The position numbers were made by a program, and so were the translations under genes. A stretch of DNA of 49,750 nt, taken from NCBI GenBank assembly GCA_018057825.1, contig JAGPCY010000053.1, positions 1-49,750 on the forward strand. Direction: 5' to 3'. Below, one piece after another: positions 1 to 49,750 of the stretch. The stretch's first letter is position 1, and each line of letters opens with the position of its first letter. Origin of the DNA: Kofleriaceae bacterium (GTDB taxonomy: Bacteria > Myxococcota_A > Polyangia > Haliangiales > Haliangiaceae). Below the pieces are notes generated by a model, which made no database searches, was not told the DNA's origin, and was given only the letters and a program-made list of their open reading frames with translations.

Positions 1-432
1 GCCCAGCCCGTTCACGCCCGGCCAGTGATGCACCCGCTCGACGAGCAGCCCGGCCACCGGGTTGGTCGCCGCGTACACCAGCTTGTCCATCACGTCCGCC
101 GGGTCCACCAGCTCGACCACGCACGGCGCATCCGACGACCAGAAGTTCTCACACCGCCCTCGCAGCGAGTTCATCGCCCGCGCGATCAAGCCGTGGAAGT
201 ACTCCCGAAACTCCACCTCGCGCCCGTGCCGGTCGTACAGCACGCCGTGGTGATGGTTCGACATCGCCGACGGCAGGATGAGTTCGATCTCGTATCGCGC
301 CGCCGCCACCGCCAGGCAGTACAGATACGTCTGGTTGGTCTCCTCGTCCGGCCGCAGCAAGAGTTCTCGCTGCACGCACCGCCGGTTGATCATCAGGAAC
401 CGACCAGGCAACACCTGCCGTGGGAGCGACAT
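1..432 (-). CDS. RAYT-type (REP-associated tyrosine) transposase, partial
   Basis: Reading leftward from an ATG at 432-430, an uninterrupted frame of 144 codons runs off the window edge, so the 3' end is missing. Family signs are the N-terminal RFLMINRR/QRELLLRP segment, the HUH metal-binding motif in SNHHHGVLYD (residues 58-67), the region around YFHGLIARAMN (79-89) that usually carries the nucleophilic tyrosine, and the later VYAATNPVAGLLVERV block (119-134). RAYT enzymes are Y1/IS200-like single-strand transposases that are often single-copy and associated with REP palindromes. An inverted repeat lies 63-108 nt upstream (495-540), which fits that pattern. No good ribosome site precedes the ATG (only a close GAGG). 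The family assignment is solid; activity cannot be judged because the C-terminus is absent. Confidence 0.82.
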   Translation of the reverse strand, partial: MSLPRQVLPGRFLMINRRCVQRELLLRPDEETNQTYLYCLAVAAARYEIELILPSAMSNHHHGVLYDRHGREVEFREYFHGLIARAMNSLRGRCENFWSSDAPCVVELVDPADVMDKLVYAATNPVAGLLVERVHHWPGVNGLG

Positions 433-494
433 CGCCTCGGCCGCACGAGCAGGCGGCGTGCCAACGGCAACTGCGCGCTATCGCAGACGGCGTC

Positions 495-540
495 TGTCCG
501 GCTTCGTCCGAGATCCGGCCATCTGTCCGAAAGCCGGACA
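495..540. repeat. Inverted repeat, REP-like, upstream of RAYT gene
   Basis: TGTCCGGCTT (495-504) and AAGCCGGACA (531-540) are perfect 10-bp inverted arms around a 26-nt spacer that itself holds further TCCG/CCGG words. A 12-base version of one arm, TGTCCGGCTTCG (495-506), recurs inverted at 49579-49590 next to the IS3 remnant. The position just upstream of a RAYT gene is where REP-type substrates are commonly found. Calling it a REP is an inference; copy number elsewhere in the genome is unknown. Confidence 0.5.
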
Positions 541-575
541 TTCCCGGACAATCTTCCGAGAGCTCCGCGACGCCC

Positions 576-839
576 CGAGTCCGAGTCCGAGACCGAACCC
601 GAGACCGAACCCGAGACCGAGACCGAACCCGAGACCGAACCCGAGACCGAGACCGAGACCGAGTCCGAGACCGAACCCGAGACCGAGACCGAGTCCGAGA
701 CCGAGACCGAGTCCGAGACCGAGACCGAGTCCGAGACCGAACCCGAGACCGAGACCGAACCCGAGACCGAGTCCGAGACCGAGACCGAGGCCGAGACCGA
801 GACCGAGACTGAACCCGAGACCGAGGCCGAACCGAGACT
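576..839. repeat. GARNCN hexanucleotide array 1 (about 44 units)
   Basis: A strictly period-6 tandem array on the + strand built from GAGACC, GAGTCC, GAACCC and GAGGCC. GAACCC differs from GAGACC at two adjacent bases, and the single-change intermediates are not seen here. The array ends 3 bp from the stop codon of the minus-strand beta-helix gene (843-845) and fills most of the gap to the RAYT gene. All three frames of the + strand stay open through it, but I see no gene that would use them. Confidence 0.95.
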
Positions 840-842
840 CGC

Positions 843-3800
843 CTACCGGCGGCGCCGCCGCCGGAGCCCGAGCAGCACGGCCAGCGCGCCGAGGGCCGCG
901 CCCTCGCGTCCACCGGCGCCGGTCTGACAGCAGCCGCCCCCGCCGCTACCGCCGTCGCCACCGGCGTCGGCCCCGACCGGGGCGTCGACGCCGGCGTCGA
1001 TCGTCGACTCGACCGAGCAGCTCGCGCTGCAGCCGTCGCCGCTCATCGTGTTGCCGTCGTCGCACATCTCGACGCCGGTCTGCACCACCAGATCGCCGCA
1101 CCGCGCCGACAGGCAGGTGTTGCGGCAGGCGTCGGTCTCGACCTGATTGGCGTCGTCGCACTCCTCGCCGGCCTGGACCACGCCGTCGCCACAGCTCGAC
1201 AGCGCGCAGGCGTTGGTGCAGCCGTCGGCGTTGTTGGTGTTGCCGTCGTCGCAGGCCTCGACGCCGGTCCGCACGTAGGTGTCGCCGCAGCGCGCCGCGA
1301 CGCAGCCGGCGACGCAGGCGTCGGCGTTGTCGGCGTTGGCATCGTCACACTCCTCGCTGCCGATGTGCAGGATGCCGTCGCCGCAGGTCGCCGGGACACA
1401 GGTCGCGGTGCACGCGTCGGTGTTGACCGTGTTGCCGTCGTCGCACATCTCGACCCCGGTGCGGATCACGCCGTCACCGCAGCGCGCCGCCATGCAGTTG
1501 GTGCGGCAGCCGTCGGTGTCGATCGTGTTGTTGTCGTCGCACTCCTCACCGGCCTGGACCACGCCGTCGCCGCAGCTCGGCGCGGTGCAGCTATTGCTGC
1601 AGGCGTCGGTGTCGATCAGGTTGCCGTCGTCGCAGGCCTCGACGCCGGCGCGGAGGAAGCCATCGCCGCACCGCGCGCTCTGGCAGGCGCCGACGCAGGC
1701 GTCGGTGTTCGAGCTGTTCATGTCGTCGCATTGCTCGACGCCGGCCTGGACGAACCCGTCGCCGCAGGTCGCGGCCACACACGACGCGGTGCAGGCGTCG
1801 GTCGACAGGGTGTTGCCGTCATCACAGGCCTCGACCCCGCTCTGCAAGAAGCCATCGCCACAGGTGGCGATCTGACAGGCGCCGACGCAGCCGTCGGTGT
1901 CCGAGGTGTTGCCGTCGTCGCATTGCTCGAGGCCGGCGCGGACCACGTTGTCGCCGCAGCGCGCGGTCTGGCAGGTCGCGGTGCAGGCGTCGGTCGCGAT
2001 CGTGTTGCCGTCGTCGCACTGCTCGACCCCGGCCTGGATGAAATTGTCGCCGCAGGTCGCGGTCCGGCAGGTGGTCAGGCAGGCGTCGGTGTTGGAGGCG
2101 TTGCCGTCGTCGCACTGCTCGGGCCCGTTCACCGCGCTATCGCCGCAGCGCGGTCCGAGCCCAGAGCAGCCGGTGTTGCAGAACCCGTACATGCCGTTCG
2201 ACGGGCCGTCGTCGCACACCTCGCCCGGCTCGAGGGAGCCGTTGCCGCACACCACCACCCGCACGAACTCGTAGGTGCCCATGTCGAACTGGTTGCCGTT
2301 GATGCCGTCGCCGTCGAGGGGCCGGGTGGTGCCCAGGATGTCGCGGGTCGGCGCGCCGGTCGCGGTGCCGGCGTCGATGCACACGCTCGTGCTCTGCAGC
2401 CGCAGGTTGGTGGACGAGACGTAGAGCGGGTTAGCGGACAGGAGGTTGGAGCTGGTGATCGTGCCGCTCAGGTTGGACGGGTTGTTCCAAACGTTGGAGT
2501 AGGAGATCGAGAACGACGAGGAGTCGTTGCGGTAGACGCCGACGCTGGTGTGGTTGGTGATGATGGAGTTGGTGACGGTGACCGTGCCCGGAGAGCCGGC
2601 CGAGCGGATGCCGTAGTTGCCGTTGGCGTTGATCGAGCAGTTGGCGACCGACAAGGTCCGGCCGGCGGTGGAGGGCGCGAAGTAGATGCCCTGGCCGACG
2701 TTGTCGCGGACCAGGCAGTTGGTCAGGGTCAGCGAGCCCGCGCTGTCGATGTACACGCCCGACGAGCTCCCGCCGATCGCCGAGAAGCCGTCGACGGTCG
2801 GGGCGCCAGCGCCGACGTACAGGCCGAAGCTCGACGACGACTGGGCGGTGATGTTGTTGAGGGTGTTGGCGGCGGTGGCGAACAGCGACAGGCCGCGGAC
2901 GGCGTTCACGATCGTGACGTACTCGACCAGGGACGCGGCGGCGGAGGTGCGGAGCTGGAGGCCGTACCACGACCCCGGCGAGGCCGAGGCGCCGGACAGC
3001 GTGATCGGGTTGGCGGCGGTGCCGGCGGCGGTGAGGCGGCCGTCGACCAGCAGCTCGGCGCGGCCGGGGTCGGCGCCGGCGGCCATGATGTCGGTGGCGG
3101 CGAAGGACAGCGTCACCCCCGGCGCGATCGACAGCGTGACGCCGGGGCCGACGGTGAGGTCGCCGCCGACGGCGTAGGGGCTGCCGGCGGTGGTGAGCGA
3201 GGTGTTGGTCCACAACGTGCCGTACAGGCCGGGGGTGGCGTCAGAGGTGTAGGGCAGCGCGCCCTGATCGCCGCCGCCCATGGCGCCAAACCGCGACGGC
3301 GAGTTCGAGGTCAGCCGCAGGTTGGTGGACGAGACGTAGAGCGGGTTGGCGGACAGGAGGTTGGAGCTGGTGATCGTGCCGCTCAGGTTGGACGGGTTGT
3401 TCCAGACGTTGGAGTAGGAGATCGAGAACGACGAGGAGTCGTTGCGGTAGACGCCGACGCTGGTGTGGTTGGTGATGATGGAGTTGGTGACGGTGATCGA
3501 GCCGTTCGAGCCGGCCGAGCGGATGCCGTAGTTGCCGTTGGCGTTGATCGAGCAGTTGGCGACCGACAAGGTCCGGCCGGCGGTGGAGGGCGCGAAGTAG
3601 ATGCCCTGGCTGAGGTTGTCGCGCAGCAGGCAGTTGGTCAGCGTCAGCGAGGCGGGACCATCGACGTACACGCCGGTGCCGCTGCTGCCAATCGCCGCGA
3701 AGCCATCGGCGGTGGGGGTGCCGGCGCCGACGTACAGGCCGAAGCTCGACGACGACTGGGCGGTGATGTTGTTGAGGGTGTTGGCGGCAGTGGCGAACAG

Positions 3801-5135
3801 CGACAGGCCGCGGACAGCGTTGACGATCGTGACGTACTCGACCAGGGACGCGGCGGCGGTGGTGCGGAGCTGGAGGCCGTACCACGACCCCGGCGAGGCC
3901 GAGGCGCCGCGCAGCGTGATCGGGTTGGCGGCGGTGCCGGCGGCGGTGAGGCGGCCGTCGACCAGCAGCTCGGCGCGTCCCGGGTCGGTGCCGGCGGCCA
4001 TCATGTCGGTGGCGGCGAAGGACAGCGTCACGCCGGGCGCGATCGACAGGGTGACGCCGGGGCCGACGGTGAGGTCGCCGCCGATGGCGTAGGGGCTGCC
4101 GGCGGTGGTGAGCGAGGTGTTGGTCCACAGCGTGCCGTACAGGCCGGGGGTGGCGTCGGAGGTGTAGGGCAACGCGCCCTGATCACCGCCGCCCATGGCG
4201 CCAAACCGCGACGGCGAGTTCGAGGTCAGCCGCAGGTTGGTGGACGAGACGTAGAGCGGGTTGGCGGACAGGAGGTTGGAGCTGGTGATCGTGCCGCTCA
4301 GGTTGGACGGGTTGTTCCAAACGTTGGAGTAGGAGATCGAGAACGACGAGGAGTCGTTGCGGTAGACGCCGACGCTGGTGTGGTTGGTGATGATGGAGTT
4401 GGTGACGGTGACCGTGCCCGGAGAGCCGGCCGAGCGGATGCCGTAGTTGCCGTTGGCGTTGATCGAGCAGTTGGCGACCGACAGGGCCCGGCCGGCGGTC
4501 GAGGGCGCGAAGTAGATGCCCTGGCCGACGTTGTCGCGGACCACGCAGTTGGTCAGGGTCAGCGAGCCCGCGCTGTCGATGTACACGCCCGACGAGCTCC
4601 CGCCGATCGCCGAGAAGCCGCTAAAGGTCGGGGCTCCGGCGGCGACGTACAAACCGAAGCTCGACGCGCTCTGCACGGTCACGCCGCTCGACGACACCGT
4701 CGCCGCGGTCGCCTGGTAGCTGACGCCGCGCACCGCGTGCGTGACGGTCAGGTTGTTCAGCGTCGCCGCGGCGGCCGTGGTGTCGATCACCACGCCGTAC
4801 CAGGAGCCGGGGCTGGTCGACACGCCGCGCAGCGACACCGGCGAGACCACCGTGCCGTTCACCGTCAGCGTGCCGCGGACGATCAGCTCGACCCGCCCGG
4901 GGTCGGTCCCCGCGGCCTGACCGTCGCTCGCGGCGAACTGGACGACCGTCCCGGCCTCGATCGTGAGCGATGCCCCCGACGGGACGATGATGTCGCCCTG
5001 GACGATGTAGGGGCTACCAGCCGGCGACCAGGTCTGGTTGATGACGTTGCCACCGGGCACGGTGGTGTCGGCGTGGGCCGAGGTGAACAGCGCCGCGAGG
5101 ATGGCGAACGCGGCGACAGCGTGGCGAACAGACAT
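843..5135 (-). CDS. Exported beta-helix repeat protein with Cys-rich repeats and MYXO-CTERM
   Basis: A 1430-residue surface protein. Residues 1-22 (ending TSAHA) form a Sec signal peptide. About residues 23-940 are three copies of a 305-residue unit rich in N, S and T ladders (TLTNC, SINANGNYGI, SVGVYRNDSS), typical of right-handed parallel beta-helices. About 940-1380 hold 13 copies of the CGDG...VEQCDDGN...DAC Cys-rich repeat (DUF4215-type, common in myxobacteria). The C-terminus, GGGGCCQTGAGG followed by a hydrophobic stretch and six arginines, is a MYXO-CTERM sorting signal. It is therefore probably processed and anchored at the cell surface. The start is supported by GGAGG just upstream. 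A TAGCAT hexamer lies at 5154-5159, giving a short leader. The ligand is unknown; an adhesin-like role is a guess. Confidence 0.9.
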   Translation of the reverse strand: MSVRHAVAAFAILAALFTSAHADTTVPGGNVINQTWSPAGSPYIVQGDIIVPSGASLTIEAGTVVQFAASDGQAAGTDPGRVELIVRGTLTVNGTVVSPVSLRGVSTSPGSWYGVVIDTTAAAATLNNLTVTHAVRGVSYQATAATVSSSGVTVQSASSFGLYVAAGAPTFSGFSAIGGSSSGVYIDSAGSLTLTNCVVRDNVGQGIYFAPSTAGRALSVANCSINANGNYGIRSAGSPGTVTVTNSIITNHTSVGVYRNDSSSFSISYSNVWNNPSNLSGTITSSNLLSANPLYVSSTNLRLTSNSPSRFGAMGGGDQGALPYTSDATPGLYGTLWTNTSLTTAGSPYAIGGDLTVGPGVTLSIAPGVTLSFAATDMMAAGTDPGRAELLVDGRLTAAGTAANPITLRGASASPGSWYGLQLRTTAAASLVEYVTIVNAVRGLSLFATAANTLNNITAQSSSSFGLYVGAGTPTADGFAAIGSSGTGVYVDGPASLTLTNCLLRDNLSQGIYFAPSTAGRTLSVANCSINANGNYGIRSAGSNGSITVTNSIITNHTSVGVYRNDSSSFSISYSNVWNNPSNLSGTITSSNLLSANPLYVSSTNLRLTSNSPSRFGAMGGGDQGALPYTSDATPGLYGTLWTNTSLTTAGSPYAVGGDLTVGPGVTLSIAPGVTLSFAATDIMAAGADPGRAELLVDGRLTAAGTAANPITLSGASASPGSWYGLQLRTSAAASLVEYVTIVNAVRGLSLFATAANTLNNITAQSSSSFGLYVGAGAPTVDGFSAIGGSSSGVYIDSAGSLTLTNCLVRDNVGQGIYFAPSTAGRTLSVANCSINANGNYGIRSAGSPGTVTVTNSIITNHTSVGVYRNDSSSFSISYSNVWNNPSNLSGTITSSNLLSANPLYVSSTNLRLQSTSVCIDAGTATGAPTRDILGTTRPLDGDGINGNQFDMGTYEFVRVVVCGNGSLEPGEVCDDGPSNGMYGFCNTGCSGLGPRCGDSAVNGPEQCDDGNASNTDACLTTCRTATCGDNFIQAGVEQCDDGNTIATDACTATCQTARCGDNVVRAGLEQCDDGNTSDTDGCVGACQIATCGDGFLQSGVEACDDGNTLSTDACTASCVAATCGDGFVQAGVEQCDDMNSSNTDACVGACQSARCGDGFLRAGVEACDDGNLIDTDACSNSCTAPSCGDGVVQAGEECDDNNTIDTDGCRTNCMAARCGDGVIRTGVEMCDDGNTVNTDACTATCVPATCGDGILHIGSEECDDANADNADACVAGCVAARCGDTYVRTGVEACDDGNTNNADGCTNACALSSCGDGVVQAGEECDDANQVETDACRNTCLSARCGDLVVQTGVEMCDDGNTMSGDGCSASCSVESTIDAGVDAPVGADAGGDGGSGGGGCCQTGAGGREGAALGALAVLLGLRRRRRR
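2401..4800 (-). repeat. 915-bp in-frame tandem repeats inside the beta-helix gene
   Basis: The word CGCAGGTTGGTGGACGAGAC begins at 2401, 3316 and 4231, an exact 915-bp (305-codon) period. Long stretches around these points are nearly base-identical, for example 2410-2700 against 3325-3615 and 4240-4530. Near identity, including synonymous sites, points to recent duplication or ongoing gene conversion. The N-terminal end of the first unit (about 4620-5060) has diverged. Confidence 0.93.
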
Positions 5136-5277
5136 GGAGCCTCCGGGGGGCGGATGCTAGCCCGGAACCTGCGTCGCTGGTCGGCCAGGCCCGCCGGGCC
5201 GGCCCGTCGCGCGTTGCTGCGTGCGCGCGATCACGTCGGGGCCTTGCGCGATCGCGGCCGGCCGCCGACCATGCGCC

Positions 5278-6576
5278 ATGGTCGAGCCCGCGCCCGCGCG
5301 TCGTCCCCACGTCGCGATCCTCTTCGGCGTGCTCGCCGGGTCGGCCCTGGGCCTGGCCGCCAGCGGCCTGGTCAGCGCCGACGTGGTCAGCCGCAGCGAC
5401 GTCAAGTTCGTGATCGAGTGGGTGACGCAGCCGGTCGGTCAGCTCTTCCTCCGCCTCTTGTTCATGCTGGCCGTGCCGCTCATCTTCGCGGCCCTGGTGA
5501 CCGGCGTGGCCGAACTCGAGCCCAAGTCGCTGGGCAAGATCGGCGCGCGGACGCTGGCCTACACCGCGGTGCTCTCGGCGATCGCGGTGGTCCTCGGCCT
5601 CACGCTGGTCAACCTGATCGCGCCCGGGACCTGGAACCGCGATGAGCTCCTGGGCCAGCTCGCCCATCTCGGGGACCCCGGGATCAAGTCCGCCGATCGC
5701 CCCGGCCTGGGCTCGGTGGTGCAGATGATCCCGACCAACCCGGTGGCGGCGGTGGCCAGCGGCGACATGCTCGGCCTCATCATCTTCGCCTTGACCCTGG
5801 GCATCGGCCTGGCGGTCGTGCGCACCGAGGCCACCGCCACCCTGCGCGCCACGATCGCCGGGCTGTCCGAGGTGACGATGTGGCTCATCCAGCAGGTCAT
5901 GCGCCTGGCCCCGGTCGGCGTCGGCGCGCTCTTGTTCGGCAGCTTCGCGACCCTGGGCCTCGATCTGTTCACCACCGTCGGCGGCTACGTCGTGACCGTG
6001 GTCGGCGCGCTGGTCCTCCACACCTTCGTCGTCTACCCGCTGTTCATCTGGTTCACCGCCGGCATGGGGCCGCGCCGGTTCTTCGCCGGCTCGCGCCTGG
6101 CGCTGTCGACCGCCTTCGCCACCGCGTCGTCGGCGGCGACCCTGCCGACCACCCTGCGGGTCGCCGAGACCGATCTCGGGCTGCCGCGCTCGGTGGCGCG
6201 CTTCGTCCTGACCGCCGGCGCGTCGATGAACCAGAACGGCTCGGCGCTGTTCGAGGGCGTGACCGTGCTGTTCCTGGCCCAGGTCTTCGGCGTCGACCTG
6301 AGCGTCGGCCAGCAGATCGAGATCATGCTCATCTGCATCCTCGGCGGCATCGGCACCGCCGGCATCCCCGGCGCGACGCTGCCGGTGATCGCGATGATGC
6401 TCGGCATGGTCGGCGTGCCGGCCCACGGCCTGGCGCTGGTGCTCGGCGTCGACCGCGTCCTCGACATGTGTCGGACCACGGTCAACGTCGCCGGCGATCT
6501 GGCGATCGCGGTCGCGGTCGGCGGTCGCACCGGGGTCGCACCTGTCGCTGTCCCGACCGCCGACGCCGAGGGCTAG
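5278..6576 (+). CDS. Dicarboxylate/amino acid:cation symporter (DAACS family)
   Basis: A 432-residue polytopic inner-membrane transporter of the GltP/DctA (SLC1-like) fold, which couples uptake of C4-dicarboxylates or acidic amino acids to Na+ or H+. Family marks are FLRLLFMLAVPLIFAAL near the N-terminus, the re-entrant loop motif SSAATLPTTL, the NQNGSALFEGV helix (usually NMDGTALYE in relatives), the GGIGTAGIPGA loop and the terminal DRVLDMCRTTVNVAGD segment. I chose the ATG at 5278 because a GTG at 5221 would add 19 basic residues unlike the family. It is divergent from the beta-helix gene and 32 bp from the next gene. The N-Q-N in place of the common N-M-D may shift substrate preference, so the exact substrate is open. 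Confidence 0.9.
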   Translation: MVEPAPARRPHVAILFGVLAGSALGLAASGLVSADVVSRSDVKFVIEWVTQPVGQLFLRLLFMLAVPLIFAALVTGVAELEPKSLGKIGARTLAYTAVLSAIAVVLGLTLVNLIAPGTWNRDELLGQLAHLGDPGIKSADRPGLGSVVQMIPTNPVAAVASGDMLGLIIFALTLGIGLAVVRTEATATLRATIAGLSEVTMWLIQQVMRLAPVGVGALLFGSFATLGLDLFTTVGGYVVTVVGALVLHTFVVYPLFIWFTAGMGPRRFFAGSRLALSTAFATASSAATLPTTLRVAETDLGLPRSVARFVLTAGASMNQNGSALFEGVTVLFLAQVFGVDLSVGQQIEIMLICILGGIGTAGIPGATLPVIAMMLGMVGVPAHGLALVLGVDRVLDMCRTTVNVAGDLAIAVAVGGRTGVAPVAVPTADAEG

Positions 6577-6608
6577 CCACCGCCGCGCCGCGGGCGTATC
6601 TGATCGCC

Positions 6609-8774
6609 ATGCGCACCCACTTCCTGGCCGTCGCCGTCGGGCTCGTCGCCTGCGGTGGCGGCGGCTCCAAGCCGACGACTACCCCCGTGACCAAGCCGAC
6701 TGATCCGACCAAGCCGACCGATCCGACCAAGCCGACCGAGCCGACCACCGCCGCCGCCGACGATCCGTGGCTGTGGCTCGAGGACGTCACCGGGGACAAG
6801 CCGCTGGCGTGGGTTCGCGAGCGCAACGCCGTCTCGCAGGCTGAGCTCGAGGGCGCGACCGGCTTCACCGCGCTGCGCGATCGCTTGCTGGCGATCTACG
6901 ACTCCAAGGACCGCATCCCGTTCGTCGGCGCCCGTGGCAAGTGGCTCTACAACTTCTGGCGCGACGACGTCAATCCGCGCGGCCTGTGGCGGCGCACCAC
7001 CTTGGCCGAGTTCAAGAAGGCCAAGCCGAAGTGGGAGGTCGTCCTCGATCTCGACGCCCTGGGCAAGGCCGAGTCCGAGAACTGGGTGTGGCACGGCGCC
7101 GAATGCCTGTACCCGAAGTACGAGCGGTGCCTGGTCAGCCTGTCGCGCGGCGGCGCCGACGCCGACGTGGTCCGCGAGTTCGACGTGGTGAAGAAGGAGT
7201 TCGTCGCGGGCGGCTTCGTCCTCCCCGAGGCCAAGAACTCGGTCGGCTGGAAGGACCAGGACACGATCTTCGTCGGCTCCGACTTCGGGCCCGGCTCGCT
7301 GACCGACTCCGGCTATCCCCGCATCGCCAAGGAGTGGAAGCGCGGCACGCCGCTGGCCAGCGCGGTCACGGTGTTCGAAGGGCAGGCGTCCGACGTCGCC
7401 GCCGGCGCTTACCGCGAGTGGGATCAGGGCAAGGCCCGCGACTGGATCTACCGCTCGCCGGGGTTCTTCACCAACGAGGTCTACCTGCGCGATGGCGACC
7501 AGCAGATCCGCATGGACAAGCCCGACGACGCCAGCCTGACGACCTGGCACGACCACGTCCTCATCACCCTGCGCACCGACTGGACCGTCGGCGGCAAGAC
7601 CTGGCCGGCCGGCGCGCTCCTGACCACCCCGCTGGCCGACTTCCTCGCTGGCAAGCGCGACTTCGCGATGCTGTTCGAGCCGCGCCCGGGCGCCTCGCTC
7701 GATGGCGTGACCGGCACCAAGACCGCGATCCTGGTCACCGAGCTCGAGCACGTCAATAGCCGCATCTACGTCCACCGCCTGGTCCGCGGCAAGTGGACCC
7801 GCACCAAGCTCGCCACGCCGGCGGTCGGCGCGTTCGGTGTCGGCGCCTACGACGCCGACGTGTCCGACGACTTCTGGTTCACCGAGACCAACTTCACGAC
7901 GCCGACCACCTTGTCGATCGGCAACGTCGGCAAGCCGGGCCGCACCAAGCTGAAGTCGAGCCCGGCGTTCTTCGACGCCAAGGGCGTCGAGACCACCCAG
8001 CACTTCGCGACCTCGGCCGACGGCACCAAGGTGCCGTACTTCCTGATCGCCAAGGCTGGCCTGCCGCAGGACGGCTCGACCCCGACCGTGCTCGAGGGCT
8101 ACGGCGGCTTCGAGGTGTCGATGACCCCGGGCTACGACGCCGCCGGCGGCGCGGCGTGGCTCGAGCGCGGCGGCGCGATCGCGGTCGCCAACATCCGCGG
8201 CGGCGGCGAGTACGGTCCGGCCTGGCACCAGGCCGCGCTCAAGCACAACCGCCAGCGGGCCTACGACGACTTCATCGCGGTCGCCGAGGATCTGATCGCG
8301 CGCAAGGTCACCTCGAACCCCAAGCTCGGCACGATCGGCGGCTCCAACGGCGGCCTGCTCATGGGCGTGATGTTGACCCAGCGCCCCGATCTGTTCGGCG
8401 CGATCGTGTGCCAGGTGCCGCTCCTCGACATGAAGCGCTACCACAAGCTCCTGGCCGGCGCGTCGTGGATGGCCGAGTACGGCGACCCCGACGACCCCGC
8501 CGACTGGGCGGCGCTGGCCAAGTACTCGCCGTACCAGAACGTCAAGGCCGGCGTCCGCTACCCGCGCACGCTGTTCATGACCTCGACCCGCGACGACCGC
8601 GTCCACCCCGGTCACGCGCGCAAGATGGCCGCCAAGCTCGAGAAGCTGGGGGCCGATCTGCTGTACTACGAGAACATCGAGGGCGGCCACGGCGGCGCGG
8701 CCGACAACAAGCAGCGCGCGCAGATGTCGGCGATGGGCTGGACGTTCTTTGCTCGGCAGCTCGGGCTGAAGTAG
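6609..8774 (+). CDS. Prolyl oligopeptidase family (S9A) lipoprotein
   Basis: A 721-residue serine peptidase. Residues 1-16 end in the lipobox GLVAC, so it is probably a lipoprotein. A short linker of KPTDPT repeats (about 24-45) precedes the catalytic protein. The N-terminal beta-propeller domain begins at DDPWLWLEDV. The alpha/beta-hydrolase triad is visible: Ser579 in GGSNGGLL, Asp662 or 663 in DDRVHPGH, and His694 in GGHGGAA. Such enzymes cleave after proline in peptides of limited length. The start at 6609 gives the signal peptide directly, and TATCTG sits 6 nt upstream. It is 32 bp after the symporter, so uptake and peptide breakdown could be coupled, but this is only context. The stop codon is followed directly by hexamer array 2, which continues in the same frame. 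Confidence 0.92.
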   Translation: MRTHFLAVAVGLVACGGGGSKPTTTPVTKPTDPTKPTDPTKPTEPTTAAADDPWLWLEDVTGDKPLAWVRERNAVSQAELEGATGFTALRDRLLAIYDSKDRIPFVGARGKWLYNFWRDDVNPRGLWRRTTLAEFKKAKPKWEVVLDLDALGKAESENWVWHGAECLYPKYERCLVSLSRGGADADVVREFDVVKKEFVAGGFVLPEAKNSVGWKDQDTIFVGSDFGPGSLTDSGYPRIAKEWKRGTPLASAVTVFEGQASDVAAGAYREWDQGKARDWIYRSPGFFTNEVYLRDGDQQIRMDKPDDASLTTWHDHVLITLRTDWTVGGKTWPAGALLTTPLADFLAGKRDFAMLFEPRPGASLDGVTGTKTAILVTELEHVNSRIYVHRLVRGKWTRTKLATPAVGAFGVGAYDADVSDDFWFTETNFTTPTTLSIGNVGKPGRTKLKSSPAFFDAKGVETTQHFATSADGTKVPYFLIAKAGLPQDGSTPTVLEGYGGFEVSMTPGYDAAGGAAWLERGGAIAVANIRGGGEYGPAWHQAALKHNRQRAYDDFIAVAEDLIARKVTSNPKLGTIGGSNGGLLMGVMLTQRPDLFGAIVCQVPLLDMKRYHKLLAGASWMAEYGDPDDPADWAALAKYSPYQNVKAGVRYPRTLFMTSTRDDRVHPGHARKMAAKLEKLGADLLYYENIEGGHGGAADNKQRAQMSAMGWTFFARQLGLK

Positions 8775-8780
8775 GCGCTC

Positions 8781-9028
8781 GAGGCGGCGGCGGAGGAGGA
8801 GGAGGAGGCCGAGGCCGAGGCCGAGGCAGAGGCGGAGGCCGAGGCGGAGACGGAGACCGAGACCGAGGCGGAGGAGGAGACCGAGACCGAGGCCGAGACC
8901 GAGACCGAGACCGAGTCCGAGTCCGAGTCCGAGGCAGAGGCGGAGGAGGAGGCCGAGACCGAGGCCGAGGCGGAGACCGAGGCGGAGGTGGAGGCTGGGA
9001 TGGAGACCGAGGTTGAGACCGAGACCCC
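8781..9028. repeat. GARNCN hexanucleotide array 2 (about 41 units)
   Basis: Begins 6 bp after the peptidase stop codon (8772-8774) and ends about 57 bp before the cyclase start. Units on the + strand are GAGGCC, GAGGCA, GAGGCG, GAGACG, GAGACC, GAGTCC, GAGGAG and GAGGTG, all in register. GAG is almost invariant and the second triplet varies mainly at its first and third base. The array shares the reading frame of the preceding gene beyond its TAG. Confidence 0.95.
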
Positions 9029-9085
9029 CGGGGTGACCGCGGTCCTTGCTTCGGCGCGCGGTCGGGCGGTACCGTCGAGCTGGGG

Positions 9086-11059
<1,974 letters not shown>

Positions 11060-11069
11060 CCGCGACCGC

Positions 11070-11075
11070 TACACT
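11070..11075 (+). promoter_or_regulatory. -10 hexamer TACACT for the methyltransferase gene
   Basis: TACACT ends 8 nt before the ATG at 11084, inside the 24-nt gap after the cyclase gene. At this spacing transcription would begin at or next to the start codon. The same hexamer at the same distance precedes the second cyclase gene (38346-38351). Confidence 0.5.
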
Positions 11076-11083
11076 GCCGCGCG

Positions 11084-12670
11084 ATGGACGCCTCCTACGC
11101 CGCTGGCTACGACGAGGTGCTGTACGACAGCGTGCCGGTGGTCGGCAGCCACCCGGCCCAGCTCGCCGCGTGGGCGACCCTCCACGGCCTGTCGGCGCCG
11201 CCGGTCGCGACCGCGCGCATCCTCGAGCTCGGCTGCGGCACCGGCTCGAACATCGTGCCGATCGCCGCCGATCTGCCCGACGCCGAGGTGGTGGCGATCG
11301 ATCTGTCGGCCCGGCAGATCGAGCGGGCCTCCGCGCGCGCCGCCGCGCTGGGCCTGACCAACCTGACCTGCCACGCCCTCGACCTGCGCGAGGTCGACGA
11401 CCGCTTCGGGGCCTTCGACTACGTGATCGCCCATGGCCTGTACTCGTGGGTGCCGGCCGAGGTCCGCGACGCCGCGCTGGCCTTGCTCGGCGCGCGGCTG
11501 TCACCCGACGGCCTGGCTTACGTCAGCTTCTTGACCCTGCCGGGCTGGAGCTTCGCCGGCGCGTTCCGCGACCTCGCGCTCTACCATCTGCGCGACGTCG
11601 CCGCGGCCGACGCTCGGGTCGCCGGGTTCGACGACATGGTCGCGCTCCTGACCGAGGGCGTGGCCGACGACGCCGACGCGCGCGCCGTCTTCCTTCGCGA
11701 CTACGTCGGCCACTACGCGGCGGCGCTGGCCCAGGTCGGCGAGCGCCGCGACGCCGCGATCCATCACGATCTCCTGGCGCCGATCAACCACGCGCTCTAC
11801 CTCCGCGACTTCGTCGCCCACGTCGCGCGCCACGGCCTGGCCTACGTCACCGACGCCACCCGCGGCTGGGCCATGCCGGCCGGGGTCACCGACGCTGGCG
11901 CCGCGCGGCTGGCCGCCATCCCCGACCTGGTGGCCCGCGAGCAGTACGTCGACTTCTTGACGATGGCGTCGCTGCGCGGCGCGATCCTGGGCCGCGCCGA
12001 CCGCGCGCCGATCGCCCCCGGGCGGGTCGACCCCGCGCGCCTGACCGACCTGGTCGTCACCTCGCGCCTGCGCGCGCTGTCGCGCCGCCCCGACGTGCTC
12101 GGACCCGGCGTCGAGCGCTTCGGCTACGGCCCGACGGTGTTCGAGAGCCGGTCGCGCCTCGAGAAGGCCGCCCTGATCCACCTCGAGGCCACCGCGCCTC
12201 GGGCGATCGCGTTGTCGGCGCTGGCCGCCGCGGTCGCCACCGCCCTCGGTCGGGCAGCGCTCACGCCTGCCGAGCTCGGCGAGCTCGCCGACCTGGTGCG
12301 GACGATCCTCGGCCGCGAGCCCGGCGCGCTGCGGGTCCGGACGATCGCGCCCGCGGTCAGCGGCGACGTGACCGGGACGCCGATCGGGCGCGCCGTCGCC
12401 CGCGCCCAGCTCGCGACCACGCGCAACGTCGTCAACCACTACCACGAGGCGGTCGCGCTCTCGGAGGACCAGGCCCGTGTGCTGGCGCTCCTCGACGGCA
12501 CCCGCGACCGCGCCGCGGTGCTCGACGCCTGGCTGGCCGCGGTCGAGGGCACGCGCCTCGAGCGCAGCGGCAAGCCGGTCTCGCCCCGAGACCGCCGCGG
12601 TGTCCTCGGTCGCGACCTCGATCAGCTCCTCGGTGAGCTGGCGTATCGCGGGTTACTGTCGGCGCGTTGA
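11084..12670 (+). CDS. SAM-dependent methyltransferase with regulatory domain
   Basis: A 528-residue cytoplasmic protein. The N-terminal Rossmann methyltransferase domain has motif I ILELGCGTGSN (about 43-53), the acidic AIDLSARQIERA segment and a DYVIAHGLYSWVP stretch typical of the subgroup. After about residue 200 it carries the domain known as the predicted methyltransferase regulatory domain (MethyTransf_Reg), followed by a winged-helix-like C-terminal part (EDQARVLALLDGTRDRAAVLDAW). The substrate is not known for this family. It lies 24 bp after the cyclase gene but has its own -10-like hexamer. There is no Shine-Dalgarno sequence. Confidence 0.85.
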   Translation: MDASYAAGYDEVLYDSVPVVGSHPAQLAAWATLHGLSAPPVATARILELGCGTGSNIVPIAADLPDAEVVAIDLSARQIERASARAAALGLTNLTCHALDLREVDDRFGAFDYVIAHGLYSWVPAEVRDAALALLGARLSPDGLAYVSFLTLPGWSFAGAFRDLALYHLRDVAAADARVAGFDDMVALLTEGVADDADARAVFLRDYVGHYAAALAQVGERRDAAIHHDLLAPINHALYLRDFVAHVARHGLAYVTDATRGWAMPAGVTDAGAARLAAIPDLVAREQYVDFLTMASLRGAILGRADRAPIAPGRVDPARLTDLVVTSRLRALSRRPDVLGPGVERFGYGPTVFESRSRLEKAALIHLEATAPRAIALSALAAAVATALGRAALTPAELGELADLVRTILGREPGALRVRTIAPAVSGDVTGTPIGRAVARAQLATTRNVVNHYHEAVALSEDQARVLALLDGTRDRAAVLDAWLAAVEGTRLERSGKPVSPRDRRGVLGRDLDQLLGELAYRGLLSAR

Positions 12671-12743
12671 CCGTCGAGCGCTGGTCCGACCGCGGCTCGC
12701 GGCTCGACGCACGATCGCCGCACCGGGGGCGCGCGCCCTCTGA

Positions 12744-12749
12744 TACCGT
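12744..12749 (+). promoter_or_regulatory. -10 hexamer TACCGT for the DUF1592 gene
   Basis: TACCGT ends 8 nt before the ATG at 12758 and no Shine-Dalgarno sequence is present, matching the short-spacing promoters elsewhere in the window. Confidence 0.42.
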
Positions 12750-12757
12750 ACCGCTCC

Positions 12758-14743
12758 ATGCGACGGATGCCCCTCGCCCTCGCGCTCGTCTCGACGTGCG
12801 CGCTGGCCGCGTGTGGCGGTGACGGCGGCCCCTCCGATCCCGGACGGGTCACGCTGCACCGCCTCAACAACGCCGAGTACAACAACACGGTCCGCGACCT
12901 GCTCGGCACGTCGCTGCGACCCGCCGACGACTTCCCGGCCGACGACCGCGGCTACGGCTTCGACAACGTCGCCGACGTGCTGCGGCTGTCACCGCTGTCC
13001 CTCGAGCTGTACCAGACCGCCGCCGAGGCCCTGATCGCCGACGCCCTGGCCACGCCGATCGCGTCGTCGACCCAGGGCTTCGAGATCGTCGGCGATCGCG
13101 CGGTCGGCAACCCCAACGGCACCGGCTGGCTGTTCTTCTCCAACGGCACCGCGTCGATCACCGCCGAGACGCCGGTGGCCGCGACCTACCGCATCGAGGT
13201 CCGCGCCTACGGACAGCAGGCTGGGCCCGACCCGGCCCGGCTGTCGATCGAGGTGCCCAACCGCGCCCCGACGATCATCGACGTGACCGCGACCGCGGCC
13301 GCGCCGGCGATCTATCAGCTCGAGGTCCCGCTGCCGGCCGGCAACGCGCAGATCACGGTCGGCTTCGTCAACGACTACTACGACGCCGCGACCAGCGCCG
13401 ATCGCAACCTGTGGATCGACTACGTCGAGGTCATCGGCCCGCTCGACGGCCCGGTGATCGACGGCACCCGCCGCGCGCGGATCTTGACCTGCCCGGCCCT
13501 CGACGAGCGCGCCTGCCAGACCGCGATCCTCGACGGCTTCGCCCGTCGGGCCTGGCGTCGGCCGGTCCGCTCCGACGAGCTGACCGCGCTGCTCGAGCTG
13601 GTCGACCTGGCCCGGGCCGAGGGCGACACCGCCGAGAACGGCCTGCGCCTGGCGCTGCAGCAGGTCCTGGTGTCACCGCACTTCCTGTTCCGGGTCGAGC
13701 TGGATCCCGAGCCGACCTCGCGCACGCCGCACCCGCTCACCGACTGGGAGCTGGCGTCGCGGCTGTCGTACTTCCTGTGGAGCAGCATGCCCGACGACGC
13801 GCTGTTCGCGGCCGCGGCCGCCGGCACGCTCAAGGATCCGGCCGAGCTGCGGGCCCAGGCCGAGCGCATGCTGGCCGACCCCAAGGCGGTGGCGCTCCTC
13901 GACAACTTCGCCGGTCAGTGGCTGTTCCTGCGCGCGGTCGGCGACCAGGACCCCGACTACCAGCTCTTCCCCGACTACGACCAGGCCCTCGAGGAGGCGA
14001 TGCGGGCCGAGTCGCGGCGGTTCTTCCAGGCGTTCCTCGATGAGCGCATCCCGATGGATCAGTTCCTGACCGCCGACTTCACCTACGTCAACGATCGCCT
14101 GGCCCAGCACTACGGCCTGCCGGCGGTCGGCACCGACGACCTCGTCAAGGTGTCCCTGGCCGACACCCCGCGCCGCGGCTTCCTCATGCAGGCCAGCTTC
14201 CTGCGCGTCACCTCGCGGCCCAAGCGGACCTCGCCGGTCCTGCGCGGCAAGTGGATCCTCGACAACCTCCTGTGCACGCCACCGCGGCCGCCGCCGCCCG
14301 GGGTCGAGGGCCTGCCCGACGGCAGCGGCGCCACCGGCTCGGTCCGCCAGCGCCTCGAGGCCCACGTCACCAACCCGGTGTGCGCGAGCTGCCACCGGGT
14401 CATGGATCCCCTGGGCTTCGGCCTCGACAACTTCGACGCCATCGGCGCCTACCGCACCATGGACAACGGTTACCCGATCGACGCCACCGGCGAGCTCGGT
14501 GACGGCACGCCGTTCACCGACGGCCGGTCGATGGTCGAGGCCCTGGCCGCCAACCCCGCGGTCTATCGCTGCATGGTCGAGAAGCTCTTCACCTACACCG
14601 GACGGTCGCCGTACCGGATCGAGGCGATCGAGGCCATCGACGAGTTGACCCACCGCTTCATCGACGGCGGCTACATCCTGCCCGACCTGATCCTCGAGCT
14701 GGTGACGTCGCCGTCGTTCACCGCTCGTCGAGGTGAGCCATGA
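12758..14743 (+). CDS. DUF1592-family lipoprotein (DUF1587/1595/1592/1588/1585)
   Basis: A 661-residue exported lipoprotein; residues 1-20 end in the lipobox ALAAC. Domains in order are DUF1587 (HRLNNAEYNNTVRDLLG, about 28-90), a carbohydrate-binding-like beta module (about 110-220), DUF1595 and DUF1592 (RRAWRRPVRSDELTALL to QWLFLRAV), DUF1588 (RRGFLMQASFLRVTSRP ... SPVLRGKW, with CASCHRVMDPLGFGLDNFD) and DUF1585 (DGRSMVEALAANP to YTGRSP). The CASCH sequence is a possible covalent haem site. Unlike many planctomycete relatives there is no separate N-terminal cytochrome domain. The gene overlaps the next by 4 bp (ATGA). The family is widespread in Planctomycetes and Myxococcota, and its function is undetermined. 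Confidence 0.9.
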   Translation: MRRMPLALALVSTCALAACGGDGGPSDPGRVTLHRLNNAEYNNTVRDLLGTSLRPADDFPADDRGYGFDNVADVLRLSPLSLELYQTAAEALIADALATPIASSTQGFEIVGDRAVGNPNGTGWLFFSNGTASITAETPVAATYRIEVRAYGQQAGPDPARLSIEVPNRAPTIIDVTATAAAPAIYQLEVPLPAGNAQITVGFVNDYYDAATSADRNLWIDYVEVIGPLDGPVIDGTRRARILTCPALDERACQTAILDGFARRAWRRPVRSDELTALLELVDLARAEGDTAENGLRLALQQVLVSPHFLFRVELDPEPTSRTPHPLTDWELASRLSYFLWSSMPDDALFAAAAAGTLKDPAELRAQAERMLADPKAVALLDNFAGQWLFLRAVGDQDPDYQLFPDYDQALEEAMRAESRRFFQAFLDERIPMDQFLTADFTYVNDRLAQHYGLPAVGTDDLVKVSLADTPRRGFLMQASFLRVTSRPKRTSPVLRGKWILDNLLCTPPRPPPPGVEGLPDGSGATGSVRQRLEAHVTNPVCASCHRVMDPLGFGLDNFDAIGAYRTMDNGYPIDATGELGDGTPFTDGRSMVEALAANPAVYRCMVEKLFTYTGRSPYRIEAIEAIDELTHRFIDGGYILPDLILELVTSPSFTARRGEP

Positions 14744-16056
14744 GCTGGTCCCGTCGTCGCTTCCTCGGCGGCGCCGGCGCGATGATCGCGCTGCCGCTGT
14801 TCGCCTCGCTGGCGCGGTCGCGTCGCGCCCAGGGCGCGGCCGCCGCCCAGCGCAAGCGCTTCGTCGCGTTCTACCTGCCGTGCGGCATCGTCATGCCGCG
14901 CTGGACCCCAGCCGCCGAAGGCCCGGCCTGGACCTCGCCGATCCTGGCGCCCCTCGATCCCTACCGGTCGCACACGCTGGTCTTGTCGGGGATCAACAAC
15001 CTGCCCGGGCGCTCGGACGGCGGCGGCGATCACGCCGCCGGCACCGGGGCCTTCCTGACCTGCACCCATGTGCGCAAGACCGCGGGCGCCGACATCCTGA
15101 ACGGCCCGTCGGTCGATCAGCTCCTGGCCCCGATCCTGTCGGAGGGCCGGTCCTACCCGTCCCTCGAGCTCGGCACCGACGGCGGGGCCGCGGTCGGCGA
15201 CTGCGACACCGGCTATAGCTGCGCCTACGCGCGATCGATCGCGTGGGCCGGGCCGACCTCGCCCTTGCCCAAGCAGACCAGCCCGCGGGCGGTCTTCGAT
15301 CGCCTGTTCGCCGGCTACGATCCCGACGCCTCGGCCGCGGAGCTGGCGCGCCGCCAGCGCTACCGGGCCAGCGTCCTCGACACCGCGATCGATCAGGCCG
15401 ACGCCCTGCGGACCGCGCTCGGCCGCACCGATCAGGCCAAGCTCGACGAGTACCTGACCAGCGTGCGCGAGCTCGAGGAGCGCGTGCAGCAGCCGATCGA
15501 GGTGTGTCGACCGGGCGAGCGCCCGGCCGAGGGCCTGAGCTTCGCGGCCCGATCGCGGGCGATGATCGATCTGATCGCGATCGCCTTCTCGTGCGATCTG
15601 ACCCGGGTCGTGACCTTCATGCTCGGCAACGCCGGGTCGGGCAACGCCCACCCGCACATCGGCATCACCGAGTCGCACCACGAGCTGTCGCATCACATGA
15701 TGTCGGCCGCCAACAACGACAAGCTGGCGCAGATCAACACCTGGGAGATCGGCGAGCTGGCCTACCTGGCGAGCAAGCTGGCGGCGATCGATGACGGCGA
15801 CGGTCAGACCGCGCTCGACAACACCGCGGTGTTCTGCTCGTCGGAGATCGAGGACGGCGATGCCCACCGCCACACCAACCTGCCGGTGGTGGTCGTGGGC
15901 GGCGGCGGGGGCACGATCGCCACCGGCACCCACCGCCGCTACACCAACGCGGCGATGGCCGATCTGTTCATCGCGCTGATGAACGGCCTGGGCCGGCCGA
16001 CCACCCAGTTCGGCGACGACGGCACGCGGTCGTTGCCCGGCATCCTGGTCGGTTAG
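14740..16056 (+). CDS. Tat-exported DUF1552 protein
   Basis: A 438-residue protein with the twin-arginine signal SRRRFLGGAGAMIALPLF at residues 4-21. The body matches DUF1552: FYLPCGIVMPRWTP, a GGGDHAAGTGAFLTC motif, a PSVDQLLA segment, a long helical RELEERV region and a C-terminal NGLGRPTTQFGDDGTRSLPGI. Family members are almost always encoded next to a DUF1592 gene, as here with an ATGA overlap, so translation of the two is coupled and they probably act together in the periplasm or envelope. Tat export implies folding, perhaps with a cofactor, before export. The reaction is not known. Confidence 0.9.
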   Translation: MSWSRRRFLGGAGAMIALPLFASLARSRRAQGAAAAQRKRFVAFYLPCGIVMPRWTPAAEGPAWTSPILAPLDPYRSHTLVLSGINNLPGRSDGGGDHAAGTGAFLTCTHVRKTAGADILNGPSVDQLLAPILSEGRSYPSLELGTDGGAAVGDCDTGYSCAYARSIAWAGPTSPLPKQTSPRAVFDRLFAGYDPDASAAELARRQRYRASVLDTAIDQADALRTALGRTDQAKLDEYLTSVRELEERVQQPIEVCRPGERPAEGLSFAARSRAMIDLIAIAFSCDLTRVVTFMLGNAGSGNAHPHIGITESHHELSHHMMSAANNDKLAQINTWEIGELAYLASKLAAIDDGDGQTALDNTAVFCSSEIEDGDAHRHTNLPVVVVGGGGGTIATGTHRRYTNAAMADLFIALMNGLGRPTTQFGDDGTRSLPGILVG

Positions 16057-16076
16057 CGCGCGGCTAGCGCGCGTCG

Positions 16077-16652
16077 TCAGCGCCTGGCCCGATCGCGGCG
16101 TCGCAGCCAGGCCGCGGTGCGCACCGCCGCCAGGCCGAGCAAGAGCGCGAGCGGCGCTGCGTACGCCGGCTGGGTCGTCACCCGGCGAGCGTAGGTCACG
16201 GCGAACACCAGCCAGGCGACGTGGAGCCCGGCGAGGTGCAGCGCCCGCCAGGCCCGCCGGCTCATCGCCCGCCGAACCCGCTCGATCGACGTCACGCTCA
16301 TCGCCGCCAGGAGCGCGAACGACAGCACCCCGACCGGGCTGGGGCGACGCTCGTCGAGGAATCCGTGGGGATCGGGCCAGGCCAGGGCGATGATCCCGGC
16401 CAGGTGGAACGCGTGGGAGGTCGCGAAGCCGAGCCCGAGCCACTTGCGCCGAGCCAGGAGCCCGCGGGTCAGCGGCCGCGGCCAGAGCTGGGTCGCGGGC
16501 CGCGCCAGGTACACCAGCGCGAACAGCGCGAGCGAGGTGCGCGCGGTCCAGCGGACGACCGCGGGCGCGGCCGGCTCGACGGTCGCGACGATCGCCGCGC
16601 ACATGACCGCGACCGCCAGCGCGATCGCCGCGAGGAGACGCGGGCCGTTCAT
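16077..16652 (-). CDS. Ferric-reductase-like transmembrane protein
   Basis: A 191-residue protein with about six hydrophobic helices. Two helices carry histidines in the spacing used by FRD/MsrQ-type b-haem proteins (ATSHAFHLAGII at about 77-88 and ALHLAGLHVAWLVF at about 136-149). Such proteins pass electrons from quinol or flavin across the membrane. A partner MsrP is not in the window. The haem proteins encoded in the next operon could be redox partners, but this is inference. ATGGTA on the + strand (TACCAT in sense, 16659-16664) ends 6 nt before the ATG. It is convergent with the DUF1552 gene, 20 bp away. Confidence 0.75.
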   Translation of the reverse strand: MNGPRLLAAIALAVAVMCAAIVATVEPAAPAVVRWTARTSLALFALVYLARPATQLWPRPLTRGLLARRKWLGLGFATSHAFHLAGIIALAWPDPHGFLDERRPSPVGVLSFALLAAMSVTSIERVRRAMSRRAWRALHLAGLHVAWLVFAVTYARRVTTQPAYAAPLALLLGLAAVRTAAWLRRRDRARR

Positions 16653-16658
16653 GTCGCG

Positions 16659-16664
16659 ATGGTA
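16659..16664 (-). promoter_or_regulatory. -10 hexamer TACCAT for the ferric-reductase-like gene
   Basis: In the sense direction TACCAT ends 6 nt before the ATG at 16652. It belongs to the short-spacing set seen through the window. Confidence 0.4.
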
Positions 16665-16686
16665 ACAGCGCCGCGGCGGGGCGCGG

Positions 16687-17127
16687 CTACGGCGTCGGCC
16701 CGACGGTGTAGTCGAGCCAGACCCCGGCCAGGGGCGCCTGGGCGTGGCACCGGCTCCAGCACAGCGCGCTGTGGGTCTCGGCGCCGCCCGGGGTCGCGGC
16801 CTTGGTGAACAACCAGCCGCCCTCGTCGTCGGGCGATGGCCCGCCGCGCAGCTTGCGCATGATCGCGACGTAGCGCAGGTCGCCGGGCGTGCCGCCGGCG
16901 TCGTCGCGGATCTCCTTGACCAGGATCGCGCCGGCCTCAGTCGGTCCGGCGGTGCGCGCCACGTCGTTGGCGTAGATCACGCGGTAGCTCGGCCCGTGGC
17001 CCGGCGCGTCGCCGTAGGTGTCGAAGCGGTCCCAGGTCGTGTAGTCGCCGAGGGGCTCGGGCGACACCGCCTCGCCGCAGCCGAGCGCCACGGTCGACAC
17101 GATCGCGAACAGCGCGGTGCGGCTCAT
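16687..17127 (-). CDS. Cytochrome P460-like lipoprotein with CX3CH motif
   Basis: A 146-residue exported protein; residues 1-17 end in the lipobox VALGC. The body resembles the cytochrome P460 fold: W-D-x-F near residue 35, RVIYANDVAR, GAILVKEIRD, RYVAIMRKL, GGWLF and a C-terminal haem-type motif. That motif reads LCWSRCHAQ, giving CX3CH in place of the usual CX2CH. P460 cytochromes oxidise hydroxylamine or act on nitrogen oxides, but the altered spacing could change haem attachment or abolish it. Its ATG overlaps the stop of the upstream cytochrome gene by 3 bp (ATGA), so it is the last gene of the 19374-16687 operon. Confidence 0.78.
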   Translation of the reverse strand: MSRTALFAIVSTVALGCGEAVSPEPLGDYTTWDRFDTYGDAPGHGPSYRVIYANDVARTAGPTEAGAILVKEIRDDAGGTPGDLRYVAIMRKLRGGPSPDDEGGWLFTKAATPGGAETHSALCWSRCHAQAPLAGVWLDYTVGPTP

Positions 17128-17846
17128 GGTCCGATCACGATCTCGCCGAGCGGGACCTCGACGTAGTCCTCGTCGCCGTCGGGGTCGACGTCGGCGCCGT
17201 CATCGAGGCGCGCGGTCAACGGATAGCTGCCGGGCGCGAGCATCGAGGTGTCCCAGCTCACCGCGGCCCGGCCGCTCAGCAGATCGGCGACCGGTCCGGT
17301 CGCCGGTCGGCCTTGCTCGTCGAGGGTGGGGCCGATCACGCTGCCGACCACCAGATCGCGATCGGCGTCGCGCAGCTCGTACGTGAAGTGGATGATCGCG
17401 CCGGCCCGCGCGACCTCGCTCCAGGTCAGGACCGGCGCGGCGTTGTCGGGGCGCCCGGGGCCACGCGGCGCGACCAGCGCGCCGTCGACCAGGCCGGCCC
17501 AGTTGCGCAAGACCGCCAGCTCGTCGTCGGGCAGCTCGCGCCCGGGCGGCATCGCCAGCTCGCCCGGCGGCCGGAACGCGGCCTTGGTCCGGCGCGCGAT
17601 CGCGGTCGCGTTTTCGCCGGCGCCGCGGATCACGTCGCCGTTGGCCAGGGTGGTCGGCGCGTAGGAGTCGAGGCGAAAGCCCGGCGTCGCGAAGCCGCTG
17701 GTCGGGTAGCCGTGACAGCGCACGCAGTTCGCGGCCAGGACCGGCAAGACGTCGACCTGCCAGCTCGGCGCGGTCGGCACCGCGTCGGTCGCGCACGCCG
17801 CCAGCGGCAGCGCCGCCAGGGCCAGTACCTCGGCGCGCCTGGGCAT
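17124..17846 (-). CDS. Exported c-type cytochrome lipoprotein
   Basis: A 240-residue protein. Residues 1-18 (ending LPLAAC) are a lipoprotein signal. NCVRCHGY (about 40-47) is a class I c-haem site and MPPG...LPDDELAVLRNWAG (about 98-118) supplies the usual downstream methionine region and final helix. The C-terminal half (about 130-240) is a beta-rich Asp-containing domain (DDGADVDPDGDEDYVEV) that I cannot assign; it may bind metal or a partner. The start at 17846 was chosen because it gives a clean lipobox; the frame stays open upstream only as a shadow of the next gene. It overlaps the P460-like gene by 4 bp and starts 8 bp after the stop of the barrel gene. Confidence 0.82.
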   Translation of the reverse strand: MPRRAEVLALAALPLAACATDAVPTAPSWQVDVLPVLAANCVRCHGYPTSGFATPGFRLDSYAPTTLANGDVIRGAGENATAIARRTKAAFRPPGELAMPPGRELPDDELAVLRNWAGLVDGALVAPRGPGRPDNAAPVLTWSEVARAGAIIHFTYELRDADRDLVVGSVIGPTLDEQGRPATGPVADLLSGRAAVSWDTSMLAPGSYPLTARLDDGADVDPDGDEDYVEVPLGEIVIGP

Positions 17847-17854
17847 CGCGGACC

Positions 17855-18988
17855 TCACAGGTAGTAGTGGAGCTGGAGCAAGGCCAGCCAGTTGGGGTGG
17901 AAGGTGTCGCCGCCGGTGGCCTCGGCGCGCAGCAACAGGTGCGCCTCGGTGTGGGCCCAGGGGAAGGCCTGGGCGTTGACCTCGACGGCGTTGCGGGTGG
18001 TGCCGGCGAAGCTCACGTCGGGCGCGAACCGCTGGACCGCGGCGCCGAGCAGGTAGCCGGGCAAGAACGCGCGGGTCACGCCGAGGTAACCGACGAGCTG
18101 GTAGCGCACGAAGCCGTCGAGATCCTGGCGCTGCAGGTCGACCTCGCCGAGGAGCTGGAGCTTGGGCCCGTCCCAGTAGCGCTTGCCGACCGCGCCGAGG
18201 AGCACCCGGCGATCGCCGTCGTCGAGCGTGACCCGGGCCTGGCCGGCGACCGCGCCCGACGCGCCGAGCAGGCGCTCGAGGTACAGCGCGCCGCCGCTGG
18301 CTCGCGGTCCGGCGGCCAGCTCGGGCAGCGGGTTGCCGACGAAGACGCTGGCGAAGCCCTCCCACGGCCCGGTGGTGTAGCGGCCCTCGAGGGCGTAGGG
18401 TTCCTCGAGGAGGTACAGGCCGAGGTGGCGGCGCGGGTAGGCGGTGTGATCCGCCAGGCGCAGGCCCAGCGTCGGATAGAAGCGCCCGAGGCGCGCCGAC
18501 CACGACGCCTCGCTCGGCGCGACCTCGAGGTAGTGCTGGCGCGACACCAGGTAGTTGGTGATCGGCGCGGCGTCGGGGCGCCCGCGGGCCGCGCCGTTGC
18601 CACCGACGGTCAGGTGGAGGGCGACCGGGCCGGCCGCGACGCGCGCGTTCAGGTCGGCTTGCATCGGGAACGCCAGGCCGGTCACTGGCTCGTCGGCGAG
18701 CTGCTTGCCACCACCGGCGACGCGCAGGTCGCCGCCCAGGGCGAGCCAGCTCGGCGGCGTCCACGCGCCGTGCAGGAGGCGGCCGTCGCCGCGGCCGCTC
18801 AGGGTGTCGCCAGCCTCGTCGCGGCCATAGTCGGTGAGCAGGCCACCGCCGCTGGGGGCGACGTGGCACTCGCCGCACCTCGTGGCGCCGGTCGTGAACT
18901 GGAGCTGCGGATACGCGACCGCGTCGGTGGCGTCGACCGCCAGCGCGCCGATCGCGACCGCGAGCGCGGTGGCCAGCGTCAGTCGCAC
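17855..18988 (-). CDS. Outer-membrane-like beta protein with N-terminal CXXCH
   Basis: A 377-residue protein beginning at a GTG that overlaps the stop of the upstream gene by 10 bp. Residues 1-26 form a signal peptide (LATALAVAIGALAVDATDA). RCGECHVAPSGGG (about 37-49) is a c-haem attachment site. The rest is a series of alternating hydrophobic and polar strands with Tyr and Leu ends (HYLEVAPSEASWSARLGRFY, LLQLHYYL at the C-terminus), which suggests a small outer-membrane beta-barrel. A barrel with a haem plug would fit electron transfer or metal handling across the outer membrane together with the neighbouring cytochromes. That is inference; I do not recognise a named family. Confidence 0.72.
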   Translation of the reverse strand: MRLTLATALAVAIGALAVDATDAVAYPQLQFTTGATRCGECHVAPSGGGLLTDYGRDEAGDTLSGRGDGRLLHGAWTPPSWLALGGDLRVAGGGKQLADEPVTGLAFPMQADLNARVAAGPVALHLTVGGNGAARGRPDAAPITNYLVSRQHYLEVAPSEASWSARLGRFYPTLGLRLADHTAYPRRHLGLYLLEEPYALEGRYTTGPWEGFASVFVGNPLPELAAGPRASGGALYLERLLGASGAVAGQARVTLDDGDRRVLLGAVGKRYWDGPKLQLLGEVDLQRQDLDGFVRYQLVGYLGVTRAFLPGYLLGAAVQRFAPDVSFAGTTRNAVEVNAQAFPWAHTEAHLLLRAEATGGDTFHPNWLALLQLHYYL

Positions 18989-19374
18989 GTCGCCCCCTCG
19001 AGGATCCAGCGCTCGATCACCGCGATCTCGCCATCGGGCAACGGCACGTCGGGCGGCATCACCTCGGTGCGATCGGCGCGCAGGAGGTAGAGCAGGCGCG
19101 ACGCCTCGGGGTGACCGGGGCGCACGAAGTTGCCGATCGGCTCCCCCGGCAAGGCCGGCGCGCCGCACACCCGGCCGGTCAGGACCGCGTAGGCCGAGGC
19201 CGAGGTCGACAGGTCGACCCCGGCGCGGGCGGCGCCGGCGGCGTGGCACTGCGCGGTCGCGCAGCTCGGCTCGAGCAGCCCGCCGTGGACGTAGCTCCAC
19301 GACGCCGGGCGGTCATCGACGTGCTCGCAGGCGAGCGCGCCGCACAGGGCCAGCGAGGACACCAGGCGTGACAC
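18979..19374 (-). CDS. Small cytochrome-like lipoprotein with CX4CH motif
   Basis: A 131-residue protein, first gene of the operon running to 16687. It starts at GTG (19374) and has a lipobox LCGALAC at residues 10-16. A haem-type motif SCATAQCHAAG (CX4CH) sits at about 38-48, and MPPDVPLPDGEIAVIERWILEGA at the C-terminus is the distal helix of planctomycete-type cytochrome modules. CX4CH is common in myxobacterial and planctomycete envelope proteins, and whether it binds haem is usually untested. AGGGTA on the + strand (TACCCT in sense) ends 7 nt before the GTG. Confidence 0.75.
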   Translation of the reverse strand: MSRLVSSLALCGALACEHVDDRPASWSYVHGGLLEPSCATAQCHAAGAARAGVDLSTSASAYAVLTGRVCGAPALPGEPIGNFVRPGHPEASRLLYLLRADRTEVMPPDVPLPDGEIAVIERWILEGATCD

Positions 19375-19381
19375 CGCCGCG

Positions 19382-19387
19382 AGGGTA
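19382..19387 (-). promoter_or_regulatory. -10 hexamer TACCCT for the cytochrome operon
   Basis: Sense-strand TACCCT ends 7 nt before the GTG start at 19374 and would drive the four-gene operon 19374-16687. Confidence 0.4.
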
Positions 19388-19447
19388 ACAGATCGCGCGT
19401 CGGACGACGGCGCTGCGCCCTCCCGCTTTGACGCCCCGCTCGCCGAG

Positions 19448-20743
19448 CTACTTCCCGGCCGCGCGCCACGCCGCCAAGAGCTCGGCCTCGCGGGCCGCTG
19501 GCGGGCCGGCGCGCAGGAGCGCCGGATCCGGTCCGGGCGGCAGCGGCGTGCCCTTGGCCTCGGCCGCCGCGCGCAGCTCGCCGGTGACGCGGACCCGGCG
19601 CTCGAGCTCGCCGGGGATCCACGCCACCAAGGCCTCGACGGTGTCGGCGATCGGCCGCATCGTCAGACCGGCGTCGACGGCGCGGCGGTTGTTCCAGCGG
19701 TGGAAGCCGGCGTACTCGCCGACCGGCGCGTTCCAGATCGGGAAGCCGGGATCGCCGCCGGCCTTGGCCTGCTCGTCGAGCCAGGTCGCCGGCACCCAGG
19801 TCAAGGTCGCCGGCTTGGGCGACGCGGCGACGCAGGCCGCCAGGACGTCGGCCCAGCGCGCGGCCGGGGTTGGGCCGACCGCGTTGAACGTGCCGAAGGT
19901 CTCGCGCTCGCACAGGAGCACGAGCCACGCCGCCAGATCGCGCACGTCGATCCACTGCAGCGGATCGTCGGCGGCGCCGGGCGCCAGCACCTCACCGCCG
20001 CGCGCGATCCGCGCCGGCCAGTAGGTGAAGCGGTCCGTGGGATCGCCGGGCCCGACGATATAGCCCGGGCGCACGATCGTCGCGCGGCCGGGGAACGCGG
20101 CAGCGGCGGCCTGCTCGCACAGCACCTTCAGCCCGCCGTAGTTCTCGAACTGCGCGCCCATCGTCTCGACCGTGGGGTCGGTCAGCGTCGCCAGCGGAGC
20201 GTCCTCGTCGCCGTCGGTCGGCGGCACCGTGCCGTAGGCCGAGATGCTCGAGATGAAGATGTACTGCTTGCAGCGCGGCGCCAGGAGCTGGGCCGAGGCC
20301 GCGACCATGCGCGGAAAGTACCCGGAGTTGTCGATCACCACGTCCCAGCTCCGCCCGGCGAGCTGCTCGAGCCCCTTGGGCGAGGCGTCGGGCCGGAGCA
20401 GCTTGCCGTCGGGGCCGCGCTCGTCGTCGGCCGGCAGCTCGGGATCGCGGTTGCCGTAGAGGTGCTCGACCGTGAACGGCAGCGGCAAGATCTTCTCGCG
20501 CTTGCCGCGGTTGAAGATCGTCACCTCGTGACCGCGGGCCAGGGCGGCCTCGACGGTCTTGGGTCCAAGGAAGCCGGTGCCGCCGAGGATCAGGATCTTC
20601 TTCTTGGGCGGTGGGGGCGGCGGCGGTGTGACGGTGGCGCGCGGTTGGCTGCCACACGCGGCGGCCCCGACGCCGAGCGCGGACGCGGCGAGGGCGCCGC
20701 GCAAGAGCATCCGACGCGTGGGGTGGCGACGTTGGTTCGACAT
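19448..20743 (-). CDS. Tat-exported NAD-dependent epimerase-like lipoprotein
   Basis: A 431-residue short-chain dehydrogenase of the extended (epimerase) type with an unusual export signal. [21 protein letters not shown] at 11-31 combines a twin-arginine motif with a lipobox, and a Pro/Lys linker ([10 protein letters not shown]) follows. The nucleotide-binding motif is ILGGTGFLG (about 52-60). Acid after strand 2 is replaced by IFNRGKR, as in proteins that bind NADP or RNA-binding relatives of CSP41. [12 protein letters not shown] and FISSISAYG follow the fold, but the YxxxK pair is not obvious. An exported NAD(P)-fold protein suggests that the cofactor is carried through Tat. The start has TAGCGT 6 nt upstream. 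Substrate unknown. Confidence 0.8.
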
Positions 20744-20749
20744 GGCGCC

Positions 20750-20755
20750 ACGCTA
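20750..20755 (-). promoter_or_regulatory. -10-like hexamer TAGCGT for the epimerase-like gene
   Basis: Sense-strand TAGCGT ends 6 nt before the ATG at 20743. The same hexamer at the same distance precedes the peroxiredoxin gene (40752-40757). Confidence 0.35.
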
Positions 20756-20826
20756 GCAGCGCGCACCGCGCAGCTCGACGAGAAAGCTGGCCGCGACCGC
20801 AGATTCCTCGACGGTCGGTCGCACCG

Positions 20827-20848
20827 GTCGCACGACGTCGCGTGCGAC
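20827..20848. promoter_or_regulatory. 8-bp inverted repeat between array 3 and epimerase-like gene
   Basis: GTCGCACG, ACGTCG, CGTGCGAC form a perfect 8-bp stem with a 6-nt centre that is itself mostly palindromic. It lies 84 bp upstream of the epimerase-like start and just before array 3. It could be an operator or a weak terminator for the sqr transcript; there is no T-run. Confidence 0.35.
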
Positions 20849-20869
20849 GTCGCGGCGGTGGGAGGGGAC

Positions 20870-21068
<199 letters not shown>

Positions 21069-21081
21069 TCGAGGGGCCCCC

Positions 21082-22280
<1,199 letters not shown>

Positions 22281-22284
<4 letters not shown>

Positions 22285-22838
22285 GGGGCCTCCAGGAGCT
22301 TGGTGGGAGCGGCGGCGTCGAGGCGATCGCGGCAGGCGTCGACGCCGCCGCTGGCGAGCTGCTGGCCGAAGCGCCGGGCGATCGCCAGCCCGAAGCCGAG
22401 CGCGCGCTGGACGTCGGGGTCGCGCAGCGCTTTCATCATTCCCCACGTGCCGACCGGCTTGGCCTCGCCGGGCGCGGCCAGGGCGACCGCGAGCTGGCTC
22501 ACCACCGCGAGCGCGCTCGGCTCGAGGAGGTGCGACTCGACCAGGGACGCCAGGCCGTTGACCGCGCGCGGCGCGGTGGCGACCTCGATCGCGCGGATCA
22601 CCGAGCGCATGCGCTCGTCGAGGTCGACCCCGGCGGCGCCGAGGCGCTGGGCCACGCCGTCGAAGGTGTCGGTGGCGACCGCCACCGCGGCCGGTGCCGT
22701 CGTGGCCAGGGCCGCCAGCGGCGCGATCGCGCGGGCGACCTCCTCGACGGCGGCCAGCCGTGCCTCGATCCGCGACAACGCGGCGAGCACAGGATCAGGT
22801 GGCGGTGATGGCGTCGCGGCGGGCGCGGTTGCGGTCAT
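22281..22838 (-). CDS. DUF1641 domain protein
   Basis: A 185-residue Ala-rich helical protein with the DUF1641 signature near the C-terminus ([29 protein letters not shown], about 142-170). DUF1641 genes commonly sit beside sulfide:quinone or NADH oxidoreductase and formate dehydrogenase genes, and here it overlaps sqr by 4 bp. A short helical N-terminal region ([14 protein letters not shown]) could form a coiled coil. It may serve as a peripheral subunit or membrane adaptor for Sqr, which would suit the missing C-terminal anchor of this Sqr. That link is inference. The ATG at 22838 has no strong ribosome site. Confidence 0.8.
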
Positions 22839-22970
22839 GGGACCGAGCCCACTTCAACCGCCGTGCCGGCCGCGCGCCGGGCCGATGTCTCCGTGATCCT
22901 ACGAGTTCGACGCATCGCGCCGAGATCGCGCTGAAACGCCTTGAAGCAGCGCCGTTGCACCGACGAAGCG

Positions 22971-23003
22971 TTGCACGGTCCCGATGACTGAACATATGAT
23001 CAG
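22971..23003 (+). promoter_or_regulatory. dnaE2 promoter with overlapping LexA-like operator
   Basis: TTGCAC (22971-22976), an 18-nt spacer and TATGAT (22995-23000) make a sigma-70-type promoter. CTGAACATATGATCAG (22988-23003) covers the -10 and is palindromic apart from one mismatched pair. Its reverse strand, CTGATCATATGTTCAGT, fits 14 of 17 positions of the M. xanthus LexA consensus as I remember it (CTRHAMRYBYGTTCAGS). Binding here would block polymerase, the usual SOS logic. Confidence 0.72.
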
Positions 23004-23015
23004 TCAGATCTCGCC

Positions 23016-26351
<3,336 letters not shown>

Positions 26352-26433
26352 GCGCGCGGCGTGATGTCGCCGTGATGTCGAGGTCGGCGCGGGGCGCGCC
26401 GTAAGAGGGGACAGACCGTCCTGGAGAACCGCC

Positions 26434-26829
26434 ATGAAGACCCTCGCTAGCCTCCTGTCCGCCCTCCTGCTCTCGGCCTCGATCCCGGTCGCGCTGACCG
26501 CCTGTAGCGAAGACACCTGCGCCGGCGACTCGTGCGTGTGCACCGCCGACAGCGACTGCGCGCGCACCTGCGCGAGTGGCTCGGACTGCAACGTCGCGTG
26601 TAACGGCGCGCCCAACTGCGACGTCACCTGCACCGACGCCGCGAGCTGCGACGTCACCTGCCAGACCTCCGGCCAGTGCACCGTGGCCTGCCCCGACAGC
26701 GGGTGTCGCGTGGCCTGTCCGGCCAGCGGCTGCGTCGTCGACAACTGCCCTGACCCCGCGACCTGTAGCGTCACCTGCGGCCAGGGCGCCGCCGCCACCT
26801 ACGACGGCACCAGCGCGACCTGCCCGTGA
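26434..26829 (+). CDS. Cys-rich small lipoprotein
   Basis: 131 residues with the lipobox ALTAC at 20-24, preceded by the ribosome site GGAGAA. The mature part holds 21 cysteines including the lipidated one, in repeats of C-x-V-x-C (CNVAC, CDVTC twice, CTVAC, CRVAC, CSVTC) separated by five- or six-residue D/S/G-rich turns. This spacing suggests a stacked, disulfide-bonded rod. Proteins of this style are frequent in Haliangium-type genomes and have no known role. It stands alone between dnaE2 and the FHA gene, with about 80 bp upstream. Confidence 0.8.
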   Translation: MKTLASLLSALLLSASIPVALTACSEDTCAGDSCVCTADSDCARTCASGSDCNVACNGAPNCDVTCTDAASCDVTCQTSGQCTVACPDSGCRVACPASGCVVDNCPDPATCSVTCGQGAAATYDGTSATCP

Positions 26830-26862
26830 CCGCCGCGGTCGCTTTCGCCGTTCGCGGGCCCT

Positions 26863-26868
26863 TATCAT
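26863..26868 (+). promoter_or_regulatory. -10 hexamer TATCAT for the FHA gene
   Basis: TATCAT ends 5 nt before the ATG at 26874, which lacks a Shine-Dalgarno sequence. Confidence 0.4.
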
Positions 26869-26873
26869 GGGGC

Positions 26874-27860
26874 ATGGACGCGACGCGCATCCGCTGCCAG
26901 CTCGTGCTCGCCGACGGCGTGGCGCGGCGGGTGGGGCCCGCTGGGCTCACCATCGGTCGGCAGCCCGACTGCGAGCTGGTCACCGACGATCCGGTGGCCA
27001 GTCGGCGGCATGCGCTGGTCCGCCTCACGCTGGCCGGGGCCGAGGTCGTGCCGCTGGGCAAGGGCCCGGTGACGATCAACGGCGCCGCGACCACCGCGAC
27101 CACCGCGCTGGCCGACGGCGATCGCCTGGCGGTCCCCGGGCTCGCGGTCGACGTACGGGTCGCGGTGGTGCGGCCCGAGCCCGGCGCTCGCACCGGCTTC
27201 CAGCTCGTGCGCGCGCGCGGCGCCAGCTTCGGACTCAGCCACAGCCCGTTCGTGGTCGGCGGCGCCGCCACCGACGATCTGGTGGTGCGGCGCTGGCCGG
27301 CTGGCGCGGTGCGCCTGCACCTGGTCGACGGCGAACTCTACGTCGAGGCGGCGGTCGACGGCGTCACCGTCGACGGCGTGGCCCAGGGCCTCGGCGACCT
27401 CGCGCCGATCGGCCCGGGGCAGGCCCTCGCCCTCGCTGGCGAGGTCTTCACCGTCGAATGTCCGCCGAGCCCGGCGGTCACCGCCGAGGCCGCGGCGCGG
27501 ACGCTGCCGACCCGGGTCACGATCGAGACCTTGCCGCGCGGCGGCCGGGTCGTGTTCCTGCTGCCCGACGGCGAGCGCGCGGTCTTCCTCGCCGATCGTC
27601 GCCTCGATCTGCTGGTCGCGCTGGCGCGGCCGGGCGGCGGCCACGTCGCTGGCGAGTTCATCCCCGACGACCTCGTGCGCGCGGTGGTGTGGCCGCGCAA
27701 CCTCGGCGTGTCGCGCCAGGAGATCAACATGCTGATCAGCCGGTGCCGGCGCGATCTGGTCCTGGCTGGACTGCCGGGCGCGCGTCTGCTCGAGCGCGCC
27801 CCGGGCGGCGGTGGTACCCGCCTGGCCCTCGCGCCCGGCGCCACCGTGACCATGACCTGA
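26874..27860 (+). CDS. FHA domain protein with C-terminal winged helix
   Basis: A 328-residue cytoplasmic protein. The N-terminal FHA domain (about 20-95) has the phosphothreonine-binding pattern LTIGRQPDCELVTDDPVASRRHALV. A second FHA-like beta domain follows (FVVGGAATDDLVVRRW, about 122-190). The C-terminal 90 residues (LDLLVALARPGGGHVAGEFIP ... ISRCRRDLVLAG ... TRLALAPG) follow the layout of an OmpR/PhoB-type winged-helix DNA-binding domain. Together these suggest a transcription regulator that docks on a phosphorylated partner, most simply the Ser/Thr kinase encoded 46 bp downstream. DNA binding is inferred from pattern only. Confidence 0.78.
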   Translation: MDATRIRCQLVLADGVARRVGPAGLTIGRQPDCELVTDDPVASRRHALVRLTLAGAEVVPLGKGPVTINGAATTATTALADGDRLAVPGLAVDVRVAVVRPEPGARTGFQLVRARGASFGLSHSPFVVGGAATDDLVVRRWPAGAVRLHLVDGELYVEAAVDGVTVDGVAQGLGDLAPIGPGQALALAGEVFTVECPPSPAVTAEAAARTLPTRVTIETLPRGGRVVFLLPDGERAVFLADRRLDLLVALARPGGGHVAGEFIPDDLVRAVVWPRNLGVSRQEINMLISRCRRDLVLAGLPGARLLERAPGGGGTRLALAPGATVTMT

Positions 27861-27906
27861 GCGCCGGTCGTCCGGACCACGCCGGCCCTGTCGAGAGGGA
27901 GGTACG

Positions 27907-29541
27907 ATGACCATGTTGTCCAGCCGACCCGACCACGGGGCGCACCTCGGTCGCTACCAGCTCCTGACCGAGCTGGGGCGCGGCGGCATGGCCGAACTTC
28001 ACCTCGGTCGAGTCCACGGTGCGGGCGGGTTCGCCAAGGTGGTCGCGATCAAGCGCATCCACCGGCAACATGTCCGCGATCCGCGCTTCGTCGAGATGTT
28101 CCTGAACGAGGGCCGCATCGCGGCCCAGCTCGCGCACCCCAACATCTGCCAGGTCCACGATCTCGGGGAGGTCGACGGCGAGCTGTTTCTGGTGATGGAG
28201 TACCTCGAGGGCGTGTCGTGGGAGGAGGCCATGGTCGCGCTGCCGCGGACCGCGGCCGCCACCGACCTGCGCTTCATCGTCGGCGCCTTCGCGCAGCTCT
28301 GCGAGGGCCTTCACCATGCACACACGCTGCGCGCCCCCGACGGTCGACCGACGTCGGTCATCCATCGCGACGTGTCGCCGCAGAACCTGTTCATCACCAC
28401 CGCCGGCGTGGCCAAGGTCCTCGACTTCGGCGTGTCGAAGGTCCTGACCAACGATCGGGTCACGCGGTCCGGGGTGGTCAAGGGCAAGCTCACGTACATG
28501 CCGCCCGAGCAGCTCGCCGATCTGCCGCTCGATCCGCGGGTCGACGTGTTCGCCGCTGGCACCGTGTTGTGGGAGGCCATCACCGGCGCGCGGCTCTTCA
28601 AGCGCGAGACCGACTACCTGGTGTGGAAGGCCATCACCGAGGAGCCGATCCCGCCACCGAGCGCGCTCCGCCCCGAGCTACCGCCGGCCCTCGACGCGGT
28701 CCTGGCCCGGGCCCTGGCCCGCGATCGCGAGCAGCGGTTCGGCTCGACGGTCGAGCTGGCCCAGGCGCTGCGCGCGGCGACGATCGGGCTGGGGCCGCCC
28801 CTCGAGCCGGTCGAGCTGGGACAGGCGGTGCGGACCCACTGCGCGACGACCCTCGCGACCCGCGCGGCGCAGGTCGCGGTCGCGCTGACCGAGCCGCCGG
28901 GCGATCCGGATCCCGACGCCGCGGCCACCGTGCGGATGGCGACCGGGCCGGTCACCGAGGCGACGCGGCCGTCGCGGCCGGTGGTCGCGCCGACCGCGAG
29001 CGCGGCGGCGGTCCCGGGCTCGGCCTCGGTGGCGCTGCGCGACGCCTCGGTCGTGGTCGCGCGCCCGCGGCGCTCGGCGGTGGCGGCGGTCCTGGCCGCG
29101 GTCGCCGTGGTCGCGATCGTCGTCGCGGTCGCGGTGGTCGCGCTGCGCGGACGCGGCGCCGACCGTGCGAGTCCGGTCGCGGCGATCGACGCGGTCGCGC
29201 CGCCGATCGCGGCGGTCGACGCCGGTGCGACGCCGGTCGCGGTGGTGGACGCGGGGGAGGCGCCGGTCGCGGCTATCGTCGACGCGGCGGTCGGGGCGCC
29301 GGCCGGTCGCGCGGTCGCCGCGGTGCCCGCCGGCCCGCCGGGGTCGCTCACGATCGACTCCGAGCCCTACGCGACGATCTACGTCGATGGTCGTCGCCTC
29401 GGTGACACCCCGCTGTTTCGGGCCCCGGTGCCGGCCGGTCGACACCGGGTCCGCGCCGTCCGCGGCGATGGGACGCAGCGGACCTTCACGATCACCGTCC
29501 GCCCCGGGAAGGAACTACCCTACGGGCAGATCGCATGGTGA
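27907..29541 (+). CDS. Membrane Ser/Thr protein kinase with PEGA domain
   Basis: A 544-residue Hanks-type kinase. The catalytic domain spans about 15-285: glycine loop ELGRGGMAELHLG, Lys49 in VAIKR, catalytic Asp155 in HRDVSPQN, Asp173 in DFGVSK, and MPPEQL in the activation segment. A Pro/Ala/Thr-rich juxtamembrane stretch leads to one transmembrane helix (about 390-413). The outer part has an Ala/Asp/Val linker and a C-terminal PEGA domain (SLTIDSEPYATIYVDGRRLGDTPL). A good ribosome site (GGGAGG) precedes the ATG. The ATP-site and catalytic residues are intact. It overlaps the downstream gene, so kinase and exported helical protein are co-expressed. Confidence 0.93.
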   Translation: MTMLSSRPDHGAHLGRYQLLTELGRGGMAELHLGRVHGAGGFAKVVAIKRIHRQHVRDPRFVEMFLNEGRIAAQLAHPNICQVHDLGEVDGELFLVMEYLEGVSWEEAMVALPRTAAATDLRFIVGAFAQLCEGLHHAHTLRAPDGRPTSVIHRDVSPQNLFITTAGVAKVLDFGVSKVLTNDRVTRSGVVKGKLTYMPPEQLADLPLDPRVDVFAAGTVLWEAITGARLFKRETDYLVWKAITEEPIPPPSALRPELPPALDAVLARALARDREQRFGSTVELAQALRAATIGLGPPLEPVELGQAVRTHCATTLATRAAQVAVALTEPPGDPDPDAAATVRMATGPVTEATRPSRPVVAPTASAAAVPGSASVALRDASVVVARPRRSAVAAVLAAVAVVAIVVAVAVVALRGRGADRASPVAAIDAVAPPIAAVDAGATPVAVVDAGEAPVAAIVDAAVGAPAGRAVAAVPAGPPGSLTIDSEPYATIYVDGRRLGDTPLFRAPVPAGRHRVRAVRGDGTQRTFTITVRPGKELPYGQIAW

Positions 29542-30626
29542 TGCGCCCGGTCCCCCTTCGTCGCTCGTCGCTCCTCGCGGTCGCCGCCGCGGTGGCCCTC
29601 GCCGCCGTGCCAGCCGCCCGCGCCGATGAGCGCGCCCTCGCCGAGGCTCGCGCGGCGATCAAGCAGGTCAAGTACGACCGCGCCCAGGCGATCCTGGTCG
29701 AGGCCCTGCGCGCCGGCGGCCACACGCCCGCGGAGCTCGCCGAGGTGCTGCAGCTCGCCGGCACGACCGCGATCGTGCTGGGCCAGCGCGACGTCGGCGA
29801 GCAGTACTTCCGGCAGTGGCTCGCGCTCGCGCCCGACGCCACCTTGCCGGCCGGCGTCTCGCCCAAGCTGCGCGAGGCCTTCGTCGCGGCCCAGGCCGCC
29901 ATGGTCGCCCTCGGGCGACTTGAGGTCCAGGTCCGCGCCACCGGTCGAGGCACCCTCGACGTAGAGGTCGTGCGCGATCCGCTTCGCCAGGTCGCCGCGG
30001 TCGCGACCGTGACCGCCCGGGGGCTCGGCCCCGCGCGGCCGCTCATCGGCGCGCGTCTCGAGTTGACCGGCGCGGACGTCACCGCCGTCCAGGTGCTCGA
30101 CGTCCACGGCAACCAGCTCCGCGTGATCGACCGCGCGGTCTTCGAGCCTGCGCCGTCACCAGGTCCGACGCCCGACCCGTCAAGCGCCTCGTCAAGCGCC
30201 CCGTCGCCCGACCCGTCGGCCACGGCGCCGAGCGCGCCGGTCCATGCCCCGACCGCGATCAGGCCGGATCGCACGGCGCCCGCGCCGTCGTCGCGACGGC
30301 CGACCCTGCGCGCGTGGACCACCTGGGCTATCCCGACCGCGGTCACCGCCGGCGTTGGCCTCGGCTTCACCCTCTACGCGCAGGCCGCGCGCGACGAGCG
30401 CGACCGGCTGTTCCGCGAGCCGGGCGGCCAGTTCCTCGAGGAGTACCAGGTCGCCGTCGAGGCCGCCGAGGACCGCCAGCTCATCGGCAACTTGGCCTTC
30501 GTCGCGACCGGCGTCCTCGCCGTGACCGGCGCGGTCCTGGTCTTGACCTGGCACCCGGCCCCGGTGTCTGTCGCTCCCCGCGTCGACGGCGACGGCGGCG
30601 GCGTCATCTTGACCGCGACCTGGTAG
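29535..30626 (+). CDS. Exported TPR-like protein with membrane segments
   Basis: A 363-residue protein overlapping the kinase gene by 7 bp; ATG at 29535 or 29541 are both possible. Residues 1-31 form a signal peptide ending ARADE. About 32-115 are paired helices of tetratricopeptide type (AEARAAIKQVKYDRAQAILVEAL, VGEQYFRQWLALAPDA). A beta domain (about 130-200) and a Pro/Ser/Ala linker follow. Two hydrophobic helices (about 262-280 and 325-347) near the C-terminus suggest membrane anchoring. This layout recurs downstream of PEGA-type kinases in myxobacteria. I infer a periplasmic partner of the kinase; no enzyme motif is visible. Confidence 0.72.
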   Translation: MVMRPVPLRRSSLLAVAAAVALAAVPAARADERALAEARAAIKQVKYDRAQAILVEALRAGGHTPAELAEVLQLAGTTAIVLGQRDVGEQYFRQWLALAPDATLPAGVSPKLREAFVAAQAAMVALGRLEVQVRATGRGTLDVEVVRDPLRQVAAVATVTARGLGPARPLIGARLELTGADVTAVQVLDVHGNQLRVIDRAVFEPAPSPGPTPDPSSASSSAPSPDPSATAPSAPVHAPTAIRPDRTAPAPSSRRPTLRAWTTWAIPTAVTAGVGLGFTLYAQAARDERDRLFREPGGQFLEEYQVAVEAAEDRQLIGNLAFVATGVLAVTGAVLVLTWHPAPVSVAPRVDGDGGGVILTATW

Positions 30627-30640
30627 CCCGCCCTCTGCAG

Positions 30641-31621
30641 CTACGGCGCGGTCGATGGCTCGGTCGTGCCGGGCAAGATCGGCGCCATCAGCTCCTCGAG
30701 GGCGCGGCGCTTGGCCTCGGCTTCGGGTGACTGCGCCGTATCGACCGACGGCGTGAGCTGGAGGTAGGTGAGGGCGCCGACCCGCTGCACCACGGCCGGA
30801 TCGACCACGGCGCGGACGCGCTCGAGCCCCCCGATCGCGGCCAAGTGCCCCGCGTGCAGGTACGTGCCCCAGCGCGGAAAGCGCGCGTAGGTGCGGCCGA
30901 GCTCGTGCCGGAGACGAGAGACGAGGTCCATCTGCGCGTCGTAGTTCGCAGGCAAGCCGAGGTTCACGTCTCGGCTGGGCGTGTCGAGGATAGTGCGGGT
31001 GAGCCAAGTGTCGCCGATCGCCTGGTCGACCGTCGGCCAGGCCCCGATGACCGCAGTCTCGGCGTCAACCGCGTTGAGGATGTCGTGGGTCAACGCGAGG
31101 AACTCCGCGATAGACTTCCCTGCGGGCAGGTCGATCGACTTGCAGGTCATCCAGATCGACGAGGCCCACGTATGGGGACGGTAGTCGGCGACTGTCAACA
31201 TCACCGTGCAATGGTTCGTTGCTCCAGATGAGCGATTCAAACCAATGCTGAAGAGGTCATCGCGACGCATGGCAGAGACCAATGGTGCCGCCCCATGTTT
31301 GCCGCCGACTCGGATCGACTTGCTGTCTTTCCTCTTGTCGCGGGCGGTGAAGCGCATCCAGCACGGCGCCCATGGCCACCGCGGGTCGACCAACAACGGC
31401 GCGAGTCGCTCAGCCTTCGTCTGTTCCTTCCACACCGGCTCGGTGAAGTACGCCGCGACCCCGAGGTGCGGCACCGGGATCTTCGCGCGCTCGCGCCGCT
31501 CGGCCTCCAGCTTCCACCGCGCGCGTTGCCGCTCCTGCCGCTTCTTGCGGTTGGCCTCGATCACCGCCGGGTCGGGCAGTGGGTACAGCTCTTCGAGGGT
31601 CGGCTTGGGCGGGTCAGACAT
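30641..31621 (-). CDS. Probable immunity protein (DUF3396/Imm52-like)
   Basis: A 326-residue protein without signal peptide or membrane helices, hence cytoplasmic. The first 60 residues are a highly charged helix (RKKRQERQRARWKLEAERRER). The body, with TVMLTVADYRPHTW, a FLALTHDILNAVDAETAVIGAW stretch and RFPRWGTYLHAGHLAAIGG ... GALTYLQLTPSVD, resembles the DUF3396/Imm52 type of polymorphic-toxin immunity proteins as I remember them; this is a family-level resemblance only. It starts at ATG 31621, 17 bp after the stop of the exported PD-(D/E)XK-like gene; a GTG at 31639 overlapping that stop is an alternative. The order, toxin first then cytosolic partner, supports an immunity role. G+C drops locally (about 31170-31350), unlike its neighbours. 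Confidence 0.55.
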   Translation of the reverse strand: MSDPPKPTLEELYPLPDPAVIEANRKKRQERQRARWKLEAERRERAKIPVPHLGVAAYFTEPVWKEQTKAERLAPLLVDPRWPWAPCWMRFTARDKRKDSKSIRVGGKHGAAPLVSAMRRDDLFSIGLNRSSGATNHCTVMLTVADYRPHTWASSIWMTCKSIDLPAGKSIAEFLALTHDILNAVDAETAVIGAWPTVDQAIGDTWLTRTILDTPSRDVNLGLPANYDAQMDLVSRLRHELGRTYARFPRWGTYLHAGHLAAIGGLERVRAVVDPAVVQRVGALTYLQLTPSVDTAQSPEAEAKRRALEELMAPILPGTTEPSTAP

Positions 31622-31638
31622 GGTCGAACTCGCCGACA

Positions 31639-33837
31639 CTACGGCACCACGAAGTCACGGAAAAGCTCGCCGTCGGGTGGACACAACTCGTACACGCGCA
31701 GCTCTTCCTTCAGTGTTGCCTTGGTAGCGCCTTCGTCGAAGCACGCCCGGAACACCTCGAAGTTGCCAGTCAGCTCGGCACGCTTGGTCTTTCCGCGCAA
31801 CGCATCAGTGATGTTGTCGATCCCTGCCTTGATCTGCTCGTTCCCCCGCACCCTCGCCTTGTCATTGTTCGGCTTGATCTCCACCACGTAACACACGTTC
31901 CCGTCCACCCGGATGCAGTCGATCCTCCGGTTCCCGACCGACAGCTCCGCCACCGTGCACTTGCTCGAGTCCGCCTGGATCCGCTTGTGCTCGTTCTTAC
32001 CGGTCTCCATCTTGGCCCGGAGCTGCGGGTCGTTGCTGCCGTAGAGCTCGTCGTTCATCACGTTGGTCAAGCTGGCGATGACCCGGGCGATCCGCTCCTT
32101 GGCCTTCTCGGCGCCCTTCTTCACCTCGTCGTCGTTCTTGGCCAGCAGCCGGTCCGCGGTCGCGGTCATGGTCGCGGCCTCGCTGCGGATCGTCGACCAG
32201 CGCGGGCCGATGCGGTCGCGCATCCGGTCGGCGATCTGCTTGACCCGGGCCTCGACCTCGGCGCCGGCCTCCGGGTCGCCGGGCGAGTCGTCCAGGTTGC
32301 ACACCGCCTCGCGGACCGCGGCCGTGTCCTGCTTGTACCAGCCGCGCAGCTCGACGATCCCGTCGTACCAGCGCTGCACCTCGTTCTGTAGCAACAGCAG
32401 CTCGCGCTCGTTGGACGAGATCGACTCGTCGATGGCCTTCACCGCCTTGATCACCGTCGGGTTGTCCTCGCCCCGCGCCAGGTCATCGCAGGCCGCGTGG
32501 GCCGCCTCGCGGGCCTTCTTCCAGTGCTCGAACATCGCGCTGGCCGAGGCCCGGCTGCGCTCGGCGACGTCGCGCCACCGGCCCTCGCTGGGCGTGAACC
32601 GCCCCGCCTCGCTCATGGCGCGCTCCATCGCGCTGTGCTGCTGATCGGTCTTGGCGAGCCCGTCCTTGATCGGGCCGGCCAGGTTGCGGGCGAAGGTCGG
32701 GATCATGGTCTTGCCCTTGGTGTCCTGGACGTCGACATAGCGTCGCACGACCTCGCCGAGGCGCGCGTTCGCCTCGCCGCACTTCTCGGGCGCCCGATCG
32801 GCGGCGAACTGCGCCTGCTTGAGGAGCCGGAGCTGGGCGACGGCCTCGCGGTTGGCCCGCGCGATCGCGCGCCAGGTCTCGACCCGCCGCCGCGCCTCGG
32901 GGTCGGCGCCGCGGACTCGATCGAGCTGCTCGAGGTTGCGCTCGAGATCGCCGAGCCGGCTCTCGGCCGCGCCGAGGTCGCTATCCGACGAGTCGCCCTC
33001 GAGGCGATCGAGGGACGACGCGATCTCGCCGAGCTGGCGATCCATCGCCTCGTACAGCGCCTCGATGCCGCGCTTGCCCTCGTACAGCTTGCGCATGGCC
33101 TCCTCGACGGCGGGGTTGCGGTCCTCGCGCGCCAGGTAACCGCACACGTCGTCGCGCTTCACCTGCTCGTGCTGGCGCTGGGTGTGCTCGAGGAGGGCGC
33201 GGGCCGCCGACGCCAGGTTGCCTCGCACGTCGCTCCACCGACCGTCGCTGTAGGAGAAGTCGTCGGCGCGGTCGGCCCAGGTCGCCATCTCGGAGCGGAT
33301 CCGCTCGCCTTGCTCGAGGGCGTCCTTGCCGACGCGACCGAACTCCCGCGCCAGCTTCGGGATCTCGTCGGCGCCGCGCGGGTCACCGGCGTTGGTGTAG
33401 GCGCGCATCCGCTCGGCCAGCTCGCGGCCGGCGGTCTCGCATCGGCGCGGCCACTCGTCGAGCTTGCGGTAGCCGTTCTTCAGCTCGCGCAGGTAGCCGG
33501 CGTGGTCGCGGTAGCGACTGGCGATGTCGGGGTACGACTCGCCGATCTTGCGGGCGTCGGAGTCGTCCTCGGCCTCGTTCTTCAGGTCGCGGGCTTTCTC
33601 GGCGACCCGACCGGCGTAGTCGATCGTCCGCTCGAGGTCGGAGGTCCCCGAGTCGCCCGGGACGTCGCGCAGCTCGCTGGCGATGTCCGACAACAGGCGA
33701 TCGATCTCGTCGCGCAAGCGCCGCCGCGACGACTCGTCGGCGGAGGCCAGCGGCGGCAGCGCGGTCGCTCCGGCGGCGACGACGCCAGCGGTGATGGCGA
33801 GGGCAAGATATCGGCGGCGACGTAGCTTGACGGTCAT
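31639..33837 (-). CDS. Sec-exported helical repeat protein with PD-(D/E)XK-like C-terminus (candidate toxin)
   Basis: A 732-residue protein with a Sec signal peptide (1-33, ending LASA-DE). Residues about 61-500 are two tandem copies of a 220-residue helical module: GDSGTSDLE at 61 pairs with GDSSDSDLG at 281, RRCETAG (131) with EKCGEAN (351), GRWSDV (199) with GRWRDV (419), and LAREDRNP (235) with LARGEDNP (453). A partial third copy begins near 520. The last 120 residues (613-732) change character: Glu631, Asp640 in NRRIDC, and Glu653-x-Lys655 in VVEIKP make the D...ExK layout of restriction-endonuclease-fold nucleases, with five cysteines around it. The GGGGAGG ribosome site is strong. The downstream cytosolic gene looks like an immunity protein. 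I infer an exported nuclease toxin; the activity is untested. Confidence 0.62.
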   Translation of the reverse strand: MTVKLRRRRYLALAITAGVVAAGATALPPLASADESSRRRLRDEIDRLLSDIASELRDVPGDSGTSDLERTIDYAGRVAEKARDLKNEAEDDSDARKIGESYPDIASRYRDHAGYLRELKNGYRKLDEWPRRCETAGRELAERMRAYTNAGDPRGADEIPKLAREFGRVGKDALEQGERIRSEMATWADRADDFSYSDGRWSDVRGNLASAARALLEHTQRQHEQVKRDDVCGYLAREDRNPAVEEAMRKLYEGKRGIEALYEAMDRQLGEIASSLDRLEGDSSDSDLGAAESRLGDLERNLEQLDRVRGADPEARRRVETWRAIARANREAVAQLRLLKQAQFAADRAPEKCGEANARLGEVVRRYVDVQDTKGKTMIPTFARNLAGPIKDGLAKTDQQHSAMERAMSEAGRFTPSEGRWRDVAERSRASASAMFEHWKKAREAAHAACDDLARGEDNPTVIKAVKAIDESISSNERELLLLQNEVQRWYDGIVELRGWYKQDTAAVREAVCNLDDSPGDPEAGAEVEARVKQIADRMRDRIGPRWSTIRSEAATMTATADRLLAKNDDEVKKGAEKAKERIARVIASLTNVMNDELYGSNDPQLRAKMETGKNEHKRIQADSSKCTVAELSVGNRRIDCIRVDGNVCYVVEIKPNNDKARVRGNEQIKAGIDNITDALRGKTKRAELTGNFEVFRACFDEGATKATLKEELRVYELCPPDGELFRDFVVP

Positions 33838-33858
33838 AGGTCCTCCCCTGGCTCGCCG

Positions 33859-33879
33859 CGGGCGCGCGCCGCGCGCCCG
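33859..33879 (-). promoter_or_regulatory. 9-bp GC hairpin in the leader of the candidate toxin gene
   Basis: CGGGCGCGC, GCC, GCGCGCCCG form a perfect stem with a 3-nt loop, 21 nt upstream of the ATG. A TATCAT hexamer at 33895-33900 (sense strand) would start the transcript near 33888 and place this hairpin in the mRNA leader, just before the ribosome site at about 33844-33850. It could restrain translation; the alternative is an operator between the divergent genes. Confidence 0.45.
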
Positions 33880-33980
33880 TCGAGACCGCCGCCGATGATA
33901 TCGGTCGCGTCACTCCCCTGGTATCACCCGGGGCGGGTGAGCTGGTGGCGCGGCAGCGGACGACGGCGCGAGACCTGGGC

Positions 33981-33986
33981 TACGAT
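33981..33986 (+). promoter_or_regulatory. -10 hexamer TACGAT for the 33996 gene
   Basis: TACGAT ends 9 nt before the chosen ATG at 33996 and is part of the reason for choosing that start. Confidence 0.4.
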
Positions 33987-33995
33987 CGCCGCTTC

Positions 33996-35504
33996 ATGCG
34001 TCGGGCGTTCGTCACCTCGCTGCTGTTCGCGTTCGCGGGCTTCGCGCTCCTGTTCGGCGTCGAGTTCCTGCTCGAATGGAACGCCGCCGGGCGTCCGGGC
34101 CTGGCCGACATGAGCTGGGCGGATCACAACAACGCCAAGCTGGTCGACGTGCTGTCGCCGATGGCGCGCGCCTACAACAACGTCCTGGCGATGCTCCTGG
34201 CGACGATCGGTCTGGCGATCCCGCTGACCGCCAACATGCACACGCCCAAGCTGATCGATCTGTTCCTCCGCGATCGCATCAACCGGGTGGTGCTGTCGTT
34301 CATGGCGCTGGGCGCGGCTCACGTCCTGTTCGTCGGCTACATCATCGGCCCGCGCTTCGCGCCGCTGTGGTCGGTGCGGCTCGCGGTCCTGGCCGCCCTG
34401 GTCGGCTGGGCGCTCCTCATCCCGTACTTCTTCTACGTCGTGCGGTTCCTCGATCCGTCGCGGATCTTGCGCCGGCTCTCCGACGAGACGGTCGGGCTGG
34501 TCGCGGAGGTCGCGGCCAAGCGCGCCGAGCCGGTCGCGACCCAGGAGCAGGTGGCCGAGCGGATCGATCACCTCGGCACGATCGTCCTCAAGTCCCTCGA
34601 TCGCGGCGACCGCGGCATCGCCCGCGAGGGGGTGTGGGCCTTGAAGCAGCTCATCGATCAACACGCGCCCTACAAGCCCCAGCTCCCGCGCGCGTGGTTC
34701 CGCGTCGATCGCGCCGACTTCGTCGGCCTGTCCGAGGAGGCCCTCGATCTCATCATCGACGAGCGCACCTGGTTCGAGATGAAGTGCGGCCACCAGCTCT
34801 TCCTGGCGTACCAGCACGCGCTGCGGAAGGCCTCGGACACCGTGTCGAGCATCTCCGACGCCAACCGCGCGATCGGCCTCAAGGCGATCGCCCGCGGCGA
34901 CGAGGAGGCCCTACGCCTGGCGGTGCGGTTCTTCAACAACTTCCTGCGCGAGGCCATCAAGGCCAAGGACGTCCACGCGGTCTACGACGTGTTCCATCAG
35001 TACCGCCTGCTGGCCAAGGACCTGGGCGACCGCCCGGCGCTCCTGCGCCAGATCGGCCGGCACTTCGTCTACTACGCGGCCATGGCCCGGCAGTACGGCC
35101 TGGTGTTCGCGCCCCAGCTCGCGCTGTTCGACCTCGGCTACGTCGTGCGCCGCGCCTACGAGGCCGGCTCGCCCGCCGCGCCCGATCTCCTGACCAGCCT
35201 CCTCCGTCTGCCGCACCGCACCGGCGCCGACATCCACACCCTCGCGGTCAAGGCCAAGCTCATCCTCGGCGCGTTCATGGTCGGCACCAAGCGCGACGCC
35301 GAGGCCGCCCAGATCGCCGGCAACCTCCACGACGTCGACCGCCGCGAGATCGAGCACGCCCAGGACGAGCTCCTGGCCGCCGACCGCGTGTTCTTCGAGG
35401 TCACCGATCACCAGGTCAACCTCGAGTACGTCCCACCCGAGCGCCGGGAGCCGCTGCGCCGCTTCGCCGGGATCCTTCTCGAGCAGCTCGACGCCTCAGG
35501 GTGA
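33996..35504 (+). CDS. Polytopic membrane protein of unknown function
   Basis: A 502-residue protein. The N-terminal 160 residues hold about four transmembrane helices (about 4-24, 62-82, 98-118 and 125-147). The remaining two thirds are soluble, helical and probably cytoplasmic (LIDQHAPYKPQLPRAWF, RFFNNFLREAIKAKDVHAVYDVFHQY), with a layout loosely like DUF2254-type proteins. I do not recognise a named family. A GTG 51 bp further upstream (33945) would add 17 residues; I prefer ATG 33996 because it opens directly into the first helix and has a -10-like hexamer at the usual distance. It is divergent from the candidate toxin operon. Confidence 0.65.
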   Translation: MRRAFVTSLLFAFAGFALLFGVEFLLEWNAAGRPGLADMSWADHNNAKLVDVLSPMARAYNNVLAMLLATIGLAIPLTANMHTPKLIDLFLRDRINRVVLSFMALGAAHVLFVGYIIGPRFAPLWSVRLAVLAALVGWALLIPYFFYVVRFLDPSRILRRLSDETVGLVAEVAAKRAEPVATQEQVAERIDHLGTIVLKSLDRGDRGIAREGVWALKQLIDQHAPYKPQLPRAWFRVDRADFVGLSEEALDLIIDERTWFEMKCGHQLFLAYQHALRKASDTVSSISDANRAIGLKAIARGDEEALRLAVRFFNNFLREAIKAKDVHAVYDVFHQYRLLAKDLGDRPALLRQIGRHFVYYAAMARQYGLVFAPQLALFDLGYVVRRAYEAGSPAAPDLLTSLLRLPHRTGADIHTLAVKAKLILGAFMVGTKRDAEAAQIAGNLHDVDRREIEHAQDELLAADRVFFEVTDHQVNLEYVPPERREPLRRFAGILLEQLDASG

Positions 35505-35565
35505 ACCGCGGGCTCCGTTCGGAGACTTGTCACCCTTCGCGATACGCATGCTCGCGATTCGACTC

Positions 35566-35571
35566 TATCCT
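35566..35571 (+). promoter_or_regulatory. -10 hexamer TATCCT for the M16 peptidase gene
   Basis: TATCCT ends 7 nt before the ATG at 35579. The 74-bp gap after the previous gene is locally AT-richer than its surroundings. Confidence 0.45.
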
Positions 35572-35578
35572 GTCATCA

Positions 35579-38314
35579 ATGCGTCACCTCCTATGCTTGG
35601 CCGCGCTCGCGGGTTGCGCGTCGTCGTGGGTCGGTCCGCCGCGGTTCGGTTCGCTCGAAACCAACCACCCGCCACCCCTCGACTTCAAACCGACCATCGT
35701 CACCGCGAAGCTCCCCAGTGGGCTCGAGGTTGGGGTCGCGCCCGATCGGCGCACGAACCTGATCACGGTCGCGGTCCGCTATCGCATCGGTGCGGCCGAC
35801 GACCCCGCCGACCGCCCCGGCCTCGCCCACTTCGTCGAGCACCTGCTGTTCGAGCTGCGCGAGCGACCCGGCGGGCCGACCCTCGGTGACGAGCTGGCCG
35901 GGCTGTCGCTGGCCTACAACGCCTGGACCACGCCCGACGAGCTACACTTCACGACCACCGCGCCAGCCAGTGCGCTCGACGCCGTGCTGGCTCTCGAGGC
36001 CCGGCGCATGTCGGCCGGCTGCGCGCAGCTCGACGACGCGACCCTCGCGCGCGAGCGCGATGTCGTGACGAACGAGGACGTCTGGCGCGACAATCCAGAC
36101 GCCCGGCTCCGCGCTGCGCTCACCACGGCGCTGTATCCGCCCGGCCATCGCTACGCGCGCGCCGAGGCGCCTGCGACGGCGCACCTGACCCGGGCCGACG
36201 CCTGCGCGTTCATCGCGACCCACATCCGGCCAGACAAGGCGTTGGTGGTGGTCGGCGGCCCGGTCTCGGCGGAAGAGGTGTTCACCCGCGTCGCCGCGCG
36301 CTTCCCCACCGCCCCTCGCGCCGAGGCGTTCGTGCCGCCCGCGGTAGCGCCAGCGAGCCTCAGCGGGACCAGTCGGCACCGCGCGCCGGTCGCGGTGCCG
36401 GTCGCGGTGGTCGCGGTCCCCGGCGTGCCGTGGGGCCACCGCGGTCACGTCGCCGCCGGCCTGGCCGCCGCGGCGCTGACCCAGGAGCTGCGTGGCCACA
36501 TCGACGACGACCACCCCTGGCTCCTCGCGGTCAACGCGACGACGTTCGGGGGCTGGCGCGCGCCGATCCAGCTCTACTGGCTCGCGGTCGATCGCGAGGA
36601 GCACCTCGACGATGCGGTCGCGCTGTTCTTCACGACCACGGCCGCAGCGCTGTCAGATGACGACCCGGCCAGCTACCGTCAGACCGCGCGGCTCCGGGGC
36701 GCCGGGACCCTGGATGTCGTCGCCGACTGGGATGATGTCGGGCGGCGCGGCAATAGCCTGGCCGACTACCTGCAATACAGCGACACCCCGTTCTACATGC
36801 TGCGCGATCTCAGCGAGCTCTCCAGCGCGTCGCTCGGCGAGCTGCGCGGGGTCGTCCGCGGCTACCGTCGCACCGGCGCGCACGTCGCCCATCTGCTCCC
36901 GGACGGCGATCGCAATGATCCGCGGGACCTCCTGCGGGCCAGCCCGGGAGGGGGGCACGATCTGCCGGTCTGGCGGCGGCCGGTCGATCCGACCGAGGCT
37001 CACCGGCCCCTGGCTCGCGGTGCGCGGCCGCCGGCGATCGCGGTCGAGCGGCGCACGCTGTCCAACGGCCTGGTGGTCGAGCTCGCCCCCGATCCGGACA
37101 GCCCGATCGTCGAGCTCCGCCTGGTGGTGCCGGGCGGAACGCTCGACGAACCCCGCGACCGCCCGGGCCTGGCGACCGTCGCCGCGGAGCTGCTGGACCA
37201 CGACTATCGCCGCCCGTACAAGGTGGCCGACTACGAGGGCATCATCTTCGGGCTCGAACGCGGCACGCAGCTGAGCTCGATCGTCGACGAACGGACGACG
37301 ACCTTCCATGCGCGCGGTCTGGCCGACGCGCCGCGCTGGCATCTGTGGCGGTTGGCCTGGCTGTTTGAGAAGGGCGTCTACGATCCAAAGGACCTGACCG
37401 GGCTGCGTCGCGCGGTCGAGCGCGCGGCCCGGGTGGTCGAGGACGACGACGAGGAGGTCGCGCCGCGCTTCGCCGCTCACCTGTTTGGCGCCGACCATCC
37501 CTACGCCCGCCCGGCCTCCAAGCTCGATCGGCTCCTGTCGATCAGCCGCAGCGATCTCGAGCGCTGGCGTGCGCGCTACTTCCGTCCGGCCGGCGCGCGG
37601 TTGATCGTCAGCGGCGGCTTCGCGAGCGCCGATCTGTGGCCGACCATCGAGGAGCTGTTCGCGCCGATCGCGTCGTCGCCGCCGGCCGAGCGCGCGCCAC
37701 CCCCAGCGCCAAAGCCGAGCGCACAGCCGGTGTGGCTGGTCGACCGCGTGGCCGTCGCCGCCCAGACCGAGATCTCCATCGGCTTCCCGGCGGCCTCCGG
37801 GCCGGTCGCCGATCGTGCGGCGCGGATGATCCTGGCCGAGATGGTCCGCCTGCGCGCCCGCGCCGTCCGGGAACGCATGGGCGCCAGCTACGGCGTCCGC
37901 GCCGCCTATGTCGGCGGCCCCAGCGGCAGCGCCTTGGTCGTGCATGGGGAGGTGGCCGCGGCGCACGCGGCGCCGGCTCTGGCCGAGCTGTTGACCGCCG
38001 TCGACCGCCTGCGCACTCCCGACGCCGACTTCGATCGCGACTTCGTGATCGCCCGTCGGCAAGTCCTGGCCGAGGTCGAGGCCTCGTTCGGGGGCGCCCG
38101 CGCCATGGCGGCGACCTTGTCCTTCCGCGCTCGCTACGACCTGCCCGAGGACGACGACGAGATGCTGGCCCAGGCGATCGCCGACGCCACCGCGTCGACC
38201 GTGCTGGCCGTGGCCGCGCGCGACCTCGACCCGGGCCGCCGCGTCGTCGAGCTCATCGGCACCGCGGCCTCCGTCGATGCCGCGCTCGCCGCGGTCGGCG
38301 CCACCGCTTTGTGA
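35579..38314 (+). CDS. M16 family zinc metallopeptidase lipoprotein
   Basis: A 911-residue exported protein with lipobox LAGC at 10-13. The first M16 half has the inverted zinc motif HFVEH (84-88) and the downstream ligand Glu166 in VVTNEDVW, so it should be catalytically competent. The second half (from about 480, VERRTLSNGLVVELAPDPDSP) keeps the fold but has RPGLATVAAELLDHD where a zinc motif would be, so it is the non-catalytic, substrate-cupping partner. Fusion of both halves in one chain is usual for pitrilysin-like and some bacterial M16 proteins. It probably degrades peptides in the periplasm or at the outer membrane. The frame is open far upstream but the signal peptide fixes the start. 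Confidence 0.9.
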   Translation: MRHLLCLAALAGCASSWVGPPRFGSLETNHPPPLDFKPTIVTAKLPSGLEVGVAPDRRTNLITVAVRYRIGAADDPADRPGLAHFVEHLLFELRERPGGPTLGDELAGLSLAYNAWTTPDELHFTTTAPASALDAVLALEARRMSAGCAQLDDATLARERDVVTNEDVWRDNPDARLRAALTTALYPPGHRYARAEAPATAHLTRADACAFIATHIRPDKALVVVGGPVSAEEVFTRVAARFPTAPRAEAFVPPAVAPASLSGTSRHRAPVAVPVAVVAVPGVPWGHRGHVAAGLAAAALTQELRGHIDDDHPWLLAVNATTFGGWRAPIQLYWLAVDREEHLDDAVALFFTTTAAALSDDDPASYRQTARLRGAGTLDVVADWDDVGRRGNSLADYLQYSDTPFYMLRDLSELSSASLGELRGVVRGYRRTGAHVAHLLPDGDRNDPRDLLRASPGGGHDLPVWRRPVDPTEAHRPLARGARPPAIAVERRTLSNGLVVELAPDPDSPIVELRLVVPGGTLDEPRDRPGLATVAAELLDHDYRRPYKVADYEGIIFGLERGTQLSSIVDERTTTFHARGLADAPRWHLWRLAWLFEKGVYDPKDLTGLRRAVERAARVVEDDDEEVAPRFAAHLFGADHPYARPASKLDRLLSISRSDLERWRARYFRPAGARLIVSGGFASADLWPTIEELFAPIASSPPAERAPPPAPKPSAQPVWLVDRVAVAAQTEISIGFPAASGPVADRAARMILAEMVRLRARAVRERMGASYGVRAAYVGGPSGSALVVHGEVAAAHAAPALAELLTAVDRLRTPDADFDRDFVIARRQVLAEVEASFGGARAMAATLSFRARYDLPEDDDEMLAQAIADATASTVLAVAARDLDPGRRVVELIGTAASVDAALAAVGATAL

Positions 38315-38345
38315 TCGCGCCACGCCGGGGCCCGCCGCTCAGCGC

Positions 38346-38351
38346 TACACT
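38346..38351 (+). promoter_or_regulatory. -10 hexamer TACACT for the second cyclase gene
   Basis: TACACT ends 8 nt before the ATG at 38360, identical in sequence and spacing to the site at 11070-11075. Confidence 0.5.
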
Positions 38352-38359
38352 CGCCGGAC

Positions 38360-39589
38360 ATGGCCGAGCGGCAGACCTGGACCCTGGCGTTCGTCGATCG
38401 CGAGCGCGAGGCGGCCTTCCGCGCGGCCTTTGCGATCGACGTCCGCGGCTTCTATCGCTTGGCCCTGGCCGCGGTGGTGCTCCTGTGGTCGGCCTCGGTC
38501 GGCTTCGATCTTCAGGCCCCACCCGACGAGCGCCTGCCGCTGTACGTGATCCGCTTCGGCCTGGTCACGCCGATCGTGCTCGCGGCTTTGGCGGTCGGCT
38601 TCGCGTCGCCCGCGGTGTTCCTGCGCTGGTGGCAGGTCGCGGCCAACACCGCCTACGCCGCGGTGCAGGGCGGCGTGGTCGGGCTGGTGGCCCTGGCCCC
38701 GGGCGAGATGAGCCAGCTCGTCGTCGGCGGCTTCCTCCTGACCGTGCTCATCGGCGCGGCCCTCGATCTGACCCGGGCGGTGGCGCTGGTCGCGATCGCC
38801 GCCGCCGGCGCGGTCGCGATGATCGCCGCCATGGCGTGGTCGCCCCACGTCGGCATGCGGGCGCTGGTGATCGACGCGCTGTGGATCGTCGTCGCGGTGG
38901 TCGGCGTGGCCTTGATCGCGGTCGCGCTCGAGCGCGGCCGCCGCCAGCGCTTCATCGATCGCGAGCTGCTCGAGCGCGAACGCGCCCGCACCGAGGCCCT
39001 CCTGGCCAACCTCCTGCCGCCGCCGATCGCCGAGCGGCTCAAGGAGGGCCCGCGGGTGATCGCCGATCGCCTCGACGACGTCACCGTCCTGTTCGCCGAC
39101 CTGAAGGGCTACACCGTGCTGTCGACCCGCGAGACCCCCGATCGCATGGTCAATCGCCTCGACCGCGTGTTCTCGGCCTTCGACGAGATCGCCCGCGACC
39201 ACGGCCTCGAGAAGATCAAGACCATCGGCGACGCCTACATGGCGGTGGCCGGCGCGCCGGCGCCGCGCGCCGATCACGCGGCGGCCGCGACCGCGATGGC
39301 CAAGGCGATGATCGAGCGGCTGCGCGACCTCGAGCCGGAGCTCGAGCTGCGGATCGGCCTGGCGTCGGGCCCGGCGGTGGCGGGCGTCATCGGTCGCTCG
39401 AAGTACTCCTACGATCTGTGGGGCGAGACCGTGAACCTCGCCAGCCGCATGGAGTCTCACGGCATCGCCGGGCGCATCCAGATCAGCGCTCGGACCCGCG
39501 AGCTCCTCGGTGACGCCGTCGACGTCGAGCCGCGGGGCGCCATCGACGTCAAGGGCCTGGGCGCGGTGCCGACCTTCCTGGTTCGCTGA
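38360..39589 (+). CDS. Six-helix membrane class III adenylate cyclase
   Basis: A 409-residue cyclase. The N-terminal half (about 30-195) contains about six transmembrane helices with short loops. A helical linker (GRRQRFIDRELLERERARTEALLANLLPP) leads into the catalytic domain. Metal-binding Asp247 (FADLKGYT) and Asp291 (TIGDAYM), the EKIKTIGD lysine and the DLWGETVN segment are present, favouring ATP as substrate. The catalytic domain is closely related in sequence to that at 9086-11059 but the sensor region is of a different type, so the window has two cAMP inputs. The C-terminus ends soon after the catalytic domain. Confidence 0.9.
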   Translation: MAERQTWTLAFVDREREAAFRAAFAIDVRGFYRLALAAVVLLWSASVGFDLQAPPDERLPLYVIRFGLVTPIVLAALAVGFASPAVFLRWWQVAANTAYAAVQGGVVGLVALAPGEMSQLVVGGFLLTVLIGAALDLTRAVALVAIAAAGAVAMIAAMAWSPHVGMRALVIDALWIVVAVVGVALIAVALERGRRQRFIDRELLERERARTEALLANLLPPPIAERLKEGPRVIADRLDDVTVLFADLKGYTVLSTRETPDRMVNRLDRVFSAFDEIARDHGLEKIKTIGDAYMAVAGAPAPRADHAAAATAMAKAMIERLRDLEPELELRIGLASGPAVAGVIGRSKYSYDLWGETVNLASRMESHGIAGRIQISARTRELLGDAVDVEPRGAIDVKGLGAVPTFLVR

Positions 39590-39605
39590 CGGGTTCGCCC
39601 CGTCG

Positions 39606-40055
39606 TCAGCGCGCCGCGAAGTTGCCCGACACCAACGCCGCCACCGACACCGCAGCCAGGTAACACGCCAGACCACCGGCGACGAACAGCGCGGCGATCG
39701 ACACCAGGCGCTGCTGGCGGTTGCGGCGCTCGAGCACCACCACCGCCGTCTCGATCAGGTCGTCGCGCAGCTCCTGACTGACCCAGCGCAGCTTGGTGAT
39801 CGTGCGGATACAGACGACCAGCCCGATCATCACGAGCGCGATACCGGCGACCATCAGCATCGCCGCCGTCGAGCCTGACCGGATCATGTGGGCGCCCGAG
39901 AAGCCGGTCACCGTGATCGTCAGGCCACACAGGCCGATCAAGACCTGGGCATAGGTCTTCACCGTCGCGATCTGGTTCGACAGGAACTGCACGTACTGCG
40001 CCGGCTGGTCGACGAACAGGTCGCGCAGGCGGCGGGCCTCCTCGCGGGTGTCCAT
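39606..40055 (-). CDS. Small three-helix membrane protein
   Basis: 149 residues with a charged amphipathic N-terminus (EEARRLRDLFVDQPAQYVQFLSNQ) and three hydrophobic helices at about 37-56, 64-84 and 118-142. It begins 3 bp after the stop of the peroxiredoxin gene, so the two share a transcript. I do not recognise a family. Its job may relate to the peroxiredoxin only through co-expression. Confidence 0.7.
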   Translation of the reverse strand: MDTREEARRLRDLFVDQPAQYVQFLSNQIATVKTYAQVLIGLCGLTITVTGFSGAHMIRSGSTAAMLMVAGIALVMIGLVVCIRTITKLRWVSQELRDDLIETAVVVLERRNRQQRLVSIAALFVAGGLACYLAAVSVAALVSGNFAAR

Positions 40056-40058
40056 CGG

Positions 40059-40745
40059 TCAGCGCGTGGGCTTCTTGGCCGCGGGCTTCTTGGCGGCAGG
40101 CGCGGGCTTCTTGGCCGCGGGCTTCTTGGCGGCGGGCGCGGGCTTCTTGGCCGCGGGCTTCTTGGCGGCAGGTGCGGGCTTCTTCGCCGCCGGGGCCGCG
40201 GGCTTCTTCGCCGCCGGAGCCGCGGCCTTCGGCTTCGCCGCCGGGGCCGGAGTCGTCGTCGCCACCGCCGCCGCGCCACCGACCAGCGCCTGGGCCGCCG
40301 CCAGCACCTCCTCGGCGTGGCCCTTCACCGACACCTTTGGCCACACCTGGGCCACCTTGCCGTCGCGATCGATCAAGACCGTCGACCGGATGATCCCCGT
40401 CACCGGCTTGCCGTACATGAGCTTCTCGCCCCACGCGCCGTAGGCGGTGAGCATCGCGCCGTCGGCATCGGTCAGGAGCGGGAACGAGAGCCGGTACTTG
40501 TCGCGGAACTTGCAGTGCGACGCGATCGAGTCCTTGCTCACCCCGAAGACCTTGGCGCCGAGCGTGGCGAAGCCCGGCATCGCGTCGCGAAAGTCCTGGG
40601 CCTCGATCGTGCAGCCCGGCGTGTTGTCGCGCGGGTAGAAGTAGATGACGACGGGGCTCCCGCGCAGGGAGGCGAGGGAGACGTCGCCGCCGTCAGACGA
40701 GGGCAGGGTGAACGCGGGCGCGGGTTTTCCGACGGGGAGGGCCAT
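40059..40745 (-). CDS. bcp: Bcp-type peroxiredoxin with histone-H1-like Lys/Ala/Pro tail
   Basis: A 228-residue thiol peroxidase. Residues 1-155 are a complete Bcp/PrxQ domain with FTLPSSDGG, FYPRDNTPGC (peroxidatic Cys45), FPLLTDADG and STVLIDRDGKV. The resolving Cys common five residues later is Gln50; the only other cysteine is Cys78 (ASHCKF), so the mechanism may be 1-Cys or use an unusual partner. Residues 164-228 are a repeat tail of AAKKPA and PAAKK units with about 20 lysines, like histone H1 tails and myxobacterial H1-like proteins. This would let the enzyme bind DNA or other polyanions. The start at 40745 has TAGCGT 6 nt upstream. Confidence 0.9.
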   Translation of the reverse strand: MALPVGKPAPAFTLPSSDGGDVSLASLRGSPVVIYFYPRDNTPGCTIEAQDFRDAMPGFATLGAKVFGVSKDSIASHCKFRDKYRLSFPLLTDADGAMLTAYGAWGEKLMYGKPVTGIIRSTVLIDRDGKVAQVWPKVSVKGHAEEVLAAAQALVGGAAAVATTTPAPAAKPKAAAPAAKKPAAPAAKKPAPAAKKPAAKKPAPAAKKPAAKKPAPAAKKPAAKKPTR

Positions 40746-40751
40746 GCCCCG

Positions 40752-40757
40752 ACGCTA
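40752..40757 (-). promoter_or_regulatory. -10-like hexamer TAGCGT for the peroxiredoxin gene
   Basis: Sense-strand TAGCGT ends 6 nt before the ATG at 40745. It lies back to back with the hexamer of the divergent lipoprotein gene. Confidence 0.35.
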
Positions 40758-40791
40758 CACCCGCGGTGTTGAGGCCGGGCACCGGTGGTGC

Positions 40792-40797
40792 TACGAC
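40792..40797 (+). promoter_or_regulatory. -10-like hexamer TACGAC for the small lipoprotein gene
   Basis: TACGAC ends 6 nt before the ATG at 40804. Confidence 0.35.
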
Positions 40798-40803
40798 TTT
40801 CGG

Positions 40804-41160
40804 ATGCGATCGCTCCGCCGCGCCGTGGCCGCCCTCGTGCTGGGCCTCGTCGCCTGCGGTCACCCCGCCGCCGGCCCGGCCTGGCCCAAGAGCGCTGGCA
40901 CGGTCGCGGTCACCGATCCCGCCGAGGACGGTGGCGAGAGCCTCGAGCCCCGCGGCCCCGCGGAGGCCGCGGCCGCCCTCGAAGAAGCACCCGATCGCAC
41001 GCTCACCGAGTTGCTCGACGAGCCCGCCGCGCCGTCGGCCGCCGCCCCGGTCGACACGCCGCCGACCACCGATCCGCCCGTCGTCCCGGTCGGCACCGTC
41101 GAGACCATCGAGATCGAGATCCAGGACATCACCCTCGAGCCTGACCTCGTCACGCCCTGA
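40804..41160 (+). CDS. Small acidic Pro-rich lipoprotein
   Basis: 118 residues. The lipobox GLVAC at 14-18 marks it as a lipoprotein. The mature part is disordered-looking, rich in Ala, Pro, Glu and Asp, and ends in an acidic beta-like stretch (TVETIEIEIQDITLEPDL). No family is recognised. It is divergent from the peroxiredoxin gene and its stop codon is followed within 10 bp by hexamer array 4. Confidence 0.68.
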   Translation: MRSLRRAVAALVLGLVACGHPAAGPAWPKSAGTVAVTDPAEDGGESLEPRGPAEAAAALEEAPDRTLTELLDEPAAPSAAAPVDTPPTTDPPVVPVGTVETIEIEIQDITLEPDLVTP

Positions 41161-41170
41161 AGGGCCAGTC

Positions 41171-41318
41171 GGCCTCGGCCTCAGTCTCGGCCTCGGCCTC
41201 GGCCTCGGTCTCGGCCTCGGTCTCGGTCTCGGCCTCGGTCTCGGTCTCAGTCTCGGTCTCGGTCTCGGCCTCGGTCTCGGCCTCGGTCTCGGTCTCAGTC
41301 TCGGTCTCCGCCTCGGCG
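41171..41318. repeat. GARNCN hexanucleotide array 4 (about 25 units)
   Basis: On the minus strand the units are GAGACC, GAGACT, GAGGCC and GAGGCG in exact period 6. It fills the whole gap between two convergent genes, ending 10 bp from the stop of the + gene (41158-41160) and 10 bp from the stop of the - gene (41329-41331). It is thus the only array flanked by two stop codons. Confidence 0.95.
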
Positions 41319-41328
41319 CCCGCCGCGA

Positions 41329-41997
41329 TCATCCCCGCACCGCAGCGACCGCGGCCTCGATCGCCGCGTCGTCGTCGGCCTCGATCGCCTTCGCCAGCCG
41401 CGCCACCGCCGCCGCCTCGGCCCCCGCCGCGACGCAATCCGCGAGCCCTTCCGCCGCGCCCGCCGCGCCCGCCTCCCCACCGCGTCGCGCGCGCAGCCAC
41501 GCGATCCGCCCATACGGCACCCGCGCCAGCGTCCGCCGGCCGTGCCACCACGCCACGACCACCGCCGGCACCGCCAGCAGATCGGTCGGGTCCGCGACGA
41601 TCCGATGCCCGTCGCCCAGCGCCGCCGCCACCGCCGCTGCCGCGGTCCCCGACAGCTTGGTCACCGCCACCGCCACGATCGTCGCCGCGATCGCCACCGC
41701 CAGCTTCCACCGTCGCAGCGTCCAGTCGAGTGGCGCGCCCAGGCGCGCCAGCCCTCGCGTCGCCAGCCCGGTCACGCCGGTCAAGACCAGCGGCAGCGCG
41801 ATCACGCCCGCGACGTCGCTCAGCTTGCCTGTGGCCCAGGCCGGCAGCGCGCCGGTCGGCTTCCACCACCAGTCGTTCAACGCCACCACCACCAGCGCGG
41901 CCAGCGGCACCGGCGCGAGCAGCTCATTGCACGGCAGGCCCGGCCGCGCCCCGTCGGAGCCAGCCAGCGCGCGCCACAGCCGATCGTGCGCGGTCAC
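41329..41997 (-). CDS. Four-helix membrane protein of unknown function
   Basis: 222 residues starting at GTG. About four hydrophobic helices (30-48, 62-82, 98-118 and 140-155), with a conserved-looking LNDWWWKPTGALPAWATGKLSDVAG loop between helices 1 and 2 of a kind I have seen in uncharacterised deltaproteobacterial membrane proteins. The C-terminal 45 residues are Ala/Glu-rich and soluble. TAGAAC (sense, 42004-42009) ends 6 nt before the GTG. Confidence 0.65.
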   Translation of the reverse strand: MTAHDRLWRALAGSDGARPGLPCNELLAPVPLAALVVVALNDWWWKPTGALPAWATGKLSDVAGVIALPLVLTGVTGLATRGLARLGAPLDWTLRRWKLAVAIAATIVAVAVTKLSGTAAAAVAAALGDGHRIVADPTDLLAVPAVVVAWWHGRRTLARVPYGRIAWLRARRGGEAGAAGAAEGLADCVAAGAEAAAVARLAKAIEADDDAAIEAAVAAVRG

Positions 41998-42003
41998 CTC
42001 GCG

Positions 42004-42009
42004 GTTCTA
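42004..42009 (-). promoter_or_regulatory. -10-like hexamer TAGAAC for the 41997 gene
   Basis: Sense-strand TAGAAC ends 6 nt before the GTG at 41997. Confidence 0.32.
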
Positions 42010-42029
42010 CCGCGGCCGCGCCGCGCGCG

Positions 42030-42446
42030 TCAGAACGACCGGTCGATGCCGACGAGCTGATAGAGCGGGCAGTAGCCGGTGGCCGCGGTCGCGAACGGCA
42101 CCGTCGACACGCCGAGCAGGACGCCCGAGGTGGTGTCCGACAGCTCGCCCGACTGCAGGCCGTAGAGGCCGACGCCGGCCAGGCCGAGGCCGACCACGGT
42201 GCGCAGGATGCGGTCGCCGGTGCCGACGTTCTTCGGCAGCCCGAAGATCGTGGTCTCGCGGGGCGACGCCTCGGGCATCGGCATCATCGACGCCTCCATC
42301 GCGCCCGGCTCGGCGGCGGCGACGCGGGTCGGCTCGGCGGCCGAGGCCACGCGGCGTGACGCGCCGAAGTTCACGTGGTCGGCGGAGGCCGTCGGGGCGA
42401 GGACGGCGAGGGTCAGGACGGCGGCGGTCAGGGTCAGGGTCTTCAT
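42030..42446 (-). CDS. Exported DUF2892 (YgaP-like) membrane protein
   Basis: 138 residues. Residues 1-22 are a signal peptide (LTAAVLTLAVLAPTASA), a flexible Ala/Met/Pro region follows, and the C-terminal 65 residues form the DUF2892 helical pair: NVGTGDRILRTVVGLGLAGVGLYG, then GVLLGVSTVPFATAATGYCPLYQLVGI. The start at 42446 was chosen for the AAGGAG ribosome site 6 nt upstream. In many bacteria this module is joined to or sits beside rhodanese domains, but none is present here. The single Cys in GYCPLY is the family's conserved one. Confidence 0.8.
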   Translation of the reverse strand: MKTLTLTAAVLTLAVLAPTASADHVNFGASRRVASAAEPTRVAAAEPGAMEASMMPMPEASPRETTIFGLPKNVGTGDRILRTVVGLGLAGVGLYGLQSGELSDTTSGVLLGVSTVPFATAATGYCPLYQLVGIDRSF

Positions 42447-42552
42447 CGCGAGCTCCTTCGGGGTTCTGCCCCCCAAGAGCCGCGACCCTCGCCGGTGATT
42501 CACGCCACGGCTGTGGCGCGACGTCGCACCCGCGCGCCGCCCTACTCGCCGC

Positions 42553-43515
42553 TCACGGCACCGCGAAGCTGTTGATGCAGAACTTCGGCGCCGTCGCCGG
42601 GAAGAAGTAGCCCACCGCCATGCACATCTCGTCGGTCGCCGCCGACTGCCCCTCGGTCACCGTCACGTCGTCCTGGTTGTCGTAGTCGCAGCGGTAGGTG
42701 AGCTTCCCCGACGCGAAGCTGTAGAACGGATCGGCCGTCCAGTTGCGCACGCCGGGGTGCTCCCAGTCGGTCGACTCGAACACCATCGCGCCCGAGGTCT
42801 GGTCGGCCACCGTGCCGCCGTCCTTGACCTTGGTGGCGATGCCGCGCTTGTGGACGTGGGTCGACATCGTGAAGAACTTGGCGCCGCTCGGCACCGTGCA
42901 GCTCCCGCCGGCGAACCCGGTCGAGTTGGCCGGGATGTTGATCTGCGTGTTGTACGTGATGTACGCGGCGGCCGGCGTGTAGGTCATGCCCGCGGGGTAG
43001 GTCTCGCCGTCGATGATCGCGTTGGCCTGGAGATCCTGGTCGCCGGCGTTCAGGTAGTGCATCTGCACGTAGACCTTCTGCCGCGCCGGCACCGTCATGC
43101 CGATGCCCGCCGGCATGACCGCCTCCGACACCGCGTTCTGCGCCGAGTAGGTCCAGTACGGCACGTTGGTGCCGGACAGGCCGCCGCAGTCCTGGTCGAC
43201 CGTGCCATCGGCCTTGCCGGTGTCGCCGAAGTACAAGATCAGGTGGTGGCTACCCGGGGTCATCGTCGACGACCACCGCTTGACGCCGACCGCCTCCGCG
43301 ACGTCGATCGTCGTGTAGTAGCAGTAGGTCACCTCTTCGCCGGCGCGGATCGTCAGGCTCGGCGTGGTGATGCGGAAGCCGTTGGTCGGCAGCGGCGGCG
43401 CGTCGACCCCGGCGTCGGCGCCCGATGGGTCGCCTCCAGAGTCACCGCCGCAGGCGGCCAGGGCGAGCGCGAGTGGGATTGCGAGACGAAGCGAGCGCAT
43501 GGGTCCCCCAGACAT
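42553..43515 (-). CDS. Copper type II monooxygenase-like lipoprotein (PHM/DBM fold)
   Basis: A 320-residue exported lipoprotein (lipobox ALAAC, 18-22). The body follows the peptidylglycine/dopamine monooxygenase pattern with all expected copper ligands: His90-His91 (GSHHLILYF) and His153 (QMHYLN) for one copper, His220 and His222 (STHVHKRG) and Met297 (DEMCMAVGYF) for the other. Such enzymes hydroxylate with ascorbate and O2; the natural substrate in bacteria is unknown. Many cysteines suggest disulfides. The start is ambiguous: ATG 43515 has TACCCT 9 nt upstream (43525-43530 in reverse), while ATG 43500 has a close GGGGGA; both give the same mature protein. Confidence 0.85.
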   Translation of the reverse strand: MSGGPMRSLRLAIPLALALAACGGDSGGDPSGADAGVDAPPLPTNGFRITTPSLTIRAGEEVTYCYYTTIDVAEAVGVKRWSSTMTPGSHHLILYFGDTGKADGTVDQDCGGLSGTNVPYWTYSAQNAVSEAVMPAGIGMTVPARQKVYVQMHYLNAGDQDLQANAIIDGETYPAGMTYTPAAAYITYNTQINIPANSTGFAGGSCTVPSGAKFFTMSTHVHKRGIATKVKDGGTVADQTSGAMVFESTDWEHPGVRNWTADPFYSFASGKLTYRCDYDNQDDVTVTEGQSAATDEMCMAVGYFFPATAPKFCINSFAVP

Positions 43516-43612
43516 GAAGCGCCGAGGGTAGCAGGCGCCATTGACCGATCGTCAATAGCGAAGTGCCGAGCCGTGGTCGGACCGCCGCCCGCTGCGCGCC
43601 GCCGCCCGCGAC

Positions 43613-44796
43613 CTACGACAGCCGGTCGCGATAGTCGCGGTAGCCGAAGCGCCGCGACACGTGGACCTCGCCGGTCGCCGGGTCGTGGGTCGCGATCGAC
43701 GGCAGCCGCACGCCGTTGAACATCGTGTTCTTGACCATGGTGTAGTGAGCCATGTCGAGGAACACCAGCTTGTCGCCGATCGCCAGCGGCCGATCGAAGC
43801 TGTAGTCGCCGATGACGTCGCCGGCCAGACAGGTCAAGCCGCCCAGCCGGTAGGTCACGGCCTTCTCGCCCGGCTCGCCGGCGCCGACGATCACCGGGCG
43901 GTACGGCATCTCGAGGACGTCGGGCATGTGCGCCGTCGCCGAGGTGTCGAGGATCGCCAGCGGCATGCCGTTGTCGAACACGTCGAGGACCGAGGCCACC
44001 AGCACGCCGGTGCCGAGCGCCACCGCCTCGCCGGGCTCGAGGTAGACCGCGACCCCGGGGTGGCGTGCCTTGAACCCGGTCAGCAGCCGCACCAGGTGAT
44101 CGACGTCGTAGTCGGGCCGGGTGATGTGGTGGCCACCGCCGAAGTTGACCCACTTCATCTGGTCGATGAACTCGCCGAACCGGGCCTCGAAGGCGTCGAG
44201 GGCGCGCTCGAGGGCGTCGGCGCCGAGCTGACACAGCGTGTGGAAGTGCAGCCCGTCGAGGCCGTCGAGGTCCTCGGGCTTGAGGTTGGCGCGGGTCGTG
44301 CCCAGCCGCGAGAACGGCCCGGCCGGGTCGTACAGCGCGACCTCGACCTCCTGATGCTCGTGGTTGACCCGCAGGCCACACGACACCTTGTGGCCGGCGG
44401 CGCGCGCGGCGTCGACGATGGGCCGAGCCCGCCGCCACTGCCCCGGCGAGTTCAGCACCAGGTGATCAACCAGGGTCACGATCTCGCGCAGGTCGTCGTC
44501 GCTCCACGCCGGCGCGTAGGCGTGGACCTCGCCGCCGAACTCCTCGCGGCCCAGCCGGGCCTCGGCGATCGACGACGCCGTCGTGCCCTTCAGGTAGCGC
44601 TTGACCAGCGGGAAGGTCGACCACTGCGCGAAGCCCTTGAGCGCGAGGATGATCGTCACCCCAGCGCGCTCGGCCACCGACGCCAGGATCTTGAGGTTGT
44701 CCTCGAGGGCGCCCAGGTCGGTGACGTAGGCCGGGGTCTCGACCTTGCTCAGATCCAGGCGAGCGGCGACGTGGCCGCCCAGGGCCGCGCCCGCGC

Positions 44797-44800
<4 letters not shown>
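43613..44800 (-). CDS. nspC: Carboxynorspermidine/carboxyspermidine decarboxylase
   Basis: A 395-residue PLP enzyme of the alanine-racemase-fold decarboxylases. Lys55 (ILALKGFAQW) is the PLP lysine. HFHTLCQ, GGGHHITRPDYD and LEPGEAVALGTG are phosphate- and active-site blocks, and GLTCLAGDVIGDYSF holds the catalytic Cys. It removes CO2 from carboxynorspermidine or carboxyspermidine to give the triamine. The likely start is TTG at 44798-44800, overlapping the stop of the synthase gene (TTGA), so expression is coupled. The frame stays open upstream without gene-like content. Confidence 0.93.
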
Positions 44801-45990
<1,190 letters not shown>

Positions 45991-45999
45991 GGGGCGGCG

Positions 46000-46005
46000 A
46001 AGCTA
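46000..46005 (-). promoter_or_regulatory. -10 hexamer TAGCTT for the polyamine operon
   Basis: Sense-strand TAGCTT ends 9 nt before the ATG at 45990, in the 42-bp divergent gap shared with the DarP-like gene. Confidence 0.4.
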
Positions 46006-46032
46006 GCACACGCCGCCCGGCCTCGTGCGACC

Positions 46033-46668
46033 ATGGGCGCCGTGACCCACGACGACGAACCGAGTCGGCGCCAGCTCGCGCGCAAGGCCCGGCGCGACGA
46101 CGGCGACCAGTCCGCCAAGCTGGCCCACGCCCTCATGGCCATGTCCGCCGCCGCCCTGCGCCGCCTCGGCCTCGACGACGACTTGCGCGCCGAGGTCGAT
46201 CGCTCGCGCCGCATCACCGCCCTCGCCGCGCGCCGCCGCGAGGAGCGCCGCCTCGCCGGGGTCATCCGTCGCATCGACGGCGACGCCCTCGCCGTCCGCA
46301 TCGCCGAGGTCGAGCGCGGCGGCGCCGCCGCCGATCGCCGCCCGTTCCAGCAGGCCGAGACCTGGCGCACCCGCCTCCTCGACGGCGGCCCCGACGACCA
46401 GGCCGCCTTCACCGCCGCCCATCCCACCGTCGAGTCCACCCGCCTCGCCGCCCTCGTCACTGACGCTCGCCGCGAGCGCACCACCGGCCGGCCCCCCGGC
46501 GCCGCCCGCGCCCTCTTCCGCACCATCCTCACCGCCCTGTCCGCCGCCGCCGAGCCCGCCGGGGACGACGCCGCCGAGGACGCAGAGGATGAGGCGGACG
46601 CGGATGGGGACGACGATGGGGACGACGCCGACGAGGACGCGGACGCCGACTCAGACGACGAGGACTGA
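46033..46668 (+). CDS. darP: DarP/YjgA-like ribosome-associated protein with acidic tail
   Basis: A 211-residue protein. Residues 1-160 match the DarP (YjgA, DUF615) pattern: SRRQLARKARRDDGDQSAKLAHALMAMSAAALRRLGL, then RSRRITALAARRREERRLAGVIRR and a final helical AFTAAHPTVESTRLAALVTDARRE. DarP helps late 50S subunit assembly. The last 45 residues are an almost pure Asp/Glu/Ala stretch (DADGDDDGDDADEDADAD), not a usual part of the family; it may mimic RNA or bind basic ribosomal proteins. GTG at 46042 is an alternative start. It is divergent from the polyamine operon. Confidence 0.82.
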   Translation: MGAVTHDDEPSRRQLARKARRDDGDQSAKLAHALMAMSAAALRRLGLDDDLRAEVDRSRRITALAARRREERRLAGVIRRIDGDALAVRIAEVERGGAAADRRPFQQAETWRTRLLDGGPDDQAAFTAAHPTVESTRLAALVTDARRERTTGRPPGAARALFRTILTALSAAAEPAGDDAAEDAEDEADADGDDDGDDADEDADADSDDED

Positions 46669-46708
46669 TCCGCTCGCGGCGCCGCTCTGGCGAGGCTGAG
46701 CAGGCGAA

Positions 46709-47239
46709 CTACAGCAGCAAGCCTCGTTTCACGGCCCAGGCCTCGAAGCCCGCGCCGTCGCACGGCAAGCGCGCTCCACCGACCCGGACCAGATCGTCCA
46801 CCAGCGCGATCGCCTCGCTTCGGTCCAAGAGCTGGCGATTGACGCCTTGGGTGACCACGGCCAACGACCGTCGTACCGTCACGCCTCGGGTCCGGCCCGC
46901 GCTCACCGCTGCGTCGTCATCGACGAATGCCACAGCACCGTGGATCTCAGCGTGCGCGAGCACTGAGGACTCGCCGATGTTGCGGCTGCTACCGCCGAGG
47001 ACGCGCACATATTCACTGAAGGCCACGAGCTCGGCGAGCGAGTCGGAAGCGACCGTACGGAGCCACGGCTGCTGCGGGATCGCAGCGAGCGCGGGGTACT
47101 CCGCGACGCCCCTCGCCAGCTCGTCCAGTACCGCTCGCGTGGTCACGTGATCGAAGCCGTCCGTCAGGCGCTGGAGGTCGGCCAGCCGTCCCGCCCGGGC
47201 GAACGGGTTCAAAACCGAGCTATCGAGCACAAGGATCAT
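46709..47239 (-). CDS. PIN-domain protein (candidate toxin/nuclease)
   Basis: A 176-residue protein with PIN acidic residues in order: Asp6 (LVLDSSVL), Glu40 (VLDELARG), Glu90 (NIGESSVLAHA) and Asp107/108 (AFVDDDAAV). This resembles PIN proteins of the DUF3368-like group, which are often RNases of toxin-antitoxin pairs. Its ATG overlaps the stop of the Xre-ImmA/IrrE gene by one base (TGATG), so the regulator is made first and the two are co-translated. The local sequence is less GC-biased than the core genes. Target unknown. Confidence 0.82.
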   Translation of the reverse strand: MILVLDSSVLNPFARAGRLADLQRLTDGFDHVTTRAVLDELARGVAEYPALAAIPQQPWLRTVASDSLAELVAFSEYVRVLGGSSRNIGESSVLAHAEIHGAVAFVDDDAAVSAGRTRGVTVRRSLAVVTQGVNRQLLDRSEAIALVDDLVRVGGARLPCDGAGFEAWAVKRGLLL

Positions 47240-48360
47240 CAGCGCTCCGGGAGCGCGTCGATCTCGCTGGTCATCGACTCGAGGGACAGCGGCCGCTCCG
47301 GGGGCAAGTCCCGGGCGTCGAGGGTCCCGTGCAGCAGCTCGAGGGCGCGCGTCGGTCCCAGCTTGCCCCGGCGCAGCGCGCGGATCACGGCCGCCGCGTA
47401 GTCGGGCGGCACCAGCGGCGCGTCGACGTCGCTGCGCACCCGCAGCCCGCGCTCCATGAAGTCGGCCCCGCTCGGCGAGATCGGCGCCACTCGCTCGTAG
47501 TTGGGCTCGCGCAGGCACCCGACGCGATGTAGCTGCGCGCACGCCGCGCTCCAGCTCAACCCGAACTCGACCGCGATGTGGATGGCCGCGCCGCGCGGGT
47601 CTTCGTCGCCGCGGTGTCGCTGCCATCGATCGAGGGCCGCCGGCCGCGGGAGCAAGAAGTGGATCGCGAAGGCGTTGATGACCTTCTCTCGCTCCGAGGT
47701 GCCGCCGCTGACCACCCACTCCGGGGCGAACTCGTCGGCAAGCACGTGATGGCCGAGTTCATGCGCGATCGTGAACCGCCTCCGGCCGCTGTCCCCGGCC
47801 GCCGACACCAAGGCCACGCCGCCGCGCTCGAGCGCCACATAGGACCCCTCCGCTGGGGTCGCGTTCGCTTGTGCGAACGGCAACACGAACACGTAGAGCC
47901 CAAGCCGCTCGGTGATCCGCGTCAGATCCCACGCCGGTTCTAACTCGGACACCTCGGCACGCTTCCGCGCTGCCAGCGCGACCAGCTCGGCCTGGTCGAG
48001 CGACTCGATCTTCGCGGCGGGCTGCGCTGGCGGCGTCAACACGCCGAGCGCGATGAGCTGCTCGACGTCGAGGGCGAGCTGCTCGAGCTGGAGGTCCTCC
48101 GCGCGGACGAGGTCCTCCCGCCCCTGGCGACGCGACACGATCGACGGGATCGGGTCGGTGACAAACCACCCGATGGGACGCCGCAACGCCGACGCGAGCC
48201 GCACCAGCTCGAGCGAGTCGACCGTGCGCTGCCCCGCCTCGATCTTGCTGATCGCAGTGCGATCGAGGTCGAGCCCGGCACCGAGCTCGCTCTGGGTCAG
48301 CCCGGCCTGCTTGCGGGCATCCTGCACCCGCCGACCGAGTTCTTCCCAGGACTTAGACAT
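47239..48360 (-). CDS. Xre-family regulator fused to ImmA/IrrE metallopeptidase
   Basis: A 373-residue protein. Residues 8-62 form an Xre helix-turn-helix (LTQSELGAGLDLDRTAISKIEAGQ). The ImmA/IrrE (COG2856) domain has the zinc motif HELGHH (200-205) and a downstream NAFAIHFLLPR helix. Such fusions act as repressors cleaved or relieved upon stress, or as antitoxins. The start at 48360 was chosen because it opens into the HTH and has TATTTT 7 nt upstream. It precedes the PIN gene in the same operon, with a palindrome over its promoter, so it probably represses its own operon. The last 80 residues are a charged helical extension. Confidence 0.9.
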   Translation of the reverse strand: MSKSWEELGRRVQDARKQAGLTQSELGAGLDLDRTAISKIEAGQRTVDSLELVRLASALRRPIGWFVTDPIPSIVSRRQGREDLVRAEDLQLEQLALDVEQLIALGVLTPPAQPAAKIESLDQAELVALAARKRAEVSELEPAWDLTRITERLGLYVFVLPFAQANATPAEGSYVALERGGVALVSAAGDSGRRRFTIAHELGHHVLADEFAPEWVVSGGTSEREKVINAFAIHFLLPRPAALDRWQRHRGDEDPRGAAIHIAVEFGLSWSAACAQLHRVGCLREPNYERVAPISPSGADFMERGLRVRSDVDAPLVPPDYAAAVIRALRRGKLGPTRALELLHGTLDARDLPPERPLSLESMTSEIDALPER

Positions 48361-48362
48361 GC

Positions 48363-48379
48363 GTGCGAAAATATCACAC
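48363..48379 (-). promoter_or_regulatory. Operator-like palindrome over the Xre-ImmA/PIN promoter
   Basis: GTGCGAAAATATCACAC reads as GTGNGA-N5-TCNCAC on both strands, a 17-bp imperfect palindrome beginning 2 bp before the start codon and covering the -10 TATTTT. The position is right for autoregulation by the HTH protein. Confidence 0.6.
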
Positions 48380-48463
48380 TGGCTCGGAGCACGACAAGCG
48401 GCAGGTCGCCGACGCCCCGGACGCCCAGGACAGCTCGATGTGTGGCGCCGCAACCGCGCGGCG

Positions 48464-49045
48464 TCAGCGGCGCAGCTCGCGTCGCACCTCGGCGCGCGCC
48501 ATGGACGAGGCCAGGAACTCCTCCGCGCTCATCGGCCGGTAGGCGTAGAGCCGGCGCACGGTCTCATCCATCGTTCGCACGTGCAGCGTGAGGCCCCGGC
48601 TCGCCCAGATCCGCTGCTCGGCGGCGCTGGACACCAAGGACCGCGCGACCGCCTCCGGCGGACCCATCGACGCGAGCGCCCCGTCGACGCGGAACTCGTC
48701 GATCGCTACGAAGCTCACCTCGTCCTCGCCGGACACGAAGAATACGAGGACGCCGTTCGGGGTCCCGGTACCGCCGGCGTACTCTCGGAACCGACCCGCC
48801 GGCCCGGTCGAGTCGACGTCGAAGCGGCTCGGTCCAAAGGCCGCTGCCACCGTGCTCCGGGAACAGCCCCTCGGCAACCCGCGGAACCCGACCACCCGCC
48901 CCGCCGCCAGCTCTTTCAGGGTCTCGCTACAGGCTGAGGTCGTTGCCACACCAGACGCATGGTTCACGGTTCGCTCCTCGCGGGCCGAGCCACAGGCCAC
49001 GCCGACGACGATGGCGAGCAGCGCGATGCGCAAGGGACCGATCAC
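48464..49045 (-). CDS. Lipoprotein of unknown function
   Basis: 193 residues from GTG at 49045; an in-frame TTG (MRIALLAIVVGVACGS) a few codons in is also possible. Residues 1-17 end in the lipobox VGVAC. The mature part is a mixed alpha/beta sequence with a GFRGLPRGCSRSTVAAAFG segment and ends in basic helices (MSAEEFLASSMARAEVRRELRR). No family is recognised. It is an isolated gene in the accessory right end, about 100 bp from the Xre-ImmA gene. Confidence 0.62.
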   Translation of the reverse strand: MIGPLRIALLAIVVGVACGSAREERTVNHASGVATTSACSETLKELAAGRVVGFRGLPRGCSRSTVAAAFGPSRFDVDSTGPAGRFREYAGGTGTPNGVLVFFVSGEDEVSFVAIDEFRVDGALASMGPPEAVARSLVSSAAEQRIWASRGLTLHVRTMDETVRRLYAYRPMSAEEFLASSMARAEVRRELRR

Positions 49046-49110
49046 CGGCTTCGACCTCGCTTCACGGTTCAAACGCCCTGCGTCAGCCTTCGCTCCTCGG
49101 TCCCCGGCCG

Positions 49111-49295
49111 CTACGTGCAGGCGTTGGCCTCGTTGGTCGTCTTGGCCTTCTCGATGCAGGCCACCGGGAGCCGCTGGGACGTGCCCACGTCGACCTTTAT
49201 GCACCGGTCGATGATCCAAGGTCGTCGCCCCCATAGCCGACCCCGACCACGAGACCGAGCAGGCCCCGACCCACCATGCGTGCCACGTTCGCCAT
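49111..49295 (-). pseudogene. Possible frameshifted small exported protein
   Basis: An ATG at 49295 opens a signal-peptide-like frame (MANVARMVGRGLLGLVVGVG) that stops after 32 codons. A second minus frame overlapping it ends at 49111 with DRCIKVDVGTSQRLPVACIE and a Cys-containing terminus. A single shift near 49205-49215 would join them into a small Cys-bearing exported protein. This may be a real broken gene or a sequencing slip; the evidence is composition only. Confidence 0.3.
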
Positions 49296-49457
49296 ACCGC
49301 GAGCCTATCGCAGTCGCCGGGCTGCGCACCCCGCGGCACCGGGCCTCTACGACGAGGGCGAGTTGGCGCCTCTGGGAACTATTGGCGAAGCTTAACAGTT
49401 CGAACCGAGGGAAATCGTTCGGCTTCGCGGCGCGCCCGTCGAGCAGCACGAGGCTGG

Positions 49458-49477
49458 CGCACCTATATATAGGTGCG
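49458..49477. promoter_or_regulatory. Perfect 20-bp palindrome with TA-rich centre
   Basis: CGCACCTATATATAGGTGCG is identical to its reverse complement. It is one of the few AT-rich words of the window and lies 130 bp from the IS end. It could be an operator, a resolution or attachment site, or part of a terminator. Confidence 0.55.
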
Positions 49478-49578
49478 AGCCGCGCGGCGGGGCGGCGAGA
49501 GCAGTCCGGCCTTTGGGGGCCAGGCGGTCGAAGTGCTACTGGTTCTCGTGTGCTGAGCAGGTGGTGCGGGCGACCTCA

Positions 49579-49590
49579 CGAAGCCGGACA
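49579..49590. repeat. Second copy of the left-end 12-mer
   Basis: CGAAGCCGGACA is the reverse complement of TGTCCGGCTTCG at 495-506. One isolated arm only. Confidence 0.3.
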
Positions 49591-49624
49591 AGACCCTCCA
49601 GCGGAACCGCGATGGATCGCGGAG

Positions 49625-49750
49625 TGAGGTTGCCCCGATTTTCTGGACAGCCCAGTTACGTGCTTCTGTGGTGGACGACTTCGCGCTCGAAGTCAACGGG
49701 GCTGAGGTAGCGGTTGTGCGAATGGCGGCGGCGCGGATTGTAAAACAGCT
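49625..49750. mobile_element. End of an IS3-family insertion sequence (partial)
   Basis: A terminal-inverted-repeat-like sequence TGAGGTTGCCCCGATTTTCT begins at 49625 and continues to CTGGACAG. From memory it lines up with IS2-type ends (TG...TTGCCCC...CCAGACA). A transposase C-terminus reads toward it. The rest of the element lies outside the window. Confidence 0.65.
49656..49750 (-). CDS. IS3-family transposase (OrfB), C-terminal fragment
   Basis: The last 30 codons before a TAA at 49656-49658 read FYNPRRRHSHNRYLSPVDFE followed by REVVHHRST. The FYN-x-x-R-x-H-x-x-x-x-x-x-x-P-x-x-FE pattern is the conserved C-terminal end of IS3-type DDE transposases. The 5' part is beyond the window, so whether the gene is intact cannot be told. 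Confidence 0.88.
   Translation of the reverse strand, partial: LFYNPRRRHSHNRYLSPVDFEREVVHHRST

Follow-up and report, generated by a model that had tools for sequence, protein, structure and literature searches.

A PrxQ/Bcp-type peroxiredoxin with a histone H1-like lysine/alanine/proline tail in a Kofleriaceae bacterium: a candidate nucleoid-tethered peroxidase

In the analyzed window, a stretch of 49,750 nucleotides of a Kofleriaceae contig, a gene of the PrxQ/Bcp peroxiredoxin family lies on the minus strand, directly upstream of a gene for a small predicted membrane protein. The bcp open reading frame has a coding-like GC content at third codon positions (GC3 = 0.94). The locus is composed of the following features:

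40059..40745, minus strand (read from 40745 to 40059): PrxQ/Bcp peroxiredoxin with a C-terminal Lys/Ala/Pro tail, ATG start, 228 aa
40278..40745, minus strand: PrxQ/Bcp catalytic domain, residues 1–156, thioredoxin fold (Pfam AhpC-TSA and Redoxin, AlphaFold2)
40611..40613, minus strand: codon of Cys45, the peroxidatic cysteine, in PRDNTPGC (alignment of 156 relatives)
40596..40598, minus strand: codon of Gln50, at the site of the resolving cysteine of E. coli-type Bcp (translation, alignment)
40512..40514, minus strand: codon of Cys78, the putative resolving cysteine (mutual exclusivity with Cys50, modeled helix)
40062..40277, minus strand: Lys/Ala/Pro tail, residues 157–228, disordered (composition, pLDDT)
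40064..40190, minus strand: 36-bp tandem array, distal part of the tail (Tandem Repeats Finder, 3.5 copies, 94% matches)
39606..40055, minus strand: predicted 149-aa membrane protein, its start codon 3 bp past the bcp stop

The catalytic domain was recognized by Pfam as AhpC-TSA (PF00578; residues 5–133, E 2e-38, 131 bits against a cut-off of 26), and the NCBIfam PrxQ match covers residues 10–152. The best-scoring NCBIfam families are both of the PrxQ/Bcp type, and both scores fall below the equivalog cut-offs (PRK09437.1, 131.8 bits against 140; NF053650, 156.9 bits against 260), which places the protein outside the named equivalogs, as a divergent representative of the broader family. AlphaFold2 modeling gave a confident thioredoxin fold for residues 1–156, with most of the domain at a pLDDT of ~97. 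Among solved structures, a Burkholderia Bcp (5enu) and the PrxQ of Xanthomonas campestris come closest, with 46–49% identity and a target-normalised TM-score of ~0.9. The downstream membrane protein matched no Pfam family above cut-off. Its co-transcription with bcp is possible; a conserved operon of the two genes was ruled out, since relatives have a different sequence downstream.

Within the domain, the Pxxx(T/S)xxC motif corresponds to P38-T42-C45 and is accompanied by R120; Thr42, Cys45, and Arg120 are kept in all 156 aligned relatives. The CxxxxC motif of E. coli-type Bcp, in which the resolving cysteine stands five residues past the peroxidatic one, is lacking, and residue 50 is indeed glutamine, as the preliminary description had read it. 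The altered chemistry which that description suggested for the missing second cysteine does not follow, as it had overlooked Cys78, located in helix 74–84 of the AlphaFold2 model, the next helix past the active-site helix. Among the 156 relatives, Cys50 occurs in 45, Cys78 in 56, neither in 55, and the two are never combined in one protein (Fisher P = 2e-11); within the order, most orthologues retain Cys78. This pattern suggests that Cys78 takes the role of Cys50 and is very probably the resolving cysteine, forming a predicted disulfide, and, given its conservation and its exclusivity with Cys50, the enzyme is most likely an ordinary atypical 2-Cys PrxQ. The PrxQ of Xanthomonas campestris (PDB 5iiz and others) is comparable in fold, active site, and sequence (46% identity over the domain), and it likewise has no cysteine at position 50 and a second cysteine in the next helix; the mutants C48S and C84S in the PDB mark its cysteine pair. 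In contrast to that enzyme, Cys78 is placed three residues, approximately one helical turn, ahead of the Cys84 position, and a basic tail of 72 aa is added. In the DR_1209-type BCPs of Deinococcus, ~38 residues separate the two cysteines (PMC8945050).

The tail is composed of 31 Ala, 18 Lys, 16 Pro, and 1 Arg among its 72 residues, with no Asp or Glu, and carries a net charge of +18.7 versus +1.7 for the whole domain; every lysine codon in it is AAG. The 65 residues with about 20 Lys that had been described after a full Bcp domain come close to these values. The AlphaFold2 model assigns the tail a pLDDT of ~50–69 and no secondary structure, and by its composition, being long, disordered, and free of acidic residues, it is an H1-like Lys/Ala/Pro tail. 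A Pfam search with the tail alone returned no family up to E 10, including the histone H1-like HC2; the low complexity of basic tails causes family databases to pass over them. The repeat exceeds what chance would produce: the strict pattern KKPAAKKP was detected at only three loci in the 8.9-Mb genome (G000), which belongs to the phylum Myxococcota, and reversed-pattern controls gave zero. Alternative frames of the array would encode Arg/Ser/Pro (Arg/Pro), Glu/Ala/Arg (Glu/Gly), or Leu/Gly repeats, and the repeated use of the lysine frame among these would argue for selection on charge. Antisense and overlapping reading frames within the repeat were dismissed as shadow frames produced by the GC-rich array. 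A sequencing frameshift or assembly artefact as the origin of the tail was ruled out by its presence in frame in six genomes of the genus.

The variability of the tail was assessed across the order, where an orthologue was found in 25 of 35 genomes. The preliminary description had set beforehand that absence of the tail from close relatives would count against its reading; all six genomes of the genus with an orthologue carry it, in the same lysine frame and with different repeat units, and its occurrence beyond the genus is patchy. Altogether, a tail is present in nine of the order's 25 orthologues, namely those of the six genus members, of G009 from a neighbouring genus, and of two members of the sister genus g5; the remaining g5 orthologues, the majority in that genus, stop a few residues past the fold. 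The tails of the genus are 38–85 aa long, with a charge of ~+6 to +26, 21–37% Lys/Arg, 0–2 acidic residues, and no aromatic ones. In the rest of the class, at least seven Lys-rich tails were detected (G352, G296, G241, G119, G383, G046, and G385), a lower bound, as only long matches were opened. In a tree of 76 orthologues, 17 of them tailed, the distribution corresponds to nine gain/loss changes, at least five of which well-supported branches make unavoidable; one supported tailed clade (97/85) unites the genus with G009. One Bcp orthologue (L201, G402:C266) has a long C-terminal tail of the opposite charge, the acidic EPDEPEPDES...DEPADEDEP.

A contig scan, which sampled far relatives only, yielded one tailed case, the Bcp of Comamonas sp. 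KCTC 72670 (L076), with a 179-aa Lys/Ala/Pro/Ser-rich tail and the CxxxxC motif; this tail is apparently an independent gain in Pseudomonadota. In the plasmid collection, no place covered 80% of the full-length query, and no tailed homologue was seen.

Other antioxidant enzymes served as controls. At 21 loci of the second Bcp paralogue, whose sequence shows the CxxxxC motif in nearly all cases that could be read, no Lys/Ala/Pro tail was present, a few of these alignments being broken. Related genomes likewise gave no tailed protein among 30 of the AhpC/Prx type, which have the 1-cysPrx_C domain, or among 30 Fe-SODs; in this comparison the tail is specific to the orthologue described here. A script flag on 21 of the 30 AhpC-type controls was a threshold artefact: on inspection these were ordinary folded C-termini with no Lys/Ala/Pro repeat. 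Antioxidant enzymes of the group are thus not generally tailed.

Lys/Ala/Pro tails occur on further proteins of the same genome. A DNA pattern search for two KK[AP] units revealed approximately seven tailed genes including bcp, a lower bound, as topoisomerase I was missed by the pattern. These genes encode a DNA-alkylation-repair protein (PF08713, AlkD-like), a VOC/glyoxalase-fold protein, a small basic protein, a protein of no known role on contig C8, and a zinc-ribbon protein without a Pfam match; one gene is cut by a contig end. The topoisomerase I of this genome ends in KAPAKAKAPAKAKAPAK...AKKRA, and that of G003 has a similar end. The alkylation-repair protein is also tailed in G002 and G003, in the latter across a contig break. 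In sister species, N-terminal Lys/Ala/Pro versions were found in ParB-like proteins of G005 (L257, G005:C80) and G002 (L261, G002:C6), labeled by sequence resemblance with no Pfam match, and in a TfoX_N protein of G003 (L249, G003:C48), whose match is below the Pfam cut-off. The tail carriers include several DNA enzymes as well as proteins without a known DNA role.

Two conserved tailed proteins were noted. One is small, begins MAAAEKVHKAGITRNNDMMYYVKNGDIWQVPRKKPG..., and was picked up, with its Lys/Ala/Pro tail, in five of six genomes to which the pattern was applied (L282 = G000:C67, L252, L259, L264, and L273); it has no Pfam or NCBIfam match and is a candidate uncharacterised histone-like protein. 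A zinc-ribbon-like protein with an acidic start, paired cysteines, and a long Lys/Ala/Pro tail occurs in three genus members (L278 = G000:C44, L248, and L262), again with no Pfam match. Contigs of this assembly also end inside lysine-tail repeats (L283 = G000:C74:1- and L281 = G000:C41:1-), so that counts of tailed genes from draft genomes are probably too low.

DNA binding by Bcp proteins has precedents. The Bcp of Coxiella burnetii reportedly binds DNA, and we know of no H1-like tail in that protein or in DNA-protecting BCPs. PMC8945050, citing the original work, describes Bcp proteins that bind DNA in vitro and protect it, and the core idea of a DNA-bound Bcp is thus not new. Literature text searches, with limited coverage of subscription papers, yielded no account of an H1-like tail on a Bcp, and the preliminary description knew of none either; what appears new here is the tail on a Bcp, not the binding of DNA by one.

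Tails of this composition are known from other proteins. The C-terminal tails of Pseudomonas AlgP and PhaF are disordered Lys/Pro/Ala repeats, which bind DNA and anchor cargo at the nucleoid or at granules, as is the case for the KPAA-repeat tails of AlgP (PMC9239181); the N-terminal domains of both proteins, however, are unrelated to peroxiredoxins, and the repeat is KPAA versus AAKKPA here. Lys-rich low-complexity regions are a mark of DNA-binding proteins, and actinobacterial topoisomerase I and HU bind DNA non-specifically through low-complexity Lys/Ala/Pro repeats (PMC6821194). The reports on Chlamydia Hc2 (PMC2848022) and Bordetella BpH1 (PMC7398561) likewise describe Lys/Ala/Pro repeats, often of variable copy number, and non-specific DNA binding. 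In all four, the repeats are found on canonical DNA proteins and not on a peroxidase.

Among peroxidases, yeast Dot5 (nTPx) has a homologous domain (PDB 2a4v, E 4e-26 against the family profile) and is dedicated to the chromosome compartment. Unlike the protein described here, it is a eukaryotic nuclear protein whose targeting is not known to rely on a Lys/Ala/Pro repeat at the C-terminus, and it carries its basic extension at the N-terminus. Together with Tsa1, this nuclear PrxQ relative suppresses gross chromosomal rearrangements (PMC2688748).

We hypothesize that the tail is a non-specific DNA tether that keeps PrxQ on the nucleoid, which we regard as somewhat probable. In such a mechanism, Cys45 would attack the peroxide, Cys78 would resolve the intermediate, and thioredoxin would recycle the enzyme, as in atypical 2-Cys PrxQ. 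The disordered, strongly positive tail would bind DNA by charge with no sequence preference, in the manner of histone H1-type tails, and by holding the peroxidase on the nucleoid it could allow H2O2 and organic peroxides to be removed beside the chromosome. The domain, the catalytic residues, the tail with its conservation and repeated gain, and its presence on DNA enzymes of the genome are observed. DNA binding, nucleoid location, and a benefit to the genome are the parts of this reading that we infer, the first two of them because Lys-rich regions mark DNA binders, AlgP tails bind DNA, and the nuclear Dot5 acts with Tsa1 against chromosomal rearrangements. A nucleoid-tethered peroxidase is favoured because the composition is kept genus-wide, the tail was gained repeatedly, the control enzymes are tail-less, and DNA enzymes of the same genome are tailed. 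The tail is dispensable, since most g5 orthologues and many others are tail-less, and because H2O2 diffuses fast, a single tethered peroxidase may bring little advantage.

The main rival to a DNA tether is a general polyanion tether whose true partner is polyphosphate granules or RNA/ribosomes, the peroxidase being stored there or protecting translation or starvation granules, which we consider rather unlikely. AlgP, whose KPAA-repeat tail is of similar composition, sits on polyphosphate granules and spaces them via this tail (PMC9239181), and the chlamydial lysine-pentamer protein Hc2 is a strong RNA binder as well (PMC2848022). Within the genome, tails of an identical type on the VOC protein, the C8 protein, and the small basic protein, none with a known DNA role, suggest that the tail may serve any polyanion; however, topoisomerase I and AlkD-like repair enzymes here bear the same tail type, and AlgP peptides bind DNA too, so that the two readings overlap.

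Less probable still is repeat slippage in a GC-rich genome, with a tail that is nearly neutral or only alters solubility or oligomer state. The near-perfect 36-bp array, the different repeat units of sister species, the acidic tail of L201, and the lack of a tail in most orthologues of the sister genus are consistent with slippage, whereas the lysine frame used by independent tails despite other possible frames, the persistence of the tail throughout the genus with hardly any acidic or aromatic residues, and the absence of such tails from controls in related genomes argue against it. Very improbable is an extracytoplasmic role for the tail as a surface module or polysaccharide binder, comparable to mycobacterial HBHA, whose heparin-binding tail has a similar Lys/Ala/Pro make-up; this adhesin reading was rejected for want of a signal peptide, for which the PrxQ fold, beginning within the first residues, leaves no room, and PrxQ depends on cytosolic thioredoxin.

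If the tail does tether PrxQ to the nucleoid, tailed and tail-less orthologues in sister species constitute a natural experiment, and the question of whether a DNA-placed or a free cytosolic peroxidase better protects the genome becomes directly testable. Such an enzyme would parallel, in bacteria, the nuclear Dot5 of yeast and would give reason to seek basic tails on other damage-control enzymes. A broader proposal, which we put forward tentatively and regard as doubtful, is that myxobacteria have recurrently evolved a set of nucleoid-anchored housekeeping enzymes in which an exchangeable H1-like tail would bring peroxide removal by PrxQ, alkylation repair by the AlkD-like protein, the VOC protein with its detoxification fold, and topoisomerase I to the chromosome; if so, this set would represent local genome protection built by tail acquisition.

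Apart from the tail array, the window contains four long hexanucleotide/12-mer arrays of the CGAGGC/CCGAGA type, at positions 575–838, 8780–8988, 20869–21068, and 41169–41316. Judged by codon-position GC, most of them are apparently intergenic, as for the array between the convergent genes at 41160 and 41329. On contig C7 (L049), a similar array adjoins the gene for a type IV pilus-type ATPase, and the element thus looks like a genome-wide satellite.
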